From Prochlorothrix hollandica PCC 9006 = CALU 1027 (lineage in GTDB: Bacteria; Cyanobacteriota; Cyanobacteriia; Prochlorotrichales; Prochlorotrichaceae), in assembly GCF_000332315.1 (NCBI RefSeq), contig NZ_KB235933.1, positions 169,183 to 230,787 of the forward strand: 61,605 nt of DNA, written 5' to 3'. Positions 1 through 61,605 of the stretch are shown one piece after another. How positions within the stretch are numbered: position 1 is the first letter of the stretch; the number at the start of each line of letters is the position of its first letter. Both the position numbers and the translations under genes were made by a program. The notes under the pieces are model-generated. The model did not search any database and was not told where the DNA came from. It saw only the letters and a program-made list of their open reading frames with translations.

Positions 1-331
1 TCACGGATTGAGAGTCGATACAGGCCGCAGAAGGGTCTGGATTGCGTCCAGCTTGGAGGCGGACTTGTTCTCGAAGGGCTTGGTTGAGATGCTCCCAGGT
101 TCCATCTGCTTCCCAGCCTCGGAAATAGGTGTAGACCGTGTGCCAATTGGGAAAGTCGTGGGGGAGCAGTCGCCATGCACACCCGGCTCGGAGGAGGTAG
201 AAAATAGCATTGAGGATCTCACGCAGGTCAGTGGTGCGAGGTCGTCCCCCTGATTTGGCAGGGGGGAGCAGGGGTTCTAGAATCTGCCACTGGCCATCGG
301 TGAGGTCAGTATCGTAGGCTTGTCGTGTCAT
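1..331 (-). CDS. IS5-type transposase, N-terminal part (cut by window edge)
   Basis: Reading leftwards from an ATG at 331-329, an open frame of 110 codons runs to the left edge without a stop. It begins MTRQAYDTDLTDGQWQ, followed by LEPLLPPAKSGGRPR, CAWRLLPHDFPNW and, at the very edge, DSQSV. These are the N-terminal DUF4096-like region and the first catalytic Asp (the DSQSV(K) motif) of IS5/IS1182-like DDE transposases. The rest of the element lies outside the window, so whether it is intact cannot be judged. The sequence 332-405 before the start probably holds the terminal inverted repeat, but with only one end visible it cannot be delimited. Confidence 0.85.
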   Translation of the reverse strand, partial: MTRQAYDTDLTDGQWQILEPLLPPAKSGGRPRTTDLREILNAIFYLLRAGCAWRLLPHDFPNWHTVYTYFRGWEADGTWEHLNQALREQVRLQAGRNPDPSAACIDSQSV

Positions 332-1294
332 TTGAGTGTTGAGGGGCTACAGATTAGCCTCTCAATTTTACACGACCGACTTTTCAAACACGTTCTTAGG
401 GAATGAGTTTCAGGTAGATGGGTCTACAGGTAAGGGGACTGGTGTGGGGAGGACCGCGATCGGCCATGGGTCGGCGTAGAGCAGGGTAGATGGGGAGACG
501 GGAGTGCGATCGTGGTTGCAGACAGGTAGACCGGACTGGGGTCCAAGCATGAGGGAGTGATCCGTGCTGTTCGGAGCGAAGGGGGTCTGAACTACAGGCC
601 AGTATAGGGTTGGCTTGGCGGGCAGACTGTGATCAGGGTAACGGTATGACGGTTAGCGTTCTCTCTAACCGTTAACTTTTATTGCCCTAAACGTTGACGA
701 CCCTGAATGGTCACGACCCTAAATCTGGCCTGCTATCTATAGTTACCATTGTCGCTGTTATGGGATACCGCTGGCGTAGGGAAGACTACAGAAATTTCTG
801 GAAAACGGGTCAGCAGTCTCTAGGGACTTTTCAGCGGCGATCGTCAGCTTAGGCCAAGATCCTCCAGTTTTCAACGGTTGGGGGTCTCTATAGTTTCCCC
901 GGACTGACACTAGACCCTCCCCTTGATGCAGGCTGAGCTAATGCAGGCCGAGCTAATGCAGGCCGAGGCAGTCGGTTAGAGCCAAATGTCCTTAGGGGTT
1001 TGCGTCGCTTTAGGGACTGGTATCAGTCAGCCAGGAACAAGGGGCTTAAGCCCCTTGTCTCGGTAACCGTAGGGTTTGCGATCGCGGGCATGGGGGCATT
1101 GGGTTTCGTGCCTCCACTGTCTTAGGGACTGGTGTCAGTCAGCCAGGAACAAGGGGCTTAAGCCCCTTGTCTCGGTAACCGTAGGGTTCGCGATCGCGGG
1201 CATGGGGGCTAAGAAAATCTTTAACCCTAGACCATAGATCGATATATTTAAAGGCATCAAATCATGTCTTTATAGTCGTTGCCTGGGCAAAACC
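332..1294. other. Gene-free stretch upstream of dxr
   Basis: I see no convincing gene in these 960 bases. They hold the outer end of the IS element (to about 405), a short run of GCAGGCYGAG-like repeats near 927-965, and two copies of an 88-bp repeat described separately (1010-1209). The AT-rich bases around 1238-1275 just before dxr are the likely promoter region, but no clear -35/-10 pair stands out. Confidence 0.6.
1010..1209. repeat. Two direct copies of an 88-bp repeat with a 22-nt palindrome
   Basis: Copy 1 is 1010-1097 and copy 2 is 1122-1209. They differ at two bases. Each contains the perfect 22-nt palindrome that starts ACAAGGGGCTT and ends AAGCCCCTTGT, which would fold into a strong hairpin. 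The palindrome core GGGGCTTAAGCCCC recurs at 39860-39890, so this is a dispersed family in the genome. It lies in the leader region of dxr; any regulatory role is speculation. Confidence 0.9.
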
Positions 1295-2515
1295 GTGAAA
1301 GCAATCAACCTTCTGGGTTCCACCGGATCCATTGGCACCCAAACCCTAGACATTGTGCAGCAGTATCCGGAGCAGTTCCGGCTGGTGGCCATGGCCGCAG
1401 GGCGCAATGTGGACTTGGTGGCCCAGCAAATTCGGCAATTTCAGCCGGAACTGGTGGCCTTGGCCGATGAAAGCCGGATCCCAGATCTCAAGGCAGCGAT
1501 CGCAGACCTGCCCCAACAGCCCCAGATCCTGGGGGGTCAAGAGGGGGTGGTGGAGGTGGCCCGCTATGGGGATGCGGAAGTGGTGGTGACGGGGATTGTG
1601 GGCTGTGCGGGCCTCTTGCCGACGATCGCCGCCATTGAAGCCGGTAAAGACATTGCCCTGGCCAACAAAGAGACCCTGATCGCCGGTGGACCTGTGGTGC
1701 TGCCCCTGATCCAAAAGCACGGCATCAAGCTGACCCCCGCCGACTCGGAACATTCCGCCATTTTCCAGTGCCTCCAAGGGTTGGGTAAGGAACGCACCTT
1801 TGTCGTGGGGCAGCCCATGGATGGGTTACGGCGGATTTTGCTGACGGCTTCCGGGGGCGCGTTCCGGGATTGGCCCGTGGAAAAACTGGCGACGGTGCGG
1901 GTGGAGGATGCCATTAAGCACCCCAACTGGACTATGGGCCGCAAAATTACGGTGGATTCTGCCACCTTGATGAACAAGGGGCTGGAGGTCATTGAAGCCC
2001 ATTACCTCTTTGGTCTGGACTATGACCACATTGATATCGTCATCCACCCCCAAAGCATTATTCACTCCCTGATTGAGGTGGCGGACACCTCCATGTTGGC
2101 CCAGTTGGGCTGGCCCGATATGCGGTTGCCCTTGCTCTATGCCCTGTCTTGGCCAGAGCGTTTGGCCACTAACTGGGAACCCTTAGATCTCGTGAAAGCG
2201 GGGGATCTCACCTTCCGGGAGCCGGATCATGCCAAGTATCCCTGCATGGGGTTGGCCTATGGGGCGGGTCGGGCCGGGGGTTCGATGCCGGCGGTGTTGA
2301 ATGCGGCCAATGAGCAGGCGGTGGCCCTGTTCCTAGAGGAAAAAATCGGCTTTTTGGATATTCCCAAGGTGATTGAACAAACCTGCGATCGCCATCGCAA
2401 TGATAATCAGCCGAACCCCAGCCTGGAGGATATCCTGACGGCGGATCAGTGGGCGCGGCAAGCTGTGAGCCGTTTGAGTGAAACCCTCGATCGCGCTCCC
2501 GTGCTGATGACCTAA
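1295..2515 (+). CDS. dxr: 1-deoxy-D-xylulose 5-phosphate reductoisomerase
   Basis: Cytosolic enzyme of the MEP isoprenoid pathway that converts DXP to 2-C-methyl-D-erythritol 4-phosphate with NADPH and a divalent metal. The 406-residue length is normal. The NADPH site [12 protein letters not shown] is at residues 6-17. NKET (124-127) follows. The metal ligands fall at D150, E152 (in PADSEHS) and E231 (in [11 protein letters not shown]), the same numbers as in the E. coli enzyme. The catalytic flexible loop HPNWTMG is at 209-215. The start is GTG; the next residues [10 protein letters not shown] give the usual short lead into the Rossmann fold. The gene stands alone, convergent with the MFS gene. 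The preceding enzyme of the pathway, dxs, lies 55 kb away in this same window. Confidence 0.97.
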
Positions 2516-2774
2516 TCCGTCTGGGGTTCACGACTTAGCCAGCGCATTGATCCCAAAATTGGGGGGAGTGGGCGGGCGGGTGGGCCTACAGAAGGGGGTG
2601 TCCGGTGGGGTGTCCGGTGGGGTCAATGACCAGAATTTTGGGGCGGGGTGCAGACACGGCAGCAGGGCGCAAATGAAGGGGCCGAAGGTCCAGGGGAAGC
2701 CGCAGCCATGGGGAGCCGCGATCGCCCGTGCCATGACCTGGCAGAGGTGAGAGTATACATCAGGATCAATATCG

Positions 2775-4670
2775 CTAGTCTTGCTGGCGATCGTCCGGGA
2801 TGATCAGCAGCCCCCCCACCAGGGTTATGATGGCCAGCCCCCCCAGAGTCCAGCCCAGACCCCAGCGACTTTCGGCTAAACCGGCCAGGGCCAGGGGTAA
2901 GCTGAGGGCAATATTGACGGCGTTATTTTGTAAACCAAAGACCTTACCCCGCATATCCGAGGGGGTTTCCTCCTGGATGGTGGTTTGCACGGGAATTCCG
3001 ACAAAGGCGGCGAAAAAGCCCACCACCGCAATACAAATCAAGGTCGATCCTAGGGCGGCGTGGAACAGGGCCAACCCCCCCAAGCTGAAGCCCAGCCCCA
3101 GGCTTCCCAGGCTGACCACCCAACGGCGGGGGAAGTTTTGGCCAAATTGCCCCACTAACACAGCCCCCAACCCCATGCCAATGCTGCCGGTGGAGAGCAG
3201 CCAGCCAAACTGATCCGCGTCTAACTGGGGGATGACCTCCGCAAGGCGCACCGCCAACACCGCTAGGGCGGCAAAGATGGAGAATAAAATAATCAGTTGC
3301 AACAGTGCCCCCCGGATCCGGGGATGGTGGCGCAGATAGTCTAGACCTACCTTCAGATCCTGGAGAGGGTGCCGGTCGTTGTCGTCCAGGTGTTCCCCCG
3401 ACTCCTGCACCCCAATGGCACAGAGCAACAGCCCCGCCACCCCATAGGCTCCCCCCACCAGCAGTTCTTTGCCGCTGCCCAGACCTAGGCTATCTCCAAA
3501 CCAGCGATCGGCCAGGTTGAGCAGGGGTTCCCCGATGGCAAAGCCCACGATCATGGCGGCCATCATGGTGGTGGTGTAGAGGGAGTTGGCGGACAGCAGG
3601 TGGCGGTTTTCCACGAGGAGGGGAATGGCGGCTTGTTCCGCTGGGGCGAAGAACTGGGTCAGGGTGGACACCAGGAAGGTGATGACCAACATGCACCAAA
3701 ACCCCAGGGGCCAGTTCCCCAGGTCTCCCCTCTGGCTGGAGAGGTGTAACACCAGGGGCAGGGCCAAGACCAGCGCCCCCCGCAGCAGGTTGGAAATAAC
3801 CAAGACCCGCCGTTTGGGGTGGCGATCGACGTAAACCCCGGCCATGGATCCAAACAAAATCGCGGGAATGGTGAAGGCGATCATAATGGCGGACACCTTG
3901 CCGCTGATGCTTTGGCCCGGTACGTCAAAGGTGCTGCTGACCAGGGCAATCATCAAGACAAGGTAAACTTTGTCCGCCAGTTGGGAAAAGACTTGGCCGC
4001 TCCACAGGGTGAGGAAGTTACGGTTTTGCAACACCGGCAGCAGCCCGGTGGCTTCGGAACTAGATTCGACACTGGGTTCAGCACTAGATTCCGTACTGGG
4101 TTCGGTACTGGGTTCAGCACGAGATTCCGTACTGGGTTCAGCACTAGGTTCAGCACGAGATTCCGTACTGGGTTCGGTACTGGGTTCAGCACGCGATTCC
4201 GTACTGGGTTCAGCACTGGGTTCAGCACTAGGTTTGGTACTGGGTTCGGTACTGGGTTCAGCACTAGGTTTGGTACTGGGTTTGGTACTGGGTTCGGTAC
4301 TGGGTTCAGCACTAGGTTTGGTACTGGGTTCGGTACTAGGTTTGGTACTGGGTTCGGTACTGGGTTCAGCACTAGGTTCGGCGCTGGGTTTAGTACTAGG
4401 TTCAGGACTAAGTTCGGGACTAAGTTCGGGACTAGGTTCGAGGGATGCTAGGTCTGGGTCACGATCGTCCCCCAAGTCCCTCTCCCTGGTCAGTGCCACC
4501 CCAGAAGTCGCCAGGGCCACAAGGGTTAAGTCGGGTTTCCCCCCTCGGCCCGCTGTGAGGCGGATGTTGTGGGGCGGGGTTGGGTCTTGGCTATCGGTTC
4601 CGAGGACGCGATGGGAGCCATCGGGCCGGGGGAGGCTATTGACACGGACATCATTATCAAAAGGCTGCAT
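2775..4670 (-). CDS. MFS transporter with long PST/E-rich N-terminal repeat region
   Basis: The C-terminal ~420 residues form a major facilitator permease, opening with [23 protein letters not shown], then many hydrophobic helices, the loop [10 protein letters not shown] after helix 2-3 and [20 protein letters not shown] in the middle: typical of the MFS_3/TMS efflux-like group. Substrate unknown. Before the membrane part lies about 130 residues of tetrapeptide units [12 protein letters not shown] and relatives. No signal peptide precedes them, so this arm is probably cytoplasmic. I chose the ATG at 4670; a TTG at 4730 in the same frame would add 20 residues. Neither has a clear ribosome binding site, and the real start could lie nearer the permease. 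Gene is convergent with dxr and followed upstream by recO on the same strand (about 200 bp apart). Confidence 0.8.
4053..4439 (-). repeat. 12-bp tandem coding repeats (PS[T/A][E/K]) in the MFS gene
   Basis: About 32 imperfect 12-bp units of the type GGTTC(A/G)G(C/T)ACTG on the plus strand encode four-residue blocks [12 protein letters not shown] and TESR. The repeats are similar at DNA level, so the tract probably grows and shrinks by slippage. They also create long spurious open frames on both strands (for example 3819-4451 on plus). Confidence 0.9.
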
Positions 4671-4879
4671 CGTAAAACCAAAACCATAACCAGGGAAACG
4701 AGACCGGTTGCTGCCGTCTTGCTGGGTCAAGGCTGTCCAAGAAGGTCCCAGGGACTGCGCCGACCCTGCACCGATCGCTCCCCCATGGCGGGGAAATCCC
4801 CTAGGTTGGTGGATAGATCTGTGGGCGGATAAATCTGTGGGCGGATAAATCTGTTAATCGATCTGTGGAAAGAAGGGAA

Positions 4880-6184
4880 CTAGGGTTCCGGTGACAAAAA
4901 GCAAGTATCCATCAGCTTGGCGGAACGGATCGGACGATCGAAGTGGTGTTGGGTGTATTGTCGCAGGATCCGTTCAATGGTGAGCCACACCAGGGTTGTC
5001 GAGGCAGCATCAGGATAGGGTTCAGGGTGAGCCGCCGGAAACCGACCGTCCCCTGTAGTTACTGCTTTATTCACTGTACTAGACGAACTGCCCAATTGAT
5101 CCCCTGAGTCCAGGGTCCGAGGGGCCAGGGGGGTCTGGATGGGGTGATCAACCGGGCGATCGTCGGGGCGATCGTCGGGGCGATCGGGGGCTAAGCCGCT
5201 GACGGTCTGGCTTTGGGGCGGGCTATGGGGCGGGCTATGGGGCGGGCGATCGGTCTGATGGGAGAGTTGGGGAAATCCCTGGAAGGGGGGAGGCAGGGGG
5301 GCGATCGCCGCAGTCGGAGCTTGGGGGGTGCCGGTTATAGGAGCTTGGGTGATGGCAGCTTGGGGGGTGCCGGTGATAGCAGCTTGGGGTATGGGAACCG
5401 GGGTTACCGGGGGTAACTCTGCCAGGGCCAGACTTTGTAAACACTGAAGCTCTAGGGCCGTCAGGGGCAGTAGGGGCGTGGAATCCTGGGGACTGACCTC
5501 TGGATCCAGCTCTGGCTCCCGGATGATAGGGGAAGCGATCGTCTTGATCCCGGTGGCTGGGGCGGGTGAGGGCTGATCTGCGGCGGCGATCGCCCCCGGT
5601 TTAGTCCTCGTCTGAGGGGTTCGGGGCCACAGCACCACCCCCCCCGCCGCAATGTTCAACCCCGCCCGCCACTGGGGATCGGCAAACTGGGGCAGCAGGG
5701 GCTGCTGGGTGCGGTAACACTGGTGAACTTGGGGCGCAAGGCCCGCCAGGGCCAGCAAATGGAAAATTCCCTGGGTCAGGCGGGGCAACACTTCCTCCGG
5801 CTCTGCCCCATTGAGGCGATGGAGATGTTCCTGGAGCAGATAAAACAAATCCGCCTGGGGATGGTGATCGAGGGCTTGAAACAGGCTTAATTCCGCTAGG
5901 TATTGACCCGCAGTCAGCCGTTGCAGATTTTGGCCCAAACCGGGGAAGGATTCCAGGGTTTCGGCCTGGGTAATGCGATCGAGACTGCGGCCCGAGGCCA
6001 CCACCAATTGATTGATCACAAATAAACGACTGCGCCCCGAAAACTGGGATTTATGCTTGCGGGCACCCGCCGCCACCGCCCGCACTACCCCCCGTTCTGG
6101 GGTCAAAATGGTCAGCAGGCGATCGTTCTCCCCCAGGGGGATCGCTTTGAGGTTAATGCCGGTGACCTTATAACTGCGGCTCAT
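4880..6184 (-). CDS. recO: DNA repair protein RecO with large low-complexity insertion
   Basis: RecO loads RecA on SSB-coated DNA in the RecFOR pathway. The N-terminal OB fold is clear: YKVTGINLKAIPLGENDRLL, then TILTPERGVVRAVAAGARK and the FSGRSRLF stretch. The helical middle (AGQYLAELSLFQALDHH, HLLALAGLAPQVHQC) follows. The last ~35 residues (TIERILRQYTQHHFDRPIRS) are the expected C-terminus. Usual length is 240-300 residues; this one has 434. The extra is a Pro/Thr/Gln-rich block at about residues 195-390 containing GTPQAAIT, PPHS and PDDR repeats, partly made of GGCGATCG DNA units. Fold and function should survive if the block is a flexible loop. deoC lies 200 bp upstream on the same strand, a pairing common in cyanobacteria. 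Confidence 0.9.
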   Translation of the reverse strand: MSRSYKVTGINLKAIPLGENDRLLTILTPERGVVRAVAAGARKHKSQFSGRSRLFVINQLVVASGRSLDRITQAETLESFPGLGQNLQRLTAGQYLAELSLFQALDHHPQADLFYLLQEHLHRLNGAEPEEVLPRLTQGIFHLLALAGLAPQVHQCYRTQQPLLPQFADPQWRAGLNIAAGGVVLWPRTPQTRTKPGAIAAADQPSPAPATGIKTIASPIIREPELDPEVSPQDSTPLLPLTALELQCLQSLALAELPPVTPVPIPQAAITGTPQAAITQAPITGTPQAPTAAIAPLPPPFQGFPQLSHQTDRPPHSPPHSPPQSQTVSGLAPDRPDDRPDDRPVDHPIQTPLAPRTLDSGDQLGSSSSTVNKAVTTGDGRFPAAHPEPYPDAASTTLVWLTIERILRQYTQHHFDRPIRSAKLMDTCFLSPEP

Positions 6185-6200
6185 GCACTGGGATCTCTGG

Positions 6201-6397
6201 GATCAAACAAGGGGGCAAATCTGGGGGCAACTAGACACCGGGGTTAATTCTGGGGGCAAATCTGGGGTCAAATCTGGGATCAAACAAGGGGGCAAATCTG
6301 GGGGCAACTAGACACCGGGGTTAATTCTGGGGTTAAATCTGGGGTCAAATCTGGGATCAAACAAGGGGGCAACTGGACACCGGGGTTAATTCTGGGA
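6201..6397. repeat. 77-bp tandem repeat, about 2.5 copies, running into the deoC stop codon
   Basis: Units start GATCAAACAAGGGGGCAA at 6201, 6278 and 6355, an exact 77-bp period. The third unit is shorter. Within the unit, CAAATCTGGGG-type 10-11-bp blocks repeat again. The last unit overlaps the stop codon of deoC (6388-6386 on minus), so the deoC C-terminus is written by the repeat. Confidence 0.9.
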
Positions 6398-7069
6398 GCG
6401 AGCGGTGGGCTGTTTCAGTTCCTGCATTAAGGCCACCCCTCTGGAGGTGCCCAGGCGAGTGGCTCCCCCATGGACCAACGCGGCCACCTGGGCTAGGGTG
6501 TGAATGCCCCCCGCCGCCTTGATGCCCACCTGGCCCCGGGTCAAGGTGTGGAGCAGTTCCACATCCGCCACCGTTGCTCCCCCGGCCCAGCCCGTGCCGG
6601 TTTTGAGGAACGCCACCCCCGCATCCAAACAGACCTCCGCCGCCAATTGTTTTTCCGGGGGAGTCAGCCGCCCCATTTCCAAAATCGCCTTGACCAGTAA
6701 CCCGGTTTCTTCGCAAATTTCCGCCAGTTCCCGATGCACCGCATCGCCCCGCCCCGATCGCAGCCAACCCAAATTAATGACCACATCCAACTCCGTCGCC
6801 CCCGCTTCCGCCGCCAGTTGGGCCTCCTGGAGCTTCACCGCCGAGACACTAGCCCCCGACGGAAACCCCACCACGGCGCAAACCTGGGTTTTTTTACCAT
6901 GGAGCAGTTCCGCCGCCTGTTGCACATGAACCGGATAAACGCAGACCGTGGCGAAGTGGTAGCGATCGGCCTCTTCACAAACCCGTTTCACATCCTCCGT
7001 CGTGGCCAGGGGATCCAGCAGGGCATGATCAATGAGGGGCGGCAATTCAAAATCGATTTCAGGGGTCAT
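6386..7069 (-). CDS. deoC: Deoxyribose-phosphate aldolase
   Basis: Cytosolic class I aldolase cleaving 2-deoxyribose 5-phosphate to glyceraldehyde 3-phosphate and acetaldehyde in deoxynucleoside breakdown. The TIM-barrel motifs are present. Counting from my start, D95 in [13 protein letters not shown], the Schiff-base K156 in FLKTGTGW and K184 in GIKAAGGIH match the E. coli catalytic trio (D102, K167, K201). Length 227 is normal. The frame extends to a TTG at 7090 (MPPASPP), but the ATG at 7069 ([18 protein letters not shown]) gives a normal N-terminus. Upstream of recO on the same strand, probably one transcript despite the repeat-filled 200-bp gap. The last residues (QPTARSQN) come from the tandem repeat. 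Confidence 0.94.
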
Positions 7070-7090
7070 GGGCGGTGAGGCGGGGGGCAA

Positions 7091-7534
7091 CCCATAGGGA
7101 TCTTTCTAATTTTAGGGGCAATGCCGGGGGTCAGGGGAGCAGCGATCGGAGGGATCTCCCCCCTGCCTACTGATTTAGGGTTGCTGTATTCCTGTTTTTT
7201 AAGCGGGGAATCTTTACCATGGGGACAGACTAGCTGGGTGGGATCCCACCAGGAACCGCCAGGGGTGCGATCGCCCACGTCCATCTCTAATCTCGACGCT
7301 AATCTCGACGCTAATCTCGACGCGCCGTCTGTTGCGCCATTTTGCAGCCCTGGTATTGTGTAGCCCCAGTATTATGTAGCCCCAGTATTATGTAGCCCCG
7401 GTATTATGTAGCCCCAGTATTATGTAACCCCGTAGCCCCGGCCATCGACAGCCCCGGCACTGGGCAGTCCAGACTATGGGCAGTCCAGACTATGGGCAGC
7501 CACGCCTTAAACCACCCTTAGACTCCCCATCTCC
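7091..7534. other. Gene-free stretch between deoC and cydA with 16-bp tandem repeats
   Basis: Divergent promoter region of deoC and cydA. It contains a fragment of the TACAGCA/TGCTGTA element (7169-7188), three copies of CTAATCTCGACG (about 7287-7322), about five copies of the 16-bp unit AGTATTATGTAGCCCC (about 7352-7430) and 2.5 copies of GGGCAGTCCAGACTAT (about 7464-7500). The two 16-bp arrays are unrelated in sequence but share the period. No gene seen. Confidence 0.8.
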
Positions 7535-8983
7535 ATGGAAATTTGGTCTGATACCGTCATTTTATCCCGTCTGCAATTTGCCCTGACCAGCATTTTCCAC
7601 ATGCTCTGGCCCGTGATCACCACCGGCCTGGGTATTTATCTGGTCATCATCGAAGGGCTATGGCTCAAGACCCGTAACCCTGATTACTACTACCATGCCC
7701 GCTTTTGGGCCAAGCTCTATGTGCTGAACTTTGGCATTGGGGTGGCCTCTGGCCTGCCCATGGAATTTGAATTTGGCACCAACTGGGCACCCTTTTCTGA
7801 AGCCACGGGGGACTTTTTTGGCAGCATCCTCGGCTTTGAAGGGGCCATGGCCTTTATGTTAGAGGCGGGATTTTTGGGCATCATGCTCTTTGGCTGGAAC
7901 CGGGTGCCCCCCATCATCCACTACCTCGCCACCATCATGGTGGCCTTTGGGGCCAACCTCTCCACCTTTTGGATTTTGGTGGCCAATTCCTGGATGCAAA
8001 CCCCCAGTGGCGGATCCCTGGTGGAGGGCAAGTTCATCGTCCAGGACTATTTCCAGGCCATCCTCAACCCCGCCATGATCGACAGTGTAGCCCACATGTT
8101 CTTGGCCACCCTCGAAACCTCCCTGTTTGTGATTGGGGGCATCAGTGCCTGGTACATCCTGGGGCAGCGGGGCGATCGCCTCACCGCTTTTTTTGGTCAA
8201 TCCCTGAAAATTGCCCTGGCCACCTTGGTGGTGGTGGCTCCCCTACAGGTGTACATTGGCCACACCAGCGCCGAACAGGTGTATCAACACCAGCCCTCAA
8301 AATTGGCGGCGATCGAAGCCCGCTGGGACACGGTGGCCGCTGGGGAAACCGCCCCCTGGTCGATGATGGCCCTGCCCAATGCCAAGGCGGAAACCAATGA
8401 CTGGGAACTGAATATTCCCCAAGGTCTGGGCTATATTTTGGAATTCAAAGCCGAGCTTTCAGAACCCGTTTTAGGCTTAAAAGCCTTTGAACCCCAGGAT
8501 CGCCCCCCGATGATTGGCCTGATCTTTTATTGCTTCCGCATCATGGCGGGCATTGGCTTTTTCTTTGTCGGTCTCATGGGGTTAACCGTGGTGCAGTGGC
8601 TGCGGGGCAAACTGGCCGCTGCCCACCTGGGGCAACAAACCTGGCTGCTGCGGGCCTGGGTTCTCGCGGCTCCCCTGGGCTATGTGGCCGTGGAAACCGG
8701 CTGGACCGTGCGGGAAGTGGGTCGCCAGCCCTGGATCGTCTATGGTCTGATTCGCACCAGTGATGCCGCCTCCCCCTTGCCCGCCAGCAATGTCCTGGTG
8801 TCCCTGGTGTTGTTTACCTTGGTCTATAGCGTGCTGTTGGTGGCCACCCTTTACTTTGGCAGTCGGATTCTGCGGGAAGGTCCCAACCTGGATTTGCCCC
8901 TGCCCACCGGCGATCGCGCCGATTTAGCAGCCACCCCCGGCGAATTTCTACCGGATCAGCGTCCCGTGGAAACCCAAAACTAG
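7535..8983 (+). CDS. cydA: Cytochrome bd-type quinol oxidase subunit I
   Basis: Membrane subunit carrying hemes b558, b595 and d (or a second b in cyanide-insensitive versions); oxidises quinol and reduces oxygen to water. RLQFALTSIFHMLWP at residues 12-26 holds the conserved His near heme b595. FGIGVASGLPMEFEFGTNW and FEGAMAFMLEAGFLG are family signatures. The GWTVREVGRQPWIVYG block near residue 390 is the C-terminal signature. At 482 residues, with a short quinol-binding (Q) loop around KAELSEPVLGLKAF, it fits the short-loop group found in cyanobacteria, often called CIO. It acts in respiratory electron disposal in the plasma or thylakoid membrane. Followed by cydB after 117 bp containing a palindromic element. 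Confidence 0.96.
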   Translation: MEIWSDTVILSRLQFALTSIFHMLWPVITTGLGIYLVIIEGLWLKTRNPDYYYHARFWAKLYVLNFGIGVASGLPMEFEFGTNWAPFSEATGDFFGSILGFEGAMAFMLEAGFLGIMLFGWNRVPPIIHYLATIMVAFGANLSTFWILVANSWMQTPSGGSLVEGKFIVQDYFQAILNPAMIDSVAHMFLATLETSLFVIGGISAWYILGQRGDRLTAFFGQSLKIALATLVVVAPLQVYIGHTSAEQVYQHQPSKLAAIEARWDTVAAGETAPWSMMALPNAKAETNDWELNIPQGLGYILEFKAELSEPVLGLKAFEPQDRPPMIGLIFYCFRIMAGIGFFFVGLMGLTVVQWLRGKLAAAHLGQQTWLLRAWVLAAPLGYVAVETGWTVREVGRQPWIVYGLIRTSDAASPLPASNVLVSLVLFTLVYSVLLVATLYFGSRILREGPNLDLPLPTGDRADLAATPGEFLPDQRPVETQN

Positions 8984-9000
8984 GAGACCTAACACGAGGA

Positions 9001-9082
9001 GGGTTTCCGCTTAAAGCGGGACAAGATGAACGGGACAGGGGGGTGCAGATCGCCCCCCTGTCTCGGCTGAAGTTGATACCCC
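9001..9082 (+). repeat. Palindromic element of family B inside the cydA-cydB gap
   Basis: Starts GGGTTTCCGCTTAAAGCGGG and ends GAAGTTGATACCC, with a central hairpin formed by GGGACAGGGGGG... and its partner CCCCCCTGTCTC. Related copies are at 42338-42419 (opposite orientation) and 51002-51103. Here it fills the space between two subunit genes of one operon and could affect message stability or the cydA:cydB ratio; that is inference. Confidence 0.85.
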
Positions 9083-9100
9083 ACAAGGAGACCGCGCATC

Positions 9101-10114
9101 ATGGAAACTCTGACCTATTTTTTACCCCAGGTGTGGTTTGCCATCCTGGCCCTGTTTCTCTTCCTCTATGTGTTGCTGGATGGCTTTGATCTAGGGGTGG
9201 GCATTCTGTCCCTCACCGCCTCCAGCGAAGAACGGCGGGGCATTTTAATGACCAGTTTGGGCAATGTTTGGGATGCCAATGAAACCTGGTTGGTGTTGAT
9301 GGGGGGGGCATTATTCGGAGCCTTTCCCCTGGCCTATGCCACCATCCTCAATGCCCTGTATATTCCCATTTGGGCCATGATTTTTGGCTTTATCTTCCGG
9401 GCTGTGGCCTTTGAATTTCGGGAGCATTCCCAGCAGAAACTGTTGTGGAATCTGGCCTTTGGGGCGGGCAGTTTCTTAGCGGCCTTGGGCCAAGGGTTTG
9501 CCCTGGGGGGAGTGTTGGCAGGCATCGCCGTAGATGACCAAGGCCATTTTGTCGGTAGCACCTTGGATTGCTTCAGCTTGCCTTCCCTGTTGGTGGCCCT
9601 GACCCTGATCCAAGGCTATGTTTTGATTGGATCCACCTATCTGATCATGCGCACGGCGGGTACCTTGCAGGATACCCATTATAAAACCGCGAAGTTGGCC
9701 GCTTGGACCACCTTATTGGGGGCGATCGCCATCACCGTGATCACGCCCTTCTTTTATGATTACGCCCGCGATCGACTCTTTTCCCAGCCCTTAATCTACA
9801 TCTTTGCCATCATTCCCGTCCTGGGGATCCTCTTGGTGTGGCAATTATTGCGCAGCTTGGACCAACGGCGGGAAGCGACCCCCTTTGTTTGGAGTATTCT
9901 GCTATTTTTGCTCACCTTCCTCGGTTTGGCCTTGATTGTGTTCCCCTACATTATTCCCACCCAAGTCACCATCTACCAGGCCGCTGCTGCCCCCAGTTCC
10001 TTGGTCTTTATGCTGGTGTTTATCGGTTTTTTAATCCCCATTATGTTGGCCTACAACATCTATCAATACGTGGTCTTCCGGGGCAAGGTCGTCACCAGTC
10101 AATATGGGGACTAA
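9101..10114 (+). CDS. cydB: Cytochrome bd-type quinol oxidase subunit II
   Basis: Second membrane subunit of the cytochrome bd/CIO oxidase. Opens METLTYFLPQVWFAILALFL, then the signature YVLLDGFDLGVGIL (residues 24-37) and NVWDANETWLVLMGGALFGAFP (about 53-74), and has about eight hydrophobic helices. Length 337 is normal. It binds no heme itself but is needed for assembly. A plausible ribosome binding site (AAGGAG at 9084-9089) precedes the ATG at a rather long distance. Same strand as cydA and surely functionally coupled with it. Confidence 0.96.
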   Translation: METLTYFLPQVWFAILALFLFLYVLLDGFDLGVGILSLTASSEERRGILMTSLGNVWDANETWLVLMGGALFGAFPLAYATILNALYIPIWAMIFGFIFRAVAFEFREHSQQKLLWNLAFGAGSFLAALGQGFALGGVLAGIAVDDQGHFVGSTLDCFSLPSLLVALTLIQGYVLIGSTYLIMRTAGTLQDTHYKTAKLAAWTTLLGAIAITVITPFFYDYARDRLFSQPLIYIFAIIPVLGILLVWQLLRSLDQRREATPFVWSILLFLLTFLGLALIVFPYIIPTQVTIYQAAAAPSSLVFMLVFIGFLIPIMLAYNIYQYVVFRGKVVTSQYGD

Positions 10115-10442
10115 ATGGGGACTAAAGGCCCATCGGGTTGGTGGGCTGGTTCTGAGGACCTGAGTGACTGACAAAACGTGCCAGAACCCAACCCCCAGTA
10201 GGGTCAGCAAACCTCACACCACACCGACCAAACCCCGGTAGGGACGTGGTTTCCGCAAACCCCCGTCATCCCCAACCGGGTTGGGGGCAGGGCAGGGGAA
10301 CTGGATTGTCGAGTACAACTCGACCCTCCCAGCCTGTTAGCCCTAGCTGGGTTGGGGGCAGGGCAGGGGAACCGGATTGTCGAGTACAACTCGACCCTCC
10401 CAGCCTGTTAGCCCTAGCTGGGTTGGGGGCAGGGCAGGGGCG
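10115..10442. other. Gene-free stretch with 71-bp tandem repeats
   Basis: Space between convergent cydB and the M16 gene. From 10278 to 10439 it holds 2.3 copies of a 71-bp unit (starts at 10278, 10349, 10420 with GGGTTGGGGGCAGGGCAGGG). Each full unit contains the hairpin GTCGAGT-ACA-ACTCGAC. It could serve as a bidirectional transcription end; no T-run follows. Confidence 0.8.
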
Positions 10443-12125
10443 TTATTGGGGTGGATCGGGGATGGTGATGTCGATCGCCGTCGCCGATCCCCATTGGGCC
10501 AAATCTGTCGCGATCGCCGCCACATTGCCCACCACCAAGGTGATCCAGTGGTCCGGTTGCAAATAGGTTTGGGCCGATCGCTGTACATCCTCCAGGGTCA
10601 CCGCCTCCACCCCCCGCTGGTATTGAAAGACAAAATCCGAGGGGTAGCCGTAATAGTCATAGGTCATCAGGCGGGACAGGGTTTGGCCGGGGGACTGGAA
10701 CCCGAAGACAAAGGAATTAAGAACCACATCCTTGGCGTACTGCAATTCTTCCGGGGCAATGGGGGCTTGGCGCACCGCTTCGATTTCCTGGGTTACAGCC
10801 CGCAAAAAGGGTAGGGTGGCCTCGGTGCGGGTTTGGCCCCCCGCCACAAAGGTGCCGGGAAAATCATAGTTCGGACTCCAGTAGCTATAGACGGAGTAGG
10901 CCAGTCCCTGGCGCGATCGCACCTCGTTGTACAGCCGTCCCCCAAAGCCATTGAGCACCTCGTTCAACACCGACAGGGCCGGATAGTCGGGGCTGTCCAG
11001 TTGTCCCCCCAGTTGCCCCAGTTGTACATAGCTTTGGGTCAGTTGGGGCTGATCCACCGTGAACAGACCGCCCCCCGGAGTGGTGTCCACCGCTGGCAAG
11101 GGGGGCAGATCCAACCCAGCAGCGGGCCAGTCCCCCAGGAGGGTTTCCAGCTTTTGGCGTAGGCTTACCCGATCAAAGTCCCCGACAATGCCCAACAGAA
11201 TGCCGTCGGGATGGACATAGGTTTCATAGAAAGCAACCACATCGTCCCGCGTAATGGCGGCTAAGTCGTCATATTCCAGGGTTGCCCCATAGGGACTGTC
11301 GGATCCATAGAGCAACTTGCCAAATTCCCGTTGAGCAATGCCCCCCGGATCATCATTGCGGCGGGCGATGCTCCCGGCGGTGCGGTTTTTGGCCAGGGCA
11401 AGGCGATCGGCGGCAAAGGCCGGTTCCCGCAGAATTTCCACAAACAGATCCAAGACGGAATCCAGGTCTTCCCGCAGGGCACTGAAGCTGGCCCGTCCGG
11501 CGGTGGTGCCAATGCTGGTTTCGATCGAAGCGGCTCGATCTTCCAGAAACTGGTTAATCTCCCCAAAGCTGTGGTGCTGGGTGCCGCCCCCCCGCAGCAG
11601 TTGCCCCGTCAAGCCTCCCAAGCCCACTTTGTCCGCTGGCTCCCAGCGATCGCCCACCCGCACCAGGGCACTGCCCTGCACCAGGGGCAACTCATGATCC
11701 TCCACCAAGTAGATCACCAAGCCGTTGTCTAGGGTGATGCGATCGTAGTCGGGGAGGGTGATGGCGGGGAGGGGGGGAAAGGTGAGATCGCTGTAGTGTT
11801 GGGGGGGTGCCCCCCCAGTGCCTTGGGCCAAGACCGGAGCGGCCTGGGGTCCCAGGTTTAGCCCCAGCCCCAGGCTTAAACTCAGCCCTAACCCCACGAG
11901 ACCATAGGCCCAGGGCGATCGGCCTGGTTTCTGGCCCAGTTTTTGGCCTAGTTTCTGGCCTAGTTTTTGGCCCAGCCCGCCCCAAATCCGTTGCCACCCG
12001 TGGCACAGGCTACGCAGAACCCATCGTTGCTTCAAATCCGTTCTCCTTGGGGGATTCCCACCACAGACTAGCAATAGGGTACCACTGGGGTGGGAAGCAT
12101 TCACCCGTGGGGGGCTGTTGGCCAT
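10443..12125 (-). CDS. M16 (pitrilysin) family protein lacking the zinc motif
   Basis: Homologue of the M16 peptidases (mitochondrial processing peptidase, PqqL/YmxG group) exported by a signal anchor. After a basic leader with LGQK tetrapeptides, the hydrophobic run GLVGLGLSLSLGLGLNLGP and APVLAQG look like a signal peptide. The M16 domain begins LDNGLVIYLVEDHELPLVQG. The active-site HxxEH is replaced: the position reads GLGGLTGQLLRGGGT, so this is the non-catalytic partner type. Its second half (PQLTQSYVQLGQLGG, LNEVLNGFGGRLYNEVRSRQGLAY) is the normal C-terminal lobe. Such proteins usually pair with an active M16 gene next door; none is present here. I chose the ATG at 12125, with AGGA 7 bp before it; the frame extends to a GTG at 12245, which would leave only 23 bp to the divergent rhomboid gene. 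Confidence 0.85.
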   Translation of the reverse strand: MANSPPRVNASHPSGTLLLVCGGNPPRRTDLKQRWVLRSLCHGWQRIWGGLGQKLGQKLGQKLGQKPGRSPWAYGLVGLGLSLSLGLGLNLGPQAAPVLAQGTGGAPPQHYSDLTFPPLPAITLPDYDRITLDNGLVIYLVEDHELPLVQGSALVRVGDRWEPADKVGLGGLTGQLLRGGGTQHHSFGEINQFLEDRAASIETSIGTTAGRASFSALREDLDSVLDLFVEILREPAFAADRLALAKNRTAGSIARRNDDPGGIAQREFGKLLYGSDSPYGATLEYDDLAAITRDDVVAFYETYVHPDGILLGIVGDFDRVSLRQKLETLLGDWPAAGLDLPPLPAVDTTPGGGLFTVDQPQLTQSYVQLGQLGGQLDSPDYPALSVLNEVLNGFGGRLYNEVRSRQGLAYSVYSYWSPNYDFPGTFVAGGQTRTEATLPFLRAVTQEIEAVRQAPIAPEELQYAKDVVLNSFVFGFQSPGQTLSRLMTYDYYGYPSDFVFQYQRGVEAVTLEDVQRSAQTYLQPDHWITLVVGNVAAIATDLAQWGSATAIDITIPDPPQ

Positions 12126-12268
12126 CAGGGTTTCCTGGGGATTGCCCTTGACAACCTTGCCTGGAGCTAGGACAGTACCAGAAACGCGATCGCCGATCTT
12201 GCGATCTTGGGCACCCCGCCGTCCCCCGTCCCGGTGGCGGTTCACTATTCCCTCACCTCCCTCAGCTT

Positions 12269-13147
12269 TTGTTAACTCTTCCTCCCTGGCTCCAACGACA
12301 AACCCAGGGCGTGGTCAACTGCTACGCCTGCCAGAAACTGGTTTCCATTACGGCCCCCACCTGTACCCACTGCGGTAGCCAGCAGCCTGGTCTCTGGGGC
12401 TATGGTCGCCACTTTCGGAAATTCCACCACCAAGGGGGTTTTCTGGCCCTGATTACCTGGGGGTGCGTTGCCCTCTACCTGCTGACCCTGCTGGTCAATG
12501 TGCGGGGGGTGCGCACTGAAATGCCCTTGGAAATTCTGGTGCCGGATACCTCCAGCCTGTTGATGTTTGGGGCCACGGGGGAGATTCCCCTGTTTACGTT
12601 GCACCGCTGGTGGACCCTGCTGACGGCGGCGTGGCTCCATGGCCATGTCTTCCATTTGGGCTTTAATTTAGGCTGGATTCGCTATTTAATGCCTTTGGCC
12701 TTGGATTTTTACGGTGCCGCCCGCCTGGTGGTGTTGTATACGGGTTCTGCGATCGTTGCAGCCCTTCTCAGCAGCGTAGTGGCCCATTATGGCAGCGGTT
12801 TACCGCCGTTGCTCCAGGGTGCCTATATCAGCGTGGGGGCATCGGGGGCGCTGTTTGGTCTGTTTGGGGCGCTGGTGGCCCATGGACGACAGACGGGCAG
12901 CAAAGCCCTGGAAGAAACCATGGCTCTCTATGCGGGGTTGGGCTTTATTTTAGGGTTTACCCTGGGTTCGGTGGATAATTGGGCACATTTGGGGGGCTTC
13001 CTGGGGGGCTTTGCCTTAGCCTATGTGCCGGGGCTGCGATCGCGCCAACCCCAACGGCTTTATGAGGTGGTGCTGGCCTTGGTCTGTTTAGGGGCGACGG
13101 CTTTAAGTTTGGTGGTGTCGGTGCTGCACTGGTGGTGGATTCAGTAG
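12269..13147 (+). CDS. Rhomboid-family intramembrane serine protease with N-terminal zinc ribbon
   Basis: Membrane protease cutting within or near transmembrane segments. Residues about 18-36 form a CxxC...CxxC zinc ribbon (CYACQK, CTHC). Six or seven hydrophobic helices follow. RWWTLLTAAWLHGHVFHLGFN holds the His-rich segment, GASGALFGLFGAL the catalytic Ser of the GxSG motif, and NWAHLGGFLGGF the catalytic His. The substrate is unknown. The start is uncertain: the frame opens with a TTG at 12269, no ATG precedes the zinc ribbon, and a GTG at residue 15 is an alternative. Divergent from the M16 gene with a short shared upstream region. Confidence 0.88.
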   Translation: MLTLPPWLQRQTQGVVNCYACQKLVSITAPTCTHCGSQQPGLWGYGRHFRKFHHQGGFLALITWGCVALYLLTLLVNVRGVRTEMPLEILVPDTSSLLMFGATGEIPLFTLHRWWTLLTAAWLHGHVFHLGFNLGWIRYLMPLALDFYGAARLVVLYTGSAIVAALLSSVVAHYGSGLPPLLQGAYISVGASGALFGLFGALVAHGRQTGSKALEETMALYAGLGFILGFTLGSVDNWAHLGGFLGGFALAYVPGLRSRQPQRLYEVVLALVCLGATALSLVVSVLHWWWIQ

Positions 13148-13250
13148 TGGATTCAGTAGTGGATTCAATAGGGACAAATGGGGGCTGGGGGGCAGCAGGG
13201 TAGTTCCCTCGACATATTCAGATCTGGGGGGAGAGGGCAGGGAGACCCTG

Positions 13251-13847
13251 TTAGGGGGAATCGGGGGTCAGGGTGAGGTTGCGGTAGATTTGTGCGATCG
13301 GGAACTGAAGACCAATGCTAGCTAGGTCTACGATATCGTCGGCTTGGTAGTTGATAATGGTCCATTTGCCCGACGCTTCCCGGTGGTACAGATCCATTTC
13401 GATACGGGTGGAACTGACGAGTAAATAGTCTATTAGAGCGGGATTCTGTTGGTAGAGCCTGAATTTACCGCCACGATCGTAAGCTTCGGTACTTTTAGAT
13501 AAAACTTCAATGATTAAGCAGGGGTAGGTGAAGTGGTTGGGGGTGGTTTTATCGCGATCGTCACAGGTGACACTGCCATCGGGATAGGTGTAGTTGTGGG
13601 TGCCAGGGATTTTAATTTTGAGGTCAGAGTTGCCGGGGATGCAGCGGTTACCATTGGGATGGGAGTCTAGGAGGTGGGAGTCTAGGAGGGCTGTTAAGCG
13701 GATGGCGATGTGGCTATGGTTGACGCTGCCGCCGCTCATGGCGTAGGTTTGGCCGTTGATGTATTCGTGTTTTTCCAGTTGTTGGGCTTCCCAGGTTAAG
13801 TAGTCTTCTGGGGTGAGGGGGGGGCGGGGTTCGGGGGCGGCGATCAT
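13251..13847 (-). CDS. Uma2 family (DUF820) putative endonuclease
   Basis: Member of a PD-(D/E)XK-fold family highly amplified in cyanobacteria, of unproven biological role. Family marks are LTPEDYLTWE near the start, HEYINGQTYAMSGGS (E28), YTYPDGSV with D90, and CLIIEVLSKSTEAYDRGGKF with E114. Length 198 is typical. The ATG start at 13847 leaves 13 bp to the end of the next Uma2 gene upstream; the two are probably co-transcribed. Confidence 0.9.
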   Translation of the reverse strand: MIAAPEPRPPLTPEDYLTWEAQQLEKHEYINGQTYAMSGGSVNHSHIAIRLTALLDSHLLDSHPNGNRCIPGNSDLKIKIPGTHNYTYPDGSVTCDDRDKTTPNHFTYPCLIIEVLSKSTEAYDRGGKFRLYQQNPALIDYLLVSSTRIEMDLYHREASGKWTIINYQADDIVDLASIGLQFPIAQIYRNLTLTPDSP

Positions 13848-13860
13848 GGGCTGGGGGAGG

Positions 13861-14442
13861 TTAGGGGGCGGGGAAGGTTACGTCTTCGTAGAGATCAGCG
13901 ATGGCGATCGCTAAGTCTAGGCTGGTGAAGGTGAGGGTGGGTTCGGGGGCGGTGTAGGTGCGCAGGTTCCAGTTGCGATCGTCCAGTTTGCTCAGTTGCT
14001 CTAGGTGGATTTGGTACTGATCAATGAGGATATATTCCTGAAGGGAGGGAATCGATCGATAAGCCAGGAATTTATCGCCCCGATCGTAGTTTTGGGTGGA
14101 TTTGGAGAGAACTTCGATGATGACGCTGGGGTTGAGGATGGTGTCGGTGCGATCGTCCAGGAACTGGGGATCCCCTTGGATCATCAGCACATCGGGGTAG
14201 GTGTAGCGATCGTGGCTGGGGATGGAAACGCGGAGATCTCCAATAAAGGCGCTAGCGCCTGTACCCCGCAGTGCAGCCTTGAGGAGGGCAAAGAGGTTGC
14301 CTGCAATGCGGTTGTGGTTGAGGGTGCCTCCGGTCAGGGGGATGATGGCTCCGTGGTGGTATTCGCTGCGGTGTTCGGCGGTTTGCTCCAGGGCGAAGTA
14401 TTGGGCGGGGGTGTAGTGGCGGGGGGGGGCGGTGGTCGTCAT
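13861..14442 (-). CDS. Uma2 family (DUF820) putative endonuclease
   Basis: Second Uma2 protein, paralogous to its downstream neighbour: HYTPAQYFALEQTAEHRSEY, then YTYPDVLMI and VIIEVLSKSTQNYDRGDKF give the same D...E motif order. I start it at the ATG at 14442 (MTTTAPPRHYTP), giving 193 residues like other members. The open frame continues 63 codons further up to 14631, but that part resembles no Uma2 N-terminus. Confidence 0.9.
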   Translation of the reverse strand: MTTTAPPRHYTPAQYFALEQTAEHRSEYHHGAIIPLTGGTLNHNRIAGNLFALLKAALRGTGASAFIGDLRVSIPSHDRYTYPDVLMIQGDPQFLDDRTDTILNPSVIIEVLSKSTQNYDRGDKFLAYRSIPSLQEYILIDQYQIHLEQLSKLDDRNWNLRTYTAPEPTLTFTSLDLAIAIADLYEDVTFPAP

Positions 14443-14761
14443 GGGGACTGGGGGGGTGGGGGCTAGGATTCTAGTGTATCCCAGGCTTCTGTGGGCCTGG
14501 ATCCAGACAGCCCCGCTGCCAATGCTGCGCTGGTCTTTGAGATGACCACTGGCACAGTCTAGCGTTGCGTCAAGGTTATGAATCTGCTGGGATCGGTCCG
14601 GGTTGATGGGGTCTGCGATTAAGCCCCTCACTCTGAGACCGGCGGCGATCGCTGGCCCAACTTAATACATAAATACTATCCTAGGGCCAAAAAAATAGCC
14701 CCAGGCTGACCTGGGACTGGGGGAATTTTGCCGGGGCTAGATGTCTCTAACCCCGATCTAA

Positions 14762-14797
14762 GTTTCCATTCAATTAGGATCCCCAGCGAGTGGGGAT
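14762..14797 (-). CRISPR. Solitary CRISPR repeat
   Basis: A full 36-bp copy, identical to the repeats of the main array (starts GTTTCCATTC, ends AGTGGGGAT on plus), lies 967 bp to the left of the first array repeat. Two small genes and a terminator lie between them. It sits at the leader-distal (oldest) end, so it is probably an array fragment separated by insertion. Confidence 0.95.
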
Positions 14798-15035
14798 CAT
14801 AGAGTTGGAGGATCGGGACTACCTAGAACTGGCCCAGCCGTTAATCTGGGGCCATCTGGTGACTGAGGGCATTAAGGCCGTAGGTCAACAGATAGCCTCC
14901 GAGATGGGCTTAGACTGCTCCCCTACGGAGGCACTAGCGGCCTACTACTCAGGGCTAGAAGAGAACGCCGTCCTGGAGGCGCTGATTGCCCAGATAGAAG
15001 CGGATATGCCCATCGGTACAGACTCCGAGATCTAA
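14790..15035 (+). CDS. Small acidic hypothetical protein starting inside the solitary CRISPR repeat
   Basis: An 81-codon frame that I do not recognise. It is acidic and helical-looking (LEDRDYLELAQPLIWGHLVT, EENAVLEALIAQIEADM). The only upstream start is a GTG formed by the end of the solitary CRISPR repeat; no ribosome binding site precedes it. A strong terminator follows 76 bp downstream. It may be the 3' part of a gene whose start was replaced by the repeat, or a genuine short gene. Coding status is uncertain. Confidence 0.45.
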   Translation: MGIIELEDRDYLELAQPLIWGHLVTEGIKAVGQQIASEMGLDCSPTEALAAYYSGLEENAVLEALIAQIEADMPIGTDSEI

Positions 15036-15111
15036 TATCTTTTTTGTTAAACTTCCTATACTGGAGTACCCGGTGGGCAAATGCACCGGGCGTTCCATAT
15101 CTCCTCCCCAA

Positions 15112-15142
15112 AATACCGCTGGTAGCGCGAACCAGCGGTATT
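15112..15142. terminator. Bidirectional rho-independent terminator
   Basis: Perfect 12-bp stem AATACCGCTGGT / ACCAGCGGTATT with a 7-nt loop, followed by six T on plus and preceded by four A (a T-run on minus). It serves the small frame ending at 15035 and the minus-strand secreted-protein gene whose stop is at 15152. Confidence 0.9.
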
Positions 15143-15151
15143 TTTTATGGC

Positions 15152-15664
15152 TCAAAACCCTGGCACAATTCCCGACTCCAGACAGGCATTAATCGCAGTG
15201 TCCCTGGTGCTGGCAGATGGCGGGGAAAAAGTGAAAGATCCTGTCCCTGCTTTGCTGTCGTTGAGTTCTCGGTAAGACATCCGCCAACCCGTCAAGCAAT
15301 CGGTATGTATCTCCTGTACTTGGTGGACACCCCCGATCGTCTCACTGCCAACAAGAACTGAAAACCGCCAGCGATCGCCAAACGTCCCCAGTCCCCCGCC
15401 CCCTGCCTCGTCCCCTTCTTCAACCCAGGACGTGAGGTTTGCCTCCTGTTGAGCGATCGCCCACGGCTCACGGGACGTTAACCACCGGGGGAATGGGTGT
15501 TGAGGTTGGCGCGGTCGGGCGGTGCCCTGGAAGATGTAATCTAGGTCATGGCAGACCCCTTGGGAGTCCAGATAGTAGTTAATCGAGGGGCATTCGGGCA
15601 GTTGGGCGATCGCGGGCGTAGGGGTTAGGGCGATCGCTGCCATGCCCATCAGTAATGTTTTCAT
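15152..15664 (-). CDS. Small secreted hypothetical protein
   Basis: A 170-residue protein I cannot assign. From the ATG at 15664 it has a clear signal peptide (MKTLLMGMAAIALTPTPAIA, cleavage before QLPE). The mature part holds four Cys (ECPS, GVCHD, TDCLTG, NACLE) which could form two disulfides in the periplasm. The middle part PRQPQHPFPRWLTSREPW resembles no domain I know. The frame continues 22 codons upstream to 15730, but that would bury the signal peptide. It lies between the solitary CRISPR repeat and the main array, 100 bp from the array edge, and ends at a strong terminator. Confidence 0.65.
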   Translation of the reverse strand: MKTLLMGMAAIALTPTPAIAQLPECPSINYYLDSQGVCHDLDYIFQGTARPRQPQHPFPRWLTSREPWAIAQQEANLTSWVEEGDEAGGGGLGTFGDRWRFSVLVGSETIGGVHQVQEIHTDCLTGWRMSYRELNDSKAGTGSFTFSPPSASTRDTAINACLESGIVPGF

Positions 15665-15764
15665 AGATCTCCTAGGGGTACTGCATCCTCTCCATTTTAT
15701 CCATGGCCAAGGGAAGAATCCTGCAACCACTGGTTAAAACTCCCAGGGCCAAATTCCATCTCAA

Positions 15765-21416
<5,652 letters not shown>

Positions 21417-21637
21417 ACCTCCCATCTTAAACCCAGACAGGGCGCGCTGTCTAGGGGCTATTTGCGACCCCCCCCCAAAGATCGGGACAATACACAACAA
21501 AATCACCTGTGGAAAACGGCTGAAACCCTTACCCAGCAAGGCTGCGAACCCTCCGACGCAAAATCGTTGTTTGAGGCCGATCGCCCCACCCCTCGCAACC
21601 GTCACAACCAACCCAGAAATCCCCATCGATCCACCCC
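21417..21637 (-). promoter_or_regulatory. Presumed CRISPR leader
   Basis: The 221 bp between the last repeat and the cas2 stop codon are the only candidate leader for an array transcribed leftwards. Directly before the array lies a hairpin (21435-21452, AGACAG / CTGTCT, 6-bp stem with a GC-rich loop), and beyond it a run of nine C. The placement is inferred from repeat orientation and the position of cas1-cas2. Confidence 0.6.
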
Positions 21638-21916
21638 TCAAATAATCACCGAACCCGGCACCTCCGTCAGCGGAACCCCCCCCCATACCACCACCTGCCC
21701 CAACGTATGGCCCGATAGGGGATAAAACCGCACCGCATCCTCCTCCCCCTTGAGCCGTGGCCGCAAGCGCCTTTGTAGCTCCTCATACTTCTTCACCGTC
21801 AGCAAACACTCAAACACACTGTATTGTACCCGCCGACCATACCCCTCCAGCAAATCCGACACCGCCTTGCGGCGCTTATCACTGGGAATATCATAGGTCA
21901 CCACATAGAGCAGCAT
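21638..21916 (-). CDS. cas2: CRISPR-associated protein Cas2
   Basis: Adaptation subunit that bridges two Cas1 dimers. The ferredoxin-like start LYVVTYDIPSDKRRKAVSDL carries the conserved Asp, followed by YGRRVQYSVFECLLTVKKYEEL, and 92 residues is the usual length. It lies 9 bp downstream of cas1 and directly borders the leader. Confidence 0.97.
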   Translation of the reverse strand: MLLYVVTYDIPSDKRRKAVSDLLEGYGRRVQYSVFECLLTVKKYEELQRRLRPRLKGEEDAVRFYPLSGHTLGQVVVWGGVPLTEVPGSVII

Positions 21917-21925
21917 CGGCTCCCC

Positions 21926-22918
21926 CTAACGAATACGATAGGGCGCATAACCCTGAACCGGACTGTAAACAAACTCCTTGTAAGCCCGCACCTGCCGATT
22001 TAACAGATCCCAACTGGGTTGAGCTGCGTCCTCCTCTGACTGTACCGGCATCTCCATCCGCTGCACAAACGCTCCCAACCACTTGCGCCGCCCCCGTTCC
22101 CCCAAAAAGCAGCCCCCATCCCGATACTCAAAATCCCCCTGGGCATCCAGTTCCCCATTATTAATGAGTTGCAAAACCAAAGAATCCACCAATGGGGCAC
22201 GGAACGGCTCAATCAAATCGGAGACCAACGCTGCATGGCGATAACTGCCCTGGTGCAAACAGCCCTCATAGGGATCCAACCCCTGGAGTTCCACCAAGGT
22301 CAGCAGATGATTCCACAGCACCTGGTAACCAAAGCTGAGTAAGGCATTGACCGGATTCCCCGGTGGACGACGGCTCCGGCTGACAAAGGCAAAATCAGCA
22401 TGGCGCAAACAATCCCCAAACCCTTGGAAATATTGGGCCGCTGCCGCTCCTTCCAGTCCCATCAAGCGATCGATCTGGTCCGTATCAGAAATTTGGTGGA
22501 TCAGATAAGCTAACTGTTCGATCGCCGTCTCCAGCATCAAACTCGATCGTCGCCGCTGTTGCCGCTGCAAAATCACCCGACTATTGAGCAGCTTCGCCTT
22601 AACCAGGGCTTGGGCCAGCAGTAAACGCTCCAACGCGGTTAATTCCCGTTGATATCGGGCTAACTGCCGGTAACCTCCCTCGATCGCCACCACACGACCA
22701 TAGCAATAGCCCATGCGTGAGAGATAGGCAATGGGAATATTACGCCAGAGGCAAGCCCGAATCGCCTGGGTGGTCAACTGAGACTGGCCAAACACCAACA
22801 CCTGATCTAACAAAGGAAGCCGTACCTCCTCTAGCGTCCGATCGCCCTGCTTCACCACCAGCATTTCCTGCTGAAGGGACACAAAACAACCCTGCCGAGA
22901 GAGATACAGCGTTCGCAT
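21926..22918 (-). CDS. cas1: CRISPR-associated endonuclease Cas1
   Basis: Integrase of spacer acquisition. Start MRTLYLSRQGCFVSLQQEML is the beta-rich N-terminal domain. The metal ligands are E156 (LMGLEGAAAAQYF), H222 (GCLHQGSYRHAALV) and E237 (SDLIEPFR). NPVNALLSFGYQVLWN at about 188-203 is a family signature. Length 330 is normal. The cas1 and cas2 genes run with the Csx18-like gene as a three-gene unit, close to the leader end of the array. Confidence 0.97.
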   Translation of the reverse strand: MRTLYLSRQGCFVSLQQEMLVVKQGDRTLEEVRLPLLDQVLVFGQSQLTTQAIRACLWRNIPIAYLSRMGYCYGRVVAIEGGYRQLARYQRELTALERLLLAQALVKAKLLNSRVILQRQQRRRSSLMLETAIEQLAYLIHQISDTDQIDRLMGLEGAAAAQYFQGFGDCLRHADFAFVSRSRRPPGNPVNALLSFGYQVLWNHLLTLVELQGLDPYEGCLHQGSYRHAALVSDLIEPFRAPLVDSLVLQLINNGELDAQGDFEYRDGGCFLGERGRRKWLGAFVQRMEMPVQSEEDAAQPSWDLLNRQVRAYKEFVYSPVQGYAPYRIR

Positions 22919-22961
22919 TATTCATCCTTCTAGGGATCGGGACCATAAAAGTAGCCGGGGG

Positions 22962-23222
22962 CTACGATCGTCGCCTGATCTGGTCTGATTCCGTCTCATC
23001 CAACAGAACCGAGACCCTAGCCCGCCCAGGGCGATCGCCCTGCAAAAAGAGAATCACCCGATCGGCAAGTTGGGCCGTGCTGAACGTGGCCACCACCACC
23101 AAAGCAGTGTTCATGATCACAGCCGCTAACCCTAGGGGAGCAATCAGTAAAATAGTCAGGGTAATGGCTCCATTGGTGCCAGAAACCAAGATATTACGAA
23201 TCAATGCGGTTCGATCGGTCAT
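22962..23222 (-). CDS. csx18: Small membrane protein, Csx18-like
   Basis: About 86 residues with a two-helix hydrophobic core (AITLTILLIAPLGLAAVIMN, then TALVVVATFSTAQLADRVI) between a short polar N-terminus (TDRTALIRNILVSGTNG) and an Arg-rich tail. This fits, from memory, the small Csx18 family often found beside cas1-cas2 in cyanobacterial CRISPR loci; its function is unknown. I start at the ATG at 23222; a GTG two codons earlier (23228) is equally possible. It is the first gene of the cas1-cas2 group, 43 bp before cas1. The gene name is from resemblance only. Confidence 0.65.
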   Translation of the reverse strand: MTDRTALIRNILVSGTNGAITLTILLIAPLGLAAVIMNTALVVVATFSTAQLADRVILFLQGDRPGRARVSVLLDETESDQIRRRS

Positions 23223-23503
23223 ATTCACGGCAGAATTCCTCTGTGAGTCAAACTGTTTCTAGGCGGTCTGGGGCTGAAAGCGGGCATCAGGGGCAGCGAT
23301 CGCTGTCACCCCAGCCGCTGTTCCCGGTGGGCACGGTGTTCCAGGTTCTCCGGCGATCGGGTTGCCCCCCAAGCCATCGTCACCCCCGCCGACTGCTATC
23401 CCTAGACTAGAGAACCGATCGCCATTATCCTAGGCTTCTAACGCGAACAGCGAAACGGGCTGACCGGGTTGACGAACCCAGGATTCTGCCTTGGGCGGGG
23501 CAT

Positions 23504-23656
23504 TTACGGGTGGTTGTTGCTCAGTATTCCCACCAAGATAGCCAGTAAATCCGATAAATCCCCCGGTACGCGGTAGAGATTGAGATCTTGGATGATTTGG
23601 CGATCGTTCAAGTGGGCAAATTGCCAAATATTGCCCGTAGTGACAGCTCCATAGCA
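23504..23656 (-). pseudogene. 3' remnant of a third PD-(D/E)XK paralogue
   Basis: Translating 23656-23504 gives 50 residues starting CYGAVTTGNIWQFAHL and ending LLAILVGILSNNHP, nearly identical to the C-terminus of the gene at 26157-26735 (CYGAVTTGNIWQFAKL...SILVGIL). The nuclease core is missing. The xisI gene ends 16 bp upstream, where the lost 5' part would have been. Confidence 0.88.
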
Positions 23657-23672
23657 TGGGAGTTCCCTAGGA

Positions 23673-24008
23673 CTAACCGAGGCCAAATTCGGTATATTGC
23701 CGCAAGTAAGGGGCATGGTAGGCCAGAATAATGCTTTTCTGGGGAATCCCCTGTTCCACCAGGAGATTAGCAATGCCGACCTCGGTGCCGTCGTTTTGAA
23801 TCCAGATTTTGTCCCCCTTGAGGTCAATGTGGATCATGGAGCCGTAGACCCGTTGGGCTTTGTTCCAACCCAGGGCAACGAGTTGATAGCGATCGCGCTC
23901 TCGATCTAGAATCAGTTCCATCTCAATTTGGCCATTGCTGGGAATATGGGTGCTGTATTCCTCCAGAATCTCCACAATAATCTCCCGAACACGCTCTAAG
24001 GACTCCAT
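23673..24008 (-). CDS. xisI: XisI-family protein
   Basis: Named for a factor controlling excision of the fdxN element in heterocystous cyanobacteria, but most cyanobacteria have many copies unrelated to that element. The 111-residue length and the stretches IDLKGDKIWIQNDGTEVGIA and LVEQGIPQKSIILAYH are the family hallmark. It overlaps xisH by 13 bp, the standard arrangement. Here the pair sits between the CARF-HEPN gene and the csx18-cas1-cas2 group and directly abuts a truncated PD-(D/E)XK gene, so it looks like a later insertion. Confidence 0.92.
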   Translation of the reverse strand: MESLERVREIIVEILEEYSTHIPSNGQIEMELILDRERDRYQLVALGWNKAQRVYGSMIHIDLKGDKIWIQNDGTEVGIANLLVEQGIPQKSIILAYHAPYLRQYTEFGLG

Positions 24009-24412
24009 TCCACAATTTCCTCCTGGGCTAGGTCAATGATAATGAGTTGAAGTTGATGTTCCGCGATCGCTAGCTTAGCAAACTCCCGCCGAAAGAAGGT
24101 ACTCCAAGCTTCTTGGGGAATGGCCAGGTAAAGAGTCCGATCGGATCCTTCTAGCTTCAGGGCAAGGCGATAGTTCAGGCATTGCCCCAATACGGTGTGA
24201 AATTCAGACAATGCCGAAGGATTTAGAAAAGTTTTAATCTCTACAGCAATTTTCCGATCTCCTTTTTCTGCACCCAGTAGGCGCTCTGCGCCCAGGTCAA
24301 TATAAACCTCAATTTCTGCCACGTTGAGATACAGGGGATCATCTGTAATCTCCCACCCATCTTTCTCTAGGGCGGTTCTGACTCTGTGATGGATAATATC
24401 CTTGGCCATCAT
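23996..24412 (-). CDS. xisH: XisH-family protein (endonuclease-like fold)
   Basis: Partner of XisI. The protein begins MMAKDIIHHRVRTALEKDGW and has the family core YIDLGAERLLGAEKGDRKIAVEIKTF, where D, E and ExK are laid out like a PD-(D/E)XK nuclease active site, then VLGQCLNYRLAL. Length 138 is typical. The molecular role of XisHI is not established. The nearest upstream gene on this strand, the CARF-HEPN gene, is 277 bp away behind a MITE, so the pair probably has its own promoter. Confidence 0.92.
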   Translation of the reverse strand: MMAKDIIHHRVRTALEKDGWEITDDPLYLNVAEIEVYIDLGAERLLGAEKGDRKIAVEIKTFLNPSALSEFHTVLGQCLNYRLALKLEGSDRTLYLAIPQEAWSTFFRREFAKLAIAEHQLQLIIIDLAQEEIVEWSP

Positions 24413-24564
24413 TTATAGGGGTGTTATGGAGCATTAGTCCTCCAACTCTAGCAAATTACGTGATTGTTATAGAAATTCACTGGAAAATCTAAAGGTTCCT
24501 CACCCCCAGCCCTCTCCCAGGGAGGAGAAAGGCGTAGGAGCGTTCATATTTCAATCTAGATCCC

Positions 24565-24667
24565 TACAGCAACCCTAAATCAGTTGTAAGGATCTCGATG
24601 GCTGAAACCCTTGGTGTGGTGTGCCCCCGGAGGGGGCACACCACACGACCCATTTAGGACTGCTGTA
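24565..24667 (+). mobile_element. 103-bp TA-flanked MITE-like element, copy 1
   Basis: Begins TACAGCAACCCTAAATCAG and ends ATTTAGGACTGCTGTA, so the ends are inverted repeats of about 16 bp. The middle has a strong hairpin of GTGTGGTGTGCCCCC with GGGGGCACACCACAC. Six further full copies are at 40081, 43270, 46624, 48773 (reversed), 52301 and 57193. Just to its left, 24498-24530 is a common cyanobacterial CCTCACCCCCAGCCCTCTCC repeat. Together these fill the 277 bp between xisH and the CARF-HEPN gene. Confidence 0.9.
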
Positions 24668-24689
24668 TCAATGGGATAGATTGGCAGTC

Positions 24690-26156
24690 TTAGCGCAGTG
24701 TTGTTTTAATGCGATGGTGAAGACTAGCAAACAAACTGGACTGCTTTAAACTCACAAACTTTTGATCGCTCAGTAAATTTAGACAGGCAACCATCCGCTT
24801 TTCCCATTGGTTTAGGTTTGTGACCCCCCAAGCCTTAAACATCTCCAGAGGGCTAATACCAACAATTTGGTGGGACAGTTGGTTCCGTAAATCCTTAGCA
24901 CTATTCCATAGAGGTGCTAAATCCAGAGACTCCGCAAAAGCTCGATCGGCCACGCTCAGAATGGTTTGTCTGGCATAATTATGCAAATCAATCTCAGGAT
25001 TGGGTGCTTGATTGGAGTTTCTACTGTTAAACAAGGCAACAATCCGAGAATCCTGCTTAAATACCTGGCAAGCCTCCTCTCTTCGCAGCCGGACAAAGCC
25101 TTGATCTGCTGGAGCCAGAACGATCGTCGGATAACGAGTCGTAATCCAGGTAACAACCAGCGCCTCCAATGCCCGAAAGCTATGGAGAAAAGCCTCAACT
25201 GTATTGTCTTGGCTTAACCGAACCCAAGACAGATACATTTCCTCATAGGCCATCCACCAAAACATCCCAGTTTGCTCTCGCTGTTGCTGTGTCAAACTCC
25301 CTATCCCAAAGGTCAAGAAATTATCAAACCGCCCCTGATTCCAGGCAACACCAGCCTTAACCCAGCCCTGAACTTGCTGGACATCCGCCCGATCGTTGTA
25401 ATCCTCCAGTAATTCCTGCACCCCCACATAGTCAAATCGGTCCAGTCGGCGCAGAACTTGTTGATAGGTTCGATCCCAGAGGTAGTTTTGTCCGAGGTAT
25501 GGCCCATGGTAAGCAGAGGGAATTCCCTCTCGGTTCTTTTTCGGAGTTTGTTCAAACTCAAAGAACTGAATCAGATCGCTATAGCGACTCAATCCCGAAA
25601 TGCGCCCAGCCTCAGAAGACTGTCCAACTCCCCCTTTGACACACATCCAAATCTTGTGCTTTTTCGGGATCTTGATGGTTTGTTCCCACTGCTGGCTCCA
25701 CCACTCAAACATTCCCTCAAAATCAGACGGGTTCGTTCCATCTCTTCCTAGGGGAACAACCGTCACTGCAATACTGGGCTTCTGCTGCTCTAACCATGCT
25801 TTGATGAGTTCACAGGCATAAAGTGTGTCTTTTGTTCGGTATTGCACTGTCTCATCCTGATCCGTTCCAATGAGATAGACCTGCTGAATTTCTTGCAGGT
25901 GCTCTTCAAGGAGCTTCCCTAAAATCACAGGACGCACTCGATGGGCGTATTCTGCCTTATTTTCGACCAAGAAATGGGTTAAATCTCGGTAGGTCAAGGT
26001 AGACTTCCCTAAATCAGACAAGACCTCGGATTGCTCACCAATAATGTCACCATCCTGCATCCGATCGTCCCCGGCGTTGTACCATTCACCCGATTTGATC
26101 TGATACATCAGGTCACGGGTTCCGATCGTTGCAATCAAGGTAATAGGGGTAATCAT
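24690..26156 (-). CDS. CARF-HEPN protein, Csm6/Csx1-like ribonuclease
   Basis: Likely cyclic-oligoadenylate-activated RNase of the type III system. The N-terminus ITLIATIGTRDLMYQI resembles strand 1 and the ligand loop of CARF domains; VYLIGTDQDETVQY (about 93-106) and CVKGGVGQSSEAGR (about 173-186) are further probable CARF parts. The C-terminal half is helical and ends with the HEPN signature RNQLSH, R424 to H429 (Rx4H). Total 488 residues, close to Csm6/Csx1. Cas10 of this operon keeps GGDD, so an activating signal is expected. The ATG directly follows the stop codon of the PD-(D/E)XK gene. The domain call is by motif; the CARF part needs a profile search to confirm. Confidence 0.75.
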   Translation of the reverse strand: MITPITLIATIGTRDLMYQIKSGEWYNAGDDRMQDGDIIGEQSEVLSDLGKSTLTYRDLTHFLVENKAEYAHRVRPVILGKLLEEHLQEIQQVYLIGTDQDETVQYRTKDTLYACELIKAWLEQQKPSIAVTVVPLGRDGTNPSDFEGMFEWWSQQWEQTIKIPKKHKIWMCVKGGVGQSSEAGRISGLSRYSDLIQFFEFEQTPKKNREGIPSAYHGPYLGQNYLWDRTYQQVLRRLDRFDYVGVQELLEDYNDRADVQQVQGWVKAGVAWNQGRFDNFLTFGIGSLTQQQREQTGMFWWMAYEEMYLSWVRLSQDNTVEAFLHSFRALEALVVTWITTRYPTIVLAPADQGFVRLRREEACQVFKQDSRIVALFNSRNSNQAPNPEIDLHNYARQTILSVADRAFAESLDLAPLWNSAKDLRNQLSHQIVGISPLEMFKAWGVTNLNQWEKRMVACLNLLSDQKFVSLKQSSLFASLHHRIKTTLR

Positions 26157-26735
26157 TTATAGCTCCTCAGGTTGTAAAATTCCAACTAAAATGCTGACTA
26201 AATCTGATAAGTCCCCTGGAACACGGTAAAGATTAATATCTTGGGTGATCTGATGATCTCTGAGCTTGGCAAACTGCCAAATATTGCCCGTTGTCACTGC
26301 TCCATAACAATCTCCTAGCTCGATCATTTCCACGGCCAGTTGGGTGAATCCCCGTGTTAAATCATCGCGTTTGGCCTCAATGACCAATAGGCTATTGTGG
26401 CCTCGGATCAAATAATCGAGATTCCCTTTAGCCTTTTTCCCCACAAGGGAATATTCAATATTGAGCTTAAGGTTTAAGGGTTCTACCACTTCAAATAGAA
26501 TGGGGGCAACGAGGGTTTCCCGTCGGGCTTGTTCTGAGGTTAAAGGTGTGAGTTGGATGCGCCGTTCTAGGGTATTTTTGAGAGTGCTACAGTCGATCGT
26601 AGGGGATTTAGGCAACTCAAGGGAGTCTACCCGCAGTTGGTACCCCAGTTCCGCCAAAATTTCATCCGGTGGGTCGTTGAACTCCGTAAATTGGCTAAAA
26701 AGATAGGTGCGATCGGTTTCTAAGATCTTTGCCAT
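26157..26735 (-). CDS. PD-(D/E)XK nuclease-like protein, copy 1 (Cmr-linked)
   Basis: A 192-residue protein with a nuclease-like core resembling the N-terminal domain of type I restriction R subunits: E73 (RRETLVAPILFEVV), D107 (KGNLDYLIRG), E120 and K122 (LLVIEAKRDDLTRGF), then Q132. The C-terminal part YGAVTTGNIWQFAKLRD...DLSDLVSILVGIL is shared with the paralogue at 32613-33233 and the remnant at 23504-23656. No CARF or other sensor domain is visible. It sits 2 bp after the PLD-like gene and directly before the CARF-HEPN gene. I do not know a named CRISPR family for it; the role could be DNA or RNA cleavage, or a structural one. Confidence 0.8.
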   Translation of the reverse strand: MAKILETDRTYLFSQFTEFNDPPDEILAELGYQLRVDSLELPKSPTIDCSTLKNTLERRIQLTPLTSEQARRETLVAPILFEVVEPLNLKLNIEYSLVGKKAKGNLDYLIRGHNSLLVIEAKRDDLTRGFTQLAVEMIELGDCYGAVTTGNIWQFAKLRDHQITQDINLYRVPGDLSDLVSILVGILQPEEL

Positions 26736-26737
26736 GA

Positions 26738-27718
26738 TTACTCCTTAGGTATCATGAAATTATATTTCAACGTGTAAGTGCCTGCATTAGGGTGAAAGTC
26801 ATTTTGAGTTTTTTCGTAGATTTTTTTGGTTTGTCGAGACCAGGTTACTTCAGCATTGGCTTGAATATTAAAGCCACTGGTCATACTAATGCCTACTAGA
26901 TCTGTCAAAATATAGCGATCGTGGATTTTCTGATCATCAGGATCAAAATCTTGCCAAATGAAAACTTCAGCAACTAAGTTTTTTGCTTTGAGGATAGGGT
27001 AGAGAATACTAAAACGCTTGATCCAGTCCTGTAGATCTAAGGTGCTGCGATACATATTGCTCTGATCCTGTCCTTTCACTGCTGAGTGCAATTCAATTCT
27101 AGCATAAGGCTGTTTTACCAGATTCAGAAGATGATAAAATTCTCCATATTGAGATTGACTCGGATCTAAATAAGGGTCAATAAACATCACAGAGTTAGCA
27201 CAACTCAAAATCAACCGTAAATGTTGACAATAATCAATGGTTTGCTTGGGAATTTGGATCATACGAGATTTATCTCGTCTTTCCATCCAGTCAGCAGTTG
27301 TTAGCCTATTGATCCCAACCACAGTAGGATTATTTTTGTAAACATTCTGTTGAGCTAATTCTGGTAGAGCAATAATGCCACTTAGAGGTTCGGCAGCATG
27401 GGAAATCAGCGCTTCCAATAACCAATCTTCAGCAGATTCTGGTTTTGTTGATCCAATTCCCAACGCGCCAACTTCTCGAAGACGTTTTTGAGTCTTGAGT
27501 TGCTTTAGGAGTTCCTTTGCCTTAGGGTGAAGGCTTGGAGGAGAATCCTTGATCCAGGTCTGAATGTAGTGCCACCACTCTCCTGCTCGAATATTTCTCA
27601 CCAGTGCTTCTTCCAGCAGTATTGGCTTTAGAATCTGAAGACGAGCTTCGGCTAGCTCAGCACTGCTATAAGCATCAATCCTGAAAATATTTGGAACTAA
27701 AGCATATTCCGATAGCAT
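26738..27718 (-). CDS. PLD-like (HDR motif) protein in the Cmr operon
   Basis: A 326-residue protein. The N-terminal ~160 residues are helical and unassigned. The C-terminal half looks like a single phospholipase D-fold domain: VMFIDPYLDP (about 177-186) and then IHDRYILTDLVGISMTSGFN with H266 and R268 in place of the canonical HxK. This HxR form occurs in MIT_C-type PLD-like domains, which may be nucleases or binding domains. It lies 2 bp after the DUF3696-type ATPase gene, so the two were probably translated together. The ATPase-PLD pairing suggests an effector regulated by ATP hydrolysis; this is inference. Confidence 0.7.
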   Translation of the reverse strand: MLSEYALVPNIFRIDAYSSAELAEARLQILKPILLEEALVRNIRAGEWWHYIQTWIKDSPPSLHPKAKELLKQLKTQKRLREVGALGIGSTKPESAEDWLLEALISHAAEPLSGIIALPELAQQNVYKNNPTVVGINRLTTADWMERRDKSRMIQIPKQTIDYCQHLRLILSCANSVMFIDPYLDPSQSQYGEFYHLLNLVKQPYARIELHSAVKGQDQSNMYRSTLDLQDWIKRFSILYPILKAKNLVAEVFIWQDFDPDDQKIHDRYILTDLVGISMTSGFNIQANAEVTWSRQTKKIYEKTQNDFHPNAGTYTLKYNFMIPKE

Positions 27719-27720
27719 AA

Positions 27721-29406
27721 CTATGCGAAGACCTCCTCTAGTGCTTCCTCAAAAAAGCCTCCAGGCCAAGCTTTAACTAGCTCCCCTCGATGATTAAGGG
27801 GAAGCTCTTGAATAAAGCTGGCACTACCGTTAGAGTTAAAATCTACATAAAGGACACAAACTTGATCAGGAGTGATGGGGGGATAATCAGGGGGCAAGGT
27901 TCCATCCACCGTCTCTCGCATCCGCCGCATGATCCGTAGCAGAAGGTTTTCGCTGTGGGTTTCAATAATGAAGTTATTTTGGTTTTCAGTGAGGGCTGAC
28001 TTCACAAAAACATCAGCTAGTTCCCCTTGGAGTCGCGGGTGGAGGTGAATTTCAGGCTGTTCGATCGCGATCGTTCTCTGTCGAGAAGCAATGCTCTGAA
28101 CTAGCACTGGCAGGATCTGACTAATACCAAATCCTACATCCAACAAGCTAACATCTACATTGGTAAATTGATCAACTAAACGAATGGTAAAAACATCACT
28201 GATTTGGTGATCGTCTTCATTGAGGAACTTTACAATTTTGACTCGATAGCGCAAGTTGAAAATCTCGAAATTCTGGTTTAAGTGCTCTAAAACGTCCTCC
28301 TTTTTGAACAGAAGTTCAGCAATTCCCTTACCTGTTTTACCAATCTGATCATTGACATGGCCACTGAATGTATAAAGACGCTCTGGATAGTCCCTCAAGG
28401 GAGCAATATAAACCAGATCGGTAAGAAATGTCCGCATTTGAGTAGATGCTTCCTTTATTAAGCGATCTAAAAGATCGAGGGTTCCTAGGGTTCGATGGAA
28501 TTGTAGAAGATGTTTAGTCTCCCACTGCCACTGGAGGGATTCATCTTCCTCGTCAATGATCAAAGCTGTTGGCATAAAGCTTTGGTATTCTAGATAGGAG
28601 TAGAAGGGAACAACCTTCAGTAAGTCTGTAATTGCTTCAGGTAAGGTATAGGTTTTGAGTCGTTGATCTAGATCAATAAGGTATTCCATTTCATCTACTA
28701 AGTCAGCTAAAGCAGAATTTTTATCAAAATCATCCTGACTCATCTCACTTTTCAAAGATTTCACTTGCTTTCTCAAGGCTGTATTAAGGGTTTTCCTTTG
28801 GTTAGGACGAAGCCGTATCTTTCCACTGAGGGCATCTCTGACTTGGGTAAAAAATACATCAATGAGTTTGTTCTGAACATCATGCCACCAGCTTTGCCAG
28901 AACTGATGCCGCATATCTATTTGGGCAAGACTCAGAATGCCAGATTCCTCATCAATTTTATAGGAAATTACAGGTATTTGAGCATTCCCTTGGAATAGAT
29001 GAATCTGGATAACTTCTGACTTTTTACTATCCTGACTATAGGCAAAGCTAATTCCTAGGCCATGACTTAGGTTTTTTGTGTCTTTCCCTTCAAAGTCTAC
29101 CTGACTCTCTTGGGTAGTAGATTGGCGTTCAGGCTGAAAAATAGCTTTAACGGTGAACTGGCTGTTCAAATCATGGTTATGTATCAATTCCTGGTAGTTG
29201 CCTAGATGGGTAAGCTTGCCTTGGGGCAATAGAACTGACTCAAAGTTTTCAGGATCTTCCAGGGTCTGTTTTAGGAGAAGCAAAGACTGAAGTACGGAGC
29301 TTTTGCCCGCAGAATTTGGCCCATAAAGTAAGGTGATGGGACGAATTGGGATGGTTTGGGTCTTGCCAAAGGCTTTAAAGTTAGTTAATTCATAGTGACT
29401 TAGCAT
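27721..29406 (-). CDS. AAA/ABC-type ATPase with DUF3696-like C-terminus
   Basis: SMC/RecF-like ATPase of 561 residues. Start MLSHYELTNFKAFGKTQTIPIRP leads to Walker A GPNSAGKSS (29-37). A long helical insert fills the middle. Signature-like LLDVGFGISQILPVLVQ, Walker B IAIEQPEIHLHP (446-457) and the H-loop ETHSE (482-486) follow. The end VDFNSNGSASFIQELPLNHR plus ELVKAWPGGFFEEALEE is the DUF3696 signature. Such ATPases are common in antiphage systems paired with nucleases. Here it is 11 bp after the Cmr6-Cmr1 fusion and 2 bp before the PLD-like gene, all in the cmr operon. Confidence 0.85.
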   Translation of the reverse strand: MLSHYELTNFKAFGKTQTIPIRPITLLYGPNSAGKSSVLQSLLLLKQTLEDPENFESVLLPQGKLTHLGNYQELIHNHDLNSQFTVKAIFQPERQSTTQESQVDFEGKDTKNLSHGLGISFAYSQDSKKSEVIQIHLFQGNAQIPVISYKIDEESGILSLAQIDMRHQFWQSWWHDVQNKLIDVFFTQVRDALSGKIRLRPNQRKTLNTALRKQVKSLKSEMSQDDFDKNSALADLVDEMEYLIDLDQRLKTYTLPEAITDLLKVVPFYSYLEYQSFMPTALIIDEEDESLQWQWETKHLLQFHRTLGTLDLLDRLIKEASTQMRTFLTDLVYIAPLRDYPERLYTFSGHVNDQIGKTGKGIAELLFKKEDVLEHLNQNFEIFNLRYRVKIVKFLNEDDHQISDVFTIRLVDQFTNVDVSLLDVGFGISQILPVLVQSIASRQRTIAIEQPEIHLHPRLQGELADVFVKSALTENQNNFIIETHSENLLLRIMRRMRETVDGTLPPDYPPITPDQVCVLYVDFNSNGSASFIQELPLNHRGELVKAWPGGFFEEALEEVFA

Positions 29407-29417
29407 TTAGTCAATCC

Positions 29418-31379
29418 CTAAATTTGAGCGTATTTGTCCCGATCTGTCTGGGCTTTGAGTTCCTTGAGGAAGCGACAGCGAGGATTTTGAGGATCATCCG
29501 TTACTCCAAACACGGTAACCACCTGATAATCCCCTAAATCGGCAATCCAGACTGGAGAAGGCTTGACCTTCCCAAAAACTGTGCCACACAAGCTTCCATC
29601 GTAGTTCCCATTGTACTTAAGTCCATCACTGTGCAAAACAGATAAAGCATAGGGCTTCCCGTAGCGTGTTGCTCCGCTACAAACCACAATCCGGCAATTG
29701 GCATCCACAGCTTCCACCCAATCTTTTTTGGAGGCTGGCCCCGCCGTATAGGAACTCCTGTTCTGAATGGTCTGGGTGGTGAGCTTGCCTAGGGAACTGT
29801 AAAAAACCTGAAGACGACGATCGAACAGGGTCTTAAACTCAGCAACTTCATCGGGTAAGTTCCAAAATTCAGATTCCTCAGGAAATAAACTAGAACCACG
29901 CCACCAGGGAGCACGATCGCGGGTTTTGCGGGAGTAACAGGGACGGCGGGCACCTTGGCCAATGCCGCCTAGGTGAAACATAAGCCACACTAAAGACTGC
30001 ATCAAAGATGCGATCGCTTGAGTGTACTGGGTAGGAGCCTCGGATGAGAGAAAAAGCTTCAATTCTCCCGACTGTTCGCCACAGGGATCGTCTTTGCCTT
30101 GGGCCGTGGGACGGGCTTCTTTTTGGACGAGCTTGCCATTGTGAATTTGGAAGATGACCCAGCCCCGTGTCTGGGGATCGATCGCCCCAAACAATTGGCT
30201 CTCCAAGGTTTTCACTTCACCACTGGGTAATACGCCCAAAGCAAAGCTACGGAACCAATAGCGCAGCATAGACTTAAAGGCGATCGATCTGACTTCAGGA
30301 TGGGGCTTCCCTCGCATTTGCCACTCCTGGCGGTTCGGGTTCCAGTTCCACTGGGTAAACTTTTGCTGACCATGGATCAACTGTCCCTCTAGGCTAAACT
30401 CCACTGCAAAGAATGGCTTAAGAGGGGACTTCTCACCGGCTATTAGCAAACTGCCATAGCCCGTATTCACCTGGGAACCCACCCCAAGTTGTAGCCCTTG
30501 GCTGAGCCACTCCTTGACCTGCTTTAATCGTTCCGAGTCACAACCTGGGCCGGGACGTAACCCAATCAGCAATGTGGGTTCCTGGAGGGAAAAGAATGGA
30601 TTGGGGTTGGGGGAGTAGGTTGGTAGTCTATCTCCGTCCCACTTCCAAATATTATTAGCCATGTCTACTGCTAATCCCCCAGATTTACCCGAAGGTTGGG
30701 GCAGGGGATAGGCATCTAGGAAGACTATCTTACCCGATCGCTCTTCACTGTTTTTACTATCGAGGTAGCCAAAATAGTGCCGAGAAATGTGTTCCTCCGC
30801 TTGTTCCCAGGAGAAATTCTGGCTTTGCATTAAGGAGCGAATGGCTTGAGTTCGGGCCACGCCCCGTAGAGTACTGGAGGGGATATAGGGAATCCCCAGG
30901 GCATCAAAGGCGGGGAGCAAGATGCTTTCTGGCCCCCGGTGGCCACCGACGCGGATCCGCCATGTGCATTTGGCTTGGAAAACTACGCCCTGGGTTTCGG
31001 CAATTTTGCGAGTGCGATCGGTGAGGGTTTTGAGGCGATCGAAATAATTCGCCCCCTCCTCTGCCAGTTGCAACAGTTGCACTTTAGTCGGATCTTTGTA
31101 ATCCTGACCGGGTTCTCGCATCCAGCGCAGATACTCCACAAAACTAGCCTGGGGGTCAGGCTGAACGATCGTTTCCAGAAGCCACGGGGAAGGAGTTTGG
31201 GGATTGTTCCCACCAGGATGCTGATTGCCTCTCCCTGGCATGGGGGGACGAGGGCCACCTCCACCACCTTGTGTAGGACGAGACTGGGGCCGATTGGGCT
31301 GATTGGCTCGTTGGGTTGGATTCGGCTGTGATCCCGATGAATTAGGCTGATTAGGCCGTTTGGGTCGCTCAAAAACCAT
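29418..31379 (-). CDS. Cmr6-Cmr1 fusion protein (type III-B RAMP)
   Basis: Two RAMP subunits of the Cmr complex in one chain of 653 residues. After a Pro/Asn/Gly-rich disordered leader (about 1-65), the first half has Cmr6 marks: IPYIPSSTLRGVARTQAI (about 163-180) and the glycine-rich LGVGSQVNTGYGSL. The second half has Cmr1 marks: VRSIAFKSMLRYWFRSFALG (about 363-382), LESQLFGAI, and LGGIGQGARRPCYSRK. Cmr1 and Cmr6 cap the crRNA/target end of the complex and hold the target 3' region. The start is set at the ATG at 31379 with GGAGAGGAG just before it, 2 bp after cmr5; the frame continues 15 codons further up. The fusion is typical of the cyanobacterial variant III-B loci as I remember them. 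Confidence 0.85.
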   Translation of the reverse strand: MVFERPKRPNQPNSSGSQPNPTQRANQPNRPQSRPTQGGGGGPRPPMPGRGNQHPGGNNPQTPSPWLLETIVQPDPQASFVEYLRWMREPGQDYKDPTKVQLLQLAEEGANYFDRLKTLTDRTRKIAETQGVVFQAKCTWRIRVGGHRGPESILLPAFDALGIPYIPSSTLRGVARTQAIRSLMQSQNFSWEQAEEHISRHYFGYLDSKNSEERSGKIVFLDAYPLPQPSGKSGGLAVDMANNIWKWDGDRLPTYSPNPNPFFSLQEPTLLIGLRPGPGCDSERLKQVKEWLSQGLQLGVGSQVNTGYGSLLIAGEKSPLKPFFAVEFSLEGQLIHGQQKFTQWNWNPNRQEWQMRGKPHPEVRSIAFKSMLRYWFRSFALGVLPSGEVKTLESQLFGAIDPQTRGWVIFQIHNGKLVQKEARPTAQGKDDPCGEQSGELKLFLSSEAPTQYTQAIASLMQSLVWLMFHLGGIGQGARRPCYSRKTRDRAPWWRGSSLFPEESEFWNLPDEVAEFKTLFDRRLQVFYSSLGKLTTQTIQNRSSYTAGPASKKDWVEAVDANCRIVVCSGATRYGKPYALSVLHSDGLKYNGNYDGSLCGTVFGKVKPSPVWIADLGDYQVVTVFGVTDDPQNPRCRFLKELKAQTDRDKYAQI

Positions 31380-31381
31380 AC

Positions 31382-31792
31382 TTACTCCTCTCCTTTCACA
31401 TCCGCATAAATGGCTGTTGCCCAAAAACCAAATTCCTGAGCAATGGATAGTCCTAAACCCGTCAACCCAAGATATTCATCAGCACTGGTCTGTGCTGGAT
31501 CAACCAAGATTTGAAGACCGGGCCGACCAATAAACTTCTTGGACTCTTCTGAAGATAATATCCCCAGACACTTGAAAAATGCTGTGACTACTGCTTTTTT
31601 TCCCTCTTGCTCTTTCAAAGCTTCTTCTTCTGCCTTGAGCCGCAACAGTCCCCAGGTAGAGAGATAGGTATAGAGTTCAGTTGCTTGGCTTTTTTGCTGC
31701 TTAACAACTTTATCCTCTTTATCCCGGTTCCCCCGTAAAGTGCTGAGTTGCTGATAGACTTCTGCGGCGATCGTCCGTGGGTCAAATGTCAT
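31382..31792 (-). CDS. cmr5: Cmr5, small helical subunit of the Cmr complex
   Basis: 136 residues, largely helical (AAEVYQQLSTLRGNRDKEDK, KAVVTAFFKCLGILSSEESK), of the size and place expected for Cmr5, which lines the crRNA-target duplex. Similarity within Cmr5 is weak, so the call rests on length, helix content, the phrase LLRLKAEEEA...FKCLG and position between cmr4 and cmr6/1. Confidence 0.8.
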   Translation of the reverse strand: MTFDPRTIAAEVYQQLSTLRGNRDKEDKVVKQQKSQATELYTYLSTWGLLRLKAEEEALKEQEGKKAVVTAFFKCLGILSSEESKKFIGRPGLQILVDPAQTSADEYLGLTGLGLSIAQEFGFWATAIYADVKGEE

Positions 31793-31810
31793 GGTGTTAC
31801 CTCCCCTGAG

Positions 31811-32620
31811 TTAGTGTGCAAGCCAAGTTTGAACAAAGCCCCGACCGAGGCTCTCCTGTCCCCCAATTTGGAGAATATCCGCTTGGTTCAGCAGAGTCGT
31901 GAAATCAGCCGCAGACTGGGAGCCAGTGCCATGCTTGGCCTGGGTGGTGGTTCCCCAGGGGAAATACATAATCGTATCGGGGGGAATGGCTTCCTCATAG
32001 CGAAAGCTCCCATCTTTTACTGTCTTATGCTCATCCAGCTTGATTTTCACTTGTCGCCAAAGGCCCATTTGGATCAGGGTGGCACAGTGCTGGTCTGGCA
32101 GAACGATCGCCCGCTTGACCGTGGCAGTATGGGCTGATTGGGGCATCAGGGCTTTGAACTGATCTTGAGATAAAGCCGTTAACTCTGACGGTTTGATGAT
32201 GGCATCCTTGAGGTAGACAGGCTTCTTGGCATCCATCCCAAAGCAGGCATATTTTTCGCTGGGTAAGGTAATGGACTGCTGGGTTAGCCGTGCCCAGCGT
32301 TGCAACAGCAGGGGAGAACTGACCCAAATCACCCCATGGCTCAGGGACGGAATGGGAAGCCACAATAAAGAGCCATCGCCAATCCAGATATCCCCTTGGG
32401 TTAAGGTATCCCCAGAGTCTAAATCCTTACCAAAAAGCTGATGACGATCGTCAATGGAATCTGTAACACTAGCCCGCAGCCGCCCCCGAATGGTACTAGA
32501 GGGAATGTAGGGAAGATTCGTATGGGATTCACGGGCAATCCCCAGTAAATTGCCCTCTTGGGTGGTGCCTCCGGTGTGGAGAGGGGCTAGCAGGTAGAAA
32601 TAAACTAAATTCTCAATCAT
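31811..32620 (-). CDS. cmr4: Cmr4, backbone RAMP of the Cmr complex
   Basis: Repeated backbone subunit of the Cmr complex, normally the one that cuts target RNA every 6 nt. Marks: YFYLLAPLHTGGTTQEG at the start, LPYIPSSTIRGRLRA (about 36-50) and the C-terminal glycine loop QIGGQESLGRGFV. The segment before the RE pair reads GNLLGIARE; in canonical Cmr4 the catalytic Asp lies six residues before that Glu (as in VVDLPIQRE), and here that place is Leu. RNA cleavage by this subunit may therefore be lost. I start at the ATG at 32620, which overlaps the upstream gene by 8 bp; the frame extends nine codons further to 32647. Confidence 0.88.
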   Translation of the reverse strand: MIENLVYFYLLAPLHTGGTTQEGNLLGIARESHTNLPYIPSSTIRGRLRASVTDSIDDRHQLFGKDLDSGDTLTQGDIWIGDGSLLWLPIPSLSHGVIWVSSPLLLQRWARLTQQSITLPSEKYACFGMDAKKPVYLKDAIIKPSELTALSQDQFKALMPQSAHTATVKRAIVLPDQHCATLIQMGLWRQVKIKLDEHKTVKDGSFRYEEAIPPDTIMYFPWGTTTQAKHGTGSQSAADFTTLLNQADILQIGGQESLGRGFVQTWLAH

Positions 32621-33233
32621 GGCAAGTGTTTCCCTCAATAATGCCAACTAAGATTTTTAAGAGTTGCTCTAGCTGTCCAGGAACGCTATAGAGCAAAATA
32701 TCCTGGGTGATGGTTTTACTCGCTGCGTCTAGCTTGCCAAAGCGCCAAGCCTCCCCGATCGTGACTGCTCCATAAAGGATTTCTAAATCCTCAGCCTGGG
32801 CTAGGGCAATCATCTCTGCTGCCAGTTGGGTAAAACCCCGTGAGAGATCATCCCGCTTGGCTTCAATGATGATCAAATTTTGGGACGATCGCAGTAAATA
32901 ATCCAAAGTCCCCTTCAGCCAATTATTGACTGTTAAAGAATATTCAATGCGCAATTGCGATTGACAATGGACCGCTACAGCAAAAATAATCGGGGCAATT
33001 AGAACTTCACGGCGAGCCGTTTCACTGCTCAAGCTAACTAGGGGCAGGATGTCCTGAATTTGCTGAGCTAAGGCGAGTTGGGGCAGGGCACGATCGCTTT
33101 GGGGTAGCGATAACTGAGCAATTTTAAGGGCATACCCCAGTTCCCCCAAAATCTCATCTGGTTCCGCCAGCATTTCAAAATACGATCGAAACGTGTAAGA
33201 TTCGCTATCCTGGAGAATTTTAGGCTTGGCCAT
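32613..33233 (-). CDS. PD-(D/E)XK nuclease-like protein, copy 2 (between cmr3 and cmr4)
   Basis: Paralogue of the gene at 26157-26735, here 206 residues. The same core is present: E76 (TARREVLIAPIIF), D111 (KGTLDYLLRSSQ), E124 and K126 (LIIIEAKRDDLSRGFTQLA), and the C-terminal YGAVTIGEAWRFGKL...LLKILVGI. It sits inside the core cmr genes, 2 bp after cmr3 and overlapping cmr4 by 8 bp, so it must be made together with the complex. The core keeps all catalytic-looking residues. No described Cmr subunit has this fold to my knowledge. Confidence 0.82.
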   Translation of the reverse strand: MAKPKILQDSESYTFRSYFEMLAEPDEILGELGYALKIAQLSLPQSDRALPQLALAQQIQDILPLVSLSSETARREVLIAPIIFAVAVHCQSQLRIEYSLTVNNWLKGTLDYLLRSSQNLIIIEAKRDDLSRGFTQLAAEMIALAQAEDLEILYGAVTIGEAWRFGKLDAASKTITQDILLYSVPGQLEQLLKILVGIIEGNTCHD

Positions 33234-33235
33234 CG

Positions 33236-37494
<4,259 letters not shown>

Positions 37495-37603
37495 AACGGT
37501 TGCTCCGTGGGAACCCTTTGCGGTGGGATGTACTTAGTATTGGACATGGCGAGAAAAAAAAGTAGGGTTTTAATGCGAACAGCGATCGGACTTGGGTCTG
37601 CAT

Positions 37604-39676
37604 TCAAGGTGGGGGGAGATAAAGGGCGGCGATCGCCCCAAGCCGCTGACGGAAATTCTCGACCCAGTGGGGGGGACCCATGACGCGCACCCCATCGTCA
37701 AAGCCCCAAATCCAGCGCTTGAGATCCACATTGTCCCAAGCCCAGTAGGGGAGCGTTAGGAGGCAGCGGTGGGGATGGGCCGGGTCGCCCGTGGGTTTGA
37801 GGCGGAAGAGCTTAGGGTGGCCCGGTCGGGCCGAGTCGGGGAGACGGGGCGACAGTTGGATTTGGTCGGGGGGGAAACGTTGATCCCCCTCGCTGACAAA
37901 GCGAAAGGCCCGATCGCTAAACCATAGCTCCAGGGTAGCGCTGATAGCTTGGCGCTGTTGCCGTTTGCCGCTAAGCCACTGACGCTGGTGATGGGGGTTT
38001 TTGCCTAAGAACAGTCCCCCCGAAGCTTGAAACAAAGCCTGTAGCTGCTGGCAGGCGCGATCCTGTATCCCCCGATCGCGGTACTGATCTACAACTCTAC
38101 CCCGAAAGACGCGATCGAGGCGATCGAACTCCAACAGTCCTATGTCGGGACCACTGGCCACTTCATAGCCCAAATACCAGCCAATATTGTGGAAAACCAT
38201 TTGGACAGGCCATGCCTGGAAAAAAGTTTCGGACTCCGTGCCATGGCGACCCACCCCCCGAAAGCGTTGTAGCTCTAGGCAGTGGCCTTGTTCAATGTCC
38301 TGCTCTAGGCGATCGACGGTATTGGCGAGGGCATCACTGGGCAGGTGGGTTTGGTTGGTGATGGTGAAGTTATAGAGAGCGCGAACGGGGTAGGGGGCCA
38401 AGGGGCTGAGTTTGCTGTATTTGAGGCGATCGTTCAGGGTATTGAGCAAATCCAAGACCGTGGGATCTGCAAGACTTTTGGCTTGACCCGCCAGCAGTTG
38501 GTGCAGTTGCAGCAGTTGGGGCTGGGAGAAAATGCCCGTACCCAGAAAATAGCCCTGTTTGTAGCGCTGGGGCATCAGGAGACCGTAGGGCTTGAGAATC
38601 AGTTGAATATCTTTGCGCAGGGTATCCCGACAACTGCCTAGGGAACCCGCCAAGATATTGCGATCGCGCAGGGCTTGGGTGAGGGCTTCCAGGGCGCTAC
38701 CATCTCCCCCATAAAAGGGATGGTGAGCGATAAAGCGTAGGGTGCCCATCAGTCGCAGGAAGCGATCGATTTCGGAATAGCCGTGGGTGGGAGTTAGGGG
38801 CAGGGGTTGCTCCGGCAGATCCCACGGGGGGAGACAGGGTTCGCTGTGGAGGAAGCCGTTGCGTTGCAACCAGTCTAGGTTTTGGGCAAGGGCGGGGCGA
38901 TCGCCGTAGAGGGGATCCTGTTGGCTGAGCAGGGCGCTGAGTTCGTCTAAGTCGGTTGTTAGCGTACTGAGGTCAGTTGTGGCTCCTAAGGCTTGTTGTA
39001 GCACATCAGGCTGGTGATGGCGCAGATTTCCAGCTCCGGGATACTCCAGAAGAACCCGGATTAAGTAGAGTAGGCGCTCAAAGGCCAGGAGGCTGCTGTA
39101 GGGATGGAAGACGTGCTTGGTGGCTTGGGTGGCGTTGCGGCGGTTGGTGATTTTGCGGGCAAGGCGAGGCAGGATGTCGTGGAGGTGGCGATCGAGATCA
39201 GCAATTTGGCTGGGATCTAGGGGTTCTAGGGTGGCAAAGCCTTCGGCGGCTTCAGGGGGAAAGGCGTGGAGTGCGGCGTGCAGGTCTTGGAGGATGGCGG
39301 CGGGGACTGGGCGATCGTGGCGTTCCTGGTTCCACTGCAAACAGGTATTGAGGGGAGTGGTCAGGTACCAGCCAATCCAAACCTGGTCGGGGTAGGTGTC
39401 CAGGAAGGGCAGCAGGAAACGGAAGCGCCAGGGGCGTTTGGCGTTGGTGGCATCGTAGATCAGGGTTTTGCCAGCGGTAATGGCCTGGTGGCACTGGGCT
39501 TGGACTTGGGCGAAAATTTCGGGCCACTGGCCTTGAATGCTGGGATCCCCGTAGAGTTGGGCGCGAATCGCGTCGGTGCTGATCACTACCGAGGGGGGTA
39601 GGTGGTGCTGGAGGGTTTGGGCCAGGGTGGTTTTGCCGCTGCTGGGGGGTCCGATCAGAATGTGATGCTGGGTCAT
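37604..39676 (-). CDS. P-loop kinase (PNK-like) fused to a WYL-domain regulator
   Basis: 690 residues in three parts. Residues 1-165 are a P-loop kinase of the polynucleotide kinase/zeta-toxin type: Walker A LIGPPSSGKTTLAQ (7-20), VVISTDAIRAQLYGD, LIYDATNAKRPWR. The middle is helical with a probable winged-helix-like segment (GYSEIDRFLRLMGTLRFIAHH). The C-terminal third contains a WYL domain (VFHNIGWYLGYE) and a WCX-like end. WYL proteins are ligand-sensing regulators of several cas operons in cyanobacteria. Position directly upstream of cmr2 on the same strand fits a regulator or an RNA-end-processing partner; the latter is speculation. Confidence 0.8.
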   Translation of the reverse strand: MTQHHILIGPPSSGKTTLAQTLQHHLPPSVVISTDAIRAQLYGDPSIQGQWPEIFAQVQAQCHQAITAGKTLIYDATNAKRPWRFRFLLPFLDTYPDQVWIGWYLTTPLNTCLQWNQERHDRPVPAAILQDLHAALHAFPPEAAEGFATLEPLDPSQIADLDRHLHDILPRLARKITNRRNATQATKHVFHPYSSLLAFERLLYLIRVLLEYPGAGNLRHHQPDVLQQALGATTDLSTLTTDLDELSALLSQQDPLYGDRPALAQNLDWLQRNGFLHSEPCLPPWDLPEQPLPLTPTHGYSEIDRFLRLMGTLRFIAHHPFYGGDGSALEALTQALRDRNILAGSLGSCRDTLRKDIQLILKPYGLLMPQRYKQGYFLGTGIFSQPQLLQLHQLLAGQAKSLADPTVLDLLNTLNDRLKYSKLSPLAPYPVRALYNFTITNQTHLPSDALANTVDRLEQDIEQGHCLELQRFRGVGRHGTESETFFQAWPVQMVFHNIGWYLGYEVASGPDIGLLEFDRLDRVFRGRVVDQYRDRGIQDRACQQLQALFQASGGLFLGKNPHHQRQWLSGKRQQRQAISATLELWFSDRAFRFVSEGDQRFPPDQIQLSPRLPDSARPGHPKLFRLKPTGDPAHPHRCLLTLPYWAWDNVDLKRWIWGFDDGVRVMGPPHWVENFRQRLGAIAALYLPPP

Positions 39677-40205
39677 GGGTCGGCAGGCTAGGGGGTGGGG
39701 TTTTAGCCTAGCGGATCCCTGGGGGCAGTGGGTGGGTTCTAATGCGAGGGGCGAAGGACAGGGGAATCGGTGAGACCCTAGGGCTAGCTAGACAAGGGGC
39801 TTAAGCCCAATACTAACAAATTGACCGTAACCTCCATTATTTGGGAGACCCTAGGGCTAGCTAGACAAGGGGCTTAAGCCCCTTGCCCCTGACGGACACA
39901 AGTCCCTGAAGTAACGCAAACTCGTCACGAACTTTCAAGGGTTTCAGGAGATTTAAGCCTCGACATTCCGGGGTCAACTTGCAGAATGCCGACTGAATAG
40001 GTATGCTTTTATCTAAAGCTAGCAGCATCACGTTTGCCATTAGCCGTGGCATAGGGTAGAAGAATGGTTATCCAAAGACATACAGCAATCCTAAATCAGT
40101 TGTAAGGATCTCGATCGCTGAAACCCCTTGTGTAGTGTGCTCCCTCCGGGCACACACCACACGATCCATTTCGGATTGCTGTAGTTAGTTCTCTCAGGAT
40201 GATGT
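39677..40205. other. Gene-free stretch with two repeat families before sbtA
   Basis: Divergent region of the kinase-WYL gene and sbtA. It holds two direct copies of a 37-bp sequence at 39772-39808 and 39845-39881 (GAGACCCTAGGGCTAGCTAG then GACAAGGGGCTTAAGCCC), which share the GGGGCTTAAGCCCC palindrome with 1010-1209, and one complete MITE-like element at 40081-40183. I see no gene. Confidence 0.8.
40081..40183 (+). mobile_element. 103-bp TA-flanked MITE-like element, copy 2
   Basis: Starts TACAGCAATCCTAAATC, ends TTTCGGATTGCTGTA. This copy has the best matching ends (TACAGCAATCC / GGATTGCTGTA). The central hairpin is shortened and imperfect. It lies 22 bp upstream of sbtA, so any promoter for sbtA must be inside or before it. 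Confidence 0.9.
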
Positions 40206-41189
40206 ATGGATTCCAGTCTGATTTTCGCCAATATTTTAAACCCCCCTGTGCTCTTCTTCTTTATGGGTATGGCCGCAGTATTTCTCAAGTCAGACTTGGA
40301 GATTCCACCGCCCATTCCTAAGCTCTTTTCGTTGTATCTTCTTTTTGCCATTGGCTTTAAGGGAGGTCATGAGCTTCATGAGAGTGGTTTTAACACTGAG
40401 ATTACGCTGACATTAGCCCTAGCAATTTTAATGGCAGCAATTGTACCGATTTATTCCTTCTTTATTTTAAAGTTAAAGCTAGATGTCTATAATGCAGCAG
40501 CCATTGCAGCGGCCTATGGATCCATTAGTGCGGTGACATTTGTGACGGCGACATCATTTCTAGATCGAGTGAATGTCTCATTTGGAGGCCATATGGTGGC
40601 GGCACTGGCATTAATGGAATCACCAGCCATTATTGTAGGACTCATATTAGTGCGCTTGGTGGCCACTGCGAATCTGAAGGGGGACGCTAAGGAGGACTTA
40701 TCCTGGGCAGAAGTCTTTCGGGAAGCCTTTCTCAATGGTTCTGTGTTTTTGCTGGTGGGGAGTTTGTTGGTGGGTTTGGTGACAAGCCAACAAGGATGGG
40801 ATAGTCTTAAGCCCTTTACTGGAGACATGTTTTATGGAGTTTTAACCTTTTTCCTCTTAGATATGGGTTTGGTCGCTGCGAGGCGATTTGATGACCTGCT
40901 CAGAAGTGGTACATTTTTAATCAGCTTTTCCGTCTTGATGCCCGTGTTTAATGCCTTGATTGGTATTGGCATTGCGGCCTTAATTGGTATGTCGGTGGGT
41001 AATGCATTATTGTTTTCGGTGCTCTGTGCCAGTGCGTCCTATATTGCGGTACCTGCGGCAATGCGACTGACGGTGCCAGAGGCCAATCCCAGCCTCTATA
41101 TTTCCATGGCACTGGCCCTGACCTTCCCCTTCAATATCATTGTGGGTATTCCCATCTATTTTCAGATTATTCAGCGGATTTGGACCTGA
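40206..41189 (+). CDS. sbtA: Sodium-dependent bicarbonate transporter SbtA
   Basis: High-affinity Na+/HCO3- symporter of the plasma membrane, part of the CO2-concentrating mechanism. Family marks: ILNPPVLFFFMGMAAVFLKS at the start, LYLLFAIGFKGGHEL (about 45-59), AAAYGSISAVTFVTA (about 101-115) and, in the second half, SASYIAVPAAMRLTVPEANP. Ten hydrophobic helices can be drawn. At 327 residues it is slightly shorter than the 374-residue Synechocystis protein, with a short cytoplasmic loop between helices 5 and 6 (ATANLKGDAKEDLSWAEV). sbtB follows 112 bp downstream on the same strand. Confidence 0.95.
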   Translation: MDSSLIFANILNPPVLFFFMGMAAVFLKSDLEIPPPIPKLFSLYLLFAIGFKGGHELHESGFNTEITLTLALAILMAAIVPIYSFFILKLKLDVYNAAAIAAAYGSISAVTFVTATSFLDRVNVSFGGHMVAALALMESPAIIVGLILVRLVATANLKGDAKEDLSWAEVFREAFLNGSVFLLVGSLLVGLVTSQQGWDSLKPFTGDMFYGVLTFFLLDMGLVAARRFDDLLRSGTFLISFSVLMPVFNALIGIGIAALIGMSVGNALLFSVLCASASYIAVPAAMRLTVPEANPSLYISMALALTFPFNIIVGIPIYFQIIQRIWT

Positions 41190-41301
41190 TTATGCTTGAT
41201 GGACAAGCACCTGACTAAACGTAACTGCCCGATTAAACGTAACTGAATGAACTGCACTGACCGTAAACTCAATTACACACTATTAGAAAGGAACAAAAGC
41301 C

Positions 41302-41622
41302 ATGAAAACTGTCAGTCGTCTTGAAATTATTGTTAGTTCGATGGAAGTTCCCAAGATTCTTGAGGTATTAGATAAAACAGGGGTTGCTGTCTATAGTGTC
41401 ATTAGAGATGTTGTTGGCAAGGGACTTTTTGGCACCGTATCAGATGACATGGATTTTGCGTCCTCTAGTTTGAGTAATGCCTATATCATTTCTTTTTGTC
41501 CTCCCGAAAATCTTACGCAGGTGGTGGATGCGATTCGTCCGGTGATTAATAAATATGGCGGCGTTTGCTATCTCTCGGAAGCACAAGAGATTCGCTCCAT
41601 TCAGTGCATCACTAAGTTTTGA
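41302..41622 (+). CDS. sbtB: SbtB, PII-like regulator of SbtA
   Basis: Trimeric PII-like protein that binds adenine nucleotides (cAMP, AMP, ADP, ATP) and controls SbtA. The ferredoxin-like core SRLEIIVSSMEVPKILEVLD and the T-loop region DVVGKGLFGTVSDDMDFASS are clear. At 106 residues it ends QCITKF and lacks the Cys-flanked C-terminal hairpin (R-loop, CGxxGC) that some homologues have. A good ribosome binding site (AAAGGA, 41286-41294 region) precedes the ATG. Its place after sbtA is the usual one. Confidence 0.92.
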   Translation: MKTVSRLEIIVSSMEVPKILEVLDKTGVAVYSVIRDVVGKGLFGTVSDDMDFASSSLSNAYIISFCPPENLTQVVDAIRPVINKYGGVCYLSEAQEIRSIQCITKF

Positions 41623-41641
41623 GGTAACCCTTGAGGGGGAA

Positions 41642-41680
41642 TACAGCAGTCCTCAATCCGTTGTCAGGATCTCGATGATT
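41642..41680 (+). mobile_element. Degenerate end of a TACAGCA-type MITE
   Basis: TACAGCAGTCCTCAATCCG followed by TTGTCAGGATCTCGATGATT matches the left 39 bp of the 103-bp element with several changes; the rest is missing. It follows the sbtB stop by 19 bp. Confidence 0.7.
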
Positions 41681-41708
41681 GTGATGGTTCCCAAGGTTCT
41701 CGATCGAC

Positions 41709-42275
41709 TTAAGCACTAGGGCGATCGCAATCCAAGGAATTTGCAGCCTTCTGGATCTGATGCCGTTGGGCTAATTGCTGCGGGGTGATGCGTTCATAGG
41801 ACTCAAACGGTTGATGAATCCAGGGGCTATTGTCCAGAAAATCCACATAGTAATTGGGCTGAATCACCGACGTTGACTTGTACCACAAAACCCCTGTGCG
41901 CATCTCTTCAATATAAAAACCATAGTGACTCGTGAGCCACTGTAAACTGCGCTCCAGGGTAATGCCAGAATCCACCAAATCATCCACCACTAACACATGA
42001 CTGCCTAAATTAGCTGTAGTCATGGTTAAATCTCGGCTAAAGACTAAGCCATGGCGTTCTTGGTTGTGCTGCCCGCCATAGGATGCAGCGGCAAGAATGG
42101 CCAAGGGGCAATCATAGAGCCGACACAAAATATCACCGATGCGCAATCCTCCCTTGGCTAAACAAACAATTTGATTAAAAGTCCAACCGGATTCATAAAT
42201 CTGAACCGCTAAGGTTTCCACCTGGCTATAGTAATCTGTCCAACTGACATATAAATCGGTGTCTGGTTTAGTCAT
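41709..42275 (-). CDS. Phosphoribosyltransferase family protein
   Basis: 188-residue type I PRTase. The PRPP-binding motif is VLVVDDLVDSGITLE (about 93-107), with FNQIVCLAKGGLRIGDILC before it (hypoxanthine/xanthine PRTase-like). The hood PNYYVDFLDNSPWIHQPFES resembles xanthine-guanine type enzymes. The exact base substrate cannot be given. Convergent with sbtB and, on its upstream side, 144 bp from the uracil-DNA glycosylase gene on the same strand. Confidence 0.88.
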   Translation of the reverse strand: MTKPDTDLYVSWTDYYSQVETLAVQIYESGWTFNQIVCLAKGGLRIGDILCRLYDCPLAILAAASYGGQHNQERHGLVFSRDLTMTTANLGSHVLVVDDLVDSGITLERSLQWLTSHYGFYIEEMRTGVLWYKSTSVIQPNYYVDFLDNSPWIHQPFESYERITPQQLAQRHQIQKAANSLDCDRPSA

Positions 42276-42337
42276 GGGGTTAGCAGAAAGAGGGGGGAGG
42301 GTGAAATCTGGAGAGGAGGACGATCGCCCCTTAAGAC

Positions 42338-42419
42338 GGGTATCAACTTAAGCCGGGACAGTGGGGCGCGGAGCGCCCCACTGTCCCGTTAATCTTGTCC
42401 CGCTTAAAGCGGGAACCCC
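42338..42419 (-). repeat. Palindromic element of family B, reversed copy
   Basis: Reads GGGTATCAACTTAAGCCGGG at its left and CCCGCTTAAAGCGGGAACCC at its right. The centre is a near-perfect hairpin GTGGGGCGC-GGA-GCGCCCCAC flanked by GGGACA/TGTCCC. Same family as 9001-9082 and 51002-51103, in the opposite orientation. It ends exactly at the stop codon of the glycosylase gene and may act as its transcription end. Confidence 0.88.
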
Positions 42420-43145
42420 TTAAGACGATGGGTTGAGTTGATCATACTTGGCCCGCACCGATTGAATATCCTGCCACATCAACCACTTGGGACTGTTGGG
42501 GGTGCGATCGGGGTTGCGCAATAAATAGGACGGGTGAAAAATGGGGAGACAGGGACGATCGTCCCAAAGCCGCCACTGTCCCCGAAGGCGGGTAATGCCG
42601 GTGCTGTCCCCCGTCACCGACTGCACCGCCGTCCCCCCACTCAGCAGGATAATCTGGGGATTAACGAGGCGAATTTGTTCCAACAGATAGGGACGACAGG
42701 CGGCAATTTCCGAGGGGGTGGGTTTGCGGTTGCCCGGTGGCCGGCACTTAATGGCGTTGCCGATATAGACATCCCGATCGCGGTCCAACTGCACCGATGC
42801 CAAAATCTTGTCCAATAACTGCCCCGCCTTGCCCACAAAGGGTAGCCCTTGCTGATCTTCCTGTTGCCCAGGGGCTTCCCCAATAATCATAATTTTGGCC
42901 TGGGGATTGCCCCGCCCGATGACCGCATGGGTGCGGGTGGTGCCAAGGCCGCAGCGCTGGCAGCGGTTACAGGGTTCCCCCAGGTCGGCCAAGGAGCCAT
43001 AGGTGCCGGGGGGGATGGGAATCTGGGGACTGGTGGGAATCTGGGCCGGATCGGCGGGGCGATCGGGGGCGCTGGGTTCCGGGCTGGGGGCGTTGGCATT
43101 GGCTCCGGAGAGGTCAAAGAGACTAATTTGGTCTGGGTTAGCCAT
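42420..43145 (-). CDS. Family 4/5-type uracil-DNA glycosylase (4Fe-4S)
   Basis: Removes uracil from DNA. From the ATG at 43145 (MANPDQISLFDLSGA) it has 241 residues. The four cluster Cys are CNRC (with CGLG next) and KCRPPGNRKPTPSEIAAC. Motif A is IIGEAPGQQED and motif B is HPSYLLRNP. A Pro-rich linker (about 17-48) precedes the domain. The open frame runs on to 43358, but that extension translates the MITE at 43270-43372 and is not real protein. The closest relatives are annotated as phage SPO1 polymerase-related or family 4 UDG. Confidence 0.92.
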   Translation of the reverse strand: MANPDQISLFDLSGANANAPSPEPSAPDRPADPAQIPTSPQIPIPPGTYGSLADLGEPCNRCQRCGLGTTRTHAVIGRGNPQAKIMIIGEAPGQQEDQQGLPFVGKAGQLLDKILASVQLDRDRDVYIGNAIKCRPPGNRKPTPSEIAACRPYLLEQIRLVNPQIILLSGGTAVQSVTGDSTGITRLRGQWRLWDDRPCLPIFHPSYLLRNPDRTPNSPKWLMWQDIQSVRAKYDQLNPSS

Positions 43146-43269
43146 GGGCAGAACGGCGACGGGGCGTTGGGGGACAGGGGGGATAGTTTTTGATTGTACC
43201 AGTCCCCCTGGCTGGGGCTGGGGGTGGGCGATCGGGGCCAGTGCCCGCTGTAGGAGTCGATCGCTGCCA

Positions 43270-43372
43270 TACAGCAATCCTAAATCAGTTGTAAGGATCT
43301 CGATGGCTGAAACCCTTGGTGTGGTGTGCGCCCGGAGGGCGCACACCACACGACCCATTTCGGACTGCTGTA
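43270..43372 (+). mobile_element. 103-bp TA-flanked MITE-like element, copy 3
   Basis: Starts TACAGCAATCCTAAATC, ends TTTCGGACTGCTGTA. Its hairpin GTGTGGTGTGCGCCC-GGA-GGGCGCACACCACAC is perfect: compensating C/G changes relative to copy 1 keep the pairing, evidence that the structure is selected or copied as a fold. It lies between the divergent glycosylase and nuclease genes. Confidence 0.92.
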
Positions 43373-43430
43373 AAATTGGTCTAGACTTTTAGGATCTGGC
43401 CTTTGTTTCTTACTGGGGACCCCGCCTCCG

Positions 43431-44384
43431 ATGTTATCCACCTTGGCCCAAAGTCACTTAAGCCTGCTGGCCCTCTGTCCCCGGCGGTTTCAGCATCATT
43501 ACCTCGATCGCGTTGTCTCCCCCATCCCCTGGTTCCAGCAACAGCGCATCACCTGGGGCAACCAGTTTCACCAACTGTTGCAACAGTATGAACTGGGGCT
43601 ACCCCTCCAGCGCTTCCAGGCCACTAATCCCGATCTCTATCGCTGTTTCACGGCTTTACACGCTGCCGCTCCCCATATTTTCCAGCCCCCCGATGGCCAG
43701 CAACCCCACGCTCCCCGCTGGCGAGCCAGTGAACACCGCCGCACCTTGGCCTTTGGCAACTATGGTTTAACGGTGGTCTATGACTGGATTCTCGCCACCG
43801 ATCGGGGGGTGGAAATTTTCGACTGGAAAACCTATCGCCAGCCCCCCAAGGCCGACACCCTGGCCCACCACTGGCAAACCCGCCTTTATGCTTATGTGCT
43901 AGCGGAAACCAGCAACTATGAGCCGGAGCAGATCAGCTTTAGCTATTGGTTCATTGCGCCCCCTCGGCCCGGTGAGCCGGTGGAGTTGGGTTCCCAGTCC
44001 TTTGCCTACGATCGCCACCAACACGCCGCCACTCACCAGGATTTACAAACTCTGGTACACCAGTTCCAGGGCTGGTACGATCGCTACACTACCCAGGGGG
44101 AAGCCTTTCCCCAGGTCACTCTAGGCAACCCCATCTGTGACACCTGTTCTTTTCAACAACGCTGTCAACGGGGATCGGGAAATGCCTCCGACGGCGATCG
44201 GCCTGGAACTCTCTGGCACGATCTGGCTCCCTTGGCGGATCCCTTGTCGGATTCTGTAGCGCCCCTGCTGGCGATCGAAACCATCCCCCCCCTACCCTTC
44301 CCCGACCCAGATCCAGACAGTGCCAATCCAGTAAAGCCTACGCAATTTCCCCCACCCAAAACCAGTAACCTGGAGTCTGTCTAA
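43431..44384 (+). CDS. PD-(D/E)XK nuclease with Fe-S cysteines, Cas4/AddB-like (orphan)
   Basis: 317 residues of the PDDEXK_1 superfamily. LLALCPRRFQHHYLD at the start gives the first cluster Cys; the last three are in PICDTCSFQQRC near 244. The nuclease core is VYDWILATDRGVEIFDWKTYR, with the Asp, Asp/Glu and Lys of the active site, then HWQTRLYAYVLAET. This is the layout of AddB/RecB C-termini and Cas4. No helicase is attached and no cas4 is expected in a III-B locus, so its role is open; it may act in recombination repair. The C-terminal ~60 residues are Pro-rich. Confidence 0.85.
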   Translation: MLSTLAQSHLSLLALCPRRFQHHYLDRVVSPIPWFQQQRITWGNQFHQLLQQYELGLPLQRFQATNPDLYRCFTALHAAAPHIFQPPDGQQPHAPRWRASEHRRTLAFGNYGLTVVYDWILATDRGVEIFDWKTYRQPPKADTLAHHWQTRLYAYVLAETSNYEPEQISFSYWFIAPPRPGEPVELGSQSFAYDRHQHAATHQDLQTLVHQFQGWYDRYTTQGEAFPQVTLGNPICDTCSFQQRCQRGSGNASDGDRPGTLWHDLAPLADPLSDSVAPLLAIETIPPLPFPDPDPDSANPVKPTQFPPPKTSNLESV

Positions 44385-44492
44385 CACACCATTTCGTTGA
44401 TTAGCCCAGTTTTTCTTGTATAATATCCTCCATAGAGTAAATAGCCAGAATTTCTCTACCTAGCACCCCATACAGGGCAATTAGGCAGAAAC

Positions 44493-44520
44493 TTGACATT
44501 TAGCTTGTATCGCTTATAAT
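44493..44520 (+). promoter_or_regulatory. Consensus sigma-70 type promoter
   Basis: TTGACA at 44493-44498 and TATAAT at 44515-44520, both perfect consensus, 16 bp apart, 61 bp before the ATG of the GmrSD-type gene. A second TATAAT-like stretch (44419-44424) lies further up. Confidence 0.8.
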
Positions 44521-44581
44521 CAGACTGGACAGAAATTTTCCGTCTAATACATAGTTGGTCAGAGAGAGAATAGAGGATCAT

Positions 44582-46315
44582 ATGTCTAAACTTAATGTCG
44601 ATCAGAAAACCATATTTGAACTACTATCAGACAAAAAAGCAGATTTCCTCATTCCAGACTATCAGCGTCCATATGCTTGGGATGAAGACCAGTGTCAGAC
44701 ACTTTGGGATGATCTTTTTACATTTTCCTTCCCCAACAATGATTACGACGCATTTAACCAAAACGAGGAGTATTTCCTTGGATCCATTGTTACATTCAAA
44801 AACGATAATGCCCAATCGGAAGTCATAGACGGACAGCAGCGTCTTACTACAATAATGCTTATATTACGTGCATTTTATGACAAATTCGCTTGTATGCAGG
44901 ATGCCAACTCAAAGCAAACACGAGATCGCATTGAGAGATGCATATGGAAAACTGACGAATTTGGTAGTGCCGATAAATCAACATTAAAAATTGACTCAGA
45001 AGTTGCTACAGATAATGATAAAGATGAATTTCTTGATTTGCTGAAAACGGGTTCGGTGAAACCTGGAAGCAAAAGCCGATATGTCAACAACTACCAATTC
45101 TACCAGAACAAAATAGATGCGTTTATAAAAGATTTTTCCAGCTACTCCCCATATTTTCCAGCAAGAATTTTGGGAAGCTGTATTCTTCTACCGATAGAAG
45201 CTGAATCGCAAGACACGGCGCTGAGAATATTTTCAACACTCAATGATCGTGGGCTTCCTCTAGCCGATGCGGACATATTCAAGGCACAGTTCTATAAGTA
45301 TTATGGTGATATAGATAAAAAGGATGACTTTATTTCTGAGTGGAAAAATTTGGAAGAAATAACAAGTTCAGTTTCCTATCTAAATACGGGCACACCAATG
45401 GATGAGCTTTTTGCCCGGTATATGTATTTCTTGCGCGCCAAAGAAGGTAATAAAAGTACTACTACTGAGGCTTTACGAAAATTCTATGAACGCAATAAAT
45501 ACCAATACCTTAAGCAACCCGGGACAATTTCTGATTTAAAGTCACTAGCCTTATTCTGGAAAAGTATTGCAAATCAAGATAGCCAGAGATTTCCCGACTC
45601 CATTCTCAAGAAGCTATTTATTTTAACTTACGCGCCAAACGGCATGTGGCAAAACATTGTTTCAGTGTATTTTCTACACAATAAATCACCTGAAGGCACA
45701 TTGAAGGAAGCTGAATTTAGTTTTTTCCTAGATAGGATTACCGCCTTTATTTATGCGTATGCCATAACAAACTCTGGCGTTAATGCCTTACGGACACCTA
45801 TATATGACGAAATGGTCAACATTGTAAATGGGATAGAGGTCACGTTTGCAAAATATAAATTCAATGAAAATCAGGCCAGGTCATTTTTTAATAATTTCAA
45901 GTTTACAAACCAGCGCAATATAACACGCTCTATGATTACATGGTACGCCTATACATTCCCTGGACAAAAACTTCTTGATGTGAATGAAATATTTCACTTA
46001 GAGCACATTTATTCTAAGAAACGACAAGAAATAGAAGGCAGTCTAAAAAATGCGGAAGCTATCGAGTCTCTTGGGAATAAAATTCTGCTTGAAGGGAATA
46101 TTAATATCCGCGCATCTGATTATCGCTTCGAGGATAAGAAGAAGATCTATAGCGGAGAACAACGGCGTGGAAAAAACCAAGAGATTAGTAAAATTTCTGA
46201 AATAGCTGAATTTATTGGCTATGATAAATTTGAAGAGGAACAGATCGTTGATCGTAACAAGGAAATCTTAGATAAGTTCTTTGAGTTTTTAAAAAACGAA
46301 GATTTAATTGCATAA
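44582..46315 (+). CDS. GmrSD-type (DUF262 + DUF1524) restriction enzyme
   Basis: Single-chain homologue of the type IV restriction enzyme GmrSD, which uses NTP to cut modified (glucosylated hydroxymethylcytosine) phage DNA. The N-terminal DUF262 has FLIPDYQRPYAWDEDQ (about 23-38), YFLGSIV and the DGQQRLTT motif. The C-terminal DUF1524 is an HNH-like nuclease with NEIFHLEHIYSKK and a following Asn/Lys-rich part. 577 residues from the ATG at 44582; the frame extends 9 codons further. The gene is clearly more AT-rich and less HIP1-rich than its surroundings, pointing to transfer. It has its own consensus promoter and opens a second defence cluster. Confidence 0.9.
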   Translation: MSKLNVDQKTIFELLSDKKADFLIPDYQRPYAWDEDQCQTLWDDLFTFSFPNNDYDAFNQNEEYFLGSIVTFKNDNAQSEVIDGQQRLTTIMLILRAFYDKFACMQDANSKQTRDRIERCIWKTDEFGSADKSTLKIDSEVATDNDKDEFLDLLKTGSVKPGSKSRYVNNYQFYQNKIDAFIKDFSSYSPYFPARILGSCILLPIEAESQDTALRIFSTLNDRGLPLADADIFKAQFYKYYGDIDKKDDFISEWKNLEEITSSVSYLNTGTPMDELFARYMYFLRAKEGNKSTTTEALRKFYERNKYQYLKQPGTISDLKSLALFWKSIANQDSQRFPDSILKKLFILTYAPNGMWQNIVSVYFLHNKSPEGTLKEAEFSFFLDRITAFIYAYAITNSGVNALRTPIYDEMVNIVNGIEVTFAKYKFNENQARSFFNNFKFTNQRNITRSMITWYAYTFPGQKLLDVNEIFHLEHIYSKKRQEIEGSLKNAEAIESLGNKILLEGNINIRASDYRFEDKKKIYSGEQRRGKNQEISKISEIAEFIGYDKFEEEQIVDRNKEILDKFFEFLKNEDLIA

Positions 46316-46377
46316 TAAGGCACCCAGAGAGCCGGTATTTCGGTATGTTTTTTCCTAAAGAGAAAGGAGGTAAGAGA

Positions 46378-46599
46378 ATGACAGCAATGAATAATTTACG
46401 AGCGCAGTTGATTCAAAAAATCTGAGAAACCCCAGATGATTTACTTCAAGAATTTTTAGATTTTCTGATGTTTATCAATTATAAGAAAATGCGCCTTTCC
46501 CGTAAGGTTGATGACTCCTATCACCTGCGAGGTTTACCAGTGGAATATGTTAATCCCACCGAACCCGTTGCCACTGATGATTGGGATATTTTGTCATGA
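46378..46599 (+). pseudogene. DUF2281-like antitoxin gene with an in-frame stop
   Basis: After an excellent ribosome binding site (AAAGGAGG) the ATG at 46378 starts MTAMNNLRAQLIQKI, then TGA at 46423 interrupts. The frame goes on as ETPDDLLQEFLDFLMFINYK and ends EPVATDDWDILS at a TGA overlapping the toxin ATG. The layout is that of a short VapB/DUF2281 antitoxin. One base change (TGA for a sense codon) would restore it. Confidence 0.8.
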
Positions 46600-46775
46600 T
46601 TATTTTAGATACACATATTTGGATACAGCAACCCTAAATCAGTTGTAAGGATCTCGACGGCTGAAACCCTTGGTGTGGTGTGCCCCCGGAGGGGGCACAC
46701 CACACGACCCATTTAGGACTGCTGTATGGTGGGTACATGGAGATCCGAAAATCAGCCAATCAGACAATCAAATTA
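46596..46775 (+). pseudogene. PIN-domain (VapC-type) toxin gene, split by a MITE and truncated
   Basis: ATG at 46596 (ATGA overlap with the antitoxin) gives MIILDTHIWI, then the MITE 46624-46726 interrupts. Removing the MITE and one TA restores the frame exactly: ...THIWIWWVHGDPKISQ, the standard opening of a PIN toxin with its first catalytic Asp. The rest of the PIN domain is gone; from about 46776 the sequence is a different repeat. The toxin is dead. Confidence 0.88.
46624..46726 (+). mobile_element. 103-bp TA-flanked MITE-like element, copy 4 (inside a toxin gene)
   Basis: Starts TACAGCAACCCTAAATC and ends TTTAGGACTGCTGTA. The interrupted reading frame shows that the insertion added 101 bp and duplicated TA, the target habit of IS630/Tc1-mariner elements. 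No transposase is encoded, so it would depend on a full-length relative elsewhere. Confidence 0.92.
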
Positions 46776-46830
46776 GTAACCGTTCAGGGGGGGACGAAGT
46801 TAGTGTATTTCAGCCCTCCGATCGAGGGTT
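46776..46830 (+). repeat. Dispersed repeat family D, copy 1
   Basis: GTAAC, two variable bases, then TTCAGGGGGGGACGAAGTTA, GT, and TTTCAGCC...CGAGGG. It recurs at 61507-61560. Its left edge is where the toxin reading frame is lost. The remaining bases to 47017 hold no gene that I can see. Confidence 0.75.
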
Positions 46831-47017
46831 AAAATGGCCCAAAGTGCAACGATCCTAGATTTTCAGAGCCTGAAACCCGCTTAAGTTATATAAAGGTGTT
46901 CCAGAAACCATCAAGTTATCTTAAATCCCTCAAGGTTCCAATCGTAGATATAATAGGAATGATATAGGCTTCATCATCCAAGCAAGCTCGACAACTTTTA
47001 CTGGTAATTACAGCCGT

Positions 47018-48163
47018 ATGGAAAGATTTGAAAATATATCAGTGAGCGGCTTTCGCCGCCTTAGACAAGTTGACCTTGAGATGAGAGATCTTATTGTCAT
47101 GATTGGGGCGAATGGAGCAGGAAAAACTTCGTTTTTGGATGTTCTTTCAACATTAACCGCTTCAGCCGATGGCAAGTTGCAAGAAACATTGCAATCTAAA
47201 GGTGGATTAAATGAGATTTTAACCAGAGGCAAAGCGCAGGAGCTTGAAATTACAGTTTCCATGAGAGTCCCAGACGAGGAACCTTTGAAATATGGTTTAA
47301 TCTTGTCTCCTAAAGGACTATCTTACGAAATTAGAACCGAAACTTTAACCCAGCAACGAAATCCAAACAGACCTGAACCGTTTAAATATATTGAATCCCA
47401 TGGATTAGATATTAAATATTTTCAGGAAGGTAGTGGACTTTTAAGACCAAATTGGGAACATAATCTGCTTGAAACATCACTCTCTCAAGTTCCTAAAATG
47501 TATCGTGAACCTGAGAATCTGAGAAAAAGTCTTGCTTCTTGCACATACTATGGAGCACTTGATGTTTCGGGGAAAAGTCCAATTCGCTTACCTCAGCCAA
47601 TGCGCCCTGCCAAGCTACCTGGTGCCAGCGGTGAAGACTTGGCTTCCTGTCTCTATGATCTTCGGGAAACAGATGGAGATCGTTTTGAAAGAGTCGAGGA
47701 TATTGTTTCTACAGCATTTCCAGATTTTGAGAGGTTAAATTTTCCTCCTGTCGCCGCCGGAACTATTTCCATGACTTGGACAGATAGAAACTTTTCTCAA
47801 CCCATATATGTGCATGAATTATCAGAAGGGACGCTACGTTTCCTTTGGTTGGCGACCCTTCTACAAAGCCAGAGTTTAACAACAATTACTTTGCTAGATG
47901 AGCCAGAAGTTAGCTTACATCCTGATCTTTTGAGACATTTAGTATATTTGATGAGAGAAGCTTCAAAATACACACAGCTTATAGTAGCAACTCATTCAGA
48001 TCGACTCATCAGGTTTCTTGAACCACATGAGATTTTAATCTGTGACCTTGAAGAAGGTGAGGCAAGAATGACTTGGGCAGATACGCTTGATTTGGATAAA
48101 TGGTTAGAGGACTACAGCCTTGATCAGGTTTGGGCAATGAATTTAATGGGTGGTCGTCCATGA
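47018..48163 (+). CDS. AAA family ATPase (OLD/RecF-like), defence pair
   Basis: 381 residues: ENISVSGFRRLRQVDLEMRD, Walker A MIGANGAGKTSFLDVL (about 28-43), signature ELSEGTLRFLWLATLLQ, Walker B TLLDEPEVSLHPDLL and H-loop VATHSD. Such stand-alone SMC-like ATPases work with a nuclease encoded next to them in OLD, PARIS and related antiphage systems. The last codons overlap the start of the DUF4276 gene (ATGA), so the two form one unit. AT-rich like the GmrSD-type gene. Confidence 0.85.
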   Translation: MERFENISVSGFRRLRQVDLEMRDLIVMIGANGAGKTSFLDVLSTLTASADGKLQETLQSKGGLNEILTRGKAQELEITVSMRVPDEEPLKYGLILSPKGLSYEIRTETLTQQRNPNRPEPFKYIESHGLDIKYFQEGSGLLRPNWEHNLLETSLSQVPKMYREPENLRKSLASCTYYGALDVSGKSPIRLPQPMRPAKLPGASGEDLASCLYDLRETDGDRFERVEDIVSTAFPDFERLNFPPVAAGTISMTWTDRNFSQPIYVHELSEGTLRFLWLATLLQSQSLTTITLLDEPEVSLHPDLLRHLVYLMREASKYTQLIVATHSDRLIRFLEPHEILICDLEEGEARMTWADTLDLDKWLEDYSLDQVWAMNLMGGRP

Positions 48164-48768
48164 AAATTGCTATCTTAGTGGAGGGTGCTACTGAAGTAGC
48201 TTTTAAAGAAAAATTACGTGGGTTTCTCCAAAGTCGTTTAGAGGGATCCATGCCACGACTGACATTTATTCCACAAAACGGTCGAATTCCTAAAGAAGAA
48301 AAACTTAGGCGTATAGTTGAAAATTTACTTACCGGCAATAGTGCATATGATGCTGTGATTGCATTGACAGATATTTATACAGGGACGCAGGACTTTCAAG
48401 ACGCATCTGATGCTAAAGCTAAAATGACGAGTTGGGTCAATAACAACCCCCAATTTTATCCACACACAGCACTACATGATTTTGAAGCATGGCTACTTCC
48501 ATACTGGACAACTATTCAAAAATTAGCAAAACATAATCGCTCTTCTCCTAGTGGTTCTCCTGAAACCGTGAATCACCAGAAACCGCCTTCCTACCATATA
48601 AAAGAAATCTTTAAGTTGGGAGGAAGGCAAGATTATAACAAGCCTATTCATGGCAAGAAAATCTTGGAGAAACATGATTTGATGATTGCCATTCAAGCTT
48701 GTCCAGAACTGAAAGCTTTTGTAAACCAAATCATTTCTCTGTGTGATGAAAGTAAAGTAATTGCTTAA
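48160..48768 (+). CDS. DUF4276 (TOPRIM-like) protein, partner of the ATPase
   Basis: 202 residues from the ATG at 48160, which overlaps the ATPase stop. The opening MKIAILVEGATEVAFKEKLR has the Glu of a TOPRIM fold, YDAVIALTDIYTG a conserved DxY/D position and TALHDFEAWLLP a later acidic block (HDFEAW), as in DUF4276. OLD-type nucleases have a TOPRIM domain fused to the ATPase; here the two are split. Role in defence is inferred from the pairing and neighbourhood. The frame has 10 more codons upstream (48130), inside the ATPase gene. Confidence 0.82.
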   Translation: MKIAILVEGATEVAFKEKLRGFLQSRLEGSMPRLTFIPQNGRIPKEEKLRRIVENLLTGNSAYDAVIALTDIYTGTQDFQDASDAKAKMTSWVNNNPQFYPHTALHDFEAWLLPYWTTIQKLAKHNRSSPSGSPETVNHQKPPSYHIKEIFKLGGRQDYNKPIHGKKILEKHDLMIAIQACPELKAFVNQIISLCDESKVIA

Positions 48769-48772
48769 CTCT

Positions 48773-48875
48773 TACAGCAGTCCGAAATGGGTCGTGTGGT
48801 GTGCGTCCGGAGGGCGCACACCACCCAAAGGGTTTCAGTCATTGAGATCCTTACAACTGATTTAGGATTGCTGTA
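48773..48875 (-). mobile_element. 103-bp TA-flanked MITE-like element, copy 5 (reversed)
   Basis: Starts TACAGCAGTCCGAAATGGG and ends GATTTAGGATTGCTGTA, the reverse of the other copies. It begins 4 bp after the stop of the DUF4276 gene. Confidence 0.9.
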
Positions 48876-48959
48876 GACTGCTTGAGTCATCGAAGACGGT
48901 ATGTGGAAGGTACTGGATCAACACCCAATCTGTCATCAAATCAGGAGACACGAAGTTTA

Positions 48960-49499
48960 ATGGAAAGTTTAATGGAAGATGAGTTGATGGATGTGGTGGA
49001 TAGGCACGATAACATCATTGGGCAGAGAAAGCGTTCCGAACTGTATGCGGAAGGTTCTCCAAACTGCCGCGTCATCAATGCGTTCCTGCGGAACGCCCTA
49101 GGACAAATCTGGATTCCTCGTCGCACTGCCCATAAAGCTCTTTTTCCATTGTGTCTCGATATGAGCTGTGGGGGACACGTAGGCAGTGGTGAAAGTTACG
49201 AGGATGCGCTGAAACGCGAAGTGCAGGAAGAACTGAACTGGGACCTTGAGCAAAGACCTTGGCATTTGTTGGGGCATCTCACACCCTACGACGACGGTGT
49301 ATCCATGTTTATGAAGGTTTACGAGATCCAGGACGACGAAACACCGCAGTGGAACTTGGATGACTTTGTGGAATCCTATTGGCTGTGGCCCTGGGAGATC
49401 CTCGATCGAATACAACAAGGCGATCGCGCCAAGAGTGACTTGCCGTTGCTGGTGGAGACGTTTTATCGGTCAAACGCAAACAGCAATAGAGTCGTTTAG
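48960..49499 (+). CDS. Nudix hydrolase
   Basis: 179 residues from the ATG at 48960 (MESLMEDELMDVVDRHDN). The Nudix box fits GX5EX7REUXEEXGU: GHVGSGESYEDALKREVQEELNW, apart from a final Asn. DVVDRHDNIIGQRKRSELY and CRVINAFLRNALGQIWIPRR resemble the isopentenyl-diphosphate isomerase-like Nudix branch, but the substrate cannot be stated. The frame extends to a TTG at 48882; two in-frame ATGs 12 bp apart make the exact start uncertain. GGAG 13 bp before the first ATG is a weak signal. Confidence 0.88.
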   Translation: MESLMEDELMDVVDRHDNIIGQRKRSELYAEGSPNCRVINAFLRNALGQIWIPRRTAHKALFPLCLDMSCGGHVGSGESYEDALKREVQEELNWDLEQRPWHLLGHLTPYDDGVSMFMKVYEIQDDETPQWNLDDFVESYWLWPWEILDRIQQGDRAKSDLPLLVETFYRSNANSNRVV

Positions 49500-49515
49500 C
49501 CTTAGGGTCATGGCC

Positions 49516-50604
49516 TTAGTCTTTAGCCTCATCGGCCCACCATTCCGGCTTTAACTCCCGATCCATCAACGCCACGACCCCATCCTGGGGAGTCACCAGG
49601 CCATTGAGCAGCCGGTAGACCTGGGCAGAAATCGGCACAGAAATTTGCTCCCGTTCCGCCAAGCGCATCAGGACATTGGTGGTATTGACCCCCTCGGCGG
49701 TTCCCTGCAAATTCTCCATCACCTGGTGGAGGGTTTTGCCCTGGGCGAGACCATAGCCCACTTGATAATTGCGACTGAGGGCGCTGCTACAGGTGGCCAG
49801 CATATCCCCCAACCCCGACAGCCCATAGAAGGTATCCCGCTGTCCCCCCAGGTGGGTTCCAATGCGCACCACCTCCGGCAGGGCGCGGGTGATCAGGGCC
49901 GATTTGGCGTTGGTGCCCAGCTTCAGGCCGTCGCACACCCCCACCGCAATGGCAATGACATTTTTGAGGGTGCCCCCCAGTTCTGTCCCCAGGGGATCGG
50001 CGTTGGTGTAAACCCGAAAGCGATCGCTGGCGAACACATCCCGCACCCGTTGGGCCGCTGTTGCCTGGACACTGGCCACCACCGTCGCTCCGGGCAGACC
50101 GTCTTCAATTTCTTTGGCTAAGTTGGGACCCGACAGCACCACGATCGGATTCTGGGGAAAGGCATCGTGCCAAATGTGGGAGGGGGTTTGGAGGGTGGCC
50201 GCATCCAGCCCCTTGGTGGCACTAACAATAACGGTGTGGGGCGACAGACCCAAAGCCTGAATTTTGCGCACTGTTTCCGGGACTCCCCCCATGGAAATAG
50301 CCGATAGCAGCACATCACAGCGATCGATCGCCGCCCCCAAGGTTAACTCCCCATGGCGAGACCATGCCTGCACCGGACAGCCATTAAACCGGGCAAGGCC
50401 CGTCAACGCCGAACCCCAGGCTCCCGCACCTAAAACGGTCAAATTAATGAGGTGGGGCGGTTGGTAGAGGGGGGCAGGGGTGACTGAAACCGAGGTAGAG
50501 GAAGAGTGTACGTCAGTAACCAAAGCTGGGACGTGGGTAAAGGGTTGCAGGGGGCGATCGCCCTGGGATGCAGAATGGGCCACAGAAAAGGTCGGTAATA
50601 TCAC
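49516..50604 (-). CDS. gpsA: NAD(P)H-dependent glycerol-3-phosphate dehydrogenase
   Basis: Makes sn-glycerol 3-phosphate for membrane lipids. NAD site INLTVLGAGAWGSALTGLA (about 53-71), substrate region VLSGPNLAKEI, the catalytic Lys in GGTLKNVIAIAVG and NAKSALITRALPEV, and YGLSGLGDMLATC are all present. The 362 residues include about 50 extra at the N-terminus (Ser/Pro-rich). The GTG at 50604 is the only start candidate in the frame that I noted; a shorter protein from an internal start is possible. Convergent with the Nudix gene, 16 bp apart. Confidence 0.94.
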   Translation of the reverse strand: MILPTFSVAHSASQGDRPLQPFTHVPALVTDVHSSSTSVSVTPAPLYQPPHLINLTVLGAGAWGSALTGLARFNGCPVQAWSRHGELTLGAAIDRCDVLLSAISMGGVPETVRKIQALGLSPHTVIVSATKGLDAATLQTPSHIWHDAFPQNPIVVLSGPNLAKEIEDGLPGATVVASVQATAAQRVRDVFASDRFRVYTNADPLGTELGGTLKNVIAIAVGVCDGLKLGTNAKSALITRALPEVVRIGTHLGGQRDTFYGLSGLGDMLATCSSALSRNYQVGYGLAQGKTLHQVMENLQGTAEGVNTTNVLMRLAEREQISVPISAQVYRLLNGLVTPQDGVVALMDRELKPEWWADEAKD

Positions 50605-50640
50605 AAACCTACCATACTCGGTTTCGTGTCCGAGACCTGC

Positions 50641-50880
50641 CTAGGTGGGCTGGCGGCTGGGGCGCAACAGGAGATCATGGATTTGCCCATGGGGGGGCTG
50701 GGCCAAAATATAGACCACGGCGGCGGCAATATCCTGGGGCTGGAGGCAGGGGAAACGGCCATAGAGGGCGGCGGTTTCGGCTCGATCGCCATAGAGCTTT
50801 TCCGCGAATTCTGTTTCCACATCACCGGAACTAGCGGCACCAATGCCCCTGGTGGCTCCTGTCATCAAGGCCACGGGACG
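50641..50880 (-). pseudogene. Short-chain dehydrogenase with a large internal deletion
   Basis: The frame has the SDR nucleotide-binding start (VALMTGATRGIGAAS) joined directly to the C-terminal end SGDVETEFAEKLYGDRAET, followed by CLQPQDIAAAVVYILAQPPH and QIHDLLLRPSRQPT. The catalytic Ser/Tyr/Lys region, about 160 residues, is missing. No ATG precedes the Rossmann motif other than the Met within it (50874); a GTG at 50880 is possible. Without the active site it cannot be functional. It lies upstream of gpsA on the same strand. Confidence 0.8.
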
Positions 50881-51001
50881 GGGGAAGTCATGGGCAAGGG
50901 GTATGGCAACGGCTGAACAGTTACGGTTTTGATCTCGATCGGCATCAAAACCATGATCCAGAATCTACCTTAGCCGCTGACCCCCGACCCGTGCCAAAAC
51001 C

Positions 51002-51103
51002 GGGTTCTCGCTGAAAGCGGGACAAGATTAACGGGACAGTGGGGCACGGAGCGCCTCACTGTCCCAGCTTAACCTCACTGTCCCAGCTTAAGTTGATACC
51101 CCC
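51002..51103 (+). repeat. Palindromic element of family B with internal duplication
   Basis: Starts GGGTTCTCGCTGAAAGCGGG and ends TTAAGTTGATACCC. Compared with the other two copies, the segment CACTGTCCCAGCTTAA is present twice, about 18 bp apart. It lies about 60 bp upstream of the arsS start. Confidence 0.88.
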
Positions 51104-51163
51104 AAAACCCATAGGCTGGGATAACAAAGTTAGGATGGCCATAACGACACTATCACCCGCACC

Positions 51164-52291
51164 ATGACTAACCTAATGTCCCCCCCCGCCGTTCCCCGTG
51201 CCCCCAAAGCCACCACCAGCCTCCTGCAACGGCGATCGCCCCTGGCCCAGCCCCTGCAACAACGGGCCACCCTCGCCGCCCTAGACCTGAGCCAGACCCG
51301 CCACCAGGGGGACTTTGATCAAGCCCTGGCAGCCCAAGGTTGCCAGTCCCTGCGCCCCGATGCCCTGGAGATTCTGCAACTAAACATCGGCAAGCTGTGC
51401 AACATGGCCTGTCGCCATTGCCATGTGGATGCGGGACCCGATCGCACCCAGGAAAACATGGATCGGGACACCATCGATGCCTGCCTTGCCTTTTTGGATC
51501 AAACCACCGCCCACACCGTGGACATTACCGGCGGTGCCCCCGAACTCAATCCCCATTTCCGTTACCTGGTGGATCAATGTGTGGCGCGGGGGAAACAGGT
51601 CATCGATCGCTGCAACCTCACCGTACTGCTGTTGGCTCCCTTGGCAGACTTGCCCCAATGGTTGGCCGATCGCGGCGTAACCGTGGTCTGCTCCCTGCCC
51701 CACTATCGCCAGCGCAACACCGATCGCCAGCGGGGAGATGGCACCTTCGAGCAATCGATCGCCGCCCTGCGCCGCCTCAATGCCGTGGGCTATGGCCAAG
51801 GGGATCCCCAGCGGCAGTTAACCCTAGTCACCAATCCCGTGGGGGCACTGTTGGCCAGCAACCAGGCCAAAGCAGAACAGGAGTGGAAAGCAGGACTGCT
51901 GCAACACCAGGGGGTGAGCTTCGATCGCCTCATTGCCCTCAACAACATGCCCATTGCCCGGTTTTTGGAATGGCTAGAGGCTTCGGGCAACCTCCAGGCT
52001 TACATGGAACTGCTGGTCAACGCCTTCAACCCCGCCACCCTCAGCGGCCTGATGTGTCGCCAGACCCTCTCCATTGGCTGGGATGGCTTTGTCTATGACT
52101 GTGACTTTAACCAAATGCTCGATCTCCCCATTCGCCAGAACCCAAGGGCCGGGGAACCGGGCGATCGTCCCCGGCTCCAGATCCGCCACTGCACCCCCTC
52201 CGACCTAGCCCAGCGCCAGATCATTACCGGCTCCCACTGCTTCGGTTGCACCGCTGGGGCAGGCAGTTCCTGTGGCGGTGCCCTCTCCTAA
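51164..52291 (+). CDS. arsS: Radical SAM protein ArsS (arsenosugar biosynthesis)
   Basis: Radical SAM enzyme of the ArsS family, thought to transfer an adenosyl group to dimethylarsinous acid in arsenosugar formation. The cluster motif is LCNMACRHCHVDAGPDR (CxxxCxxC, about residues 77-85); VDITGGAPELNPHFRYLV follows. The C-terminal DUF3641 part has MCRQTLSIGWDGFVYDCDFNQ and ends SHCFGCTAGAGSSCGG with its own Cys set. 375 residues is a usual length. The family sometimes carries selenocysteine; here the corresponding codons are ordinary Cys. No arsM neighbour is visible in the window. Confidence 0.92.
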   Translation: MTNLMSPPAVPRAPKATTSLLQRRSPLAQPLQQRATLAALDLSQTRHQGDFDQALAAQGCQSLRPDALEILQLNIGKLCNMACRHCHVDAGPDRTQENMDRDTIDACLAFLDQTTAHTVDITGGAPELNPHFRYLVDQCVARGKQVIDRCNLTVLLLAPLADLPQWLADRGVTVVCSLPHYRQRNTDRQRGDGTFEQSIAALRRLNAVGYGQGDPQRQLTLVTNPVGALLASNQAKAEQEWKAGLLQHQGVSFDRLIALNNMPIARFLEWLEASGNLQAYMELLVNAFNPATLSGLMCRQTLSIGWDGFVYDCDFNQMLDLPIRQNPRAGEPGDRPRLQIRHCTPSDLAQRQIITGSHCFGCTAGAGSSCGGALS

Positions 52292-52300
52292 GGGTTGCAA

Positions 52301-52403
52301 TACAGCAACCCTAAATCAGTTGTAAGGATCTCGAAGGCTGAAACCCTTGGTATGGTGTGCCCCCGGAGGGGGCACACCATACGACTCATTTAGGACTGCT
52401 GTA
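52301..52403 (+). mobile_element. 103-bp TA-flanked MITE-like element, copy 6
   Basis: Starts TACAGCAACCCTAAATC and ends TTTAGGACTGCTGTA, with hairpin GTATGGTGTGCCCCC / GGGGGCACACCATAC (again compensated). It begins 9 bp after the arsS stop. Removing it and one TA rebuilds three perfect tandem copies of TTGCAATACAG, a second proof of TA target duplication. Confidence 0.92.
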
Positions 52404-53209
52404 CAGTTGCAATACAGTTGCAATACAGGGAACAGCAGGAAGCAGCAGGGCTGAGAAATGGGCCTAAAGCTGGGGTAATTGCCCCCAGAGGTCAAGAGCC
52501 TGTTCCCCCCAACGGAAAATTACTGTACCCTGACTGAAGTAGGGCAGCACCTCGGCTCACCCCCAGGGATTGAGCCATAGCCTCGACGCGGTTTCCAGTT
52601 CTCTGGCCTTGGGGATTGACCCCAGGGAGATCCCTAGGATAGAAACGGTACTATCCTAGCCACCATTGCTCCTTATACTATTAAGTAGGGCCAGCCCCAT
52701 ACTATGCAGTAGGGGCAGACCCATAGGATCAGCGATCGGGGCTGTTAGCTCCAGGGATTATGGGTTGAGTGAGATCGTTGAGTGAGATCGTTGAGGCAGA
52801 TCGGGGACAACAACCAGGTTAAGGTGCCCCCAAAGCACCAGACCCTCACCGTTCCACCCGTGGCTCCCTCAGGAACCCCCTCACTGGTTCCAGCCCCAGC
52901 ATCAACCTGCTTCCTTCCCCACAGTATTCAGCAGCCTTGCCCAACCAGCCCCCCTCCGTTCCCCCGTGGAACCCAGGCTGGGGGAACCGGTCAGGCAAAC
53001 GCATCAACAGCCAATTTGTCATAAACCCTTTGCCGTAGTCTCCACTGGCGGCGGTTTCTGTCACCTCGACGACCCAGTAGACTGGTGCGACGATTCAGGG
53101 GGAAGTGCGGCCTAGGCCCATTTCCGCCACCCTGATCAAACCGGTTTCTGGCCCGATCGGGGGGCTGTAGATTTCTGGTCAGCACACGTTTGAATTCGAT
53201 AAGACTTAC
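52404..53209. other. Gene-free stretch upstream of the Crp/Fnr regulator
   Basis: About 800 bases without a convincing gene. Contents: the rest of the TTGCAATACAG tandem (52404-52428), a short repeat around TACTATTAAGTAGG(G)...CATACTATGCAGTAGG (52677-52712) and a GTGAGATCGTTGA duplication (52767-52792). The short frame at 52782-53024 is Pro-rich and has no family look. This is the probable control region of the 53210 gene. Confidence 0.65.
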
Positions 53210-53893
53210 ATGCAAATTGAGGCGTTTAGTGAGCTTTTTCCGCTGTTCAACGGGGTTAGCCAAGAAACCTTAGCTTGGTTGCTTGAGCGCGTTGATAACC
53301 ACGAGTACCCTGCCAACCGAGCCGTGCTCATGGAAGATGCTTGGGGCAATGCGGTTTACTTCATTGTTTCCGGCTGGGTCAAGGTGCGCCGTTTATCAGG
53401 GGATAAAACCACCACCCTAGCGGTCTTGGGTCCCGGAGATTTCTTTGGTGAAATGGCCATCTTGGACGAGTCTCCCCGTTCCACCGACGTGGTAGCCTTA
53501 GCGCCGGTGAAACTCACCAGTGTGACGGCGCAGCGTTTCATCCAAACCCTCTTTAAGGATCCCCAACTGCACCACCGGTTGCTACAGACCATGGTTCGCC
53601 GACTGCGGCAAATGAATTCCCGCCTTCAGATCAGTAATGAACCGGCCCATGTCAAGTTGGCCTATACCCTGGTGGATATCAGTGACAACTACGGTTCAGC
53701 GGAAGAGGAAGAGAAGAAAATCTTTAACTTCCCCTACGAAGATTTGGCCAACGTCAGCAACATCAAACTGGATGATGTGACCAAGCTGATGGAGAAAATG
53801 AAAGAGAAGGGTTGGATTGAAACCGACGATGCCAACCAGGTGATGCATTTGGCCAACTGGAAACAAATTCGCCATTTAGCAGGCCGTGCCTAG
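53210..53893 (+). CDS. Crp/Fnr family transcriptional regulator
   Basis: 227 residues. The cyclic-nucleotide-binding fold is PLFNGVSQETLAWLLERVD to LAVLGPGDFFGEMAILDESPRSTDVVAL, the last part with the Glu and Arg-Ser/Thr of the phosphate-binding cassette, so cAMP binding is possible. A long dimer helix (RLLQTMVRRLRQMNSRLQIS) and a winged helix-turn-helix (PYEDLANVSNIKLDDVTKLM, then KMKEKGWIETDD) follow. It is not NtcA: the HTH and N-terminus differ. The acidic EEEEKK segment between them is a lineage feature. Followed after 48 bp by the M61 peptidase gene on the same strand, possibly co-transcribed. Confidence 0.92.
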   Translation: MQIEAFSELFPLFNGVSQETLAWLLERVDNHEYPANRAVLMEDAWGNAVYFIVSGWVKVRRLSGDKTTTLAVLGPGDFFGEMAILDESPRSTDVVALAPVKLTSVTAQRFIQTLFKDPQLHHRLLQTMVRRLRQMNSRLQISNEPAHVKLAYTLVDISDNYGSAEEEEKKIFNFPYEDLANVSNIKLDDVTKLMEKMKEKGWIETDDANQVMHLANWKQIRHLAGRA

Positions 53894-53941
53894 GGGATCC
53901 TGAACCCATCTTTCCTTGTCCCTCTCCTTAGCCCTTACCCT

Positions 53942-55750
53942 ATGACTGGTGCCATCTACTCCCCTGCTGCGATTTCCCCGGTTGTTGAGGGGTCGATCGC
54001 ACCCACCCTCAGCCCCCACTACCACATTGCCTTGCCAGAACCCGCCTCCCATCTGTTTGAGGTGACCCTGGTGCTGCGGCAGTGGTCCGGGGCTGTGGTC
54101 AATCTCCATTGTCCCGTCTGGACTCCGGGATCCTATTTGGTGCGGGAATATGCGCGGCATCTCCAGGATTTCTCGGTTCAGGGGGACGATCGGCCCCTGC
54201 CCTGGCACAAAGTCAGCAAAAGCCACTGGCAGATCCAGGGCATTGGGGTCCAGCCAGGGGGGGCGGCGGATGGGGGGGAAACAGTGACCATTCGCTACCG
54301 GGTGTTTGCCAATGAACTGACCGTTCGCACCAACCACCTGGATCCCAGCCACGGCTATTTCAACCCCGCCGCCCTGCTGCTCTATGTGCCGGAGTGTCTC
54401 CACCAGCCCCACCGGGTGACGGTGACCCTGCCCCATGATCAATGGCAAGTGGCCACCCCCTTAGTGGCAGATCCTGAGGATCCCCACACCTTTATCGCAG
54501 CAGACTACGACACCTTGGTGGATAGTCCCTTTGAGTTGGGCACCCACCAGATCATTGACTTTGAAGCCTTGGGCCAGCCCCATCAATGGGTGATTTGGGG
54601 CAAAGGCAACCTCAACCCAGCCCAATTGGTGGCAGATACCCAGACCCTCATTGCCACGGAAGCGGCAATCTTTGGGGGCTTACCCTACCAAGATCCCTAT
54701 CTGTTTTTGCTGCACCTCTCCGCCAGTGGCTATGGGGGGCTGGAGCACAAGAATTCCTGTACCTTGAACTACCCCCGCTTGGCCCTGGGCGATCGGGACG
54801 GATACCAGCGCTTTTTGCGGTTAGTGGCCCATGAGTTTTTCCACCTCTGGAACGTGAAGCGCATTCGTCCTAAGGGGCTGGAAACCTTTGATTATGCCCA
54901 GGAAAACTACACCCCCTCCCTCTGGTTTTGTGAAGGTACTACCAGTTATTACGATCGCCTCATTCCCTTCCGCGCTGGTCTAGCCTCGGCCCAGGACTTT
55001 TTGGACCTCATGGGCCAGGACATTACTCGCCTCTACAGCACCCCAGGCCGCTTGGTGCAGCCCCTCAGCGAAAGTAGCTTTGATGCCTGGATCAAGCTCT
55101 ATCGCCGGGATGCCCACAGCAACAATAATCAAATTTCCTATTACCTCAAAGGGGAGATGGTGACCTTCCTGCTGGATCTCCAGATCCGGGCCAACTCCCA
55201 GAACCAACGCAGCTTTGATCAGGTGCTACAACAGATGTGGCGGCAGTTTGGCCAGCCGGAAGTGGGCTACACCGAGGCGGAACTTCAGGCCATTATTGCC
55301 GGGGTAGCGGGCTGTGACCTGACGGACTTTTTTGCCCTGGCCCTCCACAGCACCGAAGAGCTACCCTTTGCTGAGGCGCTAGAACCCTTTGGTCTCAGCC
55401 TGGAGATGACGTGGGCTAAGGTGCCGTTCCTGGGGCTGACTCTGAATTGCGATCGCGGTCAATGGCTGGTGCAGTTTGTCCAGCAGGGCAGTCCGGCCCA
55501 ACGGGTGGGCCTGGAACCGGGGGATGAGGTGCTGGCCCTGGATGGGTTCCGCCTGGGGGCTAGTCTGGACGATCGCCTGCGGGACTATGCCCCTGGCGAC
55601 ACCTTGACCCTCACGGTCTTCCACCAGGACGAGTTGCAAACCCACCCCATCACCCTAGACCTCCCCCAACCCCAAACCTATCGTCTGGTCATCGCCGCCA
55701 ACCCCAGCCCCTCCCAGGTCGCGTTGCGCCAAGGCTGGCTCGGCATTTAG
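53942..55750 (+). CDS. M61 glycyl aminopeptidase family protein with PDZ domain
   Basis: 602 residues. An N-terminal beta domain (HYHIALPEPASHLFEVTLVL, WTPGSYLVREYARHLQDF) leads to the zinc site LVAHEFFHLWNVKRIRP (HExxH) with the third ligand Glu in LWFCEGTTSYYDRL. The end is a PDZ domain (GLTLNCDRGQWLVQFVQQGS, AQRVGLEPGDEVLALDG). No signal peptide is visible, so the cytoplasm is likely. The natural substrates of this family in cyanobacteria are unknown. All catalytic residues are present. Confidence 0.93.
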   Translation: MTGAIYSPAAISPVVEGSIAPTLSPHYHIALPEPASHLFEVTLVLRQWSGAVVNLHCPVWTPGSYLVREYARHLQDFSVQGDDRPLPWHKVSKSHWQIQGIGVQPGGAADGGETVTIRYRVFANELTVRTNHLDPSHGYFNPAALLLYVPECLHQPHRVTVTLPHDQWQVATPLVADPEDPHTFIAADYDTLVDSPFELGTHQIIDFEALGQPHQWVIWGKGNLNPAQLVADTQTLIATEAAIFGGLPYQDPYLFLLHLSASGYGGLEHKNSCTLNYPRLALGDRDGYQRFLRLVAHEFFHLWNVKRIRPKGLETFDYAQENYTPSLWFCEGTTSYYDRLIPFRAGLASAQDFLDLMGQDITRLYSTPGRLVQPLSESSFDAWIKLYRRDAHSNNNQISYYLKGEMVTFLLDLQIRANSQNQRSFDQVLQQMWRQFGQPEVGYTEAELQAIIAGVAGCDLTDFFALALHSTEELPFAEALEPFGLSLEMTWAKVPFLGLTLNCDRGQWLVQFVQQGSPAQRVGLEPGDEVLALDGFRLGASLDDRLRDYAPGDTLTLTVFHQDELQTHPITLDLPQPQTYRLVIAANPSPSQVALRQGWLGI

Positions 55751-55770
55751 CAGATAGTCTCTTGAAGCCC

Positions 55771-55899
55771 AGATCCCCGGTTTCTGGGGTGAGATTGTTA
55801 ACGGCTCTGCGTTGTTCACGCTGAACGAATCGCACATCCCCGGTTTCTTCTATGCTGAAAGCCGAAATCTTTAAACCTTGGAACAGAAACCGGGGATCT
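55771..55899. mobile_element. 129-bp element with 16-bp perfect inverted ends
   Basis: AGATCCCCGGTTTCTG at 55771-55786 and its exact complement CAGAAACCGGGGATCT at 55884-55899 bracket a non-coding stretch. A third GATCCCCGGTTTCT-like copy (about 55835) lies inside and more CGGGGATCTC copies follow to 55955. It looks like a MITE or a REP cluster between the M61 and DUF4330 genes. No other copy is in the window. Confidence 0.65.
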
Positions 55900-55972
55900 C
55901 AGCCCCCAGGGACACGGGGATCTCAGCCTCCAGGGACAAACAGACACCGGGGATCTCGGCCCCCAACATGGC

Positions 55973-56512
55973 CTAGGAGGGTGAGTCTAAAATCTTGATG
56001 TCAATGACACTGGTATTGAAGTTATAGAGCTTGCCGTCCAACTCCACCGGGGTTCCGATCTTCAGCTTGCTGTTGCCCAACACCGGGCCACTGTCGGTAA
56101 TTTGGGCTTCTCCCCCCACGGTCATAATAAAGTCCAGGGTATACCCCAGTTCAGGGCGCGGATCAGGGATGGACAAGGCACTGCCATCGGGTTGAGCCAC
56201 GATGATCGATCGGGGGGTTTCTTCCACCTTTAGTAACTCCACCTGACCATAGGGTTGGTTGCGAATAATGATATTCACCTTCCCTTCCGTCTTCAGCATT
56301 TCCAAAAACCCCGCCGGATCCGCCACACTCAAGCCCCGGGTCCACAGTTGCACCTCCACGGGCTGGGTGACAGTGCCCACCTGGGCCACAGAACCCGTCG
56401 TGCCAGGGACCAAAAAGACCCCCACCATCACCAACACAATCACCAGCACTGCCCCAATGTCTAGGATGCTGATGCGTCCAAAGAGGCGACCCTGAGAATC
56501 AAGAATGGCCAT
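55973..56512 (-). CDS. DUF4330 domain protein, membrane-anchored
   Basis: 179 residues, a family largely of cyanobacteria with no known function. MAILDSQGRLFGRISILDIGAVLVIVLVMVGVFLVP gives a short cytoplasmic lead and one membrane helix (about 17-36); the rest, from TVTQPVEVQLWTRGLSVADP on, is beta-rich and should be on the far side of the membrane. Convergent with the M61 gene. No operon partner is visible. Confidence 0.88.
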   Translation of the reverse strand: MAILDSQGRLFGRISILDIGAVLVIVLVMVGVFLVPGTTGSVAQVGTVTQPVEVQLWTRGLSVADPAGFLEMLKTEGKVNIIIRNQPYGQVELLKVEETPRSIIVAQPDGSALSIPDPRPELGYTLDFIMTVGGEAQITDSGPVLGNSKLKIGTPVELDGKLYNFNTSVIDIKILDSPS

Positions 56513-57578
56513 GCAGTCCTCGCTAAGATCAACGTAAGGGGGTAGGAGAAAATCTTGGGCAAACTCCCCCGGTCACCACTGGGGAGACCATACCATTGCG
56601 CCTTGGACAGGGTTTGAGAACGGTCCAAGCAACGGGAGAAGAGGGCTAAACAGACGTGGTTAAGCCTTTGGAATTTTAGCAGTCGCTGCGATCGCCTGGG
56701 TAATGTTGGGGACAGGTTGGGGACAGGTTGGGGACAGCTAGGCAGCATCAACCGATCCCAGTGCCCCCTGGGGCGCGATCGACTCAGGACGCGATCGACG
56801 GGCATCGGGCGCTGTTGCTATGGGGTGCGGGTATTGGGGGCAGCAGACATGGGGGGGGATCAGGCACTTTTATATTACGAAATATTTAGGTTTAGTAAAC
56901 TTTTTAGGGTCTAAACCCCCAGAATCTCCCCCTAAGTCCGATGATTCCAGGGTCAATCTTAAGATTGGCCTCAGTCTCTAGAGTACCTCGATTAATTGAG
57001 TTGGGCGGCTTCGCCACCCGCCACAACCCCCATTTTTACGGGGGACACTGGGGGGAAATTTGGATTTTTCGCGGTGCCCTCTACGTCTAGAAACCCATGG
57101 CCCTGGGGATCACTATCCCCCCCTGGGGAAGGTTGGTACTGGGCAACAGATCCATTAGATTAAGAAAAGAACGTTAAATATTTATGCATTTCTACAGCAA
57201 CCCTAAATCAGTTGTAGGCATCTCGATGGCTGAAACCCTTGGTGTGGTCTGCCTCCGGAGGGGGCACACCACACGACCCATTTAGGACTACTGTACAGAC
57301 CTAACGGTTGCCTGAAGTTGCGGGTCTCCCTGGAGAACTGTGGATTTCAGGAGAGCCTGGGGGGGGACTTGGTAAACCATTGCGTTGACTGATCCAGAAA
57401 CCGGGCCGCGCCAGGTTCCGCTGGGGTCACCGGCTACGATTTAGACAAGTCTGTTGGTTTGGCACGACTGGTTTAGCACGACCGGGCGAGAGGTTACTTT
57501 GCTCCGCGCTGTGCTTGATGCTTTGGCAGTGCCTGATGTTGATCAGTTTGTTTTAGCACCCTAAGGGGACTTGAAGAT
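56513..57578. other. Gene-free stretch upstream of dxs
   Basis: 1066 bases without a convincing gene. They include three copies of the 10-bp unit GGGGACAGGTT (about 56707-56738), an AT-rich patch (56870-56912), hairpins GGGCGGC-TTC-GCCACCC (57002-57018) and CCCCC-N8-GGGGG (57030-57050), a complete MITE (57193-57295), and, before dxs, AAGGGGACTTGAAGAT as a possible ribosome binding region. The dxs promoter is presumably right of the MITE. Confidence 0.65.
57193..57295 (+). mobile_element. 103-bp TA-flanked MITE-like element, copy 7
   Basis: Starts TACAGCAACCCTAAATC and ends TTTAGGACTACTGTA. It is somewhat decayed: GTTGTAGGCATCTCG instead of GTTGTAAGGATCTCG, a broken central hairpin (GTCTGCCTCC) and a changed right end. 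Confidence 0.88.
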
Positions 57579-59492
57579 ATGAATTTGAGTGAACTCACCC
57601 ACCCTAACCAACTGCATGGGCTATCCATTGCTCAACTGGAGCAGGTCGCTCGGCAAATTCGGGAAAAGCACCTAGAGACGATCGCCACCTACGGGGGACA
57701 CCTTGGGCCAGGGTTGGGCGTGGTGGAACTCACCCTCGGTCTCTATCAAACCCTCGACTTAGACCGGGATAAGGTGCTGTGGGATGTGGGACACCAGGCA
57801 TATCCCCATAAATTAATTACCGGACGCTACAACACTTTCCACACCCTGCGCCAAAAAGATGGGGTGGCCGGTTATCTCAAGCGCTGTGAAAGTCGCTTTG
57901 ATCACTTCGGCGCAGGCCACGCCTCCACCAGTATTTCCGCCGGTTTGGGGATGGCCCTGGCCCGGGATCAGCGGGGAGAAGACTTTAAGGTGGCCGCCAT
58001 CATTGGGGATGGAGCCTTAACGGGGGGAATGGCCCTAGAAGCCATTAACCATGCGGGCCATTTACCCGATACCAATCTGATGGTGGTGTTGAATGATAAC
58101 GAAATGTCCATTTCCCCCAATGTGGGGGCCATTTCCCGCTATCTCAACAAAATGCGCCTCAGTCCCCCCATGCAGTTCCTCTCAGACAACCTAGAGGAGC
58201 AGATGAAGCACCTGCCCTTTGTGGGGGATTCCTGGAACCCAGAGTTCCAGCGCTTTAAGGAGAGCATGAAGCGCCTTGCGGTGTCTAAGGTGGGGGCAGT
58301 GTTTGAGGAGTTGGGCTTTACCTATGTGGGACCCGTGGATGGCCACAATTTGGAAGAGTTGATTGCCACCTTTAAGGAAGCCCATTTAATTCCTGGGCCG
58401 GTGTTGGTGCATGTGGTGACCGTGAAGGGCAAGGGCTATGCCATCGCCGAGCGGGATCAGGTGGGGTACCATGCCCAGTCTCCCTTTGATCTGACCACTG
58501 GCAAGGCTAAACCCTCCAAAACCCCCAAACCTCCGGCTTATTCCAAGGTTTTTGGCAATACCCTCACCAAATTAGCGGAGAACAACCCCAAGATTGTGGG
58601 GATTACCGCTGCCATGGCCACGGGCACGGGTCTGGATATTTTGCAAAATGCTCTGCCCAAGCAATACATCGATGTGGGCATTGCGGAACAACATGCGGTG
58701 ACCCTGTCGGCGGGGATGGCTTGCGAAGGGATGCGTCCCGTGGTGGCGATTTACTCCACCTTCCTCCAGCGGGGCTATGACCAGGTGGTGCATGATGTTT
58801 GTATTCAAAACCTGCCGGTGTTCTTCTGCCTCGATCGCGCCGGGATTGTGGGAGCCGACGGTCCCACCCACCAGGGGATGTATGACATTGCCTACCTGCG
58901 GTGTATCCCCAATTTGACCCTGATGGCTCCCAAGGATGAGGCGGAGTTGCAGCGGATGGTGGTGACGGGGATTCAGCACGAGGCGGGGCCGATCGCCATG
59001 CGTTGTCCTCGTGGTAATGGCTACGGTGCGCCATTGATGGAAGAAGGCTGGGAACCCCTGCCCATCGGGAAAGGGGAAATCCTGCGCAGTGGTGATGATG
59101 TGCTGTTGGTGGCCTATGGTTCCATGGTCTATCCGGCTATGCAAACCGCTGAGGTGCTCAATGAGCATGGCATCCAGGCCACGGTGATCAATGCCCGCTT
59201 TGTTAAGCCGTTGGATACCGATTTGATTCTGCCCCTGGCCCAGCGCATTGGTCAGGTGGTGACCCTGGAGGAGGGTTGCTTGATGGGGGGCTTTGGGTCT
59301 GCTGTGGTGGAAGCCCTGGTGGATCATGACATCCTGGTGCCGGTGCTGCGCCTAGGGGTGCCCGATGAGTTGGTGGATCATGCCACCGCTGATCAATCTA
59401 AGGTGGCCTTGGAACTGACCCCGGCCCAGATGGCCCATACCATTCTCCAGAAGTTCAACCCTAAACCGGTGGCGATCGGTGTCTCAGCCTAG
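57579..59492 (+). CDS. dxs: 1-deoxy-D-xylulose-5-phosphate synthase
   Basis: First enzyme of the MEP pathway: pyruvate plus glyceraldehyde 3-phosphate to DXP, with thiamine diphosphate. Transketolase-like marks are [20 protein letters not shown] (about 38-57), [14 protein letters not shown], the TPP/Mg site [20 protein letters not shown] and [13 protein letters not shown], the second-domain catalytic Glu in [19 protein letters not shown], and C-terminal [15 protein letters not shown]. Length 637 is normal. Along with dxr at 1295 this window holds two consecutive steps of the pathway, but far apart. Confidence 0.97.
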
Positions 59493-59785
59493 GGCCACGC
59501 CTCCCCTCTCAGGGTTCTGAGGAATACCATCTGATGGGGTGAATCCCGCTTGGGCTGCCCCTCACCCTAAATCCCTCTCCCAGAACGGGAGAGGGACTGG
59601 GAACGTTCTGGCTCCCCGTCTCCCGCCCTGGAAGGTGGCTGGGGGATGAGGGATGAAGAGCAAGGTGCCAAACTGGGATGCTCCCATCTAGATTCCCCTC
59701 CTTCGGAGGGGCAGGGGTGGGTTTAACCGGGCGATCGCCGCAATGGATTAGCAATACTTCCTGTTTGATCCTGGTTTTTTGGGTT
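59493..59785. other. Intergenic hairpins between dxs and the Tab2-family gene
   Basis: Convergent gap. 59573-59595 forms CCCTCTCCC-AGAAC-GGGAGAGGG within a CCTCACCC... repeat of the type also seen at 24498-24530, and 59695-59711 forms CCCCTCC-TTC-GGAGGGG. Neither has a T-run, yet they are the best candidates for transcription ends. No gene seen. Confidence 0.65.
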
Positions 59786-60625
59786 TTAGGGATCCTGCTG
59801 TAACAGCCAGAACCCGGTGGGGGTGAGTCCCGAATCATCGGGCTGCACCATCAAAAAATGGAGACCTTGGCTGGCTTGGAGCCGTTGCTGATAGACCTGG
59901 GCTGATTGCACCACGGCGGCATCGGTGAAGGTGGCCAAGACCCAACGGCGATCGAGGCCCGCTTCTAGGATCAAGCCTGCGGGATCCCCGGCGATGGCGG
60001 CGATCGCCGCCGGAACCTGGGCCTGGAGCCACTGGGCCAAGGGCCGCGATCGCCGACCGCCTTGGATCACCACCCCCGGAATGGGCAGAGTAGAGGCTAA
60101 CCCCAAGGGCACGGGCCACAGATCCGGGGGAGCGTCCAACACCGGAATGGGGCGGTGGTCAAACACCAGGGTTAACTCAGCAGCGGGCACCGCCGCAAAT
60201 TGCCACTGTTCCCCCTGCACCGACTCCGGTAAGGGCACCGGGGGCAAAGCCGGCACCGCCAGGGGGTCAAAGGCGGGAGACCAATCCTGGGCCAGTTGCC
60301 GTAATCGCGCTTTGAGGGCGGGGGTGCGCCGCTGGGGTTGCACCGGAATCCCCAGGGGTTCTGCGGCCACCTGGAATAACCCCAGGACTTGGGGGCGGAA
60401 AACCGCCAGGGCAGCGGGACGGGGCTGGATGGCCAGGGCGGCGGCCAGTTGTTGGCGCAGCCACTCCCCATTGACCTGGGCCTGGGGTTGCTGCGATCGC
60501 CATTCCCAATGTCCATCCCCACTACACAGCACCAGTTCCCACAGGGGACTGTCCCCAGGGCGAGGGGGACGGCCCACCAAATCCCCCTGCCAGATCACTG
60601 GCGCAAGCAACGACGGCATCACCAT
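59786..60625 (-). CDS. Tab2/Atab2 family RNA-binding protein
   Basis: Relative of Chlamydomonas Tab2 and plant ATAB2, which promote translation of photosystem I messages; cyanobacterial members are probably connected with photosystem biogenesis, but this is not proven. Family marks: WELVLCSGDGHW, LPIPGVVIQGGRRSRPLAQW in the centre and LEAGLDRRWVLATFTDA near the end, with PTGFWLLQ closing. I start at the ATG at 60625 (MVMPSLLAPVIWQGDL), 279 residues, with AGGAGGG 11 bp upstream; a TTG between could be used, and the frame continues to a GTG at 60658. Confidence 0.88.
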   Translation of the reverse strand: MVMPSLLAPVIWQGDLVGRPPRPGDSPLWELVLCSGDGHWEWRSQQPQAQVNGEWLRQQLAAALAIQPRPAALAVFRPQVLGLFQVAAEPLGIPVQPQRRTPALKARLRQLAQDWSPAFDPLAVPALPPVPLPESVQGEQWQFAAVPAAELTLVFDHRPIPVLDAPPDLWPVPLGLASTLPIPGVVIQGGRRSRPLAQWLQAQVPAAIAAIAGDPAGLILEAGLDRRWVLATFTDAAVVQSAQVYQQRLQASQGLHFLMVQPDDSGLTPTGFWLLQQDP

Positions 60626-60682
60626 GGTCAACAGAACCCTCCTGGGCAAAAACAACACTACCTCTAGAATCCCAGGCTTTGG

Positions 60683-61300
60683 CTAAGCCTTGGTGGCGAT
60701 GCCGCGATAGAGGGTGCCGACGATCGCCGGCAGATTCTCGGCTTCAAAGCGATCGACCTCAACCCGATCAAACCAACGCTCTACCAGGGATCCCATGTTG
60801 CGATCCAAATGACAGCCATCGGCAATGACGCGCTGGATGGGGGTGAGGCGGTGCTGCCAGCGCTGCACATCGGGGCGATCCGATAACCCATGCTCCAGAA
60901 ACAAAAAGCGCCCCCCCGATCGCAACACCCGGTGAATTTCCCCCATGGCCTGATCCACCGCTGCAATGCTGCACAGGGTCCAGGTGCTAACCACACAGTC
61001 AACGCTGGCATCCTCCAGGGGCAGGGCTTCCCCCCCCATTTGGTAAACCTTGACGGGAAAGGGGGCGGCGGCGATGCGGGCCTGGGCGAGGGCTTGCATT
61101 CCCTGGTTGGGGTCAACAAGGGTAAGGGATCGCAGACGATCGCCATAATGGGGTAAGTTCAACCCTGTCCCAAAGCCAATTTCCAACACCTCTCCTGTGG
61201 CCTCGGTTAACAGTTGCCGTCGATAGGTTCGGAACGGTTCCCCCGCCATGGTCCATTCTACGAGGGACGGAAAAATGTGTTGGGTATAAAAGTTAGCCAT
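60683..61300 (-). CDS. Class I SAM-dependent methyltransferase
   Basis: 205 residues. Motif I is VLEIGFGTGLNLPHYG (about 38-53), the acidic end of strand 2 is LTLVDPNQGM, motif post-I LPLEDASVDCVVSTWTLCSI, and HRVLRSGGRFLFLEHGLSD is motif III. The start FYTQHIFPSLVEWTM and the end resemble the METTL7/UbiE-like group. Substrate unknown. Same strand as the Tab2-family gene, 57 bp upstream of it. Confidence 0.9.
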   Translation of the reverse strand: MANFYTQHIFPSLVEWTMAGEPFRTYRRQLLTEATGEVLEIGFGTGLNLPHYGDRLRSLTLVDPNQGMQALAQARIAAAPFPVKVYQMGGEALPLEDASVDCVVSTWTLCSIAAVDQAMGEIHRVLRSGGRFLFLEHGLSDRPDVQRWQHRLTPIQRVIADGCHLDRNMGSLVERWFDRVEVDRFEAENLPAIVGTLYRGIATKA

Positions 61301-61605
61301 AAAAGTTAGCCATAAAAATTAGCCATAAAAGTGGTAACCATCCCAGGCATTTAAAGCAGATGGATCGTTTCAGCCTGAAATAGCTGAAACCTTTTAAATC
61401 TGTTCGCTACCAACCTCGATCGGAGTCTCTGGGACGGTTACAACAATTCCTGGCTCAAGTTTGTAGTAGCGACTTCAGTCGCTCTGGTTTGTAGTAGCGA
61501 CTTCAGGTAACTATTCAGGGGGGGACGAAGTTAGTAGGGTTTCAGCCATCAGTTCGAGGGTCAGGACCGTCTCAAAGGGGTTCAGTTTACTGGGAAACCC
61601 TCGAC
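61301..61605. other. Gene-free right edge with short repeats
   Basis: Three copies of TTAGCCATAAAA (about 61286-61328) run into the methyltransferase start codon. GTTTGTAGTAGCGACTTCAG occurs twice (about 61459 and 61488), a common cyanobacterial repeat. 61507-61560 is the second copy of repeat family D (TTCAGGGGGGGACGAAGTTA). No gene seen. Confidence 0.7.

Follow-up and report, generated by a model that had tools for sequence, protein, structure and literature searches.

A conserved P-loop kinase-WYL fusion protein heading a type III-B CRISPR operon of Prochlorothrix hollandica is a candidate regulator of CRISPR genes with a recurrent predicted promoter site

The analyzed stretch of the Prochlorothrix hollandica PCC 9006 genome (61,605 nucleotides; hereafter, the window) carries on its minus strand an ATG-initiated open reading frame of 690 codons with the exact limits 37604–39676. 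According to ORF, Pfam, PADLOC, and family alignment data, its product, designated K-WYL, consists of a kinase domain, two wHTH-type repeats, and WYL and WCX domains. The gene heads a type III-B (Cmr) operon: cas10/cmr2 (34387–37494, with the GGDD motif visible in the translation; Pfam, PADLOC, NCBIfam) follows on the same strand after a 109-bp gap and precedes cmr3 (33236–34390; Pfam, PADLOC), a PD-DExK gene, cmr4 (31811–32647; Pfam, PADLOC), cmr5 (31382–31792; PADLOC), and a gene for a Cmr6/Cmr1-type RAMP protein (29418–31424; Pfam, PADLOC, NCBIfam). The position directly 5′ of cas10, which an earlier note made from the sequence had assigned to a P-loop kinase-WYL fusion at the head of the Cmr operon, was confirmed. 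Further genes of the same strand encode a CARF-HEPN Csx1-type RNase (24690–26156; PADLOC CARF_HEPN, E = 1.3e-123), which is a possible source of 5′-OH RNA ends, and the adaptation proteins: csx18 (22962–23228, clustering with the annotated csx18 of pSYSA) at the head of the operon, cas1 (21926–22918; Pfam), and cas2 (21638–21916, clustering with the annotated cas2 of Euhalothece pEu1). One copy of K-WYL is present in the 5.6-Mb genome, together with a second, unlinked III-B cas10 gene (C1:1506044–1509130), within 8.4 kb of which no WYL gene was found.

The N-terminal domain (residues 3–160; 39197–39670, minus strand) is, as judged by profile matches and conserved motifs, a P-loop kinase of the PNK/PSTK type with conserved catalytic-type residues. 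Pfam AAA_33 matched residues 5–136 (E = 3.6e-18), and the Pnkp and PSTK models of NCBIfam matched the kinase part alone with scores far below their cut-offs; TIGR04075 aligned solely to residues 6–147 (model positions 12–149 of 851), and neither the phosphatase nor the ligase module of complete bacterial Pnkp was matched in K-WYL by the NCBIfam models. Comparison of a family profile built from 26 relatives with solved chains gave matches to 4gp6, 4gp7, and 4jst (E from 3e-19 to 6e-19), which are filed as metallophosphoesterase and which we take to be the kinase domain of bacterial Pnkp (from Clostridium in the case of 4gp6 and 4gp7), as well as to PSTK (2e-13), Pnkp1 (4xrp; 3e-13), and T4-type and mammalian polynucleotide kinases (3e-5 to 1e-4). 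This strong resemblance in sequence retains the polynucleotide kinase half of the label "polynucleotide-kinase/zeta-toxin-like" given in the earlier note, and the zeta-toxin half was given up; tRNA or another substrate is also possible because PSTK is matched as well. Residues G9, S13, G14, K15, D35, R38, Q48, D75, N116, R119, and R122, and likewise E145-G146-F147, show conservation of 95% or more across the 56 distinct aligned frames of at least 600 aa, and alignment to the solved polynucleotide kinase chains located the P-loop, the presumed acceptor-site Asp/Arg, and the presumed lid Arg in K-WYL, with Trp (W115), the majority residue of the family, at the first lid arginine position of the solved chain. 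Such conservation of the motif residues argues for selection on the kinase, and the alignment of 56 distinct frames together with the AAA_33 and PADLOC WYL matches establishes that the fusion is real and not a chance joining.

The two segments that follow the kinase (residues 180–292, 38801–39139, and residues 296–400, 38477–38791, both on the minus strand) are homologous to each other: hhalign aligned them with a probability of 96.8% (E = 2.3e-10) against 0.5–1.7% for three control pairs. The profile of the second repeat matched the N-terminal region of all 21 WYL proteins without a kinase domain that were found near cas10 genes, and the profile of the first repeat matched the same segment, overlapping, in 14 of these 21; this segment is the usual place of the wHTH in the WYL family. 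Pfam HTH models gave weak matches (E = 0.05–0.14) in two of six kinase-less proteins, and a single-sequence structure model of the whole K-WYL, made with no alignment, was set aside at a pLDDT of 36. What the earlier note had described as a helical segment does exist, and it proved to be two homologous repeats akin to the N-terminal part of the kinase-less WYL proteins. A putative DNA-binding segment, the lack of which that note would have counted against regulation, is present at the sequence level as tandem wHTH-type repeats recognized by profiles, their fold being a prediction. The C-terminal part (residues 440–688; 37613–38359, minus strand) is the predicted ligand-sensing WYL + WCX region: the PADLOC WYL model matched residues 443–683 (E = 6.5e-14), Pfam WYL gave no match to K-WYL, Pfam WCX stayed below its cut-off, and the K-WYL family profile matched the PafC C-terminus (E = 0.00095). 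The scanned viral contigs contained no relatives of the wHTH-WYL part, and matches there were to the kinase part alone.

Among 386 sampled cyanobacterial genomes, 47 contained a full-length K-WYL frame (at least 600 aa), and 115 matched the protein in at least one of its parts. Addition of four genomes with partial or broken frames (G085, G229, G255, and G338) gave 51 K-WYL genomes and, with second copies, 57 places, of which the second one of G342 is also partial or broken; 56 of 58 rows entered the alignment and the tree, from which frames shorter than 600 aa and two identical rows were left out. L041 and L044 were omitted as copies of L004 and L005. A III-B Cas10 lies within 12 kb of K-WYL at 25 of the 57 places and was not detected at the other 32, some of which are on short contigs. 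Viewed from the cas10 side, 97 III-B places (56 long-type and 41 short-type, 8 of 49 small-type rows below 500 bp being left out) include 27 with K-WYL within 12 kb and a further 21 with a kinase-less WYL protein at this distance (the strand of the G116 row was assumed), and of the 49 without WYL, 8 were left out of the search for kinase-less proteins and others are cut by contig ends. In one genus (L144, L146, L148, and L151), the kinase-less WYL gene lies on the same strand 67–118 bp upstream of cas10, which is the place of K-WYL in the window, and many other kinase-less WYL genes are oriented divergently to cas10. On the tree of 56 rows, built by a quick method, association with CRISPR required 9–11 changes of state, compared with approximately 19 for shuffled labels. 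Outside CRISPR loci, K-WYL genes are located in operons with reverse transcriptase or 5′ of SAM-methyltransferase and AlkB genes, the latter two lying 3′ of K-WYL on pAQ5 and pAQ6. At the same time, an AlkB gene was observed near a kinase-only relative of K-WYL on pSYSA.

A recurrent sequence element was found by genome comparison. Four K-WYL/cas10 gaps of the group f7, inferred to be Nostoc-like, have one conserved block in common, and half of this block recurs, mostly directed toward the gene, 5′ of the K-WYL and cas10 genes in distant members of the family. The inverted repeat that these four gaps seemed to contain was considered as an operator and abandoned, as it resolved into two opposed directional sites, one for each of two divergent genes. 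The family consensus of the predicted site is TTYGTNRTTCGC-RTNAAAA. When sites with up to two mismatches to AATTTCGTNATTCGC were counted on either strand within 350 bp upstream of genes (upstream stretches shorter than 200 bp being left out), they preceded 16 of 56 K-WYL genes (0.2 in shuffled sequence), 15 of 83 cas10 genes (0.4), and 0 of 21 kinase-less WYL genes (0.05). These counts include related loci, and a gap between two divergent genes enters them once for each gene; no site within three mismatches was found upstream of K-WYL in the f20 clade (11 rows). A matrix made from 29 sites outside the window, all upstream of K-WYL and cas10, gave 102 matches across 125 loci, compared with 15.7 for simulated sequence; this choice of training sites makes the enrichments at K-WYL and cas10 partly circular. 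Gene classes outside the training set were also matched, namely csx18 (three), a Cas1-linked gene (one), SAM-methyltransferase (three), and reverse transcriptase (two), and further matches fell inside genes (13) and in other gaps (7). In the closest relative, Leptolyngbya BL0902, the site lies 95 bp before cas10 and 62 bp before the annotated csx18, the latter being one of the matches assigned above to gene interiors. Picosynechococcus sp. PCC 7002, which has two K-WYL genes, carries sites before methyltransferase and RT genes, and none was seen before its cas10.

Presence of the site follows presence of K-WYL. With a relaxed pattern, 64 matches versus 15 for the backwards control were obtained in the 51 genomes with full or partial K-WYL, and 51 manually chosen genomes without it gave 26 and 20; by genome, this corresponds to 25/51 and 19/51, respectively. 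The strict core TTCGTCRTTCGC gave 15 matches in the K-WYL genomes and three in the comparison genomes. Among cas10 genes, a site precedes 17 of 41 in K-WYL genomes (the other 24 having none at this threshold) against 1 of 36 in the others (Fisher, 3.5e-5), and 6 of 22 cas1 genes against 0 of 17 (p 0.02); this comparison of 77 cas10 and 39 cas1 genes was made with the cas10 of the window and the named plasmid loci left out, the genomes in it are not independent, and its cas10 part has loci in common with the training set. In G066 and G002, the site stands in the stretch before cas1 and K-WYL is encoded elsewhere on the chromosome, so K-WYL would act there in trans. These data bear on the alternative that K-WYL is mainly an RNA or DNA repair kinase of the defense island, with the WYL part serving as a nucleic acid tether and the site being used by a different factor. 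The near-invariance of the kinase motif residues (at least 95% of the 56 frames) would suit such an enzyme, as would the SAM-methyltransferase and AlkB genes that follow K-WYL on pAQ5 and pAQ6, the AlkB gene near the kinase-only relative on pSYSA, and the strict-core sites in two genomes without detected K-WYL (G278 and G241). However, the site tracks K-WYL across genomes, in trans too, and the same operon position can be taken by kinase-less WYL proteins, and we regard a mainly repair-related role as highly improbable.

In the window itself, the predicted sites have their own form, TCGCYGTTCGC-RTTARA, and all of them lie on the minus strand. The site before cas10 (37568–37587), recognized by both the window-type and the own-genome patterns, is located in the 109-bp gap; the one before csx18-cas1-cas2 (23436–23455) was recognized by the window-type pattern; and the one before K-WYL (39737–39756) is the weakest, with three mismatches to the window-type pattern. 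This pattern was written from the sites of csx18, cas10, and the second cas10, the site of K-WYL itself not being used, and with up to three mismatches it gave three matches in 61.6 kb, where 0.02 were expected and none of 100 shuffles reached three. None of these matches is in or beside a CRISPR array. With one mismatch allowed in the whole 5.6-Mb genome, there were three matches, all of them exact (csx18, cas10, and the second cas10), and none for the backwards control, which shows that nothing else fits and no more than that, because the pattern was built from those three sites. The site of the second cas10, 74 bp upstream of this gene, had first been found, with one mismatch, by a pattern derived from other genomes together with the cas10 site of the window; this search gave three matches (the window cas10 itself, the second cas10, and one other) and one backwards-control match. 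The third match was judged to be due to chance; it overlaps a 391-aa frame, presumably one resembling ribosomal protein S1. The family pattern had no match in this genome, the outside matrix ranked the csx18 and cas10 sites 3rd and 10th in the window, neither being individually significant, and the bare 11-mer occurred there twice against 1.05 expected.

Several other elements of the window were considered. Inverted repeats with arms of at least 8 nt are absent from the 109-bp gap, and the 529 bp upstream of K-WYL contain several; a palindrome upstream of K-WYL (GGGGCTTAAGCCCC) was dropped as an operator since similar sequences occur at other places in the window. Additionally, the spacer at 18405–18441 resembles the predicted site, and a search of plasmids and phages with the region 18403–18442 gave no match. 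The regulation of the cas operon proposed in the earlier note, which pointed to the gap at 37495–37603, gains inferred support from the wHTH-type repeats and from the predicted sites, one of which falls within this very gap.

Moreover, many of the sites have a fixed relation to promoter-like sequences. Among 65 non-redundant sites (from 104), 36 carry a TANNNT hexamer at an offset of 48 or 49 nt, counted from the first base of the 23-mer, which places it 32–33 nt past the site core; other adjacent pairs of offsets have a mean of 2.8 and a maximum of 11, and the −35 zone is represented by weak T and G alone. The three sites of the window have, by our reading of the sequence, −10-like hexamers 33 nt after the core as well: TAGGCT before K-WYL (39705–39710), TAGTCT before csx18 (23404–23409), and AATACT, which is not of the TANNNT form, before cas10 (37536–37541), all on the minus strand. 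If the start point is assumed to be approximately 7 nt after the −10 element, the site would lie at about −57 to −38, which is the position of an activator. A second spacing class, with TANNNT at +26, comprises 10 of the 65 sites and is seen in some f7 K-WYL promoters, where the site would overlap the −35 region and auto-repression may occur.

This second class is compatible with the opposite sign of control, in which K-WYL, like BrxR, would be a repressor that silences the cmr and adaptation genes until it is released by a ligand. BrxR represses its own defense island (PMC9122601), and for the cyanobacterial WYL protein Sll7009, repression of a type I-D CRISPR locus was reported (PMC4012209). 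On the other hand, 36 of the 65 sites are placed upstream of the −35 region at a fixed distance from the −10 element and with a weak −35, an arrangement that recalls DriD (PMC12340889), and the BrxR box, which lies between promoter and gene, is an inverted repeat of 11 bp with its spacer measuring 5 bp (PMC9122601), whereas the K-WYL site is directional, even in f7, where the apparent inverted repeat serves two divergent genes. Repression as the general mode of action seems to us unlikely. We find it very hard to believe that K-WYL is no transcription factor at all and is instead an accessory protein modulating the effector directly in the style of RspWYL1 and Cas13d: a WYL protein that boosts Cas13d is known (PMC6547453), but 32 of the 57 K-WYL places, some on short contigs, had no Cas10 match within 12 kb, tandem repeats of the DNA-binding type are present, and predicted sites precede the K-WYL gene itself and unlinked cas operons.

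The reading that we prefer, with a probability of roughly 0.7, is that K-WYL is a ligand-responsive WYL transcription factor controlling III-B CRISPR, similar to the activators DriD and PafBC and provided with a kinase input. The tandem wHTH-type repeats would bind the directional site at about −57 to −38, just upstream of a weak −35, and the bound protein would most likely recruit RNA polymerase, as DriD and PafBC do. The predicted targets in this genome would be the K-WYL gene itself, the cmr operon, csx18-cas1-cas2, and the second, unlinked cmr operon. The WYL-WCX region probably senses a ligand of the nucleic acid type. As for the kinase, we conjecture that it is an input or editing module that binds or 5′-phosphorylates nucleic acid ends arising from infection, damage to DNA, or cleavage by Csx1 and thereby tunes the switch. 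Polynucleotide kinases phosphorylate 5′-OH ends and HEPN RNases such as Csx1 would leave such ends, so an input of end chemistry may plausibly exist. A link of the kinase with RNA damage or cyclic oligoadenylate, as suggested in the earlier note, is likewise conjectural. In a more specific and doubtful version, the kinase would 5′-phosphorylate 5′-OH ends produced by Csx1/HEPN RNases, ring nucleases, or invader damage, and the WYL region of the same protein would read the phosphorylated or depleted ends. If this self-reading damage switch existed, interference and spacer acquisition would be induced by a catalytic record of end chemistry, and the signaling output of type III systems would be coupled back to cas transcription genome-wide.

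To our knowledge, the activation of type III CRISPR operons is poorly understood. The present analysis offers for them a candidate regulator, a predicted site at base resolution, and predicted target genes, which comprise interference and adaptation here and, in other genomes, methyltransferase-AlkB and reverse transcriptase defense genes. With the candidate site, the predicted targets, and natural counterparts that lack the kinase yet take the same place in the operon, direct tests are within reach for the regulation as well as for what the kinase contributes.

Neither a fusion of a kinase with WYL nor such a site was found in the excerpts of full-text literature that were searched, drawn mostly from outside the subscription journals, and the excerpted survey of Makarova et al. 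(2014) describes fusions of WYL with nucleases, helicases, and other domains and has no kinase among them (PMC4012209). The Csx3′ proteins, ring nucleases fused to a kinase/transferase domain and common in cyanobacteria (PMC7371418), are similar in joining a P-loop domain to a part of type III signaling in similar loci; their P-loop domain was considered as a counterpart of the K-WYL kinase and dropped, since the kinase profile gave one marginal match, on the P-loop, among six proteins, and as far as these six go it does not belong to the same family. The kinase of bacterial Pnkp (Hen1-Pnkp RNA repair) has the P-loop, S-D..R, DATN, N..R..R, and EGF motifs in common with K-WYL, which differs from it in having no matched phosphatase or ligase and in carrying Trp (W115) at the first lid arginine position. 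With WYL regulators generally, K-WYL has in common the WYL domain with a C-terminal WCX and, by prediction and not in every member, a site before its own or its target genes. Sll7009, the reported negative regulator of type I-D (PMC4012209), and the kinase-less WYL proteins of cyanobacterial cas loci are related to K-WYL by family, by position near cas10 (21/97), and by a presumed regulatory role; unlike K-WYL, they have no kinase, one repeat, and no site before any of the 21 genes, Sll7009 being compared by description alone.

The closest parallels in the proposed mode of action are found in DriD and PafBC. DriD of Caulobacter is a homodimeric WYL activator with ssDNA as the ligand at the WYL region, and its sites stand at a constant distance from weak −10 elements with poor −35 elements (PMC12340889). 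K-WYL resembles it in the combination of wHTH with WYL, in a site upstream of its own gene (the one upstream of driD was reported to drive another operon and not driD; PMC12340889), and, as it does PafBC, in sites at a fixed distance from the −10 and with a weak −35 (36/65 and the three window sites). The DriD site is a 20-bp pseudo-palindrome around the −35 (PMC12340889), whereas the K-WYL site looks directional and lies upstream of the −35; moreover, K-WYL has an additional N-terminal kinase, two wHTH-type repeats, and CRISPR genes as predicted targets. PafBC of mycobacteria is a WYL activator working by sigma adaptation and triggered by ssDNA at the WYL region, in which a single promoter is served by two wHTH units, the first acting on DNA and the other on sigma domain 4 (PMC11804915), and the K-WYL profile matches the PafC C-terminus. 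PafBC is a heterodimer that acts at a −26 element (PMC11804915), whereas K-WYL contains both repeats, and the kinase as well, in one chain.

Predicted sites for the regulator encoded by the kinase-WYL fusion gene (K-WYL) were also found upstream of a different regulator gene in two of the compared loci, L185 (18410) and L186 (18196), where they lie approximately 93 bp before genes for HTH-WYL proteins distinct from K-WYL (PADLOC WYL E-values of 1e-124 and 1e-137, respectively). This placement suggests a regulator cascade, in which K-WYL would act on a second, HTH-WYL regulator.

SAM-methyltransferase and AlkB genes are located immediately 3' of K-WYL in L006 (14053), L007 (14051) and L059 (8915), and at all three loci these genes have a strong predicted K-WYL site accompanied by a putative CTGACA -35 and TANNNT -10. 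A reverse transcriptase gene and another unknown gene, followed by K-WYL, were observed in L005, L007, L048, L050 and L072, with the L072 version of K-WYL lacking the kinase; candidate K-WYL sites lie 245–272 bp upstream of the L005 and L007 reverse transcriptase genes.

Sites with the strict form of the pattern core were present in L184 (G278:C48:1-11600), where the site precedes cas10, and at G241:C1:195654; searches of these two genomes, G278 and G241, did not find K-WYL. These sites may be a remnant, or may reflect missing assembly or another regulator. In the genome of the window itself, an additional III-B cmr operon (L172, C1:1506044-1509130) has no WYL gene nearby, and its cas10 is preceded, 74 bp upstream, by the same predicted site as in the window. 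The CRISPR array spacer at 18405-18441 holds a sequence resembling the K-WYL site, with the highest matrix score of the window (17.9); this spacer had no match in the plasmid and phage collections.

Within the window, a PD-DExK nuclease-type gene (32613-33233; PADLOC PD_DExK, E 1.8e-29) lies between cmr3 and cmr4, and a three-gene group (26157-29406) lies between the Cmr6/Cmr1-type gene and csx1. The 192-aa and 326-aa products of this group had no match among NCBIfam models, nor did the 326-aa product among PADLOC models; another of its genes encodes an AAA protein related to the NsnB/AriA/GajA models. The same genome also encodes a Csx3' ring nuclease-P-loop fusion (C1:707134-707391, L243), the P-loop domain of which appears to differ from that of K-WYL.
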